NCBI RefSeq assembly: GCF_900142515.1
Contig: NZ_FRBC01000002.1
Coordinates: 1-64,000 of the forward strand
Source: Pseudoselenomonas ruminantium
GTDB taxonomy: Bacteria; Bacillota; Negativicutes; Selenomonadales; Selenomonadaceae
Reading direction: 5' to 3'
DNA: 64,000 bases
A model generated the notes under the pieces. That model ran no database searches. It had not been told where the DNA came from and saw nothing but the letters and a program-made list of their open reading frames with translations. Within the stretch, counting starts at the first letter, position 1, and the number at the start of each line of letters is the position of its first letter. Shown in pieces: positions 1 to 64,000 of the stretch. A program made the translations under genes and the position numbers.

Positions 1-300
1 CCCCATTATCCAGCGGCACTGAAGCGTTGGTTTGACAATTGGGATGTAATAACGCCAATATTCAAGTTCTCAACAGACGTCCGTACCGCGTTTTACACGA
101 CCAATGCCATTGAGAGCCTAAATTCCTCATACCGCCGTCTGAACAGCCAGAGAAGTGTTTTCCCCGGCCAACAGGCCCTGCTAAAGGCGTTGTATTTGGC
201 AAGGTTTGAAGCTGCCAAGAAATGGTCCATGCCCATCCGAAACTGGGGCAAAGTAAGGGGCGAACTGACCATTATGTACCCTGATAGATTACAACCGTAA
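1..300 (+). mobile_element. IS256-family (mutator-type) transposase, C-terminal fragment cut by the window edge
   Basis: Frame 1 is open from the first base to a TAA at 298-300 and gives 99 residues. It contains TTNAIESLNSSYRR and ends WGKVRGELTIMYPDRLQP. The NAIE(S/R)-N-RR(L) stretch and the W-(x)n-Y/PDR ending are typical of the C-terminus of IS256/mutator DDE transposases, which cut and paste or copy the element. The start, the first catalytic Asp residues and the left end lie outside the window, so I cannot tell whether the element is intact. It is followed within three bases by a fragment of another IS family, which points to a stacked IS region. Confidence 0.85.
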
Positions 301-302
301 AA

Positions 303-485
303 TACATCCATGCTGAAATCATAGAAGACCTTTTACAGACTTTTATTCACACCCTCGGCTTGGAGCCATTCCGCTATCTGACCTACCTATTTGAAAATCT
401 TCCCAATCTGAATTTCAAAATACATCCTGAATTGCTGGAAAAATTTCTGCCTTGGAGTGACGAAATCCAGAAGAACTGCAAATAA
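303..485 (+). pseudogene. IS66-family transposase remnant (C-terminal tail)
   Basis: An open stretch of about 60 codons ends at TAA 483-485. It includes IHTLGLEPFRYLTYLFENLP and later LEKFLPWSDE. This matches the helical tail of IS66-type transposases, where a segment of the form (A)xxxGLxPYxYLxYLLExLPN precedes a short LLPW motif. There is no start codon, DDE core or TnpB partner, so it is a truncated remnant. It begins directly after the IS256-like stop codon, which suggests that one element inserted into or deleted part of the other. Confidence 0.6.
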
Positions 486-490
486 AATTT

Positions 491-520
491 GAACCTGATC
501 TGCGCCGATCAGGTTCTTTT
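491..520 (+). terminator. Rho-independent terminator after the IS remnants
   Basis: A perfect 10-bp stem, GAACCTGATC (491-500) with GATCAGGTTC (507-516), has a six-base loop and is followed by TTTT. It reads as a terminator on the plus strand behind the IS66-like tail. Confidence 0.75.
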
Positions 521-621
521 CGTATATGTGATACACAGGATGGTTTTTCGTTTACTGTTTTTTGACAGCATACATACAAAAACATCTCCATAAATATATA
601 TTTCTATGGTATGATAATCAT

Positions 622-831
622 TTATTTCTTCGTTTTCATACGCTTTTCTAGCAATGAATTAGCCCCTGCTTTTTGATAAAAATTCGTATCTTTAGATAAT
701 ATTTTATCTTTTAACTCTTCATTTGATAAATTTCTCTTCTCATATGCCCGTTGATTTGCCTGTATTCTTCTGCCATGCTTATCGAGCATCCAATAAACAT
801 TTTCGATAAATTTCCAAAGTCCCATAATCAT
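622..831 (-). CDS. Small basic protein coupled to the radical SAM maturase, function unknown
   Basis: A 69-residue product with no family I recognise. It has an aromatic N-terminus (MIMGLWKFIENVYWML) and then a charged, Lys/Arg-rich helical body ending KRMKTKK. Translation looks real: a strong Shine-Dalgarno (AAGGAGG) lies four bases before the ATG, and this ATG overlaps the stop codon of the maturase (AATGA), so the two should be translationally coupled. It is the last gene of the RiPP cassette. No transporter or peptidase follows; the DNA beyond is AT-rich spacer and then IS remnants. It could be an accessory or immunity peptide, but this is only inferred from position. Confidence 0.65.
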   Translation of the reverse strand: MIMGLWKFIENVYWMLDKHGRRIQANQRAYEKRNLSNEELKDKILSKDTNFYQKAGANSLLEKRMKTKK

Positions 832-2054
832 TCTACCTCCTTAAAGTAATTATTTTCCCGTAATTGTTCTATAAATTTATTAAGATCCTTTTCCCATTTA
901 CCCTCAATTGGATTATAAGTACAATACCACGGTTTATCATATTTTTCATTCCCATTTGAATCTGGTCTGCAATCAAAGCAACAGTATCTGAACTCGCAAT
1001 TTTTGCATTCTTTTATAAAATCTTTTGTTATATTTCGTACTCTATTATCTATAACCTCTACTAGGGATTTGTTTATTATGCTGCCATGCTTAAAGCGCCG
1101 TTCCATAACACAAGGAAATACATCACCATTATACGAAAAGTACAATCTGCGTGAAAAGCAATTATGGCCACTGATACATCTAACAATTAAATTTTCATTT
1201 AAAACTTTTGTCAGTTTTTGAGGGGTAATAAGCTTACATTTTATTAATTCGTCTGTCAATAAATTTAGCTTTGCTCTTCCTGTTATCCTTACAATGTCAC
1301 GTTTTTCGCTCAATTTATATAATTCTGTATTTTTTTGACCTATAGAAACATCTTTCATAATAACATTTCTTACTCTATACTTTATACCATATTCGCTTAA
1401 TTGTTTTATTAATTCATTAGTTTTTCTCCATGAGGTTTCATCTCTAGTTACATAACAATGAACTTTCTCGTTATATGAATATACAGATAATGCTAATCTA
1501 ATATTATTCTTCTTTATATAGGATAGCCATTTTGTACTGATCAACGTACCATTTGTAAATATTTCAATATATTCGAACTTATTGATGCAATAGTCAAGAT
1601 ACTTAAATATTTGCTTGCCTAAAGTGAATGGTTCCCCACCTATAAACTGAATCTTTTTTATATCATTTTTTATCAATTCATCTATTATATGTTTATACAG
1701 GTCGAAATCCATTATTTCCTCTGTATGACAAGAAGCATTTTCATAGCAATGTATACATTTTAGATTACAGCAAGTCGTAATTTCTATCCAAACGAAATCT
1801 ATAACATTATCCTTCTTTAAATCTGTTATATAATGTGGCTTTGTATATACTTCCTGAAGTAATTTAAGCTCTATTAATTTCTTTTTAAATGCCTTTTTCT
1901 CTATTGAAAGTTCTTTGTTTTCCACAGAAAGCAGTTCTTCTACAAATAATGCAGCCTCATTGTTAATCTGATAGAGTCTACATTGATTTAGGTCATATAA
2001 TGCAGAATTCTTTTCACCTTTTACTAGATATACACCATACGGAAGATAATACAA
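828..2054 (-). CDS. Radical SAM/SPASM peptide maturase
   Basis: A protein of about 408 residues that would modify the adjacent cysteine-rich peptide using radical SAM chemistry. Residues 1-80 look like a PqqD/RRE-type precursor-binding winged helix. The SAM cluster motif CNLKCIHC is at about residues 96-103, and IGGEPF (the GGE motif) follows. The C-terminal third carries the SPASM-type cysteines (NCFSRR, DVFPC, CKNCEFRYCCFDC, WYC) that bind auxiliary Fe-S clusters. I chose the TTG at 2054, which has AAAGAGGTG just upstream; an upstream in-frame GTG at 2090 lies inside a hairpin and has no ribosome site. It resembles the maturases of cysteine-rich thioether-type RiPPs (ranthipeptide or CcpM-like), but the exact subclass is unproven. 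Confidence 0.88.
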   Translation of the reverse strand: MYYLPYGVYLVKGEKNSALYDLNQCRLYQINNEAALFVEELLSVENKELSIEKKAFKKKLIELKLLQEVYTKPHYITDLKKDNVIDFVWIEITTCCNLKCIHCYENASCHTEEIMDFDLYKHIIDELIKNDIKKIQFIGGEPFTLGKQIFKYLDYCINKFEYIEIFTNGTLISTKWLSYIKKNNIRLALSVYSYNEKVHCYVTRDETSWRKTNELIKQLSEYGIKYRVRNVIMKDVSIGQKNTELYKLSEKRDIVRITGRAKLNLLTDELIKCKLITPQKLTKVLNENLIVRCISGHNCFSRRLYFSYNGDVFPCVMERRFKHGSIINKSLVEVIDNRVRNITKDFIKECKNCEFRYCCFDCRPDSNGNEKYDKPWYCTYNPIEGKWEKDLNKFIEQLRENNYFKEVE

Positions 2055-2080
2055 AATTGTCACCTCTTTATGCCTTGTAG

Positions 2081-2110
2081 AAAAGCCCACTAAATGTTTA
2101 GTGAGCTTTC
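2081..2110 (-). terminator. Hairpin between precursor and maturase, probable attenuator
   Basis: On the minus strand AGCTCACTAAA pairs with TTTAGTGGGCT around a tight loop and is followed by TTTT. It lies 20 bases after the precursor stop and just before the maturase start. Such partial terminators are common in RiPP operons, where they keep peptide mRNA more abundant than enzyme mRNA. Confidence 0.65.
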
Positions 2111-2130
2111 CTACGAGATAGTTTCAATAA

Positions 2131-2310
2131 TTAAGGTTCTGATGGACTACAATCTGGCATACAACCATCTTCACCATAATCCGGAGCGCAATCATTATAC
2201 TCAGGTGCGCATTCATTACCTCCGACATCTGGACCGCATACAACCCAATAATCTGGATCACACTCTTTTGCATATATTGGGTATTCATTCATTTCTACAA
2301 TAGATAACAT
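2131..2310 (-). CDS. Cysteine-rich RiPP precursor peptide with repeated C-x-P-[DE] units
   Basis: A 59-residue product. A short leader (residues 1-16, MLSIVEMNEYPIYAKE) precedes a core with six cysteines at 17, 25, 34, 41, 50 and 54. Five of them begin a repeated unit: CDPDY, CGPDV, CAPEY, CAPDY, CMPDC. The core is acidic and has no Lys or Arg, unlike ordinary cellular small proteins. The ribosome site is excellent (AAGGAG eight bases before ATG). It lies directly upstream of the radical SAM maturase and is separated from it by a hairpin. The probable product is a thioether- or otherwise crosslinked secreted peptide. I cannot assign it firmly to a named precursor family. Confidence 0.85.
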   Translation of the reverse strand: MLSIVEMNEYPIYAKECDPDYWVVCGPDVGGNECAPEYNDCAPDYGEDGCMPDCSPSEP

Positions 2311-2325
2311 TTATACCACTCCTTC

Positions 2326-2656
2326 TTATTCATGAATCCATTCGGCATCATGTATTTCTTCAAGTGAATATTCCGTTCCTGAAATCGCTTCACCATGTTG
2401 TTCTATAAATTTTTCATCGTCTTCTTCATTTTCAGGAACTTGTGATTGTCGTAAACTATACCACCCACCTTCACCTTGTATAATCTCCATAATTCTATCT
2501 AAATCCACTTCGGGACTTAACCTATTAGACTTGGATACCTCTTTAATTCTATTTTCATTCAAATCGACAAGACATTTTTGTGCGGTAGCATAATTCGTAA
2601 ATACTTTATATAGCTCCGTATCGCAAAATAAAAATCTCTTGCATCTTTATATCCAT
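2326..2656 (-). pseudogene. Small gene upstream of the RiPP precursor, apparently frameshifted
   Basis: The 3' part (2326-2562 and further upstream to about 2646) is open and encodes an acidic C-terminus ending EEIHDAEWIHE. No good start is present in that frame: the first available one is a TTG without a ribosome site. A proper start, ATG at 2656 with GAGGTG six bases upstream, reads only 16 codons before a stop. Removing one T from the run of five (2630-2634) joins the two frames into one protein of about 109 residues. This could be a real inactivating mutation, a programmed shift or a sequencing error. I do not recognise the protein family. It is the first gene of the RiPP transcript. Confidence 0.55.
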
Positions 2657-2740
2657 ATAGAACACCTCAGCGCTTTCTATAAATAGTAGCTATACATCAA
2701 GTAAGTAAAGCCCCCATACTAACTGATTATTCTTGCAATA

Positions 2741-2769
2741 ATTATAAAAAAGAAAAAGACGATTGTCAA
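2741..2769 (-). promoter_or_regulatory. Perfect consensus sigma-A promoter of the RiPP cassette
   Basis: On the minus strand TTGACA (2769-2764), a 17-base spacer and TATAAT (2746-2741) match the vegetative consensus exactly. The predicted start is near 2734, about 80 bases upstream of the first ATG. Confidence 0.85.
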
Positions 2770-2831
2770 GCAATAATTTAATTATACACAACACTAATCA
2801 TAATTTCCATGCAACATAATTACCATTCAAT

Positions 2832-2863
2832 CAAAATAAGCCCTGACCTTTTGGTCAGGGCTT
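2832..2863 (-). terminator. Terminator of the alpha ribosomal operon
   Basis: An 11-bp perfect stem (AAGCCCTGACC / GGTCAGGGCTT) with an AAAA loop on the minus strand, followed by ATTTTG. It lies about 20 bases past the rplQ stop codon. Confidence 0.8.
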
Positions 2864-2881
2864 GCTTGCTGCAATCTAAAA

Positions 2882-3220
2882 TTACACCAGCTCGATGATA
2901 ACCATCGGAGCTGCGTCGCCGCGGCGTACGCCGAGCTTCAGGATGCGGGTGTAACCGCCCTGACGGTCTGCGTATTTTGCTGCGATTTCGTCGAACAGCT
3001 TTCTTACTACATCTTCATCAGCAAGGGATGCGATTGCCTTGCGGCGGGCGCTCAGGTCACCGCGCTTTGCCAGCGTGATGAGCTGCTCTGCAAACTTGCG
3101 GAGCTCTTTTGCCTTTGCTTCCGTCGTTTCAATGCGTCCATATCTGAAGAAGGAAGTAAGAATGCTAGTGAACAGCGCCTTACGGGCTGCGGAGTTACGT
3201 CCTAATTTTCTGTAGCTCAT
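2882..3220 (-). CDS. rplQ: 50S ribosomal protein L17
   Basis: 112 residues starting [17 protein letters not shown], the usual L17 N-terminus. L17 is a large-subunit protein located near the exit tunnel. The length is normal for the short Firmicutes form. It is the last gene of the alpha operon, 14 bases after rpoA, and is followed by a strong terminator. Nothing odd is seen. Confidence 0.97.
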
Positions 3221-3234
3221 TTATTTCCCTCTCT

Positions 3235-4194
3235 TCAATCGTTGTTTACTCTCAGTGCTAAACCGAGTTCCTCGAGCTTCTTCTTGACTTCTTCAAGAGA
3301 CTTGCGGCCGAGGTTGCGGACCTTCATCATGTCATCTTCCGTCTTCTCAGCAAGGTCAGCGACCGTGTTGATGTTGGCGCGTTTCAGACAGTTGAAGGAA
3401 CGTACCGAGAGGTCGAGGTCTTCAATGGTCATTTCGAGGACCTTGGAAGTATCATCCTCTACCTCTTCGGGGAAGGTTGCTTCTTCCTCTTCGATTTCTT
3501 CCGGCAGACCGTCCATGCTCTGGAACAGCTTCAGGTGCATCACGAGGATACCGGCTGCTTTGCTGACAGCTTCTTCCGGACGCAGGGAACCATCGGTCCA
3601 TACTTCAAGAATCAGCTTGTCATAGTCGGTCTCGTTACCCACACGCGTGTCCTGCACGGTGTAGTTTACACGCTGTACCGGGGAGAAAATCGAGTCAATG
3701 GGAATTACTCCAATCGTGTCATCCGGCTTTTTATTGCGTTCTGCCGGAATGTAGCCACGGCCACGAGCAACGGTCATCTCAATCTTGAGCTTGCCGGTTG
3801 CGTCAACCGTTGCAATGTGGAGGTCCGGATTGAGAATCTCAATGTCGGCATCACAGATGATGTCGGCAGCCGTAACTTCCTTTTCGCCTTCCACGTCAAT
3901 GCGGATAACCTTGGGCTCGTTGCCCTGCATCTTGAGGCAGAGCTGCTTCAGGTTCAGAACGATGTTGGTTACGTCATCCCGGACACCCGGAATGGTGGAG
4001 AACTCATGGAGAACTCCATCAATGCGAATGGAGGTAATTGCAGAACCTTCCAAGGAAGACAGAAGCATACGGCGCAGGCTGTTGCCGAAAGTCGTACCGT
4101 AACCACGTTCAAGGGGTTCGCAGACGAACTTGCCGTAACGGTTGTCTTCACTGATTTCCACAATTTCAATTTTCGGTTTCTCGATGTCTATCAT
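3235..4194 (-). CDS. rpoA: RNA polymerase alpha subunit
   Basis: 319 residues. The N-terminal assembly domain includes [20 protein letters not shown], the conserved dimerisation segment. The C-terminal domain (about residues 250-315) includes [20 protein letters not shown] and [14 protein letters not shown], the helix-hairpin-helix region that contacts UP elements and activators. An acidic linker ([18 protein letters not shown]) joins them. It dimerises and nucleates assembly of beta and beta-prime, which are encoded at 29.8-37.6 kb. It lies in the alpha operon between rpsD and rplQ. Confidence 0.98.
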
Positions 4195-4252
4195 CTGGAA
4201 TGAACCTCCTCAATAACTAATGGAACACTATGCACACAGGCACAAATATTCA

Positions 4253-4846
4253 TTATTTGGAGTACAACTCGACGATAGCCTGCTCGTTGACAGGAACATC
4301 GATTTCTTCACGGTTCGGGAAACGCGTTACCGTACCCGTGAGGTTAGCCTGATCAGCCTGGAGCCATGCCGGAGCGGACAGGGCATTGCTGCTTTCCTTC
4401 AGTTCTTTGAAGAAAGCGTTGGACTGGCTCTTTTCGCTGACTGCGATCACATCATTAGCGGAAACCAGAGCGGACGGAATGTCCACGCGGTGGCCGTTAA
4501 CCGTGAAGTGACCATGACGAACGAGCTGACGAGCCTGACGGCGGGTGTTAGCCAGACCGAGGCGATAAACAACGTTGTCCAGACGGCGCTCAAGAAGACC
4601 GAGGAGGTTTTCACCCGTTACACCCTGCATCTTCTTAGCTTTATCGTAGTATCCACGGAACTGCTTTTCCAGTACGCCGTAGATGAATTTTGCTTTCTGC
4701 TTTTCTTTCAGCTGCATGCCGTATTCGGAAACCTTACGGTTCGTGCGGCGCGGCTGACGCTTGGATTCTTTGGAACGACCGATAACAGCCGGTTCAATGC
4801 CGAGGGCACGGCATCTTTTCAGGGCTGGTACTCTATCAATTGCCAT
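4253..4846 (-). CDS. rpsD: 30S ribosomal protein S4
   Basis: 197 residues starting [16 protein letters not shown]. The S4 RNA-binding domain is visible as [20 protein letters not shown] and the following [10 protein letters not shown]. Only one cysteine is present near the N-terminus, so this is the zinc-free form. S4 nucleates 16S rRNA folding and in many bacteria represses the alpha operon. It lies between rpsK (20 bases upstream) and rpoA (58 bases downstream). Confidence 0.97.
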
Positions 4847-4866
4847 ACTTTCTATTGCACCTCCTA

Positions 4867-5259
4867 TTAAACTCTTCTACGCTTCGGCGGACGGCATCCG
4901 TTGTGCGGAATCGGAGTAACATCTTTGATCATGTTTACTTCGAGGCCAGTTGCCTGCAGGGAACGGATTGCGGCTTCACGGCCGGCACCAGGACCCTTAA
5001 CGTATACTTCGACCTGCTTCAGGCCATGTTCCATAGCTGCCTTTGCAGCCGTCTCAGCTGCCATCTGTGCAGCGAACGGCGTGCTCTTACGGGAGCCGCG
5101 GAAACCAAGGCCGCCTGCGCTGGCCCAGGAAAGTGCATTACCGCTCTTATCGGTAAGCGTTACAATCGTATTGTTAAACGTAGAACTGATATGGGCTACG
5201 CCATATTCGACGTTCTTACGAACTTTTTTCTTCGTGCGGACTGCTTTCTTAACTGCCAC
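4867..5259 (-). CDS. rpsK: 30S ribosomal protein S11
   Basis: 130 residues with the characteristic [18 protein letters not shown] and the C-terminal [16 protein letters not shown]11 forms part of the platform of the small subunit near the mRNA exit site. The length is normal, and it sits 14 bases after rpsM in the alpha operon. Confidence 0.98.
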
Positions 5260-5273
5260 CAGTTAACCCTCCT

Positions 5274-5642
5274 TTATTTCTTCTTGCCTGCTACGGCCTT
5301 TTTCGGGCCTTTACGGGTACGGGCGTTGTTCTTGGTGTTCTGACCACGAACGGGCAGACCAAGACGGTGGCGACGACCACGGTAGCAGCCGATATCAACG
5401 AGTCTCTTGATGTTCATCTGGCGCTCACGGCGAAGGTCACCTTCAACCAGAACGTTCTTATCGATGGCATCACGAAGTTTTACAACTTCATCCTCCGTGA
5501 GATCACGAGTACGGGTATCCGGATTGATACCAGTCTCCTTCAGCAGGTCCTTGGAAGTCTTCAGACCAATACCGAAGATGTACGTCAAAGCAATTTCAAT
5601 TCTTTTGTCACGGGGTAAATCTACACCGGCAATACGTGCCAT
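5274..5642 (-). CDS. rpsM: 30S ribosomal protein S13
   Basis: 122 residues starting [20 protein letters not shown], with the basic C-terminal tail [20 protein letters not shown] that contacts P-site tRNA and the subunit bridges. The length is usual. It lies between rpmJ and rpsK in the alpha operon. Confidence 0.98.
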
Positions 5643-5668
5643 TAATAAAGCACCTCCTTATTTCTTAA

Positions 5669-5782
5669 TTAACCTTGTCTCTGTTTATGCTTGGGATTTT
5701 CGCAGATGACCATAACACGGCCTTTGCGCTTAATGACTTTGCATTTTTCACAAATCCGCTTTACTGACGGTTTTACCTTCAT
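5669..5782 (-). CDS. rpmJ: 50S ribosomal protein L36
   Basis: A 37-residue protein, [20 protein letters not shown] to KHKQRQG. It carries the zinc-binding pattern C-x2-C-x12-C-x4-H, so it is the zinc-containing type of L36. It lies between infA (139 bases upstream) and rpsM (26 bases downstream), its normal place. A promoter-like sequence lies just upstream. Confidence 0.96.
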
Positions 5783-5825
5783 TTTCGTTGTGCCCCCTTT
5801 TCCTTATTGTCAGTCTCATTTTGCT

Positions 5826-5854
5826 AGTATAGCATGTTTGCTTTCCCTTGCCTA
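5826..5854 (-). promoter_or_regulatory. Internal promoter before rpmJ (alpha operon)
   Basis: On the minus strand TAGGCA (5854-5849), a 17-base spacer and TATACT (5831-5826), with TGC before the -10 box giving an extended -10. It would start transcription about 40 bases upstream of rpmJ and drive rpmJ-rpsM-rpsK-rpsD-rpoA-rplQ. The rest of the 139-base gap is AT-rich, with runs of A and T. Confidence 0.55.
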
Positions 5855-5921
5855 GTGGCAAAATGAAATTTTTTATAAAAAATTTTAAATGATAACAAAC
5901 ATAGCAAAAGCGGAGATGACC

Positions 5922-6140
5922 TTATTTGAATCGGTAGGTTATACGGCCACGCGTTAAGTCATACGGCGTGAGTTCGATAGTGACTTTGTCTCCCGGAAGG
6001 ATACGGATGAAGTTCATGCGAATCTTGCCGGATACATGCGCCAGTACAACATGACCATTCTCTAGCTCAACCTGGAACATTGCGTTCGGCAGTGCTTCCA
6101 GGACTTTGCCTTCTACTTCAATAACATCTTGTTTCGACAT
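5922..6140 (-). CDS. infA: Translation initiation factor IF-1
   Basis: 72 residues, the canonical length, starting [20 protein letters not shown] and ending RGRITYRFK. It is a single OB-fold that binds the ribosomal A site during initiation. It lies between adk and rpmJ. The usual Firmicutes neighbours map and a KOW-domain protein are absent; instead a 187-base non-coding gap separates it from adk. Confidence 0.98.
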
Positions 6141-6327
6141 GTGTTTCTCCTCTTATAGATGTATAAATTGGTTGGGCCAAAGTCATCTAAGGAGCTTTTG
6201 CATTTCTTGTTAAATGCCATGCCCAACAACAGGTTGTTAATCCATATAGCATTGTAATAGGCGGCAATTCCTGCCGCCCTTACAACAACTTCTATCGCTG
6301 CGTGAATTTCACACCAACGGTTTTGAC

Positions 6328-6972
6328 TCAGCCCTTCAGAACTGCAACGAGATCTGCGGTAACTTTGTCAATCGCCTGTCTGCCATCCACTTCCGTATAG
6401 AGACCAGCTTTTTGATAGTAATCAATCAGCGGGCGCGTGGAATCTTCGTATACAGAAAGACGGCTTTTCATCGTTTCTTCCGTATCGTCAGCACGCTGGA
6501 AGAGTTCGCTGCCGCACTCATCACAGGTTCCCTCCGTCTTGGACGGATTGAACTTCACATGGTACGTAGCACCGCACTTCTTGCAGATGCGGCGGCCTAC
6601 AGCGCGCTCAATGAGGTCTGCTGCCGGAACATTGATGTTCAGGACACGCGTCAGGCTAAGCCCGAGGTCTTCCAAAATACCTTTGAGGGCATCAGCCTGC
6701 TCAACAGTACGGGGGAAACCATCGAGGATAAAACCTTTCTTGCAGTCATCTTTGGCAAGACGCTCACGGACAATGCCGATAGTAACTTCGTCAGGAACGA
6801 GCTTACCAGCGTCCATGCAGGCTTTCGCCTGCTTGCCGAGCTCGGTGCCTTCCTTCACAGCTGCACGGAACATATCGCCTGTGGAGATGTGGGGAATACC
6901 AAACTCTTTGACCAGTTCAGCCGCCTGCGTGCCTTTGCCGGCACCCGGGGGGCCCATTAACAGGATATGCAT
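6328..6972 (-). CDS. adk: Adenylate kinase
   Basis: 214 residues. It converts ATP + AMP to 2 ADP in the cytosol. The P-loop is [10 protein letters not shown] at residues 7-16. The AMP site includes STGDMFR, and the DGFPRT motif follows. The LID carries a four-cysteine zinc finger (CKKC, then CDEC), as in Gram-positive long-form enzymes. It lies 16 bases downstream of secY in the spc operon. Confidence 0.98.
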
Positions 6973-6988
6973 AATGTTTGCCTCCTTA

Positions 6989-8245
6989 TTATTTCATGAA
7001 CCCTTCGTAGTGGCGCATGACAATCATGGCTTCAATCTGCTTCATCGTCTGGAGGGCAACGCCCACAACGATCAGCAGGGCTGTACCGCCAAAGTATACA
7101 CCCTGAATATTCGTAGCGGCTGCTACCATATTCGGCAGTACGGCAATGAAAGCCAGGAAAATCGAGCCAGCAAGCGTGATACGAGTCATGACATGATCTA
7201 AATAATCTGCCGTTGGCTGTCCCGGACGGATGCCCGGGATGAAACCACCGTATTTTTTCAGATTCTCTGCCATATCCGATATCTTTACAGTAACCGCAGT
7301 ATAGAAGTAGGTAAAGAAGATTATCATGCCTACATATAATGTAGTCTGTAACGGTTTACCCCACTCCAGATAACTGGCAACAGTCTTTACCCAGGGAATA
7401 TCAATGAACTGGGCAATGGTTACTGGAAACATCAGCACGGATGACGCAAAGATAATTGGGATTACGCCCGCCTGATTCACCTTGAGGGGAATGTGGCTGG
7501 AATGACCGCCATAGCTGCCTCGGCCGCCAACCCGCTTCGTATAGGAAATGGGAATACGGCGGAAGCCATTTTCCACATGTACCACGAATACCACCATCGC
7601 AATGGCGATGAGAGCAAACATGAACACAGAGAAATAGCTGATCGTACCAGCCTGGACGTAATGATAGATGGTGCCGATGTTCTTCGGCAGAGCCGCTACG
7701 ATACCAGCGAAGATGATAAGGGAAATACCATTACCAACGCCATTGGCCGTAATCTGCTCACCGAGCCACATCAAAAACACCGTGCCCGCCGTCAAGGTGA
7801 TCGCAATGATCAGGATGTTGACGGGACTTGGATTCAAGATAGCTGCCTTCAGGCCGATGGACATGCCAATCGCCTGGAGGAAAGCCAATACTACCGTAAG
7901 GTAGCGGGTAACCTGGGTGGTCTTCTTGTGCCCCTCCTGACCTTCCTTGGACCATTGCTCCAATGTGGGAATCACTACATTCAGCAGCTGAATGATGATG
8001 GCCGCATTGATGTAAGGAGTAATGGACATCGCGAAGATGGAGAACTTACTGAAAGCACCACCCGAAAAGAGATCTAACAGACCAAAGAGGTTGCCGTTTG
8101 CGAACAACTGCTCAATCGCTGTCGGGTCAACCCCCGGAACGGGGATATGCGTCCCCATCCGGAAGATGGCAAACATAATCAAAGTAAAGGTTATTTTCTG
8201 CCTAAGCTCCGGAATTTTCCATACGTTGCCAAGGGCTGAAAGCAC
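6989..8245 (-). CDS. secY: Protein translocase subunit SecY
   Basis: 418 residues with about ten membrane helices, beginning [20 protein letters not shown] and containing [20 protein letters not shown], typical of SecY. It forms the protein-conducting channel of the inner membrane with SecE and SecG. The start is GTG, one base after the rplO stop codon. Its partners secD, secF and yajC are encoded at 49.2-53.6 kb; secE is not in the window. Confidence 0.98.
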
Positions 8246-8246
8246 C

Positions 8247-8696
8247 TTACTTCACCTCAATTTTCTCGATCTGGCCGCCTGCAGCGGTGATCTTCTCTTC
8301 AGCGGACTTCGTGAAGCCGTTAGCGCGAACCGTCAGCTTCTTCGTCAGTTCGCCGTTGCCGAGAATACGGATGCCGTCCTGAACGTTCTTCAGGATACCG
8401 GACTCAACGAGAACAACGGGATCAACCGTCGTGCCATCTTCGAAACGGTTCAGGGATTCAACATTCACTTCAGCGAAGGTCTTAGCCCAGATATTCTTGA
8501 AACCGCGCTTCGGGAGACGACGGTACAGAGGCATCTGGCCACCTTCGAAGCCCGTGCGAACGCCGCCGCCGCTGCGGGAGTTCTGGCCCTTCATGCCTTT
8601 ACCGGAAGTCTTGCCGTTACCGGAACCCAGACCGCGACCTACACGGTTGCGAACCTTGCGGGAACCAGCTGCTGGCTGTAATTCATGTAATTTCAT
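8247..8696 (-). CDS. rplO: 50S ribosomal protein L15
   Basis: 149 residues starting [20 protein letters not shown], with the glycine/arginine-rich N-terminal extension that threads into 23S rRNA, and a globular C-terminus. The length is normal. It lies between rpmD and secY in the spc operon. Confidence 0.98.
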
Positions 8697-8719
8697 CTGC
8701 GTGCACCTCCTGTCCTATA

Positions 8720-8905
8720 TTAGTCTGCGATTTTTTCTACGGTAATCAGATGCTCTACTTTGTGGAGCTGACCGCGGATAGCCGGGTTGTCCGGCAGTTC
8801 AACAACGGAGTTGAGCTTGCGCAGGCCAAGAGAACGAACAGTCTTGCGCTGCGTTTCGGGACGGCCGATCAGGCTTCTTTTAAGAGTTACTTTAATTTTT
8901 GCCAT
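8720..8905 (-). CDS. rpmD: 50S ribosomal protein L30
   Basis: 61 residues, [20 protein letters not shown] onward, the usual bacterial L30 length and N-terminus. It is a late-assembling large-subunit protein, positioned between rpsE and rplO as expected for the spc operon. Confidence 0.96.
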
Positions 8906-8918
8906 TGTCGCGCCCTCC

Positions 8919-9425
8919 TTAACCTAAGATTTCCTGAACCGTCTTGCCACGGAGTTCAGCAACCGTCTCAGCACGCTTGAGGGCCTTGAGGCCTTCCATC
9001 GTAGCGCGTACCATGTTGTTCGGGTTGGAAGAACCCAGGGACTTGGTCAGAATGTCGTGGATACCAGCCAGTTCCAGTACGGCACGAGCCGGGCCGCCAG
9101 CGATAACACCAGTACCTTTGGCAGCCGGCTTCAGCATAACCTTACCAGCACCGAAGATGCCCAGCATCTCGTGGGGAATCGTACGACCGTCGAAGAGTGC
9201 AACCTCGATGAGGTTCTTCTTTGCATCTTCAACACCTTTGCGGATAGCTTCGGGAACTTCAGCAGCTTTGCCGAGACCTACGCCAACCTTGCCCTTCTTG
9301 TTGCCAACAACAACGAGAGCACTGAACGAGAAACGACGGCCGCCCTTGACGACTTTCGCAACTCGATTTATGTATACAACTTTCTCCTCGAACTCTGGAG
9401 TTTCGTTGTCCATATTTCTAGCCAT
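8919..9425 (-). CDS. rpsE: 30S ribosomal protein S5
   Basis: 168 residues with the double-stranded RNA-binding domain ([20 protein letters not shown]) and a C-terminal segment including [17 protein letters not shown]5 contributes to decoding accuracy and the mRNA entry helicase. It lies 13 bases before rpmD. The N-terminus has a short extension ([12 protein letters not shown]). Confidence 0.98.
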
Positions 9426-9452
9426 TCATTTACCTCCTTCAGTATTGATGAT

Positions 9453-9812
9453 TTAGAACTTCAGACCTGCTTCGCGAGCAGCTTCAGCCAGAGCAGCTAC
9501 ACGGCCATGGTATACATAACCGCCACGGTCGAAAACAACTTCGCTGATGCCCTTTTCGAGAGCACGCTTAGCAACTTCAGCACCAACAGCTTTAGCCGCT
9601 TCGATGTTACCACCGTAGTTTTCAAAGCCCTTGTCCTGAGTGCTTGCGGAAACGAGCGTTACGCCCTTTTCATCATCAATGACCTGAGCATAAATGTTTG
9701 CCAGGCTGCGATATACGTTGAGGCGCGGACGAGCTGCCGTACCTGCGATATGGTTGCGGACACGCAGATGACGTTTCTGACGTGCCTTGTTTTTATCTGC
9801 TTTAACCAGCAC
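9453..9812 (-). CDS. rplR: 50S ribosomal protein L18
   Basis: 119 residues with [18 protein letters not shown] and the conserved C-terminal [20 protein letters not shown]. It binds 5S rRNA in the central protuberance. The length is normal, and it lies between rplF and rpsE. Confidence 0.97.
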
Positions 9813-9842
9813 AGAGATTCACTCCTTTCTCGAATCAGTTCC

Positions 9843-10394
9843 TTATTTCTTGCCCTTAGCGCCGGCTTTACCTTCTTTACGACGGATATGTTCGCCAGCG
9901 TATTTGATACCCTTGCCTTTGTACGGTTCGGGTTCACGGAAGCTGCGGATTTCAGCGGCGATCTGGCCAACAACTTCTTTGTCGATACCAGAAACCGTGA
10001 TAGCGTTCGCAGAGGGGCATTCGAACTTGATGCCCTGCGGCGGCTCAACAACTACCGGATGGGAGAAACCAAGGGACAGGTTCAGCGCGTTGCCCTTGAG
10101 CTGAGCACGGTAGCCGACACCATTGATTTCGAGATTCTTCTGGAAGCCTTCCGTAACACCAACAACCATGTTGTTGATGAGCGTACGGGAAAGACCATGG
10201 AGAGATCTGTGCATCTTATCGTCGGAAGGACGTGCTACGGTGAGAACGTTGCCTTCGACGGTTATTTTCATTTCCGAGCTAATCTGGCGGGAAAGTTCAC
10301 CTTTCGGGCCTTTAACTTTGACCAAATTGTCTTCACCGACAGTGACGGTTACGCCAGCCGGGATTTCAATCGGTGCATTACCAATTCTTGACAT
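9843..10394 (-). CDS. rplF: 50S ribosomal protein L6
   Basis: 183 residues starting [17 protein letters not shown], with two repeats of the L6 fold and the C-terminal signature [20 protein letters not shown]. It sits near the factor-binding centre of the large subunit. Length and position (rpsH-rplF-rplR) are standard. Confidence 0.98.
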
Positions 10395-10420
10395 CTGTAC
10401 ACCTCCTGACTACTTTTCGA

Positions 10421-10819
10421 TTACCAAACGTATGCTACAACTTCGCCGCCAAGGCCAGCCTTGCGAGCCTGCTTGTCGCTCATGATGCCCTTGGAAGTGG
10501 AGATGATTGCGATGCCGAGGCCGCCCAGAACGCGGGGAAGTTCGCTCTTCTTTGCGTACTGACGAAGACCAGGCTTGGAAATACGTTTGATACCGGAAAT
10601 AACCTTCTCACGGTTCGGGCCGTATTTGAGGGAAACAGAGATCATGCCCTGCTTGCCATCTTCAGTGAAGGTGTAGTCCTTGATGAAACCCTCTTCCTTC
10701 AGAACTTCGGCGATAGCCGTCTTGATCTTGGAACCCGGGATTTCAACACTTTCGTGGTATACGTTGTTTGCATTGCGCAAACGAGTCAGCATATCTGCAA
10801 TAGGATCAGTCATTGCCAT
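10421..10819 (-). CDS. rpsH: 30S ribosomal protein S8
   Basis: 132 residues starting [18 protein letters not shown] and ending GGEVVAYVW, both diagnostic. S8 binds the central domain of 16S rRNA and is the translational repressor of the spc operon in model bacteria. It lies between rpsN and rplF. Confidence 0.98.
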
Positions 10820-10853
10820 TGAATCGATATCCTCCTTTTACTTTAAATCAATC

Positions 10854-11039
10854 TTACCAGCTGGCTTTAGTTACGCCAGGGATAGCGCCTTTGTAGCTCT
10901 GCTCACGGAAGCAGATACGGCACATATCGAACTTACGCATATAACCATGCGGACGGCCGCAAATCTTGCAACGGTTGTAACCGCGAGTGGAGAACTTCGG
11001 TTCTTTGCTCCACTTTTCTACCATAGCTTTCTTAGCCAA
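10854..11039 (-). CDS. rpsN: 30S ribosomal protein S14, zinc type
   Basis: 61 residues, the short type Z form, with a four-cysteine zinc site: CKIC, then CRIC (RYNRCKIC-like start and MCRICFRE). It lies in the 3' head of 16S rRNA. It is the expected zinc-containing paralogue encoded inside the spc operon; a zinc-free copy, if any, is not in this window. Confidence 0.97.
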
Positions 11040-11053
11040 GTTTCCTTACCTCC

Positions 11054-11593
11054 TTATGCTTTGAACGGCATACCCATGAGTTTCAGGAGCTCTCTGGCTT
11101 CTTCATCCGTCTGTGCCGTCGTAACGATAACAATGTTCATACCGCGGAGCTTGTCGATCTTATCGTATTCAATCTCCGGGAAGATGAGCTGCTCTTTCAG
11201 GCCGATAGCGTAGTTGCCGCGACCGTCAAAAGCCTTGTCGCTTACACCGCGGAAGTCACGTACGCGGGGCAGAGCCACGTTCATGAACTTGTCGAGGAAC
11301 TGGTACATGCGCTGACCGCGAAGAGTAACTTTGCAGCCGATGGGCATGCCTTCACGCAGTTTCCAGGCAGCGAGGGATTTCTTTGCACGGGTCAGGAGCG
11401 GCTTCTGGCCAGCGATGATCGTGAGATCTGCTACTGCAGAATCCAGAGCCTTAGGGTTGCCAACGGCTTCGCCCACACCCATGTTGATGATGATCTTTTC
11501 GATCTTCGGAAGCTGCATCACGTTCTTGTAACCGAACTTCTCGGTCATAGCTTTGCAAACTTCGTTCTGATATTTTTCCTGTAATCTATCCAC
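11054..11593 (-). CDS. rplE: 50S ribosomal protein L5
   Basis: 179 residues including [11 protein letters not shown] and the [21 protein letters not shown]-terminus. It binds 5S rRNA and contacts the P-site tRNA. Length and position (rplX-rplE-rpsN) are normal. Confidence 0.98.
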
Positions 11594-11613
11594 TTATGCT
11601 CCTCCTTTCCTGA

Positions 11614-11946
11614 TTATTTCGTCTGGTCGATGACTTCGCCGCACTTTTTGCAGGCGCGAACCATCTTGCCATTGACTTCTTTATGAGCAACGCGGGTTGC
11701 TTTGGAGCATGCCGGGCAAACCAGCATAACTTTGCAAGCATGCATGGGCATTTCCTTTACCAGGATACCGCCCTGGGGAGCCTTCTGGTTGGGTTTCGTG
11801 TGACGCTTAACTTTGTTAACGCCTTCCACAACAACCTTACCGTGCTTGGGCATAGCAGTGATAACCTTGCCCTGCTTGCCTTTATCTTTGCCGGACAATA
11901 CAACGACCGTATCGCCCTTCTTAACGTTCATCTTAACGAATGCCAA
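11614..11946 (-). CDS. rplX: 50S ribosomal protein L24
   Basis: 110 residues with a KOW motif ([20 protein letters not shown]) that binds the 5' domain of 23S rRNA to start assembly. The C-terminal half has two CxxC pairs (CPAC and CKKC), so this is a zinc-ribbon form. It lies 18 bases after rplN. Confidence 0.97.
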
Positions 11947-11964
11947 AATCGCACCTCCTCACAA

Positions 11965-12333
11965 TTAAAGTACTTCAGGAGCCAGGGAAACGATCTTCAT
12001 GAAGTCTTTATCGCGAAGTTCTCTAGCTACCGGTCCGAAGATACGCGTACCTTTCGGAGTCTTGTCTTCTTTGATGATAACTGCGGCGTTTTCATCGAAA
12101 CGGATATAGGAACCGTCTGCACGGCGCAGGCCTTTCACGCTGCGAACGACAACTGCCTTAACGACATCGCCCTTCTTCACCGTGCCACCCGGAGCAGCGG
12201 ATTTAACTGCAGCTACGATAATGTCACCAATGTTGGCATACTTGCGGTAAGAACCACCAAGAACACGGATGCACATGATTTCTTTTGCACCGGTGTTGTC
12301 GCCAACCTGCAGGATAGTTTGCTGTTGGATCAT
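11965..12333 (-). CDS. rplN: 50S ribosomal protein L14
   Basis: 122 residues starting [19 protein letters not shown], with the conserved [15 protein letters not shown] near the C-terminus. It forms an intersubunit bridge. The length is canonical, and it is placed between rpsQ and rplX. Confidence 0.98.
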
Positions 12334-12362
12334 TGTTGGACCTCCTTCTTCTTAATTTTGGC

Positions 12363-12620
12363 TTATTTAGCGCGTTCGATAACTTCCACAACTCTCCAAC
12401 GCTTCGTCTTGGACAGCGGGCGAGTTTCCATCAGGGAAACCTTGTCGCCTACGTGAGCATCGTTCTTCTCATCGTGAGCATGGAATTTAACCGTTCTCTT
12501 AACCGGCTTCTTGTAGAGCTTGTGCTGTTCGAGCTCTTCAACTGCTACAACAACCGTTTTATCCATCTTGTCGGAAATGACTTTACCGACTTTAATCTTA
12601 CGTACGTTTCTTTCGCTCAT
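12363..12620 (-). CDS. rpsQ: 30S ribosomal protein S17
   Basis: 85 residues from the start [20 protein letters not shown]; it contains [20 protein letters not shown]. The reading frame is open eight codons further upstream, but those codons cover the ribosome site (GAAGGAGG), so I chose the internal ATG at 12620. S17 is a primary 16S rRNA-binding protein. It is the first gene after rpmC, as usual. Confidence 0.96.
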
Positions 12621-12656
12621 TAGGGAGCCTCCTTCCTTCTGCATATCAGTGTGCGA

Positions 12657-12851
12657 TTAGGCCTTCAGTTCGGCTTCGCGCTGGATCGTCTTGATACGGG
12701 CGATCGTCTTCTTTACTTCTTTGATACGCATCGGGTTCTCGAGCTGGCCAGTAGCGAGCTGGAAACGGAGGTTGAACAGTTCCTCTTTGAGCGAAGTAAG
12801 TTTCTGGTTAAGCTCATCAGCGCTCATTTCACGGATTTCATTAACCTTCAT
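12657..12851 (-). CDS. rpmC: 50S ribosomal protein L29
   Basis: 64 residues, [20 protein letters not shown] onward, a two-helix coiled protein at the exit tunnel where trigger factor and SRP dock. Its start lies inside the last codons of rplP (11-base overlap), implying translational coupling. Confidence 0.97.
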
Positions 12852-13284
12852 TTACTTCACCGCCCTCTGCTTTTACATCTTCTTTAACAACGAACTTCGT
12901 CTTGATCGGCAGCTTGTGGCCAGCAAGACGCATTGCTTCCTGAGCAACTTCACGGGATACGCCGTCCATTTCGAACAGTACGCGGCCCGGCTTAACTACA
13001 GCTACCCAGTATTCCGGCGAACCTTTACCGGAACCCATGCGGGTTTCGGCCGGTTTTGCCGTTACCGGCTTGTCCGGGAAAATCTTGATCCAAACCTGAC
13101 CACCACGTTTGATGTAACGGGTCATAGCGATACGAGCAGCCTCGATCTGACGGTTCGTGATCCAAGCAGGTTCCAGAGCAACCAGACCATATTCACCATG
13201 GCTAACGGTGTTGCCGCGATGAGCCTTGCCCTTCATACGGCCACGGAACTGCTTACGGTATTTAACTCTCTTTGGTAATAACAT
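12841..13284 (-). CDS. rplP: 50S ribosomal protein L16
   Basis: 147 residues starting [20 protein letters not shown], with [19 protein letters not shown] near the tRNA-contacting region. It organises the A-site side of the peptidyl transferase centre. Its start codon overlaps the rpsC stop by one base and its end overlaps rpmC by 11 bases. Confidence 0.98.
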
Positions 13285-13952
13285 TAAGCTTCGCTCCCTT
13301 CAGCTACAGCCTGACGCTGCTTTCTTTCCGGAAGAACTTCACCCTTGAAGATCCATACTTTTACGCCGATACGGCCATAAGTCGTATGTGCTTCTGCCGT
13401 ACCGTAGTCGATATCAGCGCGAAGCGTGTGCAGAGGAATGCTGCCTTCACGATAAGCTTCCTTACGAGCAATTTCGGCACCGCCAAGACGGCCGCTCAGA
13501 GCAACCTTGATACCCTTGGCGCCAAGACGCATCGTACGGCCAACAGCCTGCTTCATAGCGCGGCGGAAAGCAATACGGCGTTCGAGCTGCTGAGCGATGT
13601 TTTCAGCAACCAGCGTTGCATCCATATCCGGCTGCTTGATTTCAGCGATATTGATGTCAACCTTCTTTTCCGTGTACTTCTTCAGACCTTCTTTGATCTG
13701 TTCGATACCGGAACCACCGCGACCGATTACCATACCCGGTTTAGCCGTGTGAATCGTGATCTTGAGACGGTTCTTGCTACGCTCCGTCTCAATGCGAGAA
13801 ACACCAGCTGCCTGAAGGCTCTGCTTCAGATAATCGCGGATTTTAATATCTTCATGCAGGTTATCTGCAAAATCTTTGTCTGCATACCACTTAGCATCCC
13901 AAGTCTTGACGATGCCAAGACGAATACCATGCGGATTTACTTTCTGACCCAA
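13284..13952 (-). CDS. rpsC: 30S ribosomal protein S3
   Basis: 222 residues starting [14 protein letters not shown]. The KH domain includes [15 protein letters not shown], and the C-terminal domain includes [17 protein letters not shown]. With S4 and S5 it forms the mRNA entry tunnel. Length and place (rplV-rpsC-rplP) are standard. Confidence 0.98.
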
Positions 13953-13968
13953 TCCGTTTCCCTCCTTC

Positions 13969-14304
13969 TTAGTTCTTCTCGTCTACGACGATGGTTACAT
14001 GGGACGTGCGCTTCAAAATCTTGAAGGCCTGCCCACGGGAACGCGGATGGATGCGTTTCATCGTTGGGCCGTCATCAGCGAAAGCCGTCTTGATGACGAG
14101 CTTGTCAACGTCCATATCATAATTGTTCTCAGCGTTTGCAACAGCAGAACGCAGAACTTTTTCAACTACTACAGCGCCAGCTTTCGGCGTGAATTTCAGG
14201 ATCGCAAAAGCCTCTGCGACGTTCTTGCCACGGATGAGATCCAGGACAACACGAACTTTGCGCGGAGTGATGCGAACGAACTTAGCTACTGCTTTAGATT
14301 CCAC
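13969..14304 (-). CDS. rplV: 50S ribosomal protein L22
   Basis: 111 residues. It includes [20 protein letters not shown] and the extended loop ending in the conserved [19 protein letters not shown], which lines the exit tunnel and the macrolide site. No insertion or deletion is apparent in that loop. It lies 16 bases before rpsC. Confidence 0.98.
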
Positions 14305-14325
14305 AAGGATTCTCCTTTCGCAAAA

Positions 14326-14607
14326 TTACTTGAGTCCGGTCTTGCGCTCTTCACCAGCATGACCTTTGAAGGTACGGGTGGGAGCGAACTCACCGAGTTT
14401 GTGGCCAACCATGTCTTCCGTTACATAAACGGGAACATGCTTGCGACCATCATGAACAGCAATCGTATGACCTACGAAGTCCGGGAAAATCGTGGAGCTT
14501 CTGGACCAGGTCTTTACAACTTTTTTATCGTTAGCTTCGTTGAGAGCCGTGATTTTCTTCATGAGGCTTTCTGCAACGAAAGGTCCCTTTTTAATCGATC
14601 TTGACAA
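14326..14607 (-). CDS. rpsS: 30S ribosomal protein S19
   Basis: 93 residues starting [20 protein letters not shown], with [20 protein letters not shown] and the GEFAPTRTF segment, all typical. It pairs with S13 in the head of the small subunit. It lies 52 bases after rplB. Confidence 0.98.
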
Positions 14608-14659
14608 AGTGTATCCTCCTTCCGTCAGGCGGCGTTAAGCTGCCTGCCCGATTCTATCA

Positions 14660-15487
14660 TTATTTCGTGCGGCCTCTGACGATGAGACGATCGGAAGCTT
14701 TCTTGCGACGAGTCTTGGCACCCATAGCGCATTTGCCCCACTTCGTAACAGGGTTCTTGCGGCCAACAGGGCTGCGGCCCTCACCACCACCATGCGGATG
14801 GTCGTTCGGGTTCATAGCAGTACCGCGGTTCTCCGGACGAACGCCCATCCAACGGTTACGGCCAGCCTTACCAATCGTAATGTTTTCATGCTCCAGGTTG
14901 CCAACTTCACCGATGGTTGCACGGCAGTTGATATGCACCTTGCGAAGTTCGCCAGACGGCATACGGAGGAGTGCGTAATCGCCTTCCTTTGCCATGAGCT
15001 GAGCAGAAGTACCAGCACTACGAACCAGCTGGGCACCCTTGCCGATCTTCAGCTCTACGTTGTGGATTGTCGTACCAACGGGGATGTTCTTCAAAGGCAG
15101 GGCATTACCAACCTTGATATCGGAATCCGGGCCGGACACGACTTTGTCGCCGACTTTCAGACCGTTCGGAGCGAGGATGTAACGCTTTTCACCATCAACG
15201 TAGTTGAGGAGAGCGATACGTGCGCTGCGATTCGGGTCATATTCGATGGTAGCTACGCGAGCGGGGATACCATCCTTGTTGCGCTTGAAGTCGATTACAC
15301 GATACAGACGCTTGTGGCCGCCGCCCTGATGGCGAACGGTCAGTTTGCCCTGCTGGTTGCGGCCGCCTTTTTTCACCAGGCGCTCAGTCAGGGATTTTTC
15401 AGGTTTGCTTGCCGTAATCTCGTCGAAGGAAGCGACGGTCATGAAACGGCGACCTGCAGAGTAAGGTTTAAAACTCTTTACTGCCAC
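14660..15487 (-). CDS. rplB: 50S ribosomal protein L2
   Basis: 275 residues starting [20 protein letters not shown]. The conserved C-terminal [20 protein letters not shown] contains the histidine important for peptidyl transferase activity and subunit joining. Length and context (rplW-rplB-rpsS) are normal. Confidence 0.98.
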
Positions 15488-15510
15488 TTAATTTTCCTCC
15501 TTGCAAGGGT

Positions 15511-15792
15511 TTACGCTTCGAAAAGCTCAATGCTGTCGCCAGCAGCGAGTTTCACGATAGCTTTCTTATAATCAGCGCGTTTGCCAACGTTGCGGCCCAT
15601 GCGCTTCGTTTTGCCAAGTACGTTAACCGTATTGACCTTTTCAACTTTTACGTTGAAGATTTCAGCAACTGCTTTAGCAATTTCAATCTTGTTGGCTGCT
15701 TTCGCCACAACGAAGACGTATTTGCCTTCAGCCATGAGCTGAGTCGTTCTTTCCGTAATCAGCGGACGGATCAGGATATCACGTGCTTCCAT
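15511..15792 (-). CDS. rplW: 50S ribosomal protein L23
   Basis: 93 residues including [20 protein letters not shown] and [15 protein letters not shown]. It forms the docking site for trigger factor and SRP at the tunnel exit. Its ATG overlaps the rplD stop by one base. Confidence 0.97.
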
Positions 15793-16415
15793 TATGCGAA
15801 TACCTCCTCGATACGGGTAACGGCATCCTTCGTGATGAACAGCTTGTCATGATTCAGGATATCATGAACATTGAGGCCCATCATGCTGATTGCCTTCACA
15901 CCCGGAATATTGCGTGCAGATTTTTCTACGTTTTCTGCTTCATCTGCAGTGATAAGGAGAGCCTTCTTCTCTACGGAGAAATCGCTCATCATCTTAACAA
16001 CCTGCTTCGTCTTAGCAGCTTCGAATTCGAGGCTGTCGAGAACTACCAGTTCGCCATTCTTCACCTTATCGGAGAGAGCGCACTTGATAGCCAGACGACG
16101 CTGCTTGCGGGGCATGCTGAAAGCATATTTGCGCGGATGCGGACCAAATACCGTACCGCCGCCTACCCACAGCGGGCTGCGCGTGGAACCAGCACGAGCA
16201 CGGCCGGTGCCCTTCTGCTTCCAAGGCTTGCGACCGCCACCGCGGACGAAGCTTCTCGTCTTCGTAGCATGCGTGCCAAGACGCTGTGCTGCGAGCTGCA
16301 TAACAACGGCCTGATGGAGAAGACCTGCGTTCATCTCTACGCCGAAGATATTGTCATTGAGTTCGATATCGCCAACCTGCTTGTTGGTGATGTCATAAAC
16401 TGCTACTGTAGCCAT
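15792..16415 (-). CDS. rplD: 50S ribosomal protein L4
   Basis: 207 residues with the exit-tunnel loop [20 protein letters not shown] and the following RSPLWVGGG. In model bacteria L4 also represses its own S10 operon. The loop appears intact. It lies between rplC and rplW. Confidence 0.98.
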
Positions 16416-16438
16416 AATTTAGGTTATCCTCCTTCCAA

Positions 16439-17083
16439 TTAGTTTTTGCCCGGTTTAACGGTGTTCTTAATCACAACGAAGCTCTTCTTCGGGCCCGGAA
16501 TAGCGCCCTTGATGAGGATCAGGTTGCGGTCTGCATCTACACGGACAACCGTGAGGCGCTGAACCGTAACGCGCTGTCCACCCATGCGGCCAGGCAGCTT
16601 CTTGCCTTTCAGCACGCGTCCGCCAGGACCGGAAATCATCGCACCAGTGGAACCCGGTTCACGATGGGATTTGGAACCATGGCCCATGGGACCACGAGCA
16701 AAGTTGTGACGCTTGATACCGCCGGCAAAACCTTTACCCTTGGAAGTACCAGTAACATCGACTAACTCGCCTTCGCTAAATATGTCAACGCCGATGGAAT
16801 CACCGACTTTGTATTCAGAAGGATCCTGAAGACGCATTTCGCGGATAAACTTAACCGGCTTAACACCAGCTTTGTCGAAATGGCCCTTCATCGGTTTGTT
16901 TACCTTATGTTCTTTAACTTCACCGAAGCCAAGCTGAACAGCGTTGTAACCGTCGTTTTCAACCGTCTTGTTCTGGATAACGATGTTGTTGCCAGATTCT
17001 ACAACAGTAACGGGGACAACCTTGCCCTCTTCCGTGAAGATCTGGGTCATGCCCAGTTTTCTACCTAAAATTGCTTTAGACAT
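16439..17083 (-). CDS. rplC: 50S ribosomal protein L3
   Basis: 214 residues starting [20 protein letters not shown], with [19 protein letters not shown], the loop reaching the peptidyl transferase centre. It is one of the first proteins in 50S assembly. It lies 18 bases after rpsJ. Confidence 0.98.
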
Positions 17084-17101
17084 TCATTCCACCTCCTCGG
17101 A

Positions 17102-17413
17102 TTATAATTTGATTTCGATGTCTACACCAGCCGGAAGGTCGAGACGCATCAGTGCATCAACCGTCTTGTTCGTCGGCTGCAGGATGTCGATAAGACGCTT
17201 ATGAGTTCTCATTTCGAACTGCTCGCGGGAATCCTTATTGACATGCGGGGAACGCAAAATCGTGTAGATATTTTTCTCCGTCGGCAGTGGAATCGGACCA
17301 GATACCATAGCACCAGTCTTCTTTGCAGTATCCACAATCTTTACTGCGCTCTGATCGAGGGCTTTGTGATCATAAGCCTTCAACCGGATTCTAATCTTTT
17401 GGTTCTTAGACAA
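17102..17413 (-). CDS. rpsJ: 30S ribosomal protein S10
   Basis: 103 residues beginning (M)[19 protein letters not shown] and ending [12 protein letters not shown]. The start is a TTG at 17413 preceded by AAGGAGG, which gives the normal S10 length. The frame remains open upstream for 36 more codons, but that stretch is not S10-like. S10 also serves in transcription antitermination with NusB. The 177-base gap to tuf holds a terminator-like hairpin and then a GC-rich stretch with short inverted repeats (for example CTCGG / CCGAG), plausibly a regulatory leader for the S10 operon. Confidence 0.95.
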
Positions 17414-17538
17414 TTTGTTTTCCTCCTTATCGTCCGGACTCTTGGCCCAAACATTTCTCCGTAACAGTTCCCTCGGACAACGCCGAGCCATCTGCCACGT
17501 CATCGCGTTGGGGGGTACCATATTATTTCAAACCTTTA

Positions 17539-17568
17539 AATAAGAGCGACGCGAGCGCCGCTCTTATT
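17539..17568 (-). terminator. Terminator-like hairpin after tuf
   Basis: AATAAGAGCG pairs perfectly with CGCTCTTATT (10 bp, additional G-C pairs inside) immediately past the tuf stop. The U-run on the minus strand is weak (TTTAAAGG), so readthrough into rpsJ is possible. Confidence 0.6.
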
Positions 17569-17590
17569 CTATAGGTTTAATAACTGTAAA

Positions 17591-18778
17591 TTAGGCTTCT
17601 ACGTCAGTTACGCGGCCTGCACCAACAGTGTGGCCACCTTCGCGGATAGCGAAACGCAGACCTTTTTCGATAGCGATCGGAGTGATGAGTTCAACATCCA
17701 TCTCGATGTTATCGCCAGGCATAACCATTTCCGTGCCAGCCGGCAGGGTAACTACGCCCGTAACGTCAGTCGTACGGAAGTAGAACTGCGGACGATAGTT
17801 CGTGAAGAACGGAGTATGACGGCCGCCTTCTTCCTTAGTCAGAACGTAAACCTGACCTTTGAACTTCGTGTGCGGGTTGATGGAACCCGGCTTAGCCAGA
17901 ACCTGACCGCGTTCGATTTCCTTACGGTCGATACCGCGGAGCAGAGCACCGATGTTATCGCCAGCAACAGCGCTGTCGAGCATCTTACGGAACATTTCGA
18001 TACCAGTTACAACCGTAGATTTCGGTTCTTCCTGGAGACCAACGATTTCAACCGTGTCGTTCAGCTTCAGTTCGCCACGTTCTACACGGCCCGTAGCAAC
18101 GGTACCACGACCAGTGATCGTGAACACGTCCTCGACCGGCATCAGGAACGGCTTATCCGTGTCACGGGTCGGAGTCGGGATGTATTCATCAACAGCATCC
18201 ATCAGCTCATAGATCTTAGCCTGCATATCAGCATCGCCTTCCAGAGCCTTCAGAGCGGAACCAGCAACAACAGGGATGTCATCGCCAGGGAATTCGTAGC
18301 TGGAGAGCAGCTCGCGAACTTCCATTTCAACCAGTTCGAGCAGTTCAGGATCGTCAACCTGGTCAACCTTGTTCAGGAAAACAACGATTGCAGGAACGCC
18401 TACCTGACGAGCGAGCAGGATGTGCTCACGAGTCTGCGGCATCGGGCCATCAGCAGCGGAAACTACCAGGATAGCACCATCCATCTGAGCAGCACCAGTG
18501 ATCATGTTCTTTACATAGTCAGCGTGGCCCGGGCAGTCAACGTGTGCATAGTGACGTTTTTCCGTCTCATACTCAACGTGAGCCGTGTTGATGGTGATAC
18601 CGCGTTCACGCTCTTCCGGAGCCTTATCGATATCAGCGTAATCTTCGAATTTTGCCATGCCTTTTTCAGCCAGGCACTTCGTGATTGCAGCCGTCAGCGT
18701 CGTCTTACCATGGTCAACGTGACCAATGGTACCGATGTTAACATGGGGTTTAGTTCTCTCAAACTTTTCTTTAGCCAT
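17591..18778 (-). CDS. tuf: Elongation factor Tu
   Basis: 395 residues. The GTPase motifs are [10 protein letters not shown] (P-loop), DCPGHADY (G3), NKVD (G4) and the switch region with [13 protein letters not shown]. Domains 2 and 3 follow, ending [10 protein letters not shown]. It delivers aminoacyl-tRNA to the ribosome. It lies 17 bases after fusA in the str operon and is followed by a hairpin. A second tuf gene may exist elsewhere. Confidence 0.99.
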
Positions 18779-18795
18779 TTGTGTTTTTTCCTCCC

Positions 18796-20874
18796 TTATT
18801 CGCCTTTGTTTTTAGCAATAACCTTTTCGGCTATATTTTTAGGAACTTCATCATAGTAAGCTACTTCCATGCTGTAGTTCCCTCGGCCCTGAGTTTTGGA
18901 ACGAAGGTCCGTGGAGTAACCGAACATTTCGGAAAGGGGCACGAACCCGTTGATTACCTGAGCACCGTTGCGTGCTTCCATACCATCGATACGGCCGCGA
19001 CGGGAGTTCAGGTCGCCGATGACATCGCCCATGTATTCTTCAGGAACGGTGACTTCGACTTTAACGTACGGTTCAAGGAGAACCGGGTTGGCTTTCTCTG
19101 CGCCGCTCTTGAATGCCATGGAACCGGCAACCTTGAACGCTGCTTCAGAGGAGTCAACTTCGTGGAACGAACCATCGTAAACGATAGCTTTGATGTCCAC
19201 CATCGGATAACCGGCAACAACACCAGTTTCCATAGCCTGCTTGACGCCGGCTTCAATCGGGTTGATGAATTCCTTCGGAATTGCACCACCGACAACTTTA
19301 TTTTCAAAGCTGAAGCCTTCACCCGGTTCCTGCGGAATGAGTTCGAGCCAGCAATGACCATACTGACCGTGACCACCGGACTGACGAACGAACTTACCTT
19401 CGGACTTGACAGTCTTGCGGATCGTTTCACGATAAGCAACCTGCGGTTCGCCAACCTTGCAGTCCACTTTGAATTCGCGGAGCATACGGTCAACGATGAT
19501 CTGGAGGTGAAGCTCACCCATGCCGGAGATGATGCACTGACCAGTTTCCTGATCGGTACGCACACGGAAAGTCGGATCTTCTTCAGCCAGTTTCTGGAGA
19601 GCTACGCCCATCTTTTCCTGGTCGTTCTTCGTAGCCGGTTCAACAGCAACGGAGATAACGGGATCCGGGAATTCCATGGATTCAAGGATGATGGGATGTG
19701 CTTCGTCGCACAGCGTATCACCAGTCGTGGTGTCTTTGAGACCAACAGCAGCAGCGATGTCACCGCTGTAAACCTTTTCGATTTCCTTACGGTTGTTAGC
19801 GTGCATCTGCAGGATACGGCCGATACGCTCTTTCTTGCCCTTCGTGGAGTTGAACACGTAGGAACCAGCATCGAGCACACCGGAGTAAACGCGGAAGAAT
19901 GCCAGCTTACCGACATAGGGGTCGGTCATGATCTTGAAGGCCAGAGCGGAGAACGGCTCACTGTCGCTGGACGGACGATGGTCTTCTTCACCGGAATCCG
20001 GGTTGATGCCCTTGATAGGCGGAATATCTACCGGAGCCGGCATATAATCAACGATGGCATCGAGCAGGGGCTGAACGCCCTTGTTGCGATAGGAAGTACC
20101 GCAGGTTACCGGAACGAGCTTGCACTCAACGGTGCCCTTACGGATGACTTTCTTGATCTCTTCTTCAGAGATTTCTTCGCCACCGAGGTATTTCTCCATG
20201 AACTCGTCATCGAGTTCGGAAAGAGCTTCGAGCAGCTTTTCGCGATACTCTTCAGCTTTTTCCTTCATGTCATCAGGAATAGCAACTTCGTCAGCAACTT
20301 TGCCGAGGTCGTCTTCATAAACGATGGCTTCGTTCTTGACGAGGTCGATGATGCCTTCGAAGGTATCTTCAGCACCGATCGGCAGCTGGATAGCTACAGC
20401 GTTGGCCTGGAGACGTTCATGCATCATGTTGATAACATTGTAGAAATCTGCGCCCGTGATGTCCATCTTGTTGACATAAGCCATACGAGGAACATTGTAA
20501 CGCTCAGCCTGACGCCATACGGTCTCAGTCTGGGGCTCAACGCCGCCGCGGGCAGTCAGGACTGCTACGGTACCATCGAGCACGCGCAGGGAACGTTCAA
20601 CTTCTACCGTGAAGTCCACGTGACCCGGAGTATCAATGATGTTGATACGATGGTCTTTCCAGTGGCAGGTCGTTGCAGCAGACGTAATCGTGATGCCGCG
20701 TTCCTGCTCCTGAACCATCCAGTCCATGGTAGCAGCACCATCATGAACCTCACCGATCTTGTGGTTTACACCCGTGTAGAAGAGGATACGCTCAGTAGTA
20801 GTCGTCTTACCGGCATCGATGTGTGCCATGATACCGATATTACGAGTTTTTTCAAGGGAATACTCTCTTGCCAC
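18796..20874 (-). CDS. fusA: Elongation factor G
   Basis: 692 residues. The P-loop [28 protein letters not shown] and NKMD identify the GTPase. The five-domain EF-G layout is present, with [13 protein letters not shown] at the start of domain IV and the domain V ending. It drives tRNA-mRNA translocation and ribosome recycling. It lies between rpsG and tuf. Confidence 0.99.
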
Positions 20875-20908
20875 TTTTAATATCGCTCCTTATAAATCAG
20901 AGAAAAGA

Positions 20909-21391
<483 letters not shown>

Positions 21392-21420
21392 TTATCATAG
21401 TCTTCATTTACGAAGCTGTA

Positions 21421-21798
21421 TTATTTCTTCTTAGCGCGTTTCGCACCATACTTGGAGCGGCCCTGAGCACGATCCTGCACGCCGGCAGTATCGAGAGAAC
21501 CACGGATGATGTGGTAACGAACACCTGGCAGGTCCTTTACACGACCGCCGCGGATCAGAACAACACTATGCTCCTGAAGATTATGACCAATGCCCGGGAT
21601 ATATGCGGTAACTTCGATGCTATTCGTCAGACGAACACGAGCTACCTTACGCAGTGCCGAGTTCGGCTTTTTCGGCGTAGACGTGTAAACACGAGTGCAA
21701 ACGCCGCGTTTCTGCGGGCAATTCTTAAGTGCTGGTGCTTTGGACTTTTCCTGCATGCTCTTTCTGCTCTTACGAACTAACTGATTGATAGTAGGCAT
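21421..21798 (-). CDS. rpsL: 30S ribosomal protein S12
   Basis: 125 residues from [15 protein letters not shown]. The decoding-centre segments [14 protein letters not shown] and [13 protein letters not shown] carry the wild-type lysines linked to streptomycin sensitivity. I start at ATG 21798, because the in-frame codons further upstream cover the ribosome site GAAGGAGGTG. It lies 41 bases before rpsG. Confidence 0.97.
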
Positions 21799-21828
21799 AC
21801 ATGCACCTCCTTCCTTCATATTGAGAAT

Positions 21829-21869
21829 TTATTATTTATTAAAACCCCGAAGCAAAGCTCCAAGGTTTT
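21829..21869 (-). terminator. Hairpin between the L7Ae-like gene and rpsL, possible attenuator
   Basis: On the minus strand AAAACCTTGGAGC pairs with GCTTCGGGGTTTT (partly through G-U pairs) around a TTT loop, followed by AATAAATAATAAATT. It lies just past the L7Ae-like stop and before the rpsL ribosome site. Confidence 0.5.
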
Positions 21870-21881
21870 TAACAAATAGAC

Positions 21882-22130
21882 TTACTGACCGATAACCGCC
21901 GCTGCCGCCGCGCCCACTTCAATGCCACAAGCTGTCCCCAGCTCCTGCATCGTGGCTGCCTTATCGACCGGCACCTGCTGTTCTTCACAGAGGGCCATCA
22001 GCGGATCCGTTACCCTTGCCTCAGCATCTTCAGCGATGAACACCGCCTGGGCATTTCCTCGCTTGACAGCTTTGGCAACCTGTTTGATACCAATCACCCG
22101 ATTGGCATTTTTCAGTGCTTCCAGTGTCAT
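21882..22130 (-). CDS. L7Ae/L30e-family ribosomal-associated protein (YbxF-like)
   Basis: 82 residues, an L7Ae-type kink-turn RNA-binding fold: GIKQVAKAVKRGNAQAVFIA, then EDAEARVTDPLMALCEEQQVP. The ATG at 22130 has AGGGGAG eight bases upstream; an earlier GTG overlaps that site. In many Firmicutes this gene sits between rpoC and rpsL. Here it is still next to rpsL but separated from rpoC by a 7.5-kb block. It is the first gene after a good promoter, so it probably leads the str transcript. Confidence 0.88.
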   Translation of the reverse strand: MTLEALKNANRVIGIKQVAKAVKRGNAQAVFIAEDAEARVTDPLMALCEEQQVPVDKAATMQELGTACGIEVGAAAAAVIGQ

Positions 22131-22183
22131 TGTTTTCACTCCCCTGTATCACTAAATCATGCGCTCGCATCAGGCACTTCTAT

Positions 22184-22212
22184 ATATTAGCACCCGCCAA
22201 AATCCCTGTCAA
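22184..22212 (-). promoter_or_regulatory. Promoter of the L7Ae-like/str operon
   Basis: TTGACA (22212-22207), a 17-base spacer and TAATAT (22189-22184) on the minus strand, about 55 bases before the L7Ae-like start. Confidence 0.75.
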
Positions 22213-22307
22213 TACTTATTTTTCAAAGTTTTACGTGTACACGCTACCTTGCGTGTCAAAAATGAAAAATTTTTATGAACTGCCATGATAACCATAAAAA
22301 ACAAACA

Positions 22308-22342
22308 TAAAAAGACGCCGTAGTTGGATAAACTACGACGCC
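22308..22342 (-). terminator. Probable terminator of the M20/DcuC/porin/hydrolase operon
   Basis: GTAGTT / AACTAC forms the upper stem, with an imperfect GC-rich lower stem (22314-22342), followed on the minus strand by TTTTT. It lies 18 bases past the hydrolase stop. The mismatches make it a moderate call. Confidence 0.5.
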
Positions 22343-22359
22343 TTTGCGCTTGAAAGATG

Positions 22360-23265
22360 TCAACGTGCCATTTCCTCGATAAGCGGCACAGCACCAACTG
22401 CCATGCCTACACCGTCATGGCCCACCCCCGGCACGGTAACCAGCTGCCAGTTGAAGGCTGTCCCCAGACGTTTGGCCTCCTTCTGCGCTTCCGCATAGAA
22501 CTTCTTGCCGCGTTCCAGACGGTTCATGCCCTGAGCATCGGCCTCCGGCGTCTTGCGCAGCACCTTGGAGCGAACGGTATCCTTTTCCCCCAACAGGATG
22601 GTCACAGGCATCTGGAATGCCGCCTGCAATTCTTTGTCCGTGACGGGCAATTCCCGGAGTCCATAGGGAAAGACATCCTCCTGATTGGGCATCGTGTACC
22701 AGCCGGAGTTGGCGGCGATGATACGGTCAGCCGCCGTCCTGCCGTTCAGCAGGACATAGCGGTGGATGATCTGAGCCCCTGCCGAATGGGCAAAGATGAT
22801 GGTTCTGCTCTTTTTGGCCCCCACACTTTTCTTCGCAGCATTGATGACACGGTCAATGGCTGGGAACACCCACGCATTGCGAGGCTGCACTTTGCCTCCC
22901 TTGTCGTCGCTGTCCGTGACATTGCCGGTATTATAGTAGCGTACCCCCGGATACTTGCTCTCGGTGAATTCCGGACAGACCACAAGGAAATCATGTTTCT
23001 CGGCATAGTCCTTCCAGCCCTCGCAATATTCCTGCGCATTGCGCTTCAGGCCATGAAAGACGACCACGATGGGACGCCCGTCCTGCCAGGCCGCTGGACG
23101 ATAGTAATAGGCCTGCAGTGGGGTCTCGTTCACACCGGTCTGTTCCGTCAGGGTAAAGCTGCCCGAACCAACGGCCAGTTGCTGTGCCGAGCTGCTCACC
23201 GGTAGCCAGAACAAGATTGCCAACAACATCAGCCCAATGCCCCAAGGGGTAAGTGTCTTTTTCAT
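22360..23265 (-). CDS. Exported alpha/beta-hydrolase (PHB-depolymerase/esterase-like)
   Basis: 301 residues with a signal peptide (MKKTLTPWGIGLMLLAILFW, cleavage after SSAQ-type residues about 28). It contains VVFHGLKRN (oxyanion HG), the nucleophile elbow AHSAGAQ, and GVGHDGVGM as the catalytic His region, so it is a serine hydrolase with the usual triad order. The substrate is unknown. It is the last gene of a four-gene operon behind a porin (40-base gap), suggesting that it processes a substrate in the periplasm before or during uptake. Confidence 0.8.
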   Translation of the reverse strand: MKKTLTPWGIGLMLLAILFWLPVSSSAQQLAVGSGSFTLTEQTGVNETPLQAYYYRPAAWQDGRPIVVVFHGLKRNAQEYCEGWKDYAEKHDFLVVCPEFTESKYPGVRYYNTGNVTDSDDKGGKVQPRNAWVFPAIDRVINAAKKSVGAKKSRTIIFAHSAGAQIIHRYVLLNGRTAADRIIAANSGWYTMPNQEDVFPYGLRELPVTDKELQAAFQMPVTILLGEKDTVRSKVLRKTPEADAQGMNRLERGKKFYAEAQKEAKRLGTAFNWQLVTVPGVGHDGVGMAVGAVPLIEEMAR

Positions 23266-23305
23266 CGTCTATTCCTCCCATTCGTAATCACGATGTCCAT
23301 CCGTG

Positions 23306-24520
23306 TCAGAACTGAGCCGCTACCTGAAAACGATAGTAGTCGCTCTGCTTATCGCCGGTACTCTTTTGCTTCATATTGAATTCGGCCAGAAAGTCTGCCC
23401 TTACATTCTTGAGCAGGGTATAGTTGAGCTCTACGCCCAGTCCGCGGTTATCATTGCAGGGAATATTCACACTCTTGGTCAGGGCACTGGCCACATTGTA
23501 TTTGTCTACATTTATGTAATAGAAGGAAAGTCCATAGCTATGCGGCTTCTTGAAATTAGCGCCCTTATAGGTCAGCACTGCCACCTTGCCCTCCGGGTTA
23601 TCCTTTACCGCCGAGTTGCGGCTATAGTCAGCGGCCAGCGTGAAATTCTTCCCCAGTTTCTGCTTGAAACCCAGACCAGCCACAGTGTAATCGAGTGGGC
23701 TGTATTTTGCACGGATTTCATGGATATACCATGCTTGCACAGCCGTCTTCCCCGATGGCTGCCAGCCCAGTTTGAAGAAATAGTTCTTTTCTAGTTTATT
23801 CGCCGTCGTCCCCAAGGGGTCTGTGCCCTGCACTTCGGTCACATTGTCCTTGGCCCGCACGCGGACGCGGTCAGCAGTATGTGCCTTGGCTCCGCCCCAG
23901 TCACCAAAACCTGCTGCCAGGCTGAACTCTCTGTATCCCGCCTTTACCTCAAGGCCATCATACATGCCCAGACTGCCCTTGGAAGCCCAATAACCCGTCG
24001 TGCCGAAATCATGGCCGAAACGGCCTACTTTCAGGTAATGGTCGCCGCCCGCCAGCTTATCAAACTGCACATAGGCATTGTCGATCTTGTTGACGGTGTC
24101 CTTACTCTCATTGGTGGTCAGGCGATCGCTACCATCCCAATAGGTATAAGAACCGCTGTCACCCATGGTATTCTCATTCATCAGGATATCCCGCACCCGC
24201 AGGGTGGCATTAGGTCCAAACTTCTTTTCCAGATTCAGCCGCAGACGTTCCGTAAAATGATATTCGTCATCACCGCCGCTGCGTACAGCCCGCACCCGGA
24301 TATCGCCGTACAGCTTCCAATCATCATTTTGGGCGCCTATTTTCTTATTTGCCCCGGCATCAGCTTTTTTCTGCTGCTCAAAGCGCTGCTCCAATACGGC
24401 CAGCCTTGCTTTGAGCTCATCGATCTCCTGCTGGCTCACATTGGCTTCCGCCGCCATAGCTCCGCCACTCATGCCCAGAAGGATCACGCCCAGGGTAATT
24501 CCTGCTATTCCTGCCTTCAT
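23306..24520 (-). CDS. Outer-membrane porin
   Basis: 404 residues with a signal peptide ending AMAAEA (about residue 24). A short coiled coil follows (SQQEIDELKARLAVLEQRFE), then alternating beta strands to a C-terminal Phe (FQVAAQF), as in beta-barrel porins. It lacks the S-layer homology domain of the OmpM porins common in Negativicutes. It shows that the organism has an outer membrane. The gene lies between the DcuC-type carrier (35 bases) and the exported hydrolase (40 bases), so it probably provides outer-membrane access for the operon's substrate. Confidence 0.82.
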   Translation of the reverse strand: MKAGIAGITLGVILLGMSGGAMAAEANVSQQEIDELKARLAVLEQRFEQQKKADAGANKKIGAQNDDWKLYGDIRVRAVRSGGDDEYHFTERLRLNLEKKFGPNATLRVRDILMNENTMGDSGSYTYWDGSDRLTTNESKDTVNKIDNAYVQFDKLAGGDHYLKVGRFGHDFGTTGYWASKGSLGMYDGLEVKAGYREFSLAAGFGDWGGAKAHTADRVRVRAKDNVTEVQGTDPLGTTANKLEKNYFFKLGWQPSGKTAVQAWYIHEIRAKYSPLDYTVAGLGFKQKLGKNFTLAADYSRNSAVKDNPEGKVAVLTYKGANFKKPHSYGLSFYYINVDKYNVASALTKSVNIPCNDNRGLGVELNYTLLKNVRADFLAEFNMKQKSTGDKQSDYYRFQVAAQF

Positions 24521-24555
24521 CTCTATCTCTCCTCATCCAAGACAAGCGGTTAATG

Positions 24556-25908
24556 TCATAGTATATTGGCTGCCGTAAAGGATACCAGCAAAGCCACTAA
24601 CATGGGAATAGCCGTGCGCTTCACGATATCCACCGGGGATACATTCGCCACACCAGCAACGGCGATAACAGCAGCCGTAATCGGGGAAGCACTGCGGGCA
24701 ATGCTCGAAGCCATCTGCATAGGGGTGATCATGGCTGCAGGCAGCATGCCCAGCTTGGTCGCAATATCAGGAACCAGCGCACCGAAGGAATAGAAGGGCG
24801 CATTGCCCGACCCCATGATCACGGCCGCCGTAGCCACGATCAAGGTCATTACGAGGGAAATCCCCAAAGCGCCAAAGCCGGACCCCTGCGCCCCTTGGAT
24901 GATCTGGTCGATAGCCCCGATCTTGGTCAGGCCATAGGCGAAAGTTTCACCGGCAACAATCAGCGTGACTACCGTGGCAAAAGTCTTGCCCATGCCGTCA
25001 AAAACCACCTGCAAACTGCCGAAGACTTCTCCCACTTTGCGTGTCCGTATCAACTCAAACAGCATGGCAACAGCAATACTAATGACCATAGCCGTAACTA
25101 CAGGCATCTTGATGGACTCAATGGCCAGCTTGCTGAAGACCAGCACGAGAGCAATGGGAACCAGCGGCAGAAGGGCATAGATTGCCGGAGGAAGCGATGC
25201 AGTATCCTCCGCTGCCAGGTCCATCTGCACCGCTTCGGTGCCCTCACGGCGGTCAAACCAGCGCTGCACAAGGAAATGGGCAGCCGCAATCGCCACAATG
25301 GTGACCATGGCAATGGGTATCTGTTCACCCACGAAATAATCTACCACGTCCAGCCCAGCGGTCTTAGCGGCAAATACCGCAGTTCCCGAAGCCGGCCCCA
25401 AATCGAGGCAGGGAGTCGTGGCAATCACGGCAGCCGCCGACAGACGGCTTACTCCCAGACTCACGAGCACGGGGTACATAGTAGCCATCAGCAATACACA
25501 CAAACCAGCGGCACTGGGAATGACGATATTCAACAGCTGCCCCACCACATAGCTCATAGCCAGCAGCAAGTAAGGGGATTTCACGAGGCTCAACGGCCGC
25601 GCCGTCAGATGCACCAGCACCCTGCTGGCACCGATATGCTCCATGTATTTGGCAAAGCCTGCCACCGCCATGATCAGCAAGCCGATTCCCGCTGCCCGCG
25701 TGCTCATGGTGTTTTCGATGAACTTGAAGATATCGAACCAGACAAAACCAGTGGATTTTTTTGCTTCGAGCAGGGGATACCCCATCAGCACGGCAATGAT
25801 CATCAGCACAATACCGCCAGCAAAGAGTACGGTCTGCGCCTTCATCTTATGTAAAATCATATACGCTACAATCACTGTAACGATCAGGGCGATAAGTAAC
25901 GCCAGCAT
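24556..25908 (-). CDS. dcuC: DcuC-family anaerobic C4-dicarboxylate-type carrier
   Basis: 450 residues, about a dozen membrane helices. Family-like segments include VVGQLLNIVIPSAAGLCVLL and ATTPCLDLGPASGTAVFAAK. DcuC proteins exchange or export fumarate/succinate in anaerobes; related members may carry other anions or short peptides. Its position between an M20 amidohydrolase and a porin suggests uptake of a substrate hydrolysed inside the cell, so the true substrate may differ from succinate. Confidence 0.8.
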   Translation of the reverse strand: MLALLIALIVTVIVAYMILHKMKAQTVLFAGGIVLMIIAVLMGYPLLEAKKSTGFVWFDIFKFIENTMSTRAAGIGLLIMAVAGFAKYMEHIGASRVLVHLTARPLSLVKSPYLLLAMSYVVGQLLNIVIPSAAGLCVLLMATMYPVLVSLGVSRLSAAAVIATTPCLDLGPASGTAVFAAKTAGLDVVDYFVGEQIPIAMVTIVAIAAAHFLVQRWFDRREGTEAVQMDLAAEDTASLPPAIYALLPLVPIALVLVFSKLAIESIKMPVVTAMVISIAVAMLFELIRTRKVGEVFGSLQVVFDGMGKTFATVVTLIVAGETFAYGLTKIGAIDQIIQGAQGSGFGALGISLVMTLIVATAAVIMGSGNAPFYSFGALVPDIATKLGMLPAAMITPMQMASSIARSASPITAAVIAVAGVANVSPVDIVKRTAIPMLVALLVSFTAANIL

Positions 25909-25939
25909 TTCCGTTTCCTCCCAATCAATACACAGGTTT

Positions 25940-27073
25940 TTAATGTGTCACAACATATTTCAGGATACGGCACAAAAGCTCATAACGGGGCAAAACCGAG
26001 GATATCTCCAGATACTCTCCGGCACTATGCGCCTTGCCGCCCACGGGGCCAAGGCCATCGATAACCGGAATGCCCGCCGCCGCCGCAAAGCTGCCATCCG
26101 AGCCGCCCCCACTGGCCATCCATGAAAAATCCACACCGATTTCCCGGCCAATCCTGTCTATGGCTTCGCAGAGCTGACAGGTAGCAGCTGTGGGCAGCAT
26201 GGGCGGTCTTGTGATGCCGCCCTCCACGCTGGCTCTTGTCCCTTTGACATGGGGCGAACGCCCATAATCCTGCAACAATTTTTCAATGCGTTCAATCTCA
26301 CAGTCTTCATAGTAACGTACATCGATTTCCGCATCGGCTTCACCAGGCACGGCACTGATGGACGTCCCGCCGGAAACCCTGCCCACATTGACTGTGGTCT
26401 CCCGAGCCAGATCCGTAGCTCCCTGCAGGGCCAGCACCCAATGGGCCAGTTCCTCGATAGCATTGCAGCCATGCGTGTAATCAATCCCCGCGTGGGCGCT
26501 TACACCATCGACATGCAGCTTATAGCGCGCAATGCCCTTGCGCTTGTTGACCAGATTGCCATTGGCCCGGCCAGCTTCCAGAACCAGTACATAACGGCTC
26601 TTTTTCGCCAGCGCCACAGAATGCTGCTTCGAGTAGCGGGAACTGATCCCCTCATGGTCACTGTTCAGGAACACACAGACATCATGCCCTTCCAATGCCC
26701 CTTCCCTTTGCAAGCGCTGCAAGGCATAGAAGCCACTCAAAAGCCCTGCCTTGCAGTCGATGACTCCAGGGCCAAAGGCCCGCTCCCCTTCTACGCGGAA
26801 CGGACGTTTGGCGGCTGTACCCACGGGAAATACCGTGTCCATATGAGCCAATATCAACACATCATAGTGTTTCGCAGGGTGATTGACGATTTCCAGACAC
26901 GGAGCTATCTCTGCATGGAAATCATGTGCCGTTACCTGCCAGCCCATATGCTCATATTTTTCCCGGAAGAAAGCGGCTATACGCCCAGCCCCTTCCGGTT
27001 CACTGGATACGCTGTCTATATTTACCAAATACTCCAACTCTTTCAAGTATTCGGTTACTTTAAGATCCTCCAT
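25940..27073 (-). CDS. M20-family metallopeptidase (carboxypeptidase G2-like)
   Basis: 377 residues. Zinc-site motifs are LAHMDTVFP (His, Asp), GVIDCKAG (bridging Asp) and the C-terminal GKAHSAGEY (His). The lid-domain dimer interface is VSAHAGIDY. The family removes a glutamate, amino acid or acyl group from an amide. One oddity: the usual DEE(x)G box reads NSDHEGISS, so the position of the general-base Glu seems to be His. It is the first gene of an operon with a carrier, porin and hydrolase, divergent from a LysR regulator. Confidence 0.85.
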   Translation of the reverse strand: MEDLKVTEYLKELEYLVNIDSVSSEPEGAGRIAAFFREKYEHMGWQVTAHDFHAEIAPCLEIVNHPAKHYDVLILAHMDTVFPVGTAAKRPFRVEGERAFGPGVIDCKAGLLSGFYALQRLQREGALEGHDVCVFLNSDHEGISSRYSKQHSVALAKKSRYVLVLEAGRANGNLVNKRKGIARYKLHVDGVSAHAGIDYTHGCNAIEELAHWVLALQGATDLARETTVNVGRVSGGTSISAVPGEADAEIDVRYYEDCEIERIEKLLQDYGRSPHVKGTRASVEGGITRPPMLPTAATCQLCEAIDRIGREIGVDFSWMASGGGSDGSFAAAAGIPVIDGLGPVGGKAHSAGEYLEISSVLPRYELLCRILKYVVTH

Positions 27074-27118
27074 AACACACCTGCCTTTTCCTTGTTTCGC
27101 TGCCGCCGCAGCCTGAAT

Positions 27119-27132
27119 ACAAACATGTTTGT
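27119..27132. promoter_or_regulatory. 14-bp palindrome in the M20 operon leader, possible operator
   Basis: ACAAACATGTTTGT is perfectly self-complementary and lies between the presumed -10 box and the M20 start. It may bind a regulator. It does not match the usual T-N11-A core of a LysR site well. Confidence 0.35.
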
Positions 27133-27139
27133 TGTAATT

Positions 27140-27168
27140 ATCATAGCATTTTGTCCTGCAAAAGTATA
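27140..27168 (-). promoter_or_regulatory. Weak promoter of the M20 operon
   Basis: TATGAT (27145-27140) with TG(C) just upstream is a good extended -10, but the matching -35 region (TATACT) is poor, as expected for an activator-dependent promoter. Two direct GTTATT repeats 11 bp apart (27176-27181 and 27187-27192) lie just upstream, where an activator could bind. Confidence 0.45.
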
Positions 27169-27203
27169 ATTCGCAGTTATTCTAATGTTATTAGCAAAAC
27201 GAA

Positions 27204-27232
27204 TTGAACATAGTTAAAATAAATGCTATGAT
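27204..27232 (+). promoter_or_regulatory. Promoter of the LysR-type gene
   Basis: TTGAAC (27204-27209), 17 bases, TATGAT (27227-27232); the ATG is about 35 bases downstream, with GAGGG as ribosome site. The promoter faces away from the M20 operon and shares its intergenic region. Confidence 0.65.
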
Positions 27233-27267
27233 AAATAACACAATCCATTGATGATGAGGGAATACTT

Positions 27268-28170
27268 ATGTTATTGAAACAAATCCAATACTTCATGGCT
27301 GTGGCTGACTGCCGCCACTTCACCAAGGCGGCTGAACAGCTATTCGTTTCCCAATCCGCCCTATCCCAGCAGATCACCAAGCTGGAAAGCGATCTGGGCG
27401 TGAAGTTGATCAACCGTGTCTCCCATCCCATTGCCCTAACCGCTGCCGGACAGGATTTCGCCCGCTATGCAGCCAATGTACTGGATGCTCTCGATACACT
27501 GGAGAAAAAGATGCAGGCTTACCAGCCATTGGATAACAGCACGCTGCGCATCGGCATGATCACAGGGCTCGGGCGTATCCCTTTAGCCGAGATACTGTCG
27601 AACTTCAATACCGTCCATAATGAAATAAAGCTTTCCCTTGTCAATCATCTGAGCAAGGAACTCTGCAAGCTGCTCAACGAAGATGTGCTGGATCTGGCTA
27701 TCTTTGCTGCTCCCTATGATATCGATCAGTATAACTTTGATATCCTGACGCTCGAACACGAACCATTCGTGGCCATCCTGCCCGAAAACCACCCATTGGC
27801 CAATCAGGATAGTTTCTCGCTGGCAGAGGCTGCCCATGAAAAATTCATCTTCCCCACTGGGGAAAATGTTTCCTATGATTTATTTACAGAAAGTTGCAAA
27901 GAATGCGGCTTCACCCCACAGATTGCCAGCACCTGCAACCACTCCCACCGTCGCATCGACCTCGTGCGAGCCGGCGTCGGCCTCTCCCTGATATCCGAGA
28001 GCAGCCTGTCCTCCTATCCTCACAGAGATGGCATCCGGATATTGCCACTGACAGCCCCCATCTATAAACATATCGTGATCGCACGGCAAAAAAAGAACGT
28101 ATATGCCTCCGCTTTGGAATCCTTTTGGCAATACGTCCAGAAATATGCCGAACCCGGCAATGCTTTATGA
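27268..28170 (+). CDS. LysR-family transcriptional regulator
   Basis: 300 residues. The N-terminal winged helix-turn-helix is clear: QIQYFMAVADCRHFTKAAEQ, then SQSALSQQITKLESDLGVKL. The periplasmic-binding-like effector domain occupies residues about 90-295. It is transcribed divergently from the M20-DcuC-porin-hydrolase operon, and is therefore its probable regulator. The inducer is unknown but presumably relates to the substrate of that operon. Confidence 0.93.
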   Translation: MLLKQIQYFMAVADCRHFTKAAEQLFVSQSALSQQITKLESDLGVKLINRVSHPIALTAAGQDFARYAANVLDALDTLEKKMQAYQPLDNSTLRIGMITGLGRIPLAEILSNFNTVHNEIKLSLVNHLSKELCKLLNEDVLDLAIFAAPYDIDQYNFDILTLEHEPFVAILPENHPLANQDSFSLAEAAHEKFIFPTGENVSYDLFTESCKECGFTPQIASTCNHSHRRIDLVRAGVGLSLISESSLSSYPHRDGIRILPLTAPIYKHIVIARQKKNVYASALESFWQYVQKYAEPGNAL

Positions 28171-28245
28171 TGCTTTATCCCATTGATAATCCTGCTCCAA
28201 TACGCTAAAATGGAACAATCATCATGCAAAGGAGCCTCTGAATCA

Positions 28246-28854
28246 ATGACCGACATGGAAAACGAATGGGATAAACTGCTGCATATCAAGACCACGGGAA
28301 GGGACGATACCATCTCCGACCTGGTCCGTTATCCCTATGAGCCAACCGATTACAGTGTCCTCGAGCAACTGGCCGGCAGCGGCTATATCAATAAGAGCAA
28401 TACCGTGGTAGACTATGGCTGCGGCAAAGGCCGGGTCAGTTTCTTCCTGAGCAGCCAGACAAAATGTCACACCATCGGTATCGAATACAATCCCCGCCTT
28501 TACCAACGGGCCTGCAGCAATCAGGAAACGGCCCCCCGCGGCAATCGCGTCACACTGCTTGAAACCGATGCCACGGATTTTGTTGTCCCCGAAAAAGTTG
28601 ACCGCTGTTTCTTTTTCAATCCCTTTTCCGTGGAAATCCTGCGCACCGTGTTGGAGAACCTGCAAAAATCCTGTCAGGCATCCCCGCGGGAAATCCTGCT
28701 GATCTTCTACTACCCCTCCCCCTCTTACACGGAATACCTCGCTTCTGTTTCCCATCTGACACTGATCGATACCATCGACTGCCGCCCCAAAGGAAAATAC
28801 AAGGACAAACGGGAAAAACTGATGATATTCCGGCTCGATGCCACCACCAACTGA
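28246..28854 (+). CDS. SAM-dependent methyltransferase, class I
   Basis: About 202 residues from ATG 28246, which has AAAGGAG upstream; an earlier in-frame start would add 21 poorly supported residues. Motif I is VVDYGCGKGRVSFFL, followed by an acidic residue ending strand 2 (GIEYNP) and the motif IV region (CFFFNPFS). The NPF replacing NPP(Y) suggests a small-molecule or protein substrate rather than DNA adenine. It ends at a strong bidirectional terminator. It follows the LysR gene on the same strand, with no clear functional link. Confidence 0.78.
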   Translation: MTDMENEWDKLLHIKTTGRDDTISDLVRYPYEPTDYSVLEQLAGSGYINKSNTVVDYGCGKGRVSFFLSSQTKCHTIGIEYNPRLYQRACSNQETAPRGNRVTLLETDATDFVVPEKVDRCFFFNPFSVEILRTVLENLQKSCQASPREILLIFYYPSPSYTEYLASVSHLTLIDTIDCRPKGKYKDKREKLMIFRLDATTN

Positions 28855-28866
28855 CATATGCAATAA

Positions 28867-28907
28867 TGCCCCGTGACTGGCAATGATATCCTGCCAGTCA
28901 CGGGGCA
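28867..28907. terminator. Bidirectional terminator between convergent genes
   Basis: A perfect 16-bp stem, TGCCCCGTGACTGGCA (28867-28882) with its complement at 28892-28907, lies between the methyltransferase (plus) and the Mrp gene (minus). Confidence 0.85.
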
Positions 28908-28922
28908 TCTTAACATAGCGAT

Positions 28923-29756
28923 TTATTTGTCCAGAGAAAGCAGTTTGTCTGCCGCTTCACTGAGGTAATCCGCATCCGTTGTCTCAATCTGCCCGGCATC
29001 GCATTCTGCAGCCAGCTGCGGCTGGATGGGAATGCGACCCAGCACATCGAGATCGTATTCTTCCGCAATCTCTTCGATATGGCTCTTGCCATAGATCTCA
29101 TGACGTTTGCCACAATCCGGGCACTCGAAATAGCTCATATTCTCTACGAGCCCCAAAATAGGCACATTCATGGCTTCGGCCATCTTCACGGCCTTTTCCA
29201 CAATCATGGACACGAGTTCCTGAGGGCTCGTGACGATGATGATACCATCGAGCTGGATGGACTGCATGACCGTCAGCGGCACATCGCCGGTTCCAGGAGG
29301 CATATCCACGAACATGTAATCCACATCTTCCCAGATGAAATCATGCCAGAACTGCTTGACCACACCGCTGATGATGGGGCCGCGCCATACCACGGGGTCC
29401 GTATCATCATCCAGCAGCAGGTTCATGCTGACGATGTCGATACCACCGGCACTGGTCACCGGATACGCTCCCTTTTCACTCCCCCGCACTTCACCGCTGA
29501 CGCCAAACATCTTAGGAATGGACGGGCCGGTGATGTCGGCATCCATGATGCCCACATGCATGCCCTTACGGGACATGGCAACAGACAAGAGCCCCGTCAC
29601 CAGGGACTTGCCCACGCCGCCCTTACCGCTGACCACGGCGATGACATGGCGGATATCGCTGAGCTCATGCGGTGCTTCGTGCAGGTCTTTGGGACGGGTG
29701 TCCTCGCCACAGGTGGTACCGCAGGAACTACAATCGTGATTACATGCTTCAGACAT
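28923..29756 (-). CDS. Mrp/NBP35-family Fe-S carrier P-loop ATPase
   Basis: 277 residues. The deviant Walker A is GKGGVGKS with the MinD-type signature lysine. A Cys-rich N-terminus (C5, C9, C12, C16) resembles the ferredoxin-like extension of NBP35 proteins. A CxxC pair (ECPDCG) in the C-terminal half is the site that bridges a 4Fe-4S cluster between subunits. The family (ApbC/Mrp) holds and transfers Fe-S clusters to apoproteins. It lies directly downstream of rpoC but past its terminator. Confidence 0.9.
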   Translation of the reverse strand: MSEACNHDCSSCGTTCGEDTRPKDLHEAPHELSDIRHVIAVVSGKGGVGKSLVTGLLSVAMSRKGMHVGIMDADITGPSIPKMFGVSGEVRGSEKGAYPVTSAGGIDIVSMNLLLDDDTDPVVWRGPIISGVVKQFWHDFIWEDVDYMFVDMPPGTGDVPLTVMQSIQLDGIIIVTSPQELVSMIVEKAVKMAEAMNVPILGLVENMSYFECPDCGKRHEIYGKSHIEEIAEEYDLDVLGRIPIQPQLAAECDAGQIETTDADYLSEAADKLLSLDK

Positions 29757-29781
29757 AATAAAGCCTCCTAAAATATATTAT

Positions 29782-29823
29782 AAAAAGGAGGGAACTATCC
29801 TGTTGGATCATTCCCTCCTTTTA
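29782..29823 (-). terminator. Terminator of rpoBC
   Basis: AAAAGGAGGGAA pairs with TTCCCTCCTTTT across a 16-base loop and is followed by TATAATAT on the minus strand, about 17 bases past the rpoC stop. Confidence 0.75.
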
Positions 29824-29839
29824 TCTATGCTTTATAGAA

Positions 29840-32800
29840 TTATGCTTCTACCGTATCGGTTTCGGCGTTTTCTTCAGCAGCTTCTTCTACCGGTTTCGGA
29901 TCGTTATCCACAATCTTGAGGTTGCGGTAACGGCTCATACCCGTACCAGCTGGAATCAGCTTACCGATGATAACATTTTCCTTGAGACCGATAAGCGGAT
30001 CAACCTTGCCCTTGATGGCTGCATCCGTGAGTACACGGGTGGTTTCCTGGAAGGAAGCAGCAGACATGAAGGAGTCGGTAGCCAGGGATGCCTTGGTGAT
30101 ACCGAGCAGGATCGGCTTAGCCACAGCGGGCTCGCCATTTTCCTCGATAGCCTTGGTATTGGCCGTCTCGAACTGGTTGATGTCGATGTACTCGCCAGGC
30201 AGGAAGTCCGTGCTGCCGGATTCTTCAATCTTGACCTTATGGAGCATCTGACGAACCATAACTTCGATATGCTTATCGTTGATCTCAACGCCCTGGGACT
30301 TATACACTTTCTGTACTTCGTATACCAGATAGCGCTGGGTTGCCTGCAGACCGCAGACACGCAGGATATCATGCGGATTGATGGAACCTTCCGTGAGCTT
30401 GTCACCCGGTTTGAGATGCATACCCTGCTTGGCAGCCATACGGGCACCATACGGGATTGCATATTCACGAGCTTCGCCTTCATCCGGAACGATCGTGACC
30501 TTGCGCATGCCCTTACCGGAATCTTCCACTTCAGCACGGCCTTCGATCTCAGCGATGATGGCATGGTGCTTCGGCTTACGTGCTTCGAACAATTCTTCGA
30601 CACGGGGAAGACCCTGGGTGATATCGTCACCGGCAACGCCGCCGGAGTGGAACGTACGCATGGTGAGCTGTGTACCCGGTTCACCGATGGACTGAGCTGC
30701 GATGATACCAACTGCCTCACCGATCTCAACCTCTGCCTGATTAGCCAGGTCACGGCCATAGCACTTGATGCAGACGCCGAACTGAGACTTACAGGTCAGG
30801 ACGCTGCGGATGGATACACGGTCACGTACCTTTTCGATACGCTTAGCCAGCTCTTCATCCACGTTGTCGTTGATGGAAGCAATGCGTTCACCCGTAGCCG
30901 GATCATCGATGTTTTCAGCCAGCACGCGGCCCACGATACGTTCAGCCAAGGATTCGATGATACCATCGCCTTCCTTGATGGCTTCGACTTCGATACCACG
31001 GACGTTGTTGTTGCGTACGCGGATTTCCTTGGCATCAGATGCCAGGATCGTATCGATGAGTTCAGCCGTAAGCTTCGTACCAGCAGCAATGATCACGCTG
31101 TTCGCAGAATCCACGACATCGCGGGTAACTTCCTTGCCGCTCATCTCATGCACCAGAGAATCCTTGGCCTTGGCACGGGCAGCCTCATCCGGCTCACCCA
31201 GCGTGATGGCTTCGGTAATCATGGCATTGCTGATAGCAGCCTCGGAAGCCAGCGAGGAACCACGGACCATGATCTCGCGGATTTCCTTTTCGCCGATGAT
31301 GGCCAGCTTCTCTTCGTCGAGAATGGTATCACGGGCAAAGAGAATTTCCTTGGTAGCCGGATCATAAACATCGGCACCCAGCAGACGGCCCATCAGGCTG
31401 TCATTGAGGATTTCCAATGCATCGAAGGTGGATTCAGACAAGCGTGCGCGAGCCTGTACCAGATTCAGCGTGGAAATATCACAGTCTTCTTCACGGACGA
31501 TGACATCCTGTGCCACGTCAACCAGACGACGGGTCAGGTAACCGGAGTCAGCCGTACGCAGTGCCGTATCGGCCAAGCCCTTGCGGGCACCGTGGGAAGA
31601 AATGAAGTAATCGGATACGGACAGGCCTTCACGGAAGTTAGCCGTGATTGGCAAGTCGATGATCTTACCGGACGGGTCAGCCATGAGACCGCGCATACCG
31701 GCCAGCTGACGCATCTGCTGCTTGTTACCACGGGCACCGGAGTCAGCCATCATGAAGATGGGGTTGAAGGCGTCCATGTTGTCCATCATGGCGTCAGCCA
31801 CGTCATCCGTAGCCTTGGACCAGAGGTCAACGACCTTATGGTAACGCTCCTCTTCCGTGATGAGACCACGGTCGTAGCGGCGTTCTACCTTGTTGACGAT
31901 CTGCTGCGTCTCGCCGATGATGGTTTTCTTCTTCGGCGGCACGATAACGTCGGAAATAGCAACGGTCATACCAGCTACGCAAGCGTAATGGTAACCGAGG
32001 TTCTTGACATCATCGATGACATGAGCCGTTTCCGTGGCACCAAAGGCATTGTAGCACTTGGCCACCAGCTTGCCCAGCTCTTTCTTATTCATGAGCACGC
32101 CCAGGCACCACTGGTCGGACTCTTTATCTTTGTAGAAGTAACGGATTTCCTCGGGCAGGATCTCATTGAAAATCATGCGGCCCAGGGAAGTCTTGACGAG
32201 GCCATAACCATCGATGCGGCACTGGATAGCAGCCTGCAGGTCGAGGTCATGCTGCTGATAAGCCAGCAGTGCTTCGGCAATGCCCGTGAGGACTTTGCCT
32301 TCGCCCTTCGCACCCGGACGGATATTGGTCAGGTAATAGGAACCCAGAACCATATCCTGAGACGGAACGATGATGGGCTTACCATCTTTCGGCGCCAGGA
32401 TGTGGTTAGCAGCCAGCATCAGGATGCGGGCTTCCGTCTGTGCCTCGGAAGACAGCGGCAGATGGATAGCCATCTGGTCACCGTCGAAGTCAGCGTTGTA
32501 TGCCGTACAAGCCAGCGGATGCAGCTTCAGGGCACGGCCTTCGGTGAGTACCGGCTCGAATGCCTGGATACCCAGACGATGCAGCGTCGGGGCACGGTTC
32601 AGGAGAACCGGATGCTCTTTGATGACGCCTTCGAGCACGTCCCAAACCTCAGGTTTCGCACGCTCTACCATGCGCTTAGCAGATTTGATGTTATGAGCAG
32701 AACCGGAAGCAACCAGCTTCTTCATGACGAAGGGCTTGAAGAGTTCCAGCGCCATTTCCTTCGGCAGACCGCACTGATGGAGTTTCAGTTCCGGGCCGAC

Positions 32801-33838
32801 AACGATAACGGAACGGCCGGAATAGTCAACGCGCTTACCCAAGAGGTTCTGACGGAAACGGCCCTGCTTACCTTTCAGCATATCGGAAAGGGATTTCAGC
32901 GGACGGTTGCCCGGGCCCGTAACCGGACGGCCGCGGCGACCGTTATCGATCAGGGCATCCACTGCTTCCTGCAGCATGCGTTTCTCGTTGCGGACGATGA
33001 TGTCCGGCGCACCGAGATCCAGCAGGCGCTTCAGACGGTTGTTACGGTTGATGACACGACGATAGAGATCGTTGAGGTCGGACGTCGCGAAACGACCGCC
33101 ATCGAGCTGTACCATCGGGCGCAGTTCCGGCGGAATGACCGGAACTACATCCATGATCATCCAGGAGGGCTTGTTGCCGGACTTGCGGAATGCTTCCACA
33201 ACTTCCAGACGGCGGATGGCGCGAATCTTCTTCTGGCCGGAAGCCGTGCGGACTTCCTTCCGGAGGACTTCGCTCATACGCTCCAGATCAAGCTCGTCGA
33301 GGAGTTCTTTGATAGCTTCGGCACCCATACCAACCCGGAAGGTGTTGCCATATTTCTCCAAAGCATCATGGTATTCTTTTTCGGAGAGCAGGCTCTTCTT
33401 CGTGAGATCGGTGTTTTCCCCGGAATCCAGCACGATATAGTACGCGAAGTACAGAACCTTTTCCAGCGCACGGGGACTGATGTCGAGAATCAGGCCCATG
33501 CGGCTCGGAATGCCCTTGAAATACCAAATATGTGAAACCGGCGCAGCCAGTTCGATATGTCCCATGCGCTCGCGGCGGACTTTTGCGCGAGTTACTTCAA
33601 CGCCGCAGCGGTCGCAGACAATGCCCTTATAGCGGATTCTCTTATACTTACCGCAATGGCATTCCCAGTCACGGGTCGGGCCAAAGATACGCTCGCAGAA
33701 CAGACCATCGCGCTCAGGTTTGAGCGTACGATAGTTGATGGTCTCCGGCTTCTTGACCTCACCGTAGGACCACTCACGGATTTTGTCCGGAGAGGCCAGA
33801 CCGATGCGCATCGAATCAAAATTATTTACATCCAGCAA
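29840..33838 (-). CDS. rpoC: RNA polymerase beta-prime subunit
   Basis: 1332 residues. The catalytic loop [12 protein letters not shown] carries the three aspartates that bind Mg. The N-terminal zinc site reads [20 protein letters not shown], and a second zinc site with [11 protein letters not shown] lies further on. The start appears to be TTG at 33838, with GGGAG about ten bases upstream. It follows rpoB by 18 bases and ends at a strong terminator. It has an acidic tail ([15 protein letters not shown]). Confidence 0.98.
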
Positions 33839-33856
33839 AGAGATGACACTCCCTTC

Positions 33857-36800
33857 TTATTCCTCACCATTATCCGTATCTTCTGCACCCGGTTCTACGA
33901 TAGAACCAAGGCTGCCGATATCGGCAATGATGTCGTCCGGCTTCTCATCATCAGAGGGTGCTCCTTCATCATAGGCATCCTCTGCCTTCGGTGCTGCTGC
34001 ACCTTCCTGCGTGGGGTCAACACCAGCCACGTCAAAATCAAGTTTCTTGGCCGTTTCGTTGATGTCTTCATCATCCTCATCCTGCAAGGAGATTTCCTTG
34101 GCATCCTCGTTGAGGACCTTGATATCAAGGCCGATGGACTGCAATTCCTTGATGAGTACCTTGAAGGACTCCGGCACGCCCGGTTCGGGGATGTTCTCAC
34201 CCTTGACGATGGCTTCGTATGCTTTGACACGACCCACCACGTCATCGGACTTGACCGTCAGGATTTCCTGCAGGGTATATGCTGCGCCGTATGCTTCCAG
34301 CGCCCAAACTTCCATTTCACCGAAACGCTGACCACCGAACTGGGCTTTACCACCCAGCGGCTGCTGCGTAACGAGAGAGTACGGGCCGGTAGAACGGGCA
34401 TGAATCTTATCGGCAACCAGATGATGCAGTTTAAGGAAGTACGTGCAGCCAACGGTTACGCGGTTTTCAAACGGTTCACCAGTACGACCATCATAGAGCA
34501 CCGTCTTGGCATCATCAGCCAGGCCGGCAGCACGGATGGTACCAAACACTGCCTCGTCGCTCGCACCGTCGAAGACTGGCGTAGCAATATGGAGACCTGC
34601 CACATCCGGAATCGGCATACCGTTCTTGTCAAAGTCATAACCTGCTTCACGCAGACGAGCTTCCACAGTGGGATCGCCATCTTTGATCTGCTGGCCCAAT
34701 ACCTTGACTGCCATACCCAGATGTGCTTCGAGAATCTGACCGATGTTCATTCGGGACGGCACGCCCAGCGGGTTCAGCACGATATCAACCGGCGTACCAT
34801 CGGGCAGGAACGGCATATCTTCCTGACGCATGATGCGGGAAACGACACCCTTGTTACCATGACGACCTGCCATCTTATCGCCGACGCTGATCTTACGCTT
34901 CTGAGCGATGTAAACGCGTACCAGACGGTTTACGCCAGGCGGCAGTTCATCATTGTTGTCACGGCAGAAGATCTTGACGTCAACGATCTTACCCTGTTCA
35001 CCATGCGGGACACGCAAGGAAGTATCGCGGACTTCGCGGGCCTTCTCACCGAAGATGGCACGCAGCAGGCGTTCTTCAGCCGTCAGTTCCGTTTCGCCCT
35101 TCGGCGTAACCTTACCGACGAGAATATCGCCAGGACGTACATCAGCACCGATGCGGATGATACCTTCATCATCCAGATCCTTCAGTGCTTCCTCAGCCAC
35201 GTTGGGGATATCACGGGTGATTTCCTCAGGACCGAGCTTCGTATCACGGGCATCGCATTCGTATTCTTCGATATGGATGGACGTGTAGAGGTCGCGTTTT
35301 ACGAGGTTTTCAGACAGCAGTACGGCGTCCTCGTAGTTGTAACCTTCCCAAGGCATGTAGGCAACAACGATGTTGTAACCCAGTGCCAGTTCGCCGTGGT
35401 CCGTAGCGGGGCCATCTGCGATGGGCTGTTTTTCCACCACTTCATCGCCCTTATAGACGATAGGAATCTGGTTGATACAGGTTCCCTGGTTGGAACGAAT
35501 GAATTTCTGTAATTTATAATGGTCAAGCTCACCATTCTTCGTGCGGACATCAATGTAATCAGCCGTTACATTCTCAACCACACCGGCACGCTTAGCCAGG
35601 ATCATGACGCCAGAGTCGCAGGCTGCCTTGTATTCCATACCGGTACCAACCAGCGGTGCCTGCGTACGGAGCAGAGGTACAGCCTGACGCTGCATGTTCG
35701 CACCCATCAGGGCACGGTTAGCATCGTCGTTTTCGAGGAAGGGAATCATAGCCGTAGCGATGGAGAACACCTGACGCGGGCTAACGTCCATGTAGTCAAC
35801 GGTTTCACGGGCATGCAGACCGGTCTCCTCGTTGTAACGTGCCGTTACACGGGGATTCACGAACCATTCGTTTTCATCCAGCGGTTCGTTGGCCTGTGCG
35901 ATTACGAGCTCATCCTCTTCATCAGCGGTGAGGTAACGCACTTCATCCGTCACGCGGTGGGTTTCCTTGTCCACACGACGGTACGGCGTTTCCATGAAGC
36001 CGAACTGGTTCACGCGGGCATAAGTTGCCAGAGAACCGATCAGACCGATGTTCGGACCTTCAGGAGACTCAACCGGGCACATACGACCGTAATGGGAGTT
36101 ATGTACGTCGCGGACTTCGAAGCCTGCGCGCTCACGGGACAGACCGCCCGGGCCGAGGGCCGACAGACGGCGTTTATGCGTAAGTTCGGACAGCGGGTTG
36201 TGCTGGTCCATGAACTGGGACAGCTGGGAGGAACCAAAGAATTCCTTGATGGCTGCCACGACCGGACGGATGTTGATGAGCGCCTGCGGCGTGATGACAT
36301 CCACATCCTGAATGGTCATGCGTTCGCGTACCACACGTTCCATACGAGACAGACCGATGCGGAACTGATTCTGCAGCAGTTCACCCACCGCACGTACACG
36401 GCGGTTGCCCAGATGGTCAATATCGTCCGTGCTGCCTACGCCATCCATGAGGTTCAGCAGATAGTTGATGGAAGCGATGATATCGTTCTTCGTAATCGTA
36501 CGGTCATGGATATCGAGCGTCGGCGAGCACAAGAGTTTCATGCGGCTGCCATCCTTTTTCAGGAGGTACAGCTGCACGATATTCCCTTCACCGAAGATCT
36601 GACGCTCGCGTTCCACGTCCACTGCATCCAGCATGTCTTCCGTAACCACTTCATTGGCCGGAATGACGATTTCACCAGTTTCCATATCCACAATCGGCTC
36701 AGCCAGGACCTTGCCCAGGATACGGCGCTTCCAGCCCAGCTTCTTGGTGAGCTTGTAGCGGCCAACCGTAGCCAGATCATAGCGTTTCGGATCGAAGAAC

Positions 36801-37585
36801 AGGGAATCCAGCAGCTGCTGGGCGTTGTCTTCGTTGGCGGGTTCACCCGGACGCAGACGGCGGTAAATCTCGATTACAGCCTTACCCTGGGATTTCACAT
36901 CCTCACCATCGCGTTCCAACGTGTTCATGATGCGGGGATCTTCGCCAAAGAGGTCGATGATCTCTTCATCAGTAGCAAAACCAAGGGCACGAATGAAGTA
37001 CGTCACCGGCATCTTACGGGTACGGTCGATACGGACAGAAACCACATCATTGGTATCCGTTTCGAGTTCGATCCATGCACCACGGTTCGGAATGACCGTT
37101 GCATTATAAAGATGCTTACCGGTCGGATCGATTTCCTCTCCATAATACGCACCTGGAGAACGAACCAACTGGCTGACGATAACACGCTCTGCACCGTTGA
37201 TGATAAACGTACCGGTATCCGTCATAAGCGGGAAATCGCCCATGAACACTTCTTGTTCTTTAATTTCGCCTGTCTCGCGGTTGATAAGACGGACATTTAC
37301 GCGAATGGGAGCAGCCAGCGTGACGTCACGCTCTTTGCACTCGTCGAGCTCATACTTCGGCTCGCCCAGCGAGAAGCTCTCAAAGGACAGGACGAGATTG
37401 CCCGAAAAGTCCTGAATCGGCGAAATGTCATTAAAGATGTCCTGCAAACCTTCATCAAGGAACCACTGGTAGCTGTTCCGCTGGATATCCAGCAGATGCG
37501 GCATCTCCATGACTTCCTTGATTTTAGCATAGCTATACCTGGTTCTTTTGCCTACCGGCACAGGATTAAATAACAAATCCTTCAC
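33857..37585 (-). CDS. rpoB: RNA polymerase beta subunit
   Basis: 1242 residues. The rifampicin pocket [20 protein letters not shown], then [17 protein letters not shown], has the wild-type D, H and S residues, so no resistance mutation is evident. The C-terminal domain ([20 protein letters not shown]) is followed by a long acidic tail of about 70 residues. The start is GTG at 37585 or, better placed relative to AAGGGG, a TTG three codons later. rplJ and rplL, its usual upstream neighbours, are missing; a promoter and a leader hairpin stand there instead. Confidence 0.98.
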
Positions 37586-37669
37586 CCCTTAGCCTGATTT
37601 TACTAGAATATTATTTCCTGAAATGAAGGGCAATAGCGCACGCCTAAAAAGACGGAATGGATGAACAAG

Positions 37670-37707
37670 AAAAAAAACAAGGCCAAACAAAACTTACACC
37701 TTGCTTC
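37670..37707 (-). terminator. Attenuator-like hairpin in the rpoB leader
   Basis: On the minus strand AGCAAGG pairs with CCTTGTT around a 16-base loop and is followed by eight T residues. It lies between the rpoB promoter and start codon, so it could terminate part of the transcripts. Confidence 0.55.
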
Positions 37708-37761
37708 CAGTCCCTTTCCGCTTGCGCACACTAATCCCTATTCAATTTCCTGTAGTTTTTA

Positions 37762-37790
37762 AGTTTAGCACCTATTTATATATATGTCAA
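37762..37790 (-). promoter_or_regulatory. Promoter of rpoBC
   Basis: TTGACA (37790-37785), 17 bases, TAAACT (37767-37762) on the minus strand, giving a leader of about 170 bases before rpoB. It lies between modC and rpoB, so rpoBC has its own promoter. Confidence 0.78.
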
Positions 37791-37823
37791 GGTACGCAAC
37801 AACAAAATACCGTTTTATTTTTC

Positions 37824-38870
37824 TCATGGATTCAGCAGCATGATCCTCTCTTTCGGCAAATGGAGATAGAGCTCCTTCGGATTCCCCAACTGCAGCCATT
37901 CCGCCTTGGACAGCTCCAGGCGCAAGGGACATGCTCCGGCGTCTTTTTTGCGCACCATGACTAGATAGGAAAAAACATCCTCTACTACGCTCACCACTTC
38001 CACAAGCACGGTATTTTCTCCAACCTGGGTCTTTACTTCTATATAATGTGCCCGAATACCGGCAAACTGCGCCGCAGCCGGAATGTCAGCCGCCACCTGC
38101 AGCTCCATCTGCCAGTCCTCTGCAAAAATCCTGTCGGCAGCTATCCTTTTGATTGAAGATACATTCTTACAACCTGTCAGCAATGCAGCGGCCAGCGTAT
38201 CAGGGTCCTGGAACAAGCCATGCTTGCTATGCACCTTCTCCATCTGCCCCCGATTGATCACGGCGATGCGATCAGCCAGACGATAGACCTCTCCCCGGTC
38301 ATGAGATACCAGCAGAGCGGCACCATCATATTCCTTCAGCACATCGCCCAGCTCCATTTCCAGCTGCCACTTCAGATAACTGTCCAATGCCGAGAACGGT
38401 TCATCCAACAACAGCAGCTGCGCGTCTGCCGCCAGTATCCGGGCAAAAGCCGCCCGCTGCTGCTGGCCGCCGGACAATTCATGCGGATAAGCCTGTGCCA
38501 ATCCTGTCAGCTTGAACCGTGCCAGATTCGCCTGCACCTTGCGCTCCTTTTCAACGTTATCCCCGCTGGCCACAAAGGCGATGTTTTCTGCAATGGTCAT
38601 ATTCGGGAACAGAGCATAATTCTGGAAGAGATAGCCCGCCTTGCGTGCCTGAGGCTGCAGATTGATACCCGCTTCGCTGTCGAAGAGCACCCGGCCATTC
38701 AAGACAATCCTACCCTTGTCCGGTGTCTCGATACCGGCGATACATTTCAGCGTCATGCTCTTGCCGCAGCCTGATGCGCCCAGCAGGGCAAAGACTTCAT
38801 CTTTGACCGCAAAATCTGCCCGCAAAGTGAAATCGCGCAGCTTCTTTTCGATATCCACGCTCAGTTCCAT
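37824..38870 (-). CDS. modC: Molybdate ABC transporter ATP-binding protein
   Basis: 348 residues. The ABC motifs are GASGCGKSMT (Walker A), LSGGQQQR (signature), LLLLDEPFSALD (Walker B) and LVSHD (H-loop). A C-terminal TOBE/Mop-like domain (about 275-345) would bind molybdate and regulate transport. It overlaps modB by 10 bases. No terminator is evident after it, so some readthrough into the rpoB leader is possible. Confidence 0.9.
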   Translation of the reverse strand: MELSVDIEKKLRDFTLRADFAVKDEVFALLGASGCGKSMTLKCIAGIETPDKGRIVLNGRVLFDSEAGINLQPQARKAGYLFQNYALFPNMTIAENIAFVASGDNVEKERKVQANLARFKLTGLAQAYPHELSGGQQQRAAFARILAADAQLLLLDEPFSALDSYLKWQLEMELGDVLKEYDGAALLVSHDRGEVYRLADRIAVINRGQMEKVHSKHGLFQDPDTLAAALLTGCKNVSSIKRIAADRIFAEDWQMELQVAADIPAAAQFAGIRAHYIEVKTQVGENTVLVEVVSVVEDVFSYLVMVRKKDAGACPLRLELSKAEWLQLGNPKELYLHLPKERIMLLNP

Positions 38871-39532
38871 AACGCTGCCCCCTTATTCTGCCGATTGATC
38901 CACCAGTTCATCATCACAACAAATACAAGGGAGAACGCCACGATAATCATCGCCCACTGCCCTGCCAAATCATAGTCATTAGCCTGCACAGCCGCATAGA
39001 TGGCCGTACTCATGGTCTGCGTAACGCCGGGTATATTGCCCGCAAACATGATGGTCGCGCCAAATTCCCCTAACGCCCGGGTAAAGGACAGCACCAGCCC
39101 CGCCAGGATGCCTGCCCGAGCATTGGGGAGCAGGATATGCCAGAAGATACGCCAATCCGATACCCCCAGCGTGCGGGCGGCATGGATGATATTTACGTCA
39201 ATCTGCTCAAAAGCCCCCCGAGCCGTGCGGTACATCAGCGGCAAAGATACGACAATCGCTGCCATGACCGCTGCCTTCCATGTAAAAACCAGTGTGATAT
39301 CAAATTGCAGCAGGAAGCTGCCGATGGTGCTGCGCTTGCCAAACAGCAGCAGCAGGAAAAAACCTACAACGGTGGGCGGCAAAACCAGGGGCAACGTAAT
39401 AACGGCATCAGCCAGCCCCTGAAAGCGGTTCATGCGAACCACCATCAAAGCCAGGCCAATGCCGATAAAGAACGTCGCCACCGTTGCCACACCTGCCGTC
39501 TGCAGGGTAATCATCAGTGGTGCCAGTTCCAT
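38861..39532 (-). CDS. modB: Molybdate ABC transporter permease
   Basis: 223 residues with five to six membrane helices. The ABC permease EAA loop region reads AARTLGVSDWRIFWHILLPN, then GILAGLVLSFTRALGEFGAT, which is characteristic of ModB/CysT-type permeases. It lies 22 bases after modA and overlaps modC. Confidence 0.92.
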   Translation of the reverse strand: MELAPLMITLQTAGVATVATFFIGIGLALMVVRMNRFQGLADAVITLPLVLPPTVVGFFLLLLFGKRSTIGSFLLQFDITLVFTWKAAVMAAIVVSLPLMYRTARGAFEQIDVNIIHAARTLGVSDWRIFWHILLPNARAGILAGLVLSFTRALGEFGATIMFAGNIPGVTQTMSTAIYAAVQANDYDLAGQWAMIIVAFSLVFVVMMNWWINRQNKGAALWN

Positions 39533-39554
39533 GATCCACCTCTTAATCCATTTC

Positions 39555-40340
39555 TTATTTCACGGTAAAACCGTATTTTTCAAAGAGCTTCTTATTCGCA
39601 TCATTGGACACGAAAGCCAGGAAGTCCTTGGCTGCGTCCAGATGTTTGGACTCTTTCAGCACCGCTGCCGGATAGACAATGGGCTTATGGGAGTCCGCCG
39701 GAGCTTTGGCGGCAACCTTGACCTTTCTGGACACCGCCGCATCAGTAGCATAGACCAAGCCGCAATCCGCATCGCCGGACTCTACCCAGGACAGCACCTG
39801 CCGCACATCCGAACCATAGACTGCCTTAGCCTTGACTGCATCAAGGATTCCCAGTCTGGTGAATACTTCTTCGGAATACTGGCCTACGGGAACGCCCTTG
39901 GGCTCCCCCAAAGCAATATGCTGGATATCGCCACTTGTCAGCTGCCTGAAATCCGTGACAGACTTGCCGCCTTCTGCCGGCACAATCAGTACGACTTCAT
40001 TGACCAACAGATCCTTGCGCGTACCCTCAGCCAGCAACCCATCCTTATCCAGAGCATTCATCTGCTTCTGGGCAGCCGAGAAGAACAGATCCGTCTGGCC
40101 GCCATTCTGGATGGCTTGCTGCAAAGCACCGGAACTGCCGAAATTGAAGACAATCTTCACATCCGGGTGTCCTTTCTCATAATCGGCCGCCATTTCCTTC
40201 ATGACATCCGTAAGGCTCGCCGCCGCCGCCACATGCAGTTCCACCGGCCCGGCTTTTTTCTCTGTCTGTGCCTGCTCACCACCGCAGCCTGCAACCAGCA
40301 GCACCATCAACGACATGATCAGCGCAAAAATTTTTCTCAC
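39555..40340 (-). CDS. modA: Molybdate-binding lipoprotein
   Basis: About 261 residues starting (M)RKIFALIMSLMVLL with a lipobox LLVAGC. The mature protein includes LHVAAAASLTDVMKEMA and NFGSSGALQQAI, typical ModA ligand-site segments with small hydroxyl residues. I place the start at the GTG at 40340, eight bases after AAGGAG; an earlier GTG (40349) overlaps that site. It binds molybdate or tungstate outside the inner membrane. It is the first gene of modABC, behind a structured leader. Confidence 0.93.
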   Translation of the reverse strand: MRKIFALIMSLMVLLVAGCGGEQAQTEKKAGPVELHVAAAASLTDVMKEMAADYEKGHPDVKIVFNFGSSGALQQAIQNGGQTDLFFSAAQKQMNALDKDGLLAEGTRKDLLVNEVVLIVPAEGGKSVTDFRQLTSGDIQHIALGEPKGVPVGQYSEEVFTRLGILDAVKAKAVYGSDVRQVLSWVESGDADCGLVYATDAAVSRKVKVAAKAPADSHKPIVYPAAVLKESKHLDAAKDFLAFVSNDANKKLFEKYGFTVK

Positions 40341-40368
40341 TTCTACCACTCCTTTTCAAAATACGGAA

Positions 40369-40464
40369 GGTGCAAGGATTTCTCCCTGCACCCGGGAACG
40401 GAATCCCGTTCCGGCCAAGCATCATAGCAATGCGCCCTGCCTTAGATCACTTGGCTCGGAGATA
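40369..40464 (-). promoter_or_regulatory. Structured modA leader, candidate molybdenum/tungsten-cofactor riboswitch
   Basis: The modA transcript starts near 40469 and has a leader of about 130 bases. On the minus strand TCTCC (40462-40458) can pair with GGAGA (40385-40381) as a closing stem. Inside it are GCCAAG / CTTGGC and a GC-rich hairpin CCGGAACGG / CCGTTCCCGG. The 3' strand of the closing stem also takes part in a competing hairpin GGTGCAGG / CCTTGCACC (40392-40369), just before the ribosome site. Mutually exclusive stems upstream of a molybdate transporter fit a Moco-type riboswitch; the match to the family consensus was not tested. Confidence 0.55.
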
Positions 40465-40475
40465 TTACCTGTAAA

Positions 40476-40504
40476 ATTATAACATAGATATTTTTACCCT
40501 TCAA
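40476..40504 (-). promoter_or_regulatory. Promoter of modABC
   Basis: TTGAAG (40504-40499), 17 bases, TATAAT (40481-40476) on the minus strand. Confidence 0.78.
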
Positions 40505-40544
40505 TGCGGTTTGTCATAGACAGTATTGTTTGTTCTTGTTACAG

Positions 40545-40578
40545 CAAAAAACTGACCGGTCAAAGTCGACCGGTCAGT
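40545..40578 (-). terminator. Terminator of sigH
   Basis: An 11-bp perfect stem, ACTGACCGGTC / GACCGGTCAGT, with a six-base loop, followed by TTTTTTG on the minus strand, just past the sigH stop. Confidence 0.85.
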
Positions 40579-40600
40579 CCTAGAATGCATATAAATGATT

Positions 40601-41350
40601 TCAACGCAGATAATCGTCTTCATCAATGCCCCGCAAGCGGCGGTTAATGGAGCTGAGCCCCCTATAGATGGTGGTCACATCGAGCTCATCCCCGCGCTTC
40701 TCCATGTACTTCTCCAACTTCCGCTTCACGCGCTGCAAAGCGTTGTCGATGGATTTCACATGGCGGTGCAGATCCTCGGCAATCTCCTGATAGCTCTTGC
40801 CATCGAGATAGCTCATGAGTACCTTCCACTCCAAGTCAGAGAGGATCTCCTCCATCTTCTTTTCGATGTCCACAAACTCTTCCCGACTGATGACCAACTC
40901 TTCCGGATCTGTGACCTTGGCTCCGGAAAGGACATCCAGGAGGGTTCTATCCGAATCCTCATCATAGATGGGCTTGTTCAGCGAAATATAAGAGTTCAGC
41001 GGAATATGCTTCTGCCTCGTCGCGGTCTTGATGGCCGTGATGATCTGCCGTGTCACACACAGTTCAGCAAAAGCGCGGAAAGATGACAGCTTGTCATTGC
41101 GAAAATCCCGTATCGCTTTGTAAAAGCCAATCATGCCTTCCTGAATGATGTCCTCACGATCTGCTCCAATCAAGAAATAGGAACGAGCTTTGGCGCGCAC
41201 GAAATTACGATATTTGTTGATCAAATAATCCAACGCGGCTTTGTCGTTGCTATCCTTGATGGCCAGCAGTATCTCCTCGTCCGTGAGTTTGGCGAATTCA
41301 CTGTAGATTTCTTCTACAAATAAATCTTCTGTAGTCTGTTCTGCTTCCAT
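40601..41350 (-). CDS. sigH: RNA polymerase sigma factor of the SigH family
   Basis: 249 residues from ATG 41350 (ribosome site AAGGGG). Region 2 includes DREDIIQEGMIGFYKAIRDF, and region 4 includes LDGKSYQEIAEDLHRHVKSI. It resembles sigma-H, which in Bacillus starts sporulation and post-exponential genes. It has an unusual C-terminal extension of about 25 residues after region 4. The following genes secE, nusG and rplKAJL of the Firmicutes order are not present; modABC follows instead. Confidence 0.92.
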   Translation of the reverse strand: MEAEQTTEDLFVEEIYSEFAKLTDEEILLAIKDSNDKAALDYLINKYRNFVRAKARSYFLIGADREDIIQEGMIGFYKAIRDFRNDKLSSFRAFAELCVTRQIITAIKTATRQKHIPLNSYISLNKPIYDEDSDRTLLDVLSGAKVTDPEELVISREEFVDIEKKMEEILSDLEWKVLMSYLDGKSYQEIAEDLHRHVKSIDNALQRVKRKLEKYMEKRGDELDVTTIYRGLSSINRRLRGIDEDDYLR

Positions 41351-41414
41351 CGCACGTTCCCCTTTACTGAAAACTTCCCCAGTTTTCATTCTTGCAATCC
41401 CCTAGTACGCTTTG

Positions 41415-41444
41415 ATTATACCCCTATTATAAGGTAATAGTCAA
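41415..41444 (-). promoter_or_regulatory. Promoter of sigH
   Basis: TTGACT (41444-41439), 18 bases, TATAAT (41420-41415) on the minus strand, about 65 bases before the ATG. Confidence 0.7.
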
Positions 41445-41493
41445 GGAAGGTCGTAGGACTTTAGTCCCTTTAACCCATATTTGTTGTAATGTA

Positions 41494-42432
41494 TCAACTT
41501 TTCTTTGCCAGACGCTGACGCATGGACTCATACATCAGGATAGAACCAGCCACCGAGGCATTGAGGGAATTGATCTTGCCCACCATCGGCATCTTCACGA
41601 TAAAGTCACATTGTTCCTTGGTCAGTCGGCCCATGCCCTTGCCTTCACTGCCAACGACCAGCACCAGCGGGCCAGTCAGATCCGCTTCATAATAATTCTG
41701 CTGGCCGTCCATGTCGGCACCTGCCACCCAGAACCCCTTTTCCTTGAGTGCCTTCAAAGTCTGGGAAATATTGCCGATACGGGCTACCGGCACGTATTCC
41801 ACCGCCCCGGCAGAAGTCTTGGCCACAGTAGCCGTAAGGGGCACGCTGCGGCGCTTGGGAATCAGCACGCCATGTACGCCCGTAGCATCAGCAGTACGCA
41901 AAAGCGCTCCAAGATTATGCGGATCTTCCAATTCGTCCAGCAAGAGCAGGAAAGGCTCTTCGCCAGCGGCTTCAGCCTTCGCCAGGATATCTTCGAGTTC
42001 CGCATAGGCGACGGGAGCCACATAAGCCAACACACCCTGATGACGCAGGCCGCCCGCCACGGACTCAATCTTGCCGCGCTCCACGAACTGCAGGACAATG
42101 CCCCGTTCCTTGGCCAGCGCCACGATTTCGCTGACCTGACCCTCCCGGTCACCATCAGCCAGCAGGATCTTGTTGATGCCGCGGCCAGCCCGCAGGGCTT
42201 CGGTCACCGCATTGCGGCCAATCAGCACATCTTCGGGCAGTTCCCGCACTGCCTGCGCACTCCGGGATTCCCGGACTTCCTGTGCCAACACCCGGCTCGT
42301 CAATTTTTGACGCGTCAGATTTTCCCGGCTGGGACGCTCAGCGGAAGCATGCTTGCGAATCCCGCTCCGCGTGTTTTTTTGATTATCGCGTCTCTTATCA
42401 CGCGTTGTTTCCTTTTTATTGTCGTTTCGCAT
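41494..42432 (-). CDS. rlmB: 23S rRNA 2'-O-methyltransferase of the RlmB/TrmH (SpoU) family
   Basis: 312 residues. A basic, disordered N-terminal extension of about 65 residues precedes the substrate-binding domain (EDVLIGRNAVTEALRAGRGI) and the SPOUT knot. The knot motifs are DELEDPHNLGALLRTADATG (motif 1), VVGSEGKGM (motif 2) and SLNASVAGSI (motif 3), which bind SAM. RlmB methylates G2251 of 23S rRNA. It lies four bases after thyX and upstream of sigH, as in many Firmicutes. Confidence 0.93.
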   Translation of the reverse strand: MRNDNKKETTRDKRRDNQKNTRSGIRKHASAERPSRENLTRQKLTSRVLAQEVRESRSAQAVRELPEDVLIGRNAVTEALRAGRGINKILLADGDREGQVSEIVALAKERGIVLQFVERGKIESVAGGLRHQGVLAYVAPVAYAELEDILAKAEAAGEEPFLLLLDELEDPHNLGALLRTADATGVHGVLIPKRRSVPLTATVAKTSAGAVEYVPVARIGNISQTLKALKEKGFWVAGADMDGQQNYYEADLTGPLVLVVGSEGKGMGRLTKEQCDFIVKMPMVGKINSLNASVAGSILMYESMRQRLAKKS

Positions 42433-42436
42433 AATC

Positions 42437-43129
42437 TTATTCCTTCTCCCGCAGTTTCAGCATTTCGCTGAGTTTGCCGCAGGTCATGGCTCCTTCCGGA
42501 CAGCGCCCTGTGTTGACACAGCTGGCACCGGCATTGAAAAAGAGCGTCGGCGCTACTTTCTTGGCCTCGGCCAGCATCTTGTAGGCCATCTCACGGATTT
42601 CCCACTGAGCCCGGTTGCAGCAGCGCAGATTGAAGAAGTGCATGAGGCTGCGGGCATTCATGGTCACGAGGATTTTCGTCTCCGTGGCATTGGCCAGCAC
42701 ATAGCGGGCATCTTCCTTGGGCACGCCCATTTCCGTGAGCTCATCATAAGTCTTGCGGATTTCTTCCAGCAAAGCCTCGTATTTAGCCAGGGCCTCAGGT
42801 TTCTCCGCAATGGACGGTGGCGTGATGTACTGGAAGCCATGAGCCGCCACATAGCGCTGGGACTGCTGGTCATAGGAAGCGATGCGGTGGCGCACGAGCT
42901 GATGCGTCAGCACCCGGCTGACGCCTTCAATGCCGAAGGTGAAGCTGGCGTGTTCCAGAGTGGAGCCGTGGCCTAAGGCCACCATGCGGCGCACCATTTC
43001 CTTCACTTTATCATCGCTGAGTTTTTCCGCCAGCTCCTCAGCGCCACTGGCTGAGTAGCAGAGCCGTGCCGCCATGGCTACAGCCCGTTCTGGATCTGGC
43101 GTGTAATTCAGTAATTTTACCTTGATCAT
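42437..43129 (-). CDS. thyX: FAD-dependent thymidylate synthase
   Basis: 230 residues. The signature RHRxxSxxxxSxRY appears as [14 protein letters not shown], and the C-terminal region has [20 protein letters not shown]. It makes dTMP from dUMP using methylene-THF, NADPH and FAD, which spares THF, unlike ThyA. It lies three bases after mrnC. Confidence 0.97.
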
Positions 43130-43132
43130 TCG

Positions 43133-43621
43133 TTAATTCTTCTCCCGTATTTCCTTCATCATGGCCTGCGAGATGATCTGGAAGGACATTTCCGCAATCT
43201 CGTAGAGCCGTTCATTCTGCTCGGAAAGATAGAGACTGCCGAGCAGGGCTTCAAAGCCAGTACTGGCATGATATTCGGCCACAGACGCACTGCGGGGAGC
43301 ATGGCTTTTGGCATTGCGCCCCCGGCGGTAAATGGCCTTCTCTTCTTCGGTGAGCTTATCCTCAATGCCCTGATAGGCCTTGGCCTGCCAGACCGCCGAC
43401 ACCATCTGGGCACTGAAGGAGTGGAGTGCCTGTACCTTGGCCTGCTCATAAGAGAGCAGGCGCGTGCGCATAAAGAGATGGAAGTACGCATCTCCCACAT
43501 AGGCCAGGACCAGCGGGTGCAGCTGCTTTACATCCACATCGTTGTAACGCTGCAGGATGCCCCCGTCCCCATCGGGCTGGAACATCATCTCAACGAGCAT
43601 CTTGAAATGGTCAAACTTCAT
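43133..43621 (-). CDS. mrnC: Mini-ribonuclease III
   Basis: About 162 residues: the RNase III catalytic domain without a double-stranded RNA-binding domain. LHPLVLAYVGDAYFHLFMRT is the conserved core with the Asp of the catalytic site, and a later segment reads STGFEALLGSLYLS with the second acidic site. It matures 23S rRNA ends in Firmicutes. I start at ATG 43621, whose ATGA overlaps the cysS stop; upstream in-frame codons have no ribosome site. Confidence 0.95.
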   Translation of the reverse strand: MKFDHFKMLVEMMFQPDGDGGILQRYNDVDVKQLHPLVLAYVGDAYFHLFMRTRLLSYEQAKVQALHSFSAQMVSAVWQAKAYQGIEDKLTEEEKAIYRRGRNAKSHAPRSASVAEYHASTGFEALLGSLYLSEQNERLYEIAEMSFQIISQAMMKEIREKN

Positions 43622-45045
43622 GCTTTTTTCCACCGTACACCCTGGGGAGTATCTTCGAGGATTACCCCCGCTTCTTTGAGTTCATCGCGGATCTTGTCCG
43701 CCAAAGCCCAGTTCTTTTCCTTGCGGGCATCCTGACGGATATTGATGATAAGGTCCATGAGCTTATTTGCCAGCTCATCATCAGCGGCCTCTTCCTGCTC
43801 GAAGATGCCGATAATGCCCGTCATCAGCGTGTAAGCTTCCGCAGCTTTGGCAAAGTTCCCGCTGTCGAAAGCCATGCCCTTGTTCATGACATCCTGATAG
43901 TAGATGTTGATGTCCTTGGACAGGGCGAAGATCTGACTGATGGCCAGAGCCGTGTTGAAATCATCATCCATGGCCTCATAGAACTCTTTGACATAATCCG
44001 CAGCTTTTTCAGCCAGTTCTTTGGCCGTATCACTCTGGCCGGATTTTGCCAGCAGCTCGTCCATAAAGCCCTTGGACTGTGCCAGACGGTTCAGGCTGGT
44101 CTGGGCTTCCTTGAGACGCTCGTCGCTGAAGTCCAGCGGGCTTCTGTAATGCGTCTGCAGGATAAAGAAGCGCACGACTTCGCCCGGATATTCCGCGAGG
44201 ATATCCTTGACCGTGAAGAAATTGTTCTTGGACTTGGACATCTTCTCATTATGGATGGTGATGAAACCATTGTGCAGCCAATACTGGGCAAAGCTGTGCT
44301 CGTCCCCAATGCAGGCCTGACTCTGGGCAATCTCATTTTCATGATGCGGGAAGATCAGGTCGCTGCCGCCGCCGTGGAAATCGAACTTCTTGCCCAGATA
44401 TTTCAGGGACATGGTGGAGCATTCGATATGCCAGCCTGGTCGGCCTTTACCCCAGGGGCTGTCCCAGCTAGGTTCGCCGGGTTTGGCTGCCTTCCAGAGA
44501 GCAAAGTCCATGGGATGTTCCTTGCGCTCGTCCACATCAATGCGAGCGCCGGCCTGCATATCTTCGAGCTTGCGACCGCTGAGTTTGCCATACCCTGCAA
44601 ACTTTTCCACACGATAGAACACATCGCCGTTATCCACCGCATAGGCATAGCCCTTGTCCACGAGCGTCTGCACCATATCGATGATATCGGGAATGGTTTC
44701 GCTGACACGCGGGTAGATATCCGCCCGCTTGACGTTCAGCGCATCCATCGCCTTGAAATAGGCATCGATATAACGGCCGGAAATATCGCTCCATTTCACG
44801 CCCTCTTCATTGGCCGTGCGGATGATCTTGTCATCCACATCGGTGAAGTTCTGGATATAGCGGACCTTATAGCCCTTATGTGCCAGATAGCGGCGAATCA
44901 CATCCCAGGTCACGAAAGGACGGGCATTGCCGATATGCGGGTGGTTATAGGGCGTAACACCGCAGCAATAGATGCTGGCCTCCCCCTCTTTCAAGGGCTT
45001 GAACTCTTCTTTGCTGCGGGTCATGGTATTGTAAACTTTTAACAT
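43618..45045 (-). CDS. cysS: Cysteinyl-tRNA synthetase
   Basis: 475 residues. The class I motifs are YNHPHIGNARP (HIGH) and EKMSKSKNNF (KMSKS), and zinc ligands come from FHGGGSDLIFPHHENE and upstream cysteines (CGVTPY, WHIECS). It charges tRNA-Cys. It lies between ispF (11 bases) and mrnC (4-base overlap). Confidence 0.98.
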   Translation of the reverse strand: MLKVYNTMTRSKEEFKPLKEGEASIYCCGVTPYNHPHIGNARPFVTWDVIRRYLAHKGYKVRYIQNFTDVDDKIIRTANEEGVKWSDISGRYIDAYFKAMDALNVKRADIYPRVSETIPDIIDMVQTLVDKGYAYAVDNGDVFYRVEKFAGYGKLSGRKLEDMQAGARIDVDERKEHPMDFALWKAAKPGEPSWDSPWGKGRPGWHIECSTMSLKYLGKKFDFHGGGSDLIFPHHENEIAQSQACIGDEHSFAQYWLHNGFITIHNEKMSKSKNNFFTVKDILAEYPGEVVRFFILQTHYRSPLDFSDERLKEAQTSLNRLAQSKGFMDELLAKSGQSDTAKELAEKAADYVKEFYEAMDDDFNTALAISQIFALSKDINIYYQDVMNKGMAFDSGNFAKAAEAYTLMTGIIGIFEQEEAADDELANKLMDLIINIRQDARKEKNWALADKIRDELKEAGVILEDTPQGVRWKKA

Positions 45046-45056
45046 TGAGATTCCTC

Positions 45057-45533
45057 CTAGGCCTTTTCGATACCTGCCACCGCATAGGCGGAGATACCTT
45101 CTTCACTGCCGGTAAAGCCCAGCTTTTCCTCAGTAGTGGCCTTGACATTTACCTGGTCTGATTCAATTCCCAACACACGAGCGATATTTGCGTTCATCTG
45201 CGGGATAAAGTCCTTCATCTTGGGCTTCTGCGCTACGATTGTCGCATCCACATTGCCCGTCACATAGCCTTTTTCCTTGATGAGCTCCGCCACATGGGCC
45301 AGAAGCTTCATGCTGTCAGCCCCCTTGAAGCGCGGGTCCGTATCCGGGAAATGGCGGCCGATGTCGCCTAACGCTGCCGCTCCCAAGAGGGCATCGGCAA
45401 CAGCATGCAGGAGCACATCCGCATCGGAATGCCCCAACAATCCTAATGTATGGGGGATTTCCACGCCCCCGATAATGAGCTTGCGTCCTTCCACCAGACG
45501 GTGGACATCATAGCCCATGCCAAATCTTGTCAT
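45057..45533 (-). CDS. ispF: 2-C-methyl-D-erythritol 2,4-cyclodiphosphate synthase
   Basis: 158 residues with GMGYDVHRL (zinc-binding Asp and His) and [20 protein letters not shown], the signature of IspF. It makes the cyclic diphosphate intermediate of the non-mevalonate isoprenoid pathway. It begins right at the ispD stop, so the two consecutive-step genes are coupled. Confidence 0.98.
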
Positions 45534-46286
45534 TTATTTTGCCTCCTTCAGCCACGCTTCCCGGGCAGTCTGTGCAGCCGCCTGCAAGCTCCGCGTTTCA
45601 TCCTCTGCCGTACATTGCAGGAACGCTTCGGCAATCAGCAAGTCTTCCGGAGTGGTCACCTTGATATTGCGGTAATCGCTCTGCACCACCACCACAGGGA
45701 CGCCGATGCGCTCCACGAGGCTGGCATCATCCGTGCCCAGGAACTTATCGGCTATAGCCGCTTCATTGGCCTTCACCAGGATATCCCTGCGGAATCCCTG
45801 CGGGGTCTGCACCTCCCAAAGCGTGCTGCGGGGCGGTGTATCCACCACCAGTCCGTCAGCATCCACCACCTTGATGGTGTTCTTGGCAGGCACCGCCGCA
45901 ATGGCACCACCTTTGTCACGGGCTGTATCGATGACCGCCTGGACGGTCTTAACCGTCACCAATGGCCGGGCTGCATCATGCACCAGCACCACATCAGCCG
46001 ATTCACAGACCTGCTGCAGACCATTGTAGATGGAATACTGCCGTTCACTGCCGCCAGCCACCACCTGCAAAGGTTTCAAGCCGCTGACCTTGCGCAGCTG
46101 TTCCTCCACCGCTGCCACTTCATCAGCAGCCACTACCACGATAAGCTCCCCGACTTCTGCCACGGCAGAAAAAGTCTTCAGCGTGCGCACGAGGATTGGT
46201 TCGCCTGCCAAAGCCAGCAGCACTTTATTTATACCAGCCTGCATTCGTTTTCCCTGCCCGGCGGCGGGGAAAATAACACTGACCAT
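45534..46286 (-). CDS. ispD: 2-C-methyl-D-erythritol 4-phosphate cytidylyltransferase
   Basis: 250 residues starting MVSVIFPAAGQGKRMQAGIN, with the nucleotide-binding AAGQGKRM, HDAARPLV and the C-terminal DDASLVERIG. It forms CDP-ME from MEP and CTP. It is contiguous with ispF. The C-terminal tail (QAAAQTAREAWLKEAK) is longer than the minimal family. Confidence 0.97.
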   Translation of the reverse strand: MVSVIFPAAGQGKRMQAGINKVLLALAGEPILVRTLKTFSAVAEVGELIVVVAADEVAAVEEQLRKVSGLKPLQVVAGGSERQYSIYNGLQQVCESADVVLVHDAARPLVTVKTVQAVIDTARDKGGAIAAVPAKNTIKVVDADGLVVDTPPRSTLWEVQTPQGFRRDILVKANEAAIADKFLGTDDASLVERIGVPVVVVQSDYRNIKVTTPEDLLIAEAFLQCTAEDETRSLQAAAQTAREAWLKEAK

Positions 46287-46299
46287 ATTATCACTCCTA

Positions 46300-46465
46300 A
46301 GTCACGAAACTGCGAAAAAGCCTCCCCCTCTGGGGGAGGGTTGAAATATGCCCATGACATATTTCCGGCGAAGCGGCGGAAAGGGCTATAGCCAAAAACT
46401 TCCTTTTGCCCCTTCTGCCAGCCTGCGGCTGACACCTTCCCCCTTAGGACAGGCTCACTCACAGC
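46300..46465. repeat. Probable interspersed palindromic repeat between ispD and the PIN-TRAM gene
   Basis: The spacer holds several short inverted repeats: CCTCCCCCTCTGGGGGAGG, CCGGCGAAGCGGCGG-like, and CAGCCTGCGGCTG, followed by a CTTCCCCCTTAG stretch. This CCTTCCCC / GAAGCGG / CTGCGGCTGACA pattern resembles REP-like elements scattered in Negativicutes and Clostridia. No coding potential is convincing here. Confidence 0.5.
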
Positions 46466-46477
46466 AGCTTGTATATG

Positions 46478-47626
46478 TTATTTCGGCTTGGCAAAAATCA
46501 TCCTGCCTGCTGCCGTCTGCAGGGCAGAAGTCACTTCCACCTCGATGGTCTCGCCCATATAACGATTGCCGTTTTCCACGACAATCATGGTGCCGTCTTC
46601 GAGGTACGCAACCCCCTGACCTGCCTCCTTGCCGGATTTGACAATAGCCACCTTCATGGTCTCCCCAGGGATGACCACTGGTTTCACGGCATTGGACAGG
46701 GCATTGATGTTCAAGACTTCCACGCCCCGCAGCTGTGCCACCTTGTTGAGGTTGAAATCATTGGTGATGATCTTGCCCCCCACCTGCTGGGCCAGCTGTA
46801 CCAGCTTGGAATCCACCTCAGGAATCTCCTCGAAGTCCACCTCGGTGATCTGCACCTTCATATGCGTTTCCTGACGGATCTTCTGCAGGATATCGAGCCC
46901 CCGCCGGCCCCGCACGCGCTTCAGCGCATCCGCCGAATCAGCGATATGCTGCAATTCCTCCAGCACGAACACCGGAATCAGAAGCGTCCCTTCCAAAAAG
47001 CCTGTCTCACAGATATCGGCAATGCGGCCATCGATGATGACGCTGGTATCCAGCAGCTTGTAGCAAAGCTGTTCGCTGCTTTCAGCCGCTGGAAGCTTCG
47101 GTGCTGCCGCTTGCTTGGCCTCCCGGATCTTGACCAATTCCTTCATGAATTTCGGAATGAAGTCAAAAATGCTCACGAGCTCCGAACGCTTCTTTATCAT
47201 GATATGAATACCGAGATAGCCCAGCACAATGCTGAACACCACAGGGATATACTCGCCCACCACGGGAATCTTCGAAAAAGCATATCCCAGCAAATTTGCA
47301 ATAATGAGTCCGATAAGTAAACCAATGGCACCAGCAATCACATCATGGGTTGGCATTTTGTTCAGCTGAGCCTCCACAAACACGGCAAAGCCTTTGAGCC
47401 TGCGGATGAAAAAAGGAGATAAGAGAAAACCTGCGGCAGCCCCCAGGGCAGCGCCAAAGAGAATGCTGAAAAAACCTGCGATGGACAGCTTGAAAAAGCC
47501 CATCTCCGTTTCCAGGATTTCCGTACCGATAAAAAAGGTCAAGAGCGGCGTGGCCATATTGAGGAGCGTCCCTCCGGCAATCGCCAGCAAAAGGATAATG
47601 AAAAAACGCAAAACACGGTCTAACAT
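46478..47626 (-). CDS. Membrane-anchored PIN-TRAM domain protein (YacL-like)
   Basis: 382 residues. Four membrane helices (about residues 5-125) are followed by a PIN nuclease domain (KLLDTSVIIDGRIADICETG through KIITNDFNLNKVAQLRG, with the conserved acidic residues) and a C-terminal TRAM domain. The family is conserved next to ispD in Firmicutes, and its exact RNA substrate is not established. It lies between carD and ispD, with an interspersed repeat after it. Confidence 0.92.
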   Translation of the reverse strand: MLDRVLRFFIILLLAIAGGTLLNMATPLLTFFIGTEILETEMGFFKLSIAGFFSILFGAALGAAAGFLLSPFFIRRLKGFAVFVEAQLNKMPTHDVIAGAIGLLIGLIIANLLGYAFSKIPVVGEYIPVVFSIVLGYLGIHIMIKKRSELVSIFDFIPKFMKELVKIREAKQAAAPKLPAAESSEQLCYKLLDTSVIIDGRIADICETGFLEGTLLIPVFVLEELQHIADSADALKRVRGRRGLDILQKIRQETHMKVQITEVDFEEIPEVDSKLVQLAQQVGGKIITNDFNLNKVAQLRGVEVLNINALSNAVKPVVIPGETMKVAIVKSGKEAGQGVAYLEDGTMIVVENGNRYMGETIEVEVTSALQTAAGRMIFAKPK

Positions 47627-47718
47627 ATATTCACCTCCTCTCTTGGGATAGGTACTTGCATAACTTTAAGTATAGTAAATTTTGCCTGCCACTGTCAACG
47701 TCAAAAGCCCCTTAGGAT

Positions 47719-47751
47719 AGAAAAAGACAGATAGCCGGACACTACCTGTCT
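47719..47751 (-). terminator. Terminator of carD
   Basis: AGACAGGTAG pairs with CTATCTGTCT (one G-U pair) and is followed by TTTTTC on the minus strand. Confidence 0.75.
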
Positions 47752-47756
47752 CTTAT

Positions 47757-48248
47757 TTATTTGCTGCCATTGGCTGCCAAAATATCATCCATCCAGACTT
47801 CCACCTCTGCGGGGCTCTTATCGCAGGCATACACGAGCTCACTGACCACGATCTGCCGGGCCAGGTCCAAAAGCCTGCGCTCGCCTGCTGAGATGCGCCG
47901 TTCCCGTTCCTGCACCACAAGGTTGCGGGTCACAGCCGCCGCATCACAGATATCCCCAGACTTGAGCCTCTCCAGATTCGTATGATACCGCCGGTTCCAG
48001 GTACCCATCAGCCGGTCTGGCTCATCCTCAAGCACATCCCGTACTTCGTCCACCCGTTCTTCCGGAATCACATCACGCAGGCCAATATGATCTGCCTTAT
48101 CCGCAGGGATCATTACCTTCATATCCCCCAGCGGCATCTGCAACACATAATAAGACCTGCCCTCGCCCAAAACCTCACACTTCTCAATGCCGGCAATGAT
48201 ACCGGCACCATGCATTGGATAGACCACCTTATCACCGATTTGTAACAA
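47757..48248 (-). CDS. CarD-family transcriptional regulator
   Basis: 163 residues starting MLQIGDKVVYPMHGAGII, the Tudor-like domain that binds the RNA polymerase beta subunit, followed by an all-helical DNA-contacting domain (TNLERLKSGDICDAAAVTRN, then RRLLDLARQIVVSELVY). CarD proteins stabilise open complexes, notably at rRNA promoters. It is placed at the head of the yacL-ispD-ispF group, behind its own promoter. Confidence 0.95.
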   Translation of the reverse strand: MLQIGDKVVYPMHGAGIIAGIEKCEVLGEGRSYYVLQMPLGDMKVMIPADKADHIGLRDVIPEERVDEVRDVLEDEPDRLMGTWNRRYHTNLERLKSGDICDAAAVTRNLVVQERERRISAGERRLLDLARQIVVSELVYACDKSPAEVEVWMDDILAANGSK

Positions 48249-48304
48249 GCACCCACCCCCATTATCAAGAAGAAATAATAACGATTCAGGAACATATTAC
48301 TATT

Positions 48305-48333
48305 ATTTTAACATAAATTTAGAAATTTTTCAA
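48305..48333 (-). promoter_or_regulatory. Promoter of carD
   Basis: TTGAAA (48333-48328), 17 bases, TAAAAT (48310-48305) on the minus strand in an AT-rich gap. Confidence 0.6.
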
Positions 48334-48361
48334 AAGACATTTTTATTTCGAACAGCCCGCA

Positions 48362-48973
48362 TTATTTTGAACCCCTAAAGAGCTGTACCCAGTAATGCAG
48401 ATATTCAGAATCTGCTGCATAGACATAACCTACGCCCAACTCCTCATAATCAGAATTCAGGATATTCGCACGGTGCCCCGGGCTATTCATCCACATTTCC
48501 ACCACATCTTCCGGTGTTGCAGCCCCGGCAGCAATGTTTTCCCCCACCGTGCCCCGGCCATGAAAAATGAAGTCCGTACAGGACTCGCCATTAGGGCGGG
48601 TATGGGAAAACAATTGCGTGATCTCCACCGCCCGCACAGCCGAAGCATCCAGCAACTCCTGCGACAGATACAATGGCGGCAGGCCACACGCCTTGCGCTC
48701 AGCATTTACTAGATCCAGCACAATCTGTGCATAAGCATGATCCGCATTTTCCTGAACATCGGCTGTTCCCCCGGCAGGCTCAGCATAATCTTCTTCCACA
48801 GCGATATTGCAAACATCCCCATCACAGGTATTATTTGCCGCATTACAGATAAAAGTCCCAGCGCCCCCGTTGCACTCTGCCTTCATCTGCGTAAACAATA
48901 GAAGCATTGCTGCCGTACAAAAAATCAGCAGAAATATTCCTTTTTTCCCTGGTCTGGCATTCTCACAAAGCAT
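48362..48973 (-). CDS. Secreted CAP-domain (SCP/PR1-like) protein
   Basis: About 203 residues from ATG 48973 (ribosome site GGGGAGG). A signal anchor at residues about 12-30 ([16 protein letters not shown]) is followed by a cysteine-bearing linker (four Cys in residues 34-55) and a CAP domain with [28 protein letters not shown] and [16 protein letters not shown] proteins are extracellular; their biochemical roles vary. The gene stands alone between carD and the secF region. Confidence 0.88.
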
Positions 48974-49098
48974 ATTTTCCCCTCCCCCACACATCAATCT
49001 CTGATTATATTATACACACCTGAACTCCCTTTGAAAACCCAATTTACAAAAAAGTCTCATTTTTCCCAAAACATCATTTGCAGACAGACAACCCCCGC

Positions 49099-49193
49099 AG
49101 ACAAAAAATAAACGCCCGGAGAAACCGGTAATCTTTTCCACAGCTATGGCCTGCGTGCCAAAGCGCAAAAATATTACCAGCCCCTCCGGGCGT
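49099..49193 (-). ncRNA. Structured RNA candidate or complex terminator downstream of secF
   Basis: On the minus strand a perfect 10-bp stem, ACGCCCGGAG (49193-49184) with CTCCGGGCGT (49121-49112), encloses a second stem CTGGTAAT / ATTACCGG and a short hairpin TGCG-CGCA, and is followed by TTTATTTTTTG. The core is about 82 bases long, larger and more branched than a plain terminator. It starts 26 bases after the secF stop. It may simply end secDF transcription, or may be a processed small RNA. Confidence 0.4.
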
Positions 49194-49218
49194 CTTAACT
49201 CATAGATACAAACAAAAC

Positions 49219-50136
49219 TTACTTGGCTACAGCCGCACTGGCCACAGCCTTTTTCTTGTCACCCATCTTGCGGAAGGCAATCCACAAGGGGCTGGCAATG
49301 AAGATGGACGAATAGCAGCCACAGCCAAAGCCAACCAGCAGGGCGAAGGCGAAATCCTTGGTGGTCTCGCCGCCGAAGAAGTACAGAGCGAAAGTCGTGA
49401 ACATAACGGTGAACACCGTGTAGAGCGAGCGCGTAAGTGTCTGGAAAATAGACGTATTGACCAGCTGCACCACATCACCGCCACGACGGAAATGCAGTTT
49501 CAGGTTCTCACGGATGCGGTCGAAGATAACGATGGTATCGTTGATGGAATAACCGACAATCGTCAACAGCGCCGCAATGAAAGAAGAATCGATCTGCCGC
49601 CCCGTGAAGGAGAACACCGCCAGCACGATGAGGATATCGTGAACCAGTGCCAGCACGGCGGCCACACCGAAACGCCACTCGAAGCGGTAAGCTACATAGG
49701 CGATGATAAGTGCCCACGAAACCACCAGAGCCAGCACCGCATTGGTAATCAGTTCTCCGCCGATGGTAGCACCCACTTTTTCCTCGCGCAGCACATCATA
49801 ATTGCCCACATCAGTCTTGATGGCCGCCATGACGTCCTTGCGCTGAGCTTCTTCCATATCCGTGGTGCGGATCATGACGTTTTCCGCCTCCGTCACCCCG
49901 GATTCAGCTCCGGTAAGCTGGATCTGCGAACCTTCCAGACCAAATTTCGCAAGACTCGTGCGCACTTCGGCAATAGCCACGGGCCGCTCGAATTTCAAGT
50001 CGATGATGGTACCGCCCGTAAAGTCGATACCGAAATTAAAGCCCCGGGTAAACATGCAGATAAGCCCAGCCACAATGATTACCGTGGAAATGGCAAACCA
50101 GATTTTGGAACGTCCGGCAATATCAAGCTTGTTCAT
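49219..50136 (-). CDS. secF: Protein translocase subunit SecF
   Basis: 305 residues: six membrane helices with one large periplasmic domain after helix 1. Family segments are FNFGIDFTGGTIIDL and TIVGYSINDTIVIFDRIREN. With SecD it uses the proton gradient to help pull exported proteins. It overlaps the secD end by 14 bases. Confidence 0.97.
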   Translation of the reverse strand: MNKLDIAGRSKIWFAISTVIIVAGLICMFTRGFNFGIDFTGGTIIDLKFERPVAIAEVRTSLAKFGLEGSQIQLTGAESGVTEAENVMIRTTDMEEAQRKDVMAAIKTDVGNYDVLREEKVGATIGGELITNAVLALVVSWALIIAYVAYRFEWRFGVAAVLALVHDILIVLAVFSFTGRQIDSSFIAALLTIVGYSINDTIVIFDRIRENLKLHFRRGGDVVQLVNTSIFQTLTRSLYTVFTVMFTTFALYFFGGETTKDFAFALLVGFGCGCYSSIFIASPLWIAFRKMGDKKKAVASAAVAK

Positions 50137-51382
50137 GCTTCAAGTCCTCCTTTTTCCACAGCATATAGCCGTTAGCGCCATATGCTCCCGGATTTTCCGA
50201 AATCTTGGAATTGATCATGAGCTTCAGCAGATACTGCGAAAGCGTGATAGCCGTCAGCATGGAGAGCATGGTGCCCAAGCCCAGCGTGATGGCAAAGCCG
50301 CGAATCGTGCCCGTGCCTAAGAAGAACAACACGCCAGCGGCGATAATCGTCGTGATATTGGAGTCAAAGATGGTCGTGAACGCACGCTTGAAGCCCGCAT
50401 CCATGGACAGGCGCAGGCTCTTGCCCTGAATCTGGTATTCTTCCTTGAAGTGCTCGAAAATCAGCACGTTGGCATCAACAGCCATACCAATGGACAGGAT
50501 GATACCAGCCACACCGGGCAGGGTCAGCGTTGCATCCAGGAGATACAGCAAAGCCAACAGGACAACCGTATAAGCCATCAAAGCCACGTCGGCGATAAAA
50601 CCGGACAAACGGTAGAATAAGAGCATGAAGATAAGGACTGCGCCGATACCTACAGCAAAGGCAAATACGGATTTATCCTTGGAGTCCTGGCCAAGCGTCG
50701 GGCCAACGGTACGGGTTTCAATGATGTTGACCTTGACCGGCAGAGCACCGCTGCGGAGCACGACAGCCAGATTCTGGGCTTCTTCCAAGGTTTTTTGGCC
50801 AGTGATTTCCGCTTTGCCACCTAAGATGGGTTCACGGACATTCGGTGCCGTCAGCACTTCGCCGTCCAGCAGGATGGCAATGGTGCGACCCACATTCTTC
50901 GTCGTGAGGTCTGCAAACTTCTGGGCACCTTCATCGGAGAATTCCAGATTGACCACATTCTGGCCCGTCTGCTGATTGGTAGCTGCCTGAGCATCTTTCA
51001 GGTCCGTACCCGTGAGGACAGTATTGCCTTCCTCATCCTTGAATTCCAGCATAGCGGTCTTGCCGATGGTCTTGATAGCCGCATCGGGATCTTTGACGCC
51101 CGGCAGCTCGATGATGACCCGGCGCTCACCTTCGCGCTGGATGATCGGCTCGGTAAGGCCCAAAGAGTTTACGCGCTTTTCCATGATGGTGACCACGCGG
51201 TTCATGGCATCATCATTGACTTTTGCAATATCCGTGTCCTCTGCTTCGAGTACCACATGAGTACCGCCCTGCAGGTCAAGGCCCTGGCGAATGGAGAAAG
51301 CCAACGGCTTCACAAAGGCCAGGAAAATACCAACAATGGCGACGACACAGACAATCAGTTTCATGAGATTGTTCTTTCTCAA
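50123..51382 (-). CDS. secD: Protein translocase subunit SecD
   Basis: 419 residues. IRQGLDLQGGTHVVLEAED is the diagnostic N-terminal segment, followed by a periplasmic region and five C-terminal helices with GIILSIGMAVDANVLIFEHF. The start is TTG at 51382 (GGGG about ten bases upstream), with an ATG six codons later as alternative. It overlaps the preceding small P-loop gene by four bases. Confidence 0.97.
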   Translation of the reverse strand: MRKNNLMKLIVCVVAIVGIFLAFVKPLAFSIRQGLDLQGGTHVVLEAEDTDIAKVNDDAMNRVVTIMEKRVNSLGLTEPIIQREGERRVIIELPGVKDPDAAIKTIGKTAMLEFKDEEGNTVLTGTDLKDAQAATNQQTGQNVVNLEFSDEGAQKFADLTTKNVGRTIAILLDGEVLTAPNVREPILGGKAEITGQKTLEEAQNLAVVLRSGALPVKVNIIETRTVGPTLGQDSKDKSVFAFAVGIGAVLIFMLLFYRLSGFIADVALMAYTVVLLALLYLLDATLTLPGVAGIILSIGMAVDANVLIFEHFKEEYQIQGKSLRLSMDAGFKRAFTTIFDSNITTIIAAGVLFFLGTGTIRGFAITLGLGTMLSMLTAITLSQYLLKLMINSKISENPGAYGANGYMLWKKEDLKHEQA

Positions 51383-51747
51383 GAGAGTTCATCCCCTTTT
51401 GTCTTTCGTTTTCTGTATTCCTGAATGAAATTGATTACCTTGTCCCGCACCTGCTGGGCATTGTATTCATCGGTCTGAATGTAGAGGTCAGCGTGTGCCC
51501 TGGCATCTGCCAGCCGCTTATGCTGCACCTCCAGCCTGCTTTCATCCCAATAAACAACCCGCCGCTTGTGGATTGCGGGCATGGTGGCATCAATCATCAC
51601 CAAAATATCTGGATGGCGCTTCGCCCAAAAATCATGAATCCCGGAATGTTCCTGCGCCACATTATAAGCATCATACCCGGCCGCCTTCAACCCGGCAACC
51701 AGTGTAGTCTTCCCCGAAGCACAAACTCCTACAATCGCAATCTTCAA
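51379..51747 (-). CDS. Small P-loop NTPase/kinase-like protein
   Basis: About 122 residues with a clear Walker A, GVCASGKTTL, near the N-terminus and no classical Walker B. The middle (FWAKRHPDILVMIDATMPAI, then RRVVYWDESRLEVQHKRLAD) resembles small adenylate/shikimate-kinase folds. The start is TTG at 51747, eight bases after AGGAG. Its stop overlaps the secD start by four bases (TTGA), implying coupled translation. Its role beside the translocase is unknown. Confidence 0.75.
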   Translation of the reverse strand: MKIAIVGVCASGKTTLVAGLKAAGYDAYNVAQEHSGIHDFWAKRHPDILVMIDATMPAIHKRRVVYWDESRLEVQHKRLADARAHADLYIQTDEYNAQQVRDKVINFIQEYRKRKTKGDELS

Positions 51748-51799
51748 GACAATCACTCCTATCCAGTTATATAAATTATAAAAGGGAACAAGAGGTCAA

Positions 51800-51965
51800 T
51801 GCCCCCTCCCACCGCTGACGCGATCCCCCGCCCCCAAGAGGCGGGCTGTAATCCTTCAGCGTGGCCATTTACGGTTCCCCGGCGCCCGCGGACGTAAATC
51901 ACGTGATGTGATTTCAGTCAGCTGTTTCTTTTGGTGCTTTTCTTTGCGCCAAAGAAAAGCACACA
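51800..51965. repeat. Probable interspersed repeat in the 220-base spacer upstream of the P-loop gene
   Basis: This non-coding spacer contains GC-rich runs, a short palindrome ATCACGTGAT and a perfect 12-bp hairpin (GTGCTTTTCTTT with AAAGAAAAGCAC, 51934-51962). The hairpin and the neighbouring AGCTGACTGAAATCAC text look like a repeated intergenic element. It splits an otherwise tight tgt-yajC-to-secDF series. Confidence 0.45.
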
Positions 51966-51978
51966 ATTACGCATTAAC

Positions 51979-52689
51979 TTAATACGGATATGTTACCTCA
52001 ATCTGCTCAATCTTGGGGCTGGACGGGGAGCCGTCCGTAATTCCCATGACCACTACCGTCATATCATCCGATGCTTTGTCCGCATCCAAAGACAGGGCAT
52101 AGTCCATGATGCTCTTGGCAATGAAGGACACATCCTCTGCCTCGTTCTTGCGGACAATCTCCATGATTTTCTCAAAATCAGCTGCCTTGCCGCTGCGCTT
52201 TCTCCCGGCATGGGCAATGCCGTCGGTATAAGACACGATGATCATGCCCGCCGTCAGCGGCACCTCATACATCAAGGGCTTCATATGGCGATTGACACCG
52301 ATCGGCTCCACATTCTCATCATAGACCGTCTCATACTCCGGCGTTCTGATGATGACCGGACAGTTGGAATTGCGGCTGATGACCGCCGTTTCCGTATCGA
52401 GGTCAGCACTGACCACCGTCAACGTGCAGGAAACCTTCTTGTCTTTCATGGCATAAAGATAATCATGCACCGCCCGGGCCACTGCCCCATCACGGGCGCC
52501 GTCAGAAATCAGCTGCGTGGCCTTATTCACGACCCAGCTGCTGGTATGATGGGCCGCCAGGCCATTGCCCTGCCCATCTGCAATGATTGCCGAAATCCCT
52601 CCATGAGGACGCTCGACAATATCACACGTATCGCCACAGACCTCTGTTGCATATTTAGAAGTCTTGGCCATGCCAATCTTTACTTCCAT
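51979..52689 (-). CDS. Stand-alone PP2C-type (SpoIIE/RsbX-like) serine phosphatase domain
   Basis: About 236 residues from ATG 52689 (AGGGGAG eight bases upstream). PP2C metal-site motifs are visible as IIADGQGNGLAAHHTS (D-G), VSYTDGIAHAG and ASDDMTVVVMGI. It has no sensor, HAMP or membrane segments. In sporulating relatives similar proteins dephosphorylate STAS antagonists or SpoIIAA. A partner-switching operon lies 3 kb further upstream in this window, so a link is possible but unproven. Confidence 0.82.
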   Translation of the reverse strand: MEVKIGMAKTSKYATEVCGDTCDIVERPHGGISAIIADGQGNGLAAHHTSSWVVNKATQLISDGARDGAVARAVHDYLYAMKDKKVSCTLTVVSADLDTETAVISRNSNCPVIIRTPEYETVYDENVEPIGVNRHMKPLMYEVPLTAGMIIVSYTDGIAHAGRKRSGKAADFEKIMEIVRKNEAEDVSFIAKSIMDYALSLDADKASDDMTVVVMGITDGSPSSPKIEQIEVTYPY

Positions 52690-52702
52690 AACACACACTC
52701 CC

Positions 52703-53296
52703 CTACAAGAGACAGTTATAAATCCCCTGTTCCGTGATTATCCTATGCACCGTCTCATCATGTTCTTCCATAGGCACATCCGCCACCAGCTGGCACGAAT
52801 AAGCCAGCGCAATCCGCTTGGCATTGACTGCCCGCGCCATATACGCATCATAGAATCCGGCCCCCATGCCCAGCCGTCTGCCCTTGGTATTAAAGGCCAC
52901 ACCGGGCACGATGATCAAATCCAGCTGCTCAGGAGGGATGACCTCCCCTTTCGCCGGGTCAGGCGTCAATATCCCGTATTCGCCCTCTACCAGGCTGTCA
53001 AGGTCCGGCAATGTCACGGCCTCCATCTGCCCCTTGCCGATGATCCGCGGCATGGCTACGGTTACACCTGCTGCCAGAAAACGTTCTACTAAAGAACGGA
53101 GCTGCACTTCATCTGCCATAGATGCATAACACAGCACAGTCCTTGCTCTCTTGAAGTCCGGCAGGGCACAGAACACATCCGTCATGCGCTGGCTGGTCTT
53201 TTGGCGATAGGAATCACTAAGTCCGCGCCGGGCGGCAAGAATTTTTGACCGCAAAGCCTTTTTCTCGGCCTGCAGTTCCTTATTTACCCCGTCCAT
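52703..53296 (-). CDS. 5-formyltetrahydrofolate cyclo-ligase family protein
   Basis: 197 residues. The basic N-terminal KKALRSKILAARRGLSDSYR, the VPGVAFNTKGRRLGMGAGFY segment and the C-terminal region fit MTHFS/YgfA proteins, which convert 5-formyl-THF to 5,10-methenyl-THF with ATP. It lies three bases after yajC and 13 bases before the PP2C gene. Confidence 0.93.
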   Translation of the reverse strand: MDGVNKELQAEKKALRSKILAARRGLSDSYRQKTSQRMTDVFCALPDFKRARTVLCYASMADEVQLRSLVERFLAAGVTVAMPRIIGKGQMEAVTLPDLDSLVEGEYGILTPDPAKGEVIPPEQLDLIIVPGVAFNTKGRRLGMGAGFYDAYMARAVNAKRIALAYSCQLVADVPMEEHDETVHRIITEQGIYNCLL

Positions 53297-53299
53297 GGC

Positions 53300-53587
53300 T
53301 CAGGCCTGCTTATCCTGGGTGATATTGGCATTGATGGAGGCCCGGGAAACCTCAATCACGGTGTTTTCCGCGATTTTCAGCTTGATGACCTTCTCGTCAA
53401 TACCCGCGATGGTACCATAGATACCACCGATGGTCATTACCTTATTGCCCTTTTCCAGCGTATCGAGCATACTCATGCGGCGTTTCTGAGCCGCCTTCTG
53501 CGGACGATACAGCAGAAAATAGAAAATGGCAATCATCACAAAGATAGGGCCCCAAGTGCCCAAAGCTGTCATGGTTTCCGGAGTCAT
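53300..53587 (-). CDS. yajC: Preprotein translocase accessory subunit YajC
   Basis: 95 residues: one N-terminal membrane helix (GPIFVMIAIFYFLLYRPQKA) and a cytoplasmic domain with LEKGNKVMTIGGIYGTIAGI, the standard YajC pattern. It associates with SecDF. The ATG at 53587 has AGAGGTG upstream. It lies between tgt and the cyclo-ligase. Confidence 0.95.
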   Translation of the reverse strand: MTPETMTALGTWGPIFVMIAIFYFLLYRPQKAAQKRRMSMLDTLEKGNKVMTIGGIYGTIAGIDEKVIKLKIAENTVIEVSRASINANITQDKQA

Positions 53588-53611
53588 AGTAAGCACCTCT
53601 TCTTCAAATTA

Positions 53612-54745
<1,134 letters not shown>

Positions 54746-54825
54746 TCAGCTGTTCTGCAGTCTGATGATAGACCGCTACCAACTGTAAATGATACCACAA
54801 AATAAGCGGAAATACAAAGACAAAA

Positions 54826-54862
54826 GGCCCCATTGCCCTGTTTTTTCACAGGACAATGAGGC
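54826..54862. terminator. Hairpin between divergent tgt and acetolactate decarboxylase genes
   Basis: CATTGCCCTGT and ACAGGACAATG pair with one mismatch, flanked by GCCCC/GGGGC-like bases, and TTTTG follows on the minus strand. The rest of the 270-base divergent gap contains nothing else I can name. Confidence 0.4.
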
Positions 54863-54996
54863 TGATACAGCATTTTGCATGATTATGAAGCCTTTCATCA
54901 GCTTCTGAATAAACTTTCCCTACAGCAGGTGAATCATGATTGTTTCTCGAAATACAAAAGAGATTATGGGGCTTGACACTTTGAGGAGGGAATGTG

Positions 54997-55731
54997 ATGA
55001 ATAAGAACACGGGAAAATATTATCAGGTATCTACCTTGCAGGCTTTAGCACTGGGATTTTCAAAATCCGTGATAACGGTGAGTGAACTGCTCAAGCATGG
55101 GAATCTGGGGCTGGGAACTTTTGAAGATGTGGATGGTGAAATGATTGTCTTGGATGGAAAATGCTATCGAGCCAAGAATAATGGCGATGTGATTCCTGCA
55201 GAGGAGGAAAGAGGCGTACCATTTGCGTCTGTCTGCCATTTTCATTCCCATCGCTTAGAGGAATGCGGGAAAATGGATAACATCGAACAACTCAAGGAAT
55301 GGCTGACCCTTCGGATTGAGGAGGATTTTGGCCTTAATTCCATGTATGCGGTCCGCATCAACGGTGAGTTTGCAAAAGTAGATGCACGTTCAGAATCCGG
55401 AACCCAGGCACATCATGTGACATTGAAAGATGCCTTAAGTATCACACAGAAAGCCTTTATTTTTGAACAGATAAAAGGCTCTCTGGTATGTGTATATTAC
55501 CCTGACTATATGGACGGAATCAATGCCGCAGGATGGCATATGCATTTTCTCTCCGAAGATGCACAAAAGGGCGGACATGTATTTGATGTCAGCATGACCC
55601 GTGGAAGTGCCGCTTTTTGCCGAATAACCAGCTTAGAAATACGCATCCCTGACACTCCCGCTTTTGATACCTATGCGCTGAAAGGTGCCTCAAAGGAAGA
55701 AATCCAAAGTGTCGAGCAGGGAAAAAACTGA
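54997..55731 (+). CDS. budA: Acetolactate decarboxylase
   Basis: 244 residues from the ATG at 54997 (ribosome site GAGGAGG). It includes GNLGLGTFEDVDGEMIVLDG and FASVCHFHSH, and the later AAGWHMHFLSEDAQKGGHVF; the histidines are the zinc ligands. It converts acetolactate to acetoin in the butanediol branch. It is the only plus-strand gene in this part and stands alone; no acetolactate synthase is nearby. Confidence 0.95.
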   Translation: MNKNTGKYYQVSTLQALALGFSKSVITVSELLKHGNLGLGTFEDVDGEMIVLDGKCYRAKNNGDVIPAEEERGVPFASVCHFHSHRLEECGKMDNIEQLKEWLTLRIEEDFGLNSMYAVRINGEFAKVDARSESGTQAHHVTLKDALSITQKAFIFEQIKGSLVCVYYPDYMDGINAAGWHMHFLSEDAQKGGHVFDVSMTRGSAAFCRITSLEIRIPDTPAFDTYALKGASKEEIQSVEQGKN

Positions 55732-55780
55732 CAAATTGATTATTCTCCGTTGCCAGTTGCCGTCACGTAAAAAAATCCAA

Positions 55781-55826
55781 GGGGCTGTGCATAAGTGATT
55801 TCTCACTCATGCAACAGCCCCCGCTT
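55781..55826. terminator. Bidirectional terminator between convergent genes
   Basis: GGGGCTGTGCAT and ATGCAACAGCCCC (one bulge) plus AGTGA / TCACT form a long stem. It separates budA (plus) from the membrane phosphatase gene (minus). Confidence 0.75.
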
Positions 55827-55851
55827 TTATCATTTCGTCCTCGCCCCAACT

Positions 55852-58071
55852 TTAAGGTTCACTCATCTCCCCGAAAAACTTCAGTCCCAGCATGGTAATG
55901 TCATCAGATTGCTCCGCAGCCCCGGCGTAGACACCCACATCCTGCCGGACAGCGGCAAGGATTTCTTTCACATTCTTTTCCCCCTGTGCATTCAGCGTTG
56001 CCTGCAGGCGCTCTTCTGAGTACATATCTTCCTCCTCGTTCATCGCCTCCGTCACGCCGTCCGTATAGAGGAAAATCATGTCTCCGGGCTGAAGGACAAG
56101 GCTATGGGACACATATAACCCGTCCTCGTTCACACCGAGCATCATATGCTTTTTCTTATGCTGCAGATAGCGGAACCTGCCATTTTCCTGCACCAGCGGC
56201 GGATTATGCCCGCCATTTACATAGATAAGTTCACCCGTAACCAGATTAAGCTGAGCGATAAACACCGTGACGAACATCATTTCCTCATTTTCCCGGCAAA
56301 GCTCCTGATTGGCCAATGTCATAACGGCAGCAAAATCATCGGGAGATTGTGCCATCAGCACCAGATTTTTCAATGTCGTTTTAGCGCGCATCATATAGAG
56401 TGCTGCGGGAATGCCCTTGCCGGACACATCGGCAATGGTAATGACAATATGATTTTCATCCGTCAGGTAAAAATCATAAAAGTCTCCGCCCACGCCCTTG
56501 GCAGCATCCATGGACGCATAAATCTGGAAATCTTTGCGGTTGGTCATAAAATCCTGTGGCAATGCTCCAAGCTGTATACTTTGCGCCACGGAAAGCTCCG
56601 CTGCCACTTTTTCCCGCTCGGCCGTTACCCGAGAGAGATTATCGATATATGCTTTCAGCTCATCCGTCATGGCATTGAAGCAGACGGCCAAATGCTCGAT
56701 TTCATCGCCAGTCTTTATCTCCAGCTTCTTATCCAGATTGCCGCTGGCGATCTCTCTCACGCCGTCAGCCATCTGCTTGATGGGTTTGACAAAGCGGTCA
56801 GAAAGACGCTCCGACAGGAAAAACATGATGACAATCATGATGAAGAGTGCCAACAGAGCCGCCTTCAACAGGAAGAGATACTCATTCTGCAGATTTTCCT
56901 TGAATTTATCCATCTGCCCCATATAGTAATTCTGACTTTCCTGAAGAGAAGACATCATATCATCCTGTGACACCAGAATGCCAAGGCTCCACCCAATAGT
57001 AGGGATAGGGGCAAAAGCCAGCATATACTTCTCGCCGCCTATTTCCACAGGCATCATGCCTTTTTCGCCCCCGGCCATCTGCTGGGCGGCCTGAGCCAGC
57101 TCTGGCACTTCGCTCTTTCGCAAATCCTGCGGCTTATCTGTCTCTGCCAGCACGCCTTCCTGCTGGGGCGAAAAGACAATCCTGCCTTCATTGGTCATGA
57201 CAAAGTTAATGCCTTTTTCCCCAATAATCGTACCATGAATATACTTCCGCAGCTTCTCCGTAGCCATATCTATGCTGGCTACGCCGGCAACCCCTGCCGC
57301 ATCGTAATAAGGGACAGAGCAGCTAATTACCTCCACATCATTGTGTTCCTCGTTCAAGATTGTGATATAAGGCAGGGAAAATACCGCCTTATTGGCGTTG
57401 ACGGCATTTATATACCAAGGCCGGATCCGGGGATCATAGTCAAAAGCCGGATCATCAGACAGGGGACTGTACTCATCGCCGGGGAATACGCTGCTGCAGA
57501 TCAGGAAGCCGTGTTTGCTGCCGAAATAAGTGGCTGAATAGCTGTCATTGCCGTAAGACTTTTCCATAGGCACCAGCGTGCCCTTGATATTGGCAGCCAG
57601 CTCCACTTCCTTCTGTACCGTTTCGATGCCACGCTTCCGCACATCAGGGCTGTAAAGAATGCACGGCGCAGTAGGCGGGACTTTCCCGTTATACAGGTCA
57701 AAGACGTTCCCCGGCAGGAAGTTTTCCGGATGCAGCTGTATCCAGGTCAAAGACTCTGACAGAATCTGCACATCATGCTGCATCAGCGACATTTCCCGGT
57801 CAATATACCCGGCTTCTGCCTTGGCCAGTTCTGCCAGTGTGTCCTTACTGGTCTTGTTGATATACTGCTTCGTGTACTCAGCCCCCGACTCCGAGAGCTG
57901 CGTCCCCATATCGGCTATGTCCTTGCGGACAAAGGTAATGCCATAAAAGGACAGCCCTGCAAACACCAGGGCCGACAGCAGGCTGCTAATAACCAGCAGA
58001 CGCAGCAGACGTGCCCTGATATTTGTCTGCCCGCGCATCATTTCTCGTAATATCCGCAGGAACTCTCCCAT
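55852..58071 (-). CDS. Membrane sensor with HAMP and PP2C (RsbU/SpoIIE-type) phosphatase domain
   Basis: 739 residues. A first membrane helix (about 22-45) is followed by a large extracytoplasmic Cache-like sensor (about 46-390), a second helix (LLKAALLALFIMIVIMFFLS), a HAMP linker (PIKQMADGVREIASGNLDKK) and a PP2C domain from about residue 515. Metal-binding motifs are GVGGDFYDF, ADVSGKGIPAALYM, LYTDGVTEAMN and SDDITMLG. It should sense an external ligand and dephosphorylate a STAS antagonist. It is the last gene of the operon with a STAS protein, an RsbW kinase and two RsbW-symporter fusions. Confidence 0.93.
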   Translation of the reverse strand: MGEFLRILREMMRGQTNIRARLLRLLVISSLLSALVFAGLSFYGITFVRKDIADMGTQLSESGAEYTKQYINKTSKDTLAELAKAEAGYIDREMSLMQHDVQILSESLTWIQLHPENFLPGNVFDLYNGKVPPTAPCILYSPDVRKRGIETVQKEVELAANIKGTLVPMEKSYGNDSYSATYFGSKHGFLICSSVFPGDEYSPLSDDPAFDYDPRIRPWYINAVNANKAVFSLPYITILNEEHNDVEVISCSVPYYDAAGVAGVASIDMATEKLRKYIHGTIIGEKGINFVMTNEGRIVFSPQQEGVLAETDKPQDLRKSEVPELAQAAQQMAGGEKGMMPVEIGGEKYMLAFAPIPTIGWSLGILVSQDDMMSSLQESQNYYMGQMDKFKENLQNEYLFLLKAALLALFIMIVIMFFLSERLSDRFVKPIKQMADGVREIASGNLDKKLEIKTGDEIEHLAVCFNAMTDELKAYIDNLSRVTAEREKVAAELSVAQSIQLGALPQDFMTNRKDFQIYASMDAAKGVGGDFYDFYLTDENHIVITIADVSGKGIPAALYMMRAKTTLKNLVLMAQSPDDFAAVMTLANQELCRENEEMMFVTVFIAQLNLVTGELIYVNGGHNPPLVQENGRFRYLQHKKKHMMLGVNEDGLYVSHSLVLQPGDMIFLYTDGVTEAMNEEEDMYSEERLQATLNAQGEKNVKEILAAVRQDVGVYAGAAEQSDDITMLGLKFFGEMSEP

Positions 58072-58137
58072 AATCCGAACTCCTTCATATATTTGCTAAA
58101 TCTCATGCCATCATACATCGGTCCACGAAAGCGCCTT

Positions 58138-59745
58138 TTACGAACTACGGTTATAGATATCAATGTCCATCTGCTTTTCACTGGCTGCCACCAAAAGTGT
58201 AGACGTTATATTTCCCACTACGCTCTGGGCCGTGCCAGGCATATCCATAAGTGGTTCAATGCCGATAAAATGTATGATTGCTGTCCCCGGAATCCCCATA
58301 CTCTCCAATACAGAGGGCATGACCAAAAGCCCCACCCCGGTCAGTGCCATCAAAAACTCCACAAAAAAGAGGGAAAGCAAAAAATCTGCATCAATGGTCA
58401 CATCAAATGTACAGGCCAGCATCATGGACACCACAGAAACATAGTAAGCTGTGCCGTCCATATTAAACTGCATGCCTACAGGAATGGCAAATTTGCTCAG
58501 TCTTTCATGAATCCCCAGTTTCTCTGTGCAAAAGGAAAGTGTAGCTGGCATACAGGCATTGGAACTGCTGGTAGAAAAGGGCAACAGGCTGAAAGGTATG
58601 GCTCTTTTCAGAAATGGAAGCGGTGAGAGCCTGGCAGCCAGGGCGATGAGGGCTGCTGAAATGATAAAACAAAGCGGAAGCCCCAAGGTTGTCCCCAGCA
58701 GCAATCTTCCATAGGCTATCAGCCCCCACGGTCCCACATGAAGAATCATCTTGGCCGTAGAAATCCCCACCATGAAAGGCAACAGACGGCTCATGACACC
58801 GACAATTTCCATGGTAAATCTGCTCAGAAAGTCCACGCCCTCCCTGGCCCAGTTCAAATCTCCCTCCATACGGTTCAAAATCACACCAGATAAACAGGCC
58901 AGGAAAAGGGTCTGCATGATATTATTGCCAGCGAAAGGGGTGATAAAATTACCCGGCACAATTCCTGTAAGCAGGGCACGAATGCTAAGCCCGGCTGTTT
59001 CCGGAGCTGCACCGCCGGCCATGATGGTAGAAAGCATCTCCTTCATTCCGCCTATGCAATATCCCACCATAAGCCCTGCCGCCACATAGAACGCCAGCTT
59101 GGCAAGGGACCACACAACCAGATGCCAGCCAATACGGCCTAAGCTGGCCGAATCGGACATACTTATAATACCGGCTATGACTGAGAAAAAAATCATGGGG
59201 GCCACAGCCATCATCAAGGCATTTATAAATACAGTCTGCACTGCGTCAATAAGGACACTGGCAATCCACATATTGTTCTCATGGCTGACAAATACGTACA
59301 TCAATGTCCCTGCCAAAGCACCAACAATCAAGCCCAGGATTATGTTACGCACTTCGCTGCCAATAGACTCGTGGGGATGGATATATACCACATTCTCCCG
59401 GCCAGACCACTTTCTGGCATAACGCATCTTCTTGCGGTGGGCACTCAGGAGCGCATAACCAAGAACGTCTTCATCATTGTCTTCTGACCAAGGAACCAAC
59501 GGATTGCATTCTTCACCCTCCACCACAAAAACCAAACTCACATCACTAAAGCGCTTTTTGAGAGAAAGTCGTGCACTAAAATCATCAGGATGGTCCTCAC
59601 GCTGGGAGAATCGGAGAAAAAGCTCTTCCACCAGCATCTGGGCCACATATATCTCGTTCTCTTTGAGGTTCTCCCTGGCAAGATTTGTCGCAATCCAGCC
59701 CATAGCATCAGGGATATTTTCCCTGTTTATGACCAAACTGTCCAT
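58138..59745 (-). CDS. Degenerate RsbW-like domain fused to a DAACS symporter (paralogue 2)
   Basis: 535 residues. Residues about 1-120 align with the RsbW-type kinase encoded two genes upstream: VAQMLVEELFLRF matches its N-box region but has R where the Mg-binding Asn should be, and EGEECNPL replaces the DxGxPFNPL box. Residues about 130-530 form a glutamate/dicarboxylate:cation symporter with STSSSNACMPATL (HP1) and QFNMDGTAYY (NMDGT motif intact). The helix 8 motif reads MDMPGTAQSVVGN, so the substrate-binding Arg and the last sodium-site Asp of this family appear lost. It lies 48 bases after its paralogue. Confidence 0.88.
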   Translation of the reverse strand: MDSLVINRENIPDAMGWIATNLARENLKENEIYVAQMLVEELFLRFSQREDHPDDFSARLSLKKRFSDVSLVFVVEGEECNPLVPWSEDNDEDVLGYALLSAHRKKMRYARKWSGRENVVYIHPHESIGSEVRNIILGLIVGALAGTLMYVFVSHENNMWIASVLIDAVQTVFINALMMAVAPMIFFSVIAGIISMSDSASLGRIGWHLVVWSLAKLAFYVAAGLMVGYCIGGMKEMLSTIMAGGAAPETAGLSIRALLTGIVPGNFITPFAGNNIMQTLFLACLSGVILNRMEGDLNWAREGVDFLSRFTMEIVGVMSRLLPFMVGISTAKMILHVGPWGLIAYGRLLLGTTLGLPLCFIISAALIALAARLSPLPFLKRAIPFSLLPFSTSSSNACMPATLSFCTEKLGIHERLSKFAIPVGMQFNMDGTAYYVSVVSMMLACTFDVTIDADFLLSLFFVEFLMALTGVGLLVMPSVLESMGIPGTAIIHFIGIEPLMDMPGTAQSVVGNITSTLLVAASEKQMDIDIYNRSS

Positions 59746-59793
59746 TCCTCATCCACCCTGACTTGTCACCTAATCAATTTCATGTCAGCAGCC

Positions 59794-61416
59794 CTACTCT
59801 GCATAGTAGACCTCTTCCTGAACCTTCCCCTCCATGCGGGCCAGCAGGAAAGATGTGGTGGCATTAGACACAGCATTTCCCACAGTCCTGATGCCATCCA
59901 CCAACGGGTCAATACCGATAAACAGCGTAATCGCCCCGGCGGGGACTCCGGCCATTTCAAAAATAGAGGCCATTACCAATACCGTTGCCCCGGGCACGCT
60001 GGGAAAGGTAAAGGTTACCAACAGGGCCGCAAAGAAGAAAGAAAGCATGAATTCCATATCAATGGGCATTCCCAGGGTAAGGCGCATCAGAATCGCTGCC
60101 GTCATGGCATACATGCCTCCGCCACTCATGTTGAACTGTATACCCATGGGAATCGAGAACATGGCCAGCTTCTCATCTATGCCCAATTTTTCGGCGCAGA
60201 ACTCCAGCGTCTGGGGAATGCAGGCATTGGAGCTTCGTATGTTAAAGGGCAGCAGGCTGTAGGAAGCTGTCTTCTTCAAAAAGGCCACCGGCGATATCCG
60301 TCCTATTACGGCCACAAAGAGTCCCGATACCAGCAGCATCAGGAAACAGCCCAGGAAGATAGCACCAATAAACCAGACATAGACCAGCAGGGCAGAAATT
60401 TCCACGCTCATCATGAGCTTTGCCATAGAGGCCGCCACCACCAGAGGCAGGAAGGGCATGATGACCCCCATGGCATCCATGACCAGCTGATAGAAGGAAG
60501 CTATAGTCTCCTTCATCCAGGCCAGACGCTCCCCGGACTTAACCAGCAGCAGACCAAAGAAACAGGAGATAAACAGGATTTGCAGCAGATTGTTGGAAAC
60601 AAAGGGTGCCACAACATTCTTCGGCACAATGCCCAATAGCAAGTCCCGGAAGGACAAGGGGGAAGCCTCCACAGTTCCCATCTCCGCTGTCTCAACCAGT
60701 TCGGGCATAGCCCCCAGCCAGCTGCCAAGGAGCACCGCTATCCCCAGGGCAAACACCAGCTTGACCACCGATATGACCATCATCTTGCCGCCCATGCGCC
60801 CCACATCAGCCGCATTGGAAATGCTGAGAATGCCGGACACCACCGAAAGGAAAATCATGGGGGCAATCATCATCTGGAGGACACTCATGAACAGGATTTC
60901 CACGGAACTGAAGATATTGTGCTCAATCCAACCCAAGGCTTCCGTTCCCAGACAGGATTTGAGCACCAGCCCCAGCATGATGCCTCCTGCCATGCCGAGC
61001 AGCATATGATACATCTGCTTGTTGCTTGACTCATGCACCTGAATGGAGACGATATTGCATCCCTGCCGCCGCACATAGCTCATCTTCTGCCGATAGGCCT
61101 TCAGGCTGGCCAGAACGTAACGCTCCTCTTCGTCATCGGAGTTTTCATCCAGTTCAATGACAGGATTGTGGGGTTCCCCCTTGGCGGTAAGCAAAAGATT
61201 CACATCTCCCAACCGCTTCTGCAGGGAAATCTCTGCCGCAAAGCCTTCAGGATTGCCGGAAGCTGCCGCCAGCCGCAGGAAATTCTCCTCCAGCAAAAAC
61301 TCAGCTGTCATCATTTCCTGTCGGCTCACTTTTTTGGCTTCAAGTGCCTCTTCCAGCCATTCCACGGCTTCTGGATAGCTTGCCTTGGAAATTCTGAACT
61401 GCTTGATGGCTGACAT
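59794..61416 (-). CDS. Degenerate RsbW-like domain fused to a DAACS symporter (paralogue 1)
   Basis: 540 residues from ATG 61416 (AAGGAAGTGG upstream); an earlier ATG at 61437 directly follows the RsbW stop. The N-terminal 120 residues look RsbW-derived (FLLEENFLRLAAAS, AKGEPHNPV, then LASLKAYRQKMSYVRR), but the kinase residues are replaced. The symporter domain has RSSNACIPQTL, and a changed NMDGT motif (FNMSGGGMYA). Its helix 8 reads VDGIRTVGNAVSN, so the substrate Arg and the Asn are kept and the last Asp is again Asn. The losses are complementary to those in the downstream paralogue. Confidence 0.88.
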   Translation of the reverse strand: MSAIKQFRISKASYPEAVEWLEEALEAKKVSRQEMMTAEFLLEENFLRLAAASGNPEGFAAEISLQKRLGDVNLLLTAKGEPHNPVIELDENSDDEEERYVLASLKAYRQKMSYVRRQGCNIVSIQVHESSNKQMYHMLLGMAGGIMLGLVLKSCLGTEALGWIEHNIFSSVEILFMSVLQMMIAPMIFLSVVSGILSISNAADVGRMGGKMMVISVVKLVFALGIAVLLGSWLGAMPELVETAEMGTVEASPLSFRDLLLGIVPKNVVAPFVSNNLLQILFISCFFGLLLVKSGERLAWMKETIASFYQLVMDAMGVIMPFLPLVVAASMAKLMMSVEISALLVYVWFIGAIFLGCFLMLLVSGLFVAVIGRISPVAFLKKTASYSLLPFNIRSSNACIPQTLEFCAEKLGIDEKLAMFSIPMGIQFNMSGGGMYAMTAAILMRLTLGMPIDMEFMLSFFFAALLVTFTFPSVPGATVLVMASIFEMAGVPAGAITLFIGIDPLVDGIRTVGNAVSNATTSFLLARMEGKVQEEVYYAE

Positions 61417-61437
61417 TTTTCCACTTCCTTTATCCAT

Positions 61438-61869
61438 TCAGATTAGACTAGTTTCAGCCAAAGAGAAAGAATATTGGCTTTTTCCCTGAAAGTCCTCATA
61501 TACATACTCTATCCTGTCAAAACTTTTGCGCACGAGATGAATGCCCAGGCCGCCTTCCTCCCGTTCCTCCACAGGCAGGCCTTCAGAGTGGCGCATATCT
61601 TCAGCCAGGGGATTGAAGGGACGGCCATAGTCGGCAAAATCCAGCCGGAAAAGCGCCCCTTCCCTTCGTGCCCTAATCCAGACAGCCCCAGGGTCATCGT
61701 AGGCATAGTCTATGATATTGATCAGCATTTCCTCTATGCCCAGTTCCGGCTGAATTTCTCTTGTCTCAGAGGTGCCAGCCGCTTGGGCACTTGCCATGAT
61801 GTCATCCCGCATGGTGTCATACATTTCCCTGATGGCAGGATATTCCCGCCATTCCGACAAACCATTCAT
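61438..61869 (-). CDS. RsbW-type anti-sigma/serine kinase
   Basis: 143 residues, a HATPase_c domain with the N-box GIEEMLINIIDYAYDDP (Asn present), the DYGRPFNPL box and the lid/G-box EEGGLGIHLVRKSFDRIEY. All key ATP-binding motifs are intact, so it should phosphorylate a STAS partner. The partner is probably the STAS protein encoded 24 bases upstream. No sigma factor lies in the operon, unlike classical rsb loci. Confidence 0.9.
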   Translation of the reverse strand: MNGLSEWREYPAIREMYDTMRDDIMASAQAAGTSETREIQPELGIEEMLINIIDYAYDDPGAVWIRARREGALFRLDFADYGRPFNPLAEDMRHSEGLPVEEREEGGLGIHLVRKSFDRIEYVYEDFQGKSQYSFSLAETSLI

Positions 61870-61893
61870 GCCATCACCTCCGGCCTGCTGGCA

Positions 61894-62226
61894 TCACAAA
61901 TCATCCAGGGATTCACGCAGATTCAGGAGCGTATCCATATTGCTGTATGTCAGCACGGTCTTCACCGCCCCGGCAGCTCCTGCCACCGTGAACTCCTTGC
62001 CTTCCTTCTTGGCCTTCTTCAACAGGCGCAGCAGCACACGGAGCCCGGCACTGGAAATATAGACCACGCCGCTCATATCCAGGACAGTCTTCTCTTCACG
62101 CTCCACAATTGCCTCACCGCTTTGGTAAACCGAGTCAGCAGTAGAAATGTCTATGCGGCCTTCAACGCTCCAGGCCAACCAGCCGTTTGCCAATTTCGTT
62201 TCCTTCTGCACAATTTCGCTTGCCAT
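61894..62226 (-). CDS. STAS-domain anti-anti-sigma-type antagonist (RsbV-like)
   Basis: 110 residues. The STAS fold includes AWSVEGRIDISTADSVYQ and VLDMSGVVYISSAGLRVLL, whose Ser (in SSAGLR) is the usual phosphorylation site. It is the first gene of a five-gene operon, with GGAGG eight bases before ATG. By analogy with RsbV, the kinase phosphorylates it and the phosphatase at the operon end reactivates it. What it releases or binds, possibly the RsbW-like domains of the symporters, is unknown. Confidence 0.9.
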   Translation of the reverse strand: MASEIVQKETKLANGWLAWSVEGRIDISTADSVYQSGEAIVEREEKTVLDMSGVVYISSAGLRVLLRLLKKAKKEGKEFTVAGAAGAVKTVLTYSNMDTLLNLRESLDDL

Positions 62227-62274
62227 GATATTAACCTCCTAGCAATCCAAAACATCATACGCCCCAAAAACACA

Positions 62275-62302
62275 TGTATAAAATCTCTACAGACACTGTC
62301 AA
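62275..62302 (-). promoter_or_regulatory. Promoter of the partner-switching operon
   Basis: TTGACA (62302-62297), 16 bases, TATACA (62280-62275) on the minus strand, about 45 bases before the STAS start. Confidence 0.65.
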
Positions 62303-62420
62303 CAGGTAGGATTTATCTTGCCTTGACACAAGCAAATATCCTTATACCCCATTGTAATTCTACAAAAATAAACACAATTCCTGCCCAGCACCTGCATGTC
62401 AGCTTACGTCTTCTCAGAAA

Positions 62421-62960
62421 TTGGAGGACATCAAAAACAAAATATACAACCCCATGAATGATGTGCTCTTCAAATTTATCTTTGGGAGCGATGAAAACGT
62501 AAGCTTGTTACTATCGACTTCCTCAATGCCGTCCTTGAGCGTGAGGATAAAGATGCTATCAAAGATATCCAGTTCTGTAACACTGAAATAATACCATTCA
62601 ATGAAGAAGACAAACTAACCCGCCTCGACGTGTATTGCATCACTGAAAAAGGTGAACAGATTGACGTTGAGGTTCAGATTCTTAACAAGAAAAACATGAA
62701 GAAACGGACACTCTTTTACTGGGCCCAAATGTACCTCACTACCCTGTCAAAATAAGGAAATGGCCATATTAGACTACGAGTCCGAAAAGGCAGCATGGAC
62801 TGAGGAAGGTCGGAATGAAGAACGAACAGATGGCATAAAAAATCTAATTGCCACCATAAAAGAAATTTCTAATAGTCAGCCCCAAGCTGTAGAGCAGCTC
62901 ATGAAGCGATACTCTCTTACCCAAGCTGAGGCCCAGGCTGCCGTCCAGGCTAACTGGTAA
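62421..62960 (+). pseudogene. Decayed Rpn/PD-(D/E)XK nuclease-family transposase-like gene
   Basis: The 5' part encodes NPMNDVLFKFIFGSDENV, then, in another frame, VTIDFLNAVLERE, RLDVYCITEKGEQIDVEVQI (with the nuclease-core D and E-x-Q residues) and KKRTLFYWAQMYL. This is the Rpn/PDDEXK_2 family. A frameshift lies near 62500 and the reading frame stops at 62754. The remaining 3' part (62760-62960) encodes the usual basic/helical C-terminus, so the middle of the gene has been deleted. It is followed by a terminator. Confidence 0.75.
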
Positions 62961-62976
62961 TCAACAACGTATCCCC

Positions 62977-63003
62977 AAGCCCACCACCTGGTGGGCTTTT
63001 TGT
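62977..63003 (+). terminator. Terminator after the PD-(D/E)XK pseudogene
   Basis: AAGCCCACC pairs with GGTGGGCTT and is followed by TTTTG. Confidence 0.75.
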
Positions 63004-63035
63004 CTTAGGACACCAGTTAGACTGGAGAACTAATA

Positions 63036-63064
63036 CAAAAAAACCTGGTTATTTCACCAGGCTT
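63036..63064 (-). terminator. Terminator of the HExxH-protein gene
   Basis: GCCTGGT pairs with AACCAGG on the minus strand around a small loop and is followed by seven T residues. Confidence 0.75.
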
Positions 63065-63074
63065 AAGACTCAAG

Positions 63075-63950
63075 CTAAAAAAGAGCATATCTTTGTTCTG
63101 TTGACGACAAGCGTTCGGCTATGCTCTTGCCGGCCAAGGAAACCAGGATTTCCCTGTCAGTTGCTTTTCTGGCCAGCATGACCTTTAGCTCACCAGCCAC
63201 CTCGTCAAGAACTTCGTTTACACGCGCATATACTTTAGGCCGTTCCTTCAAAGCTACCCTCTGACAGTAATAGGACAGTCTTCCTATACAGGTATCCCTG
63301 CCCTTCTCCAGGCCGAAAAACAAGCGCTGCCTGTCTGCATCAAAATCCCCAAAAGCAGCAATCTGCCCCAGACCATCTGCCAAAATCTCGTCCAAGGCGT
63401 GATTTCGCATGCCCCCCAGTAATCTCAAGGTTTCATAATGGGCACATTCATGACGGAGACGCAGACGCTGGGAACGCTCCAGCCATTCCTCAGTCGAAAG
63501 GCCCAAAGCCTCGGCGGGAATGTTGCTATAGGGCGCACGGTTCAGCAGCAGCAAGCGGTGGCGGTAAACAGGCTCTGCCCGTGCCTCAATGGTAAAGGCA
63601 TTGACGGTCGGGGGCAAATCCCTGCTTTGCTCCCGACCATTCAGCACCGCCTCCATGGCCCGAAAGTCTTCATGGCAGCCTGTGGCAAGCACCGGTAACA
63701 TGCCTACAAGTGTATGGGCAAAGGAAATCGAAAGGCTATCTATCTCCTGCCACACATAGTCATAGGCCGGCAGCTTCAGCTTGTCTGTGAGAAAATCCAG
63801 CACCTCACGGCCCTTTGCCTCCTGCCAGCTGGCCACAAAGGGTTCATCCGTCAGTGGCAGGGCTGGCATCTCCGCAGGAATCTTATAGGCATGCTGCAAG
63901 TATTCATCAGCGCTCTGCATCTGCTTCAGCCATGACATATCCATTTTCAT
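63075..63950 (-). CDS. Unrecognised protein with an HExxH-like metalloprotease motif
   Basis: 291 residues without a signal peptide or membrane segment, so probably cytosolic. RLRHECAHYETLRLLGGMRN contains HECAH, a zinc-binding HExxH pattern, and DEILADGLG lies about 20 residues later, where a third ligand (E, with D) of a gluzincin would be. I cannot name the family; the motif may be coincidental, but position and spacing fit. The ATG at 63950 has GGAGG five bases upstream and overlaps the stop of a partial upstream gene (TAATG). A terminator follows. Confidence 0.7.
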   Translation of the reverse strand: MKMDMSWLKQMQSADEYLQHAYKIPAEMPALPLTDEPFVASWQEAKGREVLDFLTDKLKLPAYDYVWQEIDSLSISFAHTLVGMLPVLATGCHEDFRAMEAVLNGREQSRDLPPTVNAFTIEARAEPVYRHRLLLLNRAPYSNIPAEALGLSTEEWLERSQRLRLRHECAHYETLRLLGGMRNHALDEILADGLGQIAAFGDFDADRQRLFFGLEKGRDTCIGRLSYYCQRVALKERPKVYARVNEVLDEVAGELKVMLARKATDREILVSLAGKSIAERLSSTEQRYALF

Positions 63951-64000
63951 TATGCCTCCATGCTCTGATAATCATTGACTTCATTTAGCCTCCGCTGCTG
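63950..64000 (-). CDS. C-terminal end of an upstream gene (cut by the window edge)
   Basis: An open frame on the minus strand runs from the window edge to a TAA whose bases overlap the start of the HExxH gene (TAATG). Only 16 residues are visible (LNEVNDYQSMEA at the end), so no identity can be given. The overlap suggests that the two genes are co-transcribed. Confidence 0.4.
   Translation of the reverse strand, partial: QQRRLNEVNDYQSMEA

What the first reader, a model, noticed from the sequence alone, without database searches (positions are those of the whole stretch)
55852..62302. Partner-switching operon built around two RsbW-like/DAACS symporter fusions
Five co-directional genes behind one promoter encode a STAS antagonist, an intact RsbW-type kinase, two proteins joining an RsbW-like domain to a glutamate/dicarboxylate symporter, and a Cache-HAMP-PP2C phosphatase. 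Known Rsb/SpoIIA modules act on sigma factors, but no sigma gene is present here. Seen: gene order, domain motifs, spacing of 24-66 bases. Inference: the phosphatase senses an external ligand, sets the phosphorylation of the STAS protein, and this protein binds the RsbW-like domains to gate transport, or the transporters act as substrate sensors for the switch. I know of no described system of this form.
Basis: partly seen in the sequence, partly recalled or inferred. Interest (0 to 1): 0.92.

Follow-up and report, generated by a model that had tools for sequence, protein, structure and literature searches.

The report
Transporters carrying dead anti-sigma kinase domains
A bacterium related to rumen Selenomonas has a five-gene signalling operon in which two nutrient-transporter-like proteins each carry a worn-out copy of a switch kinase, suggesting that a circuit known for controlling gene expression has been wired directly to membrane transporters.

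Summary
On the minus strand at 55852-62226 lie a STAS protein, an intact RsbW-type kinase, two ~540-aa proteins joining an N-terminal domain to an SDF/DAACS transporter, and a dCache-HAMP-SpoIIE phosphatase. Pfam has no direct hit for the two N-terminal domains, but profile comparison (98.4%, E 1e-14) and a confident model (VIA Z 10-11 to UsfX, SpoIIAB, RsbW) show the RsbW fold. In 68 fused domains the N-box Asn, G1 Asp and first two G2 glycines are all lost: pseudokinases. The fusion recurs in Selenomonadaceae, other Firmicutes and two Prevotella records. In 20 genomes 17 of 36 fusions, but 1 of 87 plain SDF genes, lie within 3 kb of a STAS gene; linkage changes at least 8 times on the tree. 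Related domains sit on MATE and ABC proteins. My reading: phosphatase and kinase set STAS phosphorylation, and dephospho-STAS docks on the pseudo-RsbW tag to gate the transporter. The reverse, fused transporters as sensors, stays open: fusion 2 and several relatives lack transport-site residues. No binding or phosphotransfer was tested. Eight aimed searches of an open-access library listed no description.

The parts
61894..62226 (-). STAS-domain protein (RsbV/SpoIIAA-like, P0004), with the motif YISSAGL that normally holds the phospho-serine
   Evidence: Pfam STAS_2 8.6e-16 and STAS 3e-15; TIGR00377 58.3 bits over cut-off 53.45; motif
61438..61869 (-). RsbW-type serine kinase (P0003) with N box EEMLIN, G1 box DYGRPFNP and G2 box GGLGI intact
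   Evidence: HATPase_c_2 6e-16; motifs read
61018..61437 (-). N-terminal pseudo-RsbW domain of fusion 1 (P0001 residues 1-140)
   Evidence: hhalign 98.4% to an intact RsbW set; AlphaFold pLDDT 89.8, pTM 0.83; Foldseek top SpoIIAB 1tid; VIA Z 10.1-11.4 to UsfX, SpoIIAB, RsbW; ATP motifs lost
59836..61008 (-). SDF/DAACS transporter domain of fusion 1; TM7 NM, TM8 Arg and HP2 tip kept
   Evidence: Pfam SDF 9.1e-75, residues 144-534; site residues
59353..59745 (-). N-terminal pseudo-RsbW domain of fusion 2 (P0002 residues 1-131)
   Evidence: 36% identical to that of fusion 1; member of the profile compared
58183..59346 (-). SDF/DAACS domain of fusion 2; five residues missing at the HP2 tip and TM8 Arg replaced by Gly
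   Evidence: Pfam SDF 7e-62, residues 134-521; alignment
55852..58071 (-). Membrane phosphatase dCache-HAMP-SpoIIE/PP2C (P0005), metal-site motifs intact
   Evidence: SpoIIE 3.5e-48, dCache_1 1e-22, HAMP 1.6e-13; motifs aligned with 12 relatives

Best explanation
The operon is a partner-switching module whose effectors are membrane proteins of the SDF/DAACS family. Shown by sequence: an intact PP2C phosphatase behind a dCache sensor, an intact RsbW kinase, a STAS protein with its phospho-serine motif, and two SDF proteins each tagged with an RsbW-fold domain that has lost its ATP-binding motifs. Inferred: RsbW phosphorylates the STAS protein; the dCache domain controls the phosphatase, which removes the phosphate; unphosphorylated STAS then leaves RsbW and docks on the pseudo-RsbW tag, which cannot phosphorylate it and so gives a stable complex; docking changes the activity of the SDF membrane domain. 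Fusion 1 keeps the transport-site residues examined and is the likelier regulated carrier; fusion 2 lacks the HP2 tip and the substrate-binding Arg and may be a non-transporting partner or receptor. Fusions encoded far from STAS genes would be served by STAS proteins encoded elsewhere.
For: Fold and degeneracy of the tag. Intact kinase, phosphatase and STAS motifs. A STAS gene lies within 3 kb of 17 of 36 fusions and 1 of 87 plain SDF genes in the same 20 genomes (Fisher p 4e-10), and a SpoIIE gene near 8 of 36 against 0 of 87 (p 3e-5, tables). Linkage changes at least 8 times on a tree of 65 fusions, 51 of them labelled. A Firmicute outside the window's class (G596, L175) has STAS, then a 5TM-SpoIIE-HATPase_c_2 protein, then a pseudo-RsbW-SDF protein. 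Four genomes have a fusion directly followed by a STAS gene 86-96 bases on (L167-L170). HATPase_c_2-like domains sit at the C-terminus of MATE proteins (12 of 12 checked by Pfam) and of polar-amino-acid-type ABC ATPases (6 of 7 checked reach E 0.01), so transport proteins are the common partner. No sigma, cyclase or regulator gene is among the five genes to serve as another output. Precedent: MlaB, a STAS protein, in the MlaFB part of an ABC transporter (PMC7367683, title and start of abstract in the listing).
Against: No binding, phosphotransfer or transport was measured, nor a complex modelled. 28 of 51 fusions classed by context have neither a STAS nor a PP2C gene within 3 kb; without the loci that I fetched for their neighbours it is 26 of 40. 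Some operons have STAS, fusion and PP2C but no RsbW beside them (L038, L039). The fused domains of the window have no direct Pfam hit and a PDB sequence search with their profile found no anti-sigma factor. Several linked fusions have lost transport-site residues, which does not fit a carrier as output. The 20 genomes were chosen because they hold fusions, and related sequences inflate the Fisher p.
Confidence: 0.5

Rival explanations
1. The fused SDF proteins are inputs (transceptors). The SDF domain binds a substrate; occupancy changes whether the pseudo-RsbW tag captures the STAS protein, which frees or titrates the RsbW kinase. The true output of RsbW/STAS lies elsewhere in the genome.
For: Fusion 2 lacks the HP2 tip and the TM8 Arg; the seven fusions of the class of L038-L041 and L060, and L175, lack the TM7 NM and TM8 Arg. 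Only 4 of 23 linked fusions keep all three site features against 19 of 28 solitary ones (Fisher p 5.5e-4). Precedent: DctA, a C4-dicarboxylate carrier of the kind these proteins resemble, sets the responsive state of the sensor kinase DcuS (PMC5703999, abstract).
Against: Phylogenetic pairing gives no support: of 8 independent pairs about 7 do not differ in site residues. Fusion 1 and a large solitary clade keep the site. No separate output gene is in the operon.
Confidence: 0.3
2. An ordinary RsbV-RsbW-RsbU module controlling a distant sigma factor, with the SDF fusions as passengers of the operon.
For: STAS, RsbW and PP2C are as in known Rsb modules. Sigma factors of other types exist in the genome, SigH in this window.
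Against: Of 10 genomes searched none has a sigma factor over the SigB/F/G cut-off. Passenger status does not explain the RsbW fold on the transporters or the recurrent linkage.
Confidence: 0.1
3. The N-terminal domain is a general cytosolic regulatory domain that kept the RsbW fold but no longer meets STAS proteins, for example a trimer-stabilising or ligand-binding domain.
For: 28 of 51 fusions classed by context are solitary; the most conserved patches (EE, GExYNP, a late Asn) could serve folding alone.
Against: The strong enrichment of STAS genes near fusions and not near plain SDF genes, with several different gene orders.
Confidence: 0.1

Closest known systems
RsbU-RsbV-RsbW / SpoIIE-SpoIIAA-SpoIIAB partner switching of Bacillus
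   Same: Same three enzyme and substrate types, with intact motifs; the fused domain has the SpoIIAB/RsbW fold
   Different: No sigma factor in the operon; two membrane proteins carry a dead copy of the kinase domain
SiaABCD of Pseudomonas aeruginosa (PMC7647112, passages read)
   Same: PP2C phosphatase, kinase and antagonist-like target SiaC with an output that is not a sigma factor; the fused domain also matches SiaB, VIA Z 8.9
   Different: Output there is SiaD, a diguanylate cyclase; here none is present. P0005 scores 98.4 bits against the SiaA cut-off of 700
DctA-DcuS co-sensing in Escherichia coli (PMC5703999, abstract)
   Same: A dicarboxylate carrier acts on a membrane signalling protein
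   Different: Separate proteins, histidine kinase, no STAS or RsbW part in that pair
MlaFB (PMC7367683, title and start of abstract in a search listing)
   Same: A STAS protein is part of a transporter complex whose regulation is studied
   Different: ABC phospholipid system; to my recollection no PP2C/RsbW switch
SLC26/SulP transporters with a STAS domain (PMC8256260, passages)
   Same: Transporter joined to a domain of the anti-sigma antagonist world
   Different: There the STAS side is fused; here the RsbW side is fused and dead
CbrA-type sensor kinases with a STAC domain (named in PMC11109136, passages; architecture recalled)
   Same: Transporter-like membrane domain on one chain with a signalling module
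   Different: Two-component kinase, not a partner switch

Membership tests
Partner-switching module (Rsb/SpoIIA type) | SpoIIE/PP2C phosphatase with intact metal-site motifs | tested here: met
   SpoIIE 3.5e-48; motifs in P0005 and 12 relatives
Partner-switching module (Rsb/SpoIIA type) | STAS antagonist with phosphorylatable serine | tested here: met
   STAS 3e-15; YISSAGL; phosphorylation itself not testable
Partner-switching module (Rsb/SpoIIA type) | HATPase_c_2 kinase with N, G1 and G2 boxes | tested here: met
   P0003: 6e-16; EEMLIN, DYGRPFNP, GGLGI
Partner-switching module (Rsb/SpoIIA type) | A sigma factor as target (in the sigma-controlling members) | tested here: inconclusive
   None in the operon; 0 of 10 genomes over the SigB/F/G cut-off; other sigma factors cannot be excluded as targets
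Partner-switching module (Rsb/SpoIIA type) | Phosphorylation-dependent exchange of binding partners | not testable with these tools
   No complex prediction or assay
RsbW/SpoIIAB kinase family (fused N-terminal domains) | Fold and profile similarity | tested here: met
   hhalign 98.4%, E 1e-14; VIA Z 10.1-11.4 to UsfX, SpoIIAB and RsbW entries
RsbW/SpoIIAB kinase family (fused N-terminal domains) | ATP-binding residues (N-box Asn, G1 Asp, G2 glycines) | tested here: not met
   Asn 0 of 68, Asp 0 of 68, first two G2 glycines 0 of 68; the third G2 column holds Gly in 11 of 68 (the alignment is gapped before G2)
SDF/DAACS transporter family (PF00375) | Pfam match over the cut-off | tested here: met
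   252.5 and 210.1 bits against 27.9
SDF/DAACS transporter family (PF00375) | Substrate and cation site residues (TM7 NM, TM8 Arg, HP2 tip) | tested here: inconclusive
   Fusion 1 keeps all three; fusion 2 keeps NM, lacks Arg and HP2 tip; role of the residues recalled from GltPh work
SiaABCD | SiaA equivalog score and a diguanylate cyclase partner | tested here: not met
   98.4 bits against cut-off 700; no GGDEF match among the five proteins

The most novel reading that the evidence does not exclude
In Selenomonadaceae and some other Firmicutes an RsbW-type domain, dead on the SDF and ABC proteins and partly degenerate on the MATE ones, serves as a regulatory tag for transport proteins: it was joined separately to SDF carriers (N-terminus), MATE proteins (C-terminus) and amino-acid-type ABC ATPases (C-terminus), so that a STAS phosphorylation switch controls transport directly instead of transcription.
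Probability: 0.45. Interest if true: 0.9.

Novelty: new variant of a known kind. Interest (0 to 1): 0.78.

Why it matters
Partner switches are known as controllers of sigma factors and of a few other outputs such as the cyclase SiaD. Wiring one to secondary transporters through a pseudokinase tag would be a new way for bacteria to set nutrient traffic by protein phosphorylation, and would give a testable function to a domain family that Pfam does not recognise in the window's proteins. It would also offer a dead-kinase docking domain as a natural tool for studying how STAS proteins choose partners.

Tried and rejected
Chance or frame artefact rejected: long open frames, Pfam hits and conservation in many genomes. 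Fusion as an assembly or start-site artefact rejected: the joined frame recurs in the 46 sequences of the first set, four of which are pieces under 500 aa, and in named records such as Anaerovibrio lipolyticus DSM 3074 and Selenomonas sp. AE3005.

PDB search by sequence with the N-domain profile gave no anti-sigma hit (best E 0.11, unrelated); only the fold comparison did. Direct Pfam search of the two window proteins gave SDF only.

The idea that operon-linked fusions have turned into receptors was tested: 4 of 23 against 19 of 28 keep all site features, but independent pairs on the tree give no support, so I do not claim it.

The amino-acid motif of dCache domains was looked at: Y..R.WY and the late Asp are there in P0005, the second position after the Tyr of PYI is Thr. 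Which residues define the motif was partly read (PMC10104139, three passages) and partly recalled, so no ligand is named. The promoter scan was uninformative.

Counts to hold with care; the 26 reference RsbW domains were picked by a motif filter (EE...N or R, and GG.G), so their N-box and G2 counts are by selection; only the G1 Asp count (26 of 26) is free; fusions are the SDF matches with open frames of 525 aa or more, minus two long frames (G000:C27, G027:C1) dropped by hand because searches list no N-domain there; three SDF fragments stay among the 87 plain ones, and the single plain gene near a STAS gene is a 155-aa fragment near a fusion (G191:C7); the SpoIIE rows with E 6.8e-9 and weaker and the two weakest STAS rows were not put in; two truncated fusions were left out, 14 of 65 rows had too little flank to be called solitary, and 'linked' means a STAS or PP2C gene within 3 kb; the match list was cut off, and some genomes have only weak matches that may be free RsbW-like proteins.

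Searches that tell little: of the ten paper searches two were about SiaABCD and dCache domains and not about these fusions; the lists showed only part of the papers found. The MATE match list was cut off and not used.
Full report
WHAT IS THERE. The window lies in a 3.1 Mb genome of 59 contigs. It is of one genus with G005, whose contig of 386,381 bases has the length and fusion of a record of Selenomonas sp. AE3005, so it is most likely a Selenomonas. Five genes run on the minus strand from 62226 to 55852. Pfam names STAS, HATPase_c_2, SDF, SDF and dCache-HAMP-SpoIIE. Gaps are 24, 0, 48 and 66 bases. The kinase P0003 has complete N, G1 and G2 boxes; the phosphatase keeps its PP2C motifs and the STAS protein its YISSAGL site.

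THE N-TERMINAL DOMAINS. Residues 1-140 of fusion 1 and 1-131 of fusion 2 are 36% identical and have no Pfam hit of their own at E up to 1. Of 26 diverse fused domains, the window's two included, 11 match HATPase_c_2 at E up to 10, best 9.5e-6. A profile of the 26 aligns to 19 intact RsbW proteins over 126 columns with 98.4% probability. The AlphaFold model of fusion 1 residues 1-140 has mean pLDDT 89.8 and pTM 0.83. Foldseek ranks SpoIIAB 1tid first, E 5.1e-4, with RsbW at rank 5 and SiaB at rank 10; VIA-align gives Z 11.4 for UsfX, 11.2 for SpoIIAB, 10.7 for RsbW, 8.9 for SiaB, 8.4 for LvrC and 7.4 and less for histidine kinases.

THEY ARE DEGENERATE. In a joint alignment of 68 fused domains with 26 intact RsbW domains the N-box Asn is kept in 0 of 68 (Arg in 45), the G1 Asp in 0 of 68 (Ala in 35), the first two G2 glycines in 0 of 68; the G1 glycine is kept in 68 of 68, the Pro of the NP pair in 65 of 68 and the first Glu of EE in 67 of 68. 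The alignment is gapped before G2, so single columns there are less sure than the loss of the motif as a whole. The roles of these residues in ATP and Mg binding are recalled from work on SpoIIAB. The simplest reading is a conserved pseudokinase.

DISTRIBUTION. The domain is found in 16 of 60 genomes of the neighbourhood, the window's own included, and 90 of 189 genomes of the order (two-row profile); by eye most of the listed matches lie in frames of 520-600 aa, that is, fused. In 398 genomes drawn from the phylum 13 match; reading of loci showed SDF fusions outside the window's class in G226, G343, G451 (two) and G596 (SDF by Pfam in L171, L174 and L175), while G518 has a STAS-APH-HATPase_c_2 protein and G510 an ABC protein with the domain at its end. 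Two Prevotella records, one of them not labelled as a metagenome assembly, also carry the fusion (L119, L120) next to an upstream gene like that of some Selenomonas fusions (by eye), which looks like transfer of a two-gene unit (inference).

GENOME CONTEXT. In 20 near-complete genomes that hold fusions I set the SDF matches against SpoIIE and STAS. A STAS gene lies within 3 kb of 17 of 36 fusions and 1 of 87 plain SDF genes; a SpoIIE gene within 3 kb of 8 of 36 and 0 of 87. Orders vary: STAS-RsbW-fusion-fusion-PP2C (window, L057), STAS-RsbW-fusion-PP2C (L040, L060), STAS-fusion-PP2C without RsbW (L038, L039), STAS-PP2C-fusion (L045), fusion-PP2C-STAS (L178), fusion-STAS pairs (L167-L170), and in G596 STAS, then one protein with 5TM, SpoIIE and HATPase_c_2, then the fusion. 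Of 67 distinct fusions 47 have 3 kb on both sides; 17 of these have a STAS gene, 11 a PP2C gene and 7 an RsbW-like gene within 3 kb, two of the 7 being ABC-fused domains; without the loci fetched for their neighbours it is 11, 10 and 7 of 38. On a tree of 65 fusions the linked state changes at least 8 times even if only well-supported branches count; gains and losses are not told apart. Against universality, 28 of 51 fusions with known context are solitary, or 26 of 40 without the loci just named.

ARE THEY STILL TRANSPORTERS? Fusion 1 keeps NM in TM7, the TM8 Arg and the HP2 tip; fusion 2 lacks the HP2 tip and the Arg; the class of L038-L041 and L060 and the G596 protein lack NM and Arg; a large solitary clade (L122-L132 and kin) keeps all. 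4 of 23 linked against 19 of 28 solitary fusions keep all three features, p 5.5e-4, but pairs independent on the tree do not support a link. Output and input readings both stay possible; I favour output because the fusions are the only candidate effectors in the operon, because a clade with a complete transport site carries the same tag, and because such domains also occur on other transport proteins.

A WIDER PATTERN. Twelve MATE-type proteins of 573-687 aa checked by Pfam all have MatE over its cut-off and a C-terminal HATPase_c_2 match, over its cut-off in 7 and from 1.2e-4 to 0.0071 in 5. Seven ABC ATPases of 368-386 aa, whose two members put to NCBIfam score best with EhuA, TcyN and GlnQ, below those cut-offs, end in an RsbW-like domain: HATPase_c_2 from 1.9e-4 to 0.004 in six, all below its cut-off, and none at 0.01 in the seventh (L111), where only my own profile finds it, 6e-14. 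By eye the ABC-fused domains have lost the motifs; MATE-fused ones vary, some keeping the N-box Asn and G1 Asp. Several MATE fusions lie beside PP2C, STAS or RsbW genes.

SIGMA FACTORS. None of 10 genomes has a SigB/F/G-type factor over the NCBIfam cut-off. SigH lies at 40601-41389 (400.5 bits against 208), beside an rlmB-like gene (by eye), some 14 kb from the operon.

LITERATURE. Eight searches of an open-access library aimed at such fusions or at transport under partner switching listed no paper on RsbW-SDF, RsbW-MATE or RsbW-ABC fusions; two more served the comparison. I saw listings, some of them capped, and read passages of PMC8256260, PMC10104139, PMC7647112, PMC11109136 and the abstract and outline of PMC5703999. 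Most subscription papers are not held and domain-architecture databases were not searched, so this is weak evidence of novelty.

VERDICT. A real, conserved and unusual operon: a partner switch with pseudokinase-tagged transporter proteins. New variant of a known kind; the direction of signalling and the contact of STAS with the tags remain to be tested.

Noticed in passing
L181:2582-4342 (G000 contig C20), L120:1593-3356, L182-L199: MATE-family proteins with a C-terminal HATPase_c_2 domain (12 of 12 checked), several beside PP2C, STAS or RsbW genes; their ATP motifs are partly kept.
   Followed up: partly
L109:1851-3011, L111:4653-5780, L112:4830-5954, L179:5309-6415, L200-L204: Amino-acid-type ABC ATPases with a C-terminal degenerate RsbW-like domain, in Anaerovibrio and relatives and in one more distant Firmicute.
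   Followed up: partly
L051:8281-9540; L192:850-2064; L099:301-1884: STAS joined to an APH-type kinase fold, in L099 followed by a HATPase_c_2 domain (1e-24); the first lies between a PP2C gene and an SDF fusion, the second beside a MATE fusion.
   Followed up: partly
L195:2047-3705: A STAS domain joined to a Condensation domain (1.6e-37), between a PP2C gene and a MATE-HATPase fusion; similar ~530-aa STAS proteins recur beside MATE fusions.
   Followed up: no
L119 and L120 (Prevotella), against L047, L050, L052, L054: A ~320-aa probable exported protein precedes a related class of fusion in Selenomonas and Prevotella, as if the two genes moved together between phyla.
   Followed up: no
L056 (the same place as L128), L126: A plain 413-aa SDF gene directly beside a fusion whose transport-site residues are complete: a tandem of tagged and untagged carriers.
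   Followed up: no
window 51979-52698, minus strand: A small SpoIIE-type phosphatase (P0006, SpoIIE 1.2e-23) about 3 kb beyond the operon on the same strand; a frame of 237-285 aa with a SpoIIE match of E 2.1e-17 or better occurs in 17 of the 20 genomes.
   Followed up: no
L177:5333-5932: A 199-aa protein next to a fusion, with a barely detectable HATPase match (0.038), possibly a free degenerate RsbW-like protein.
   Followed up: no
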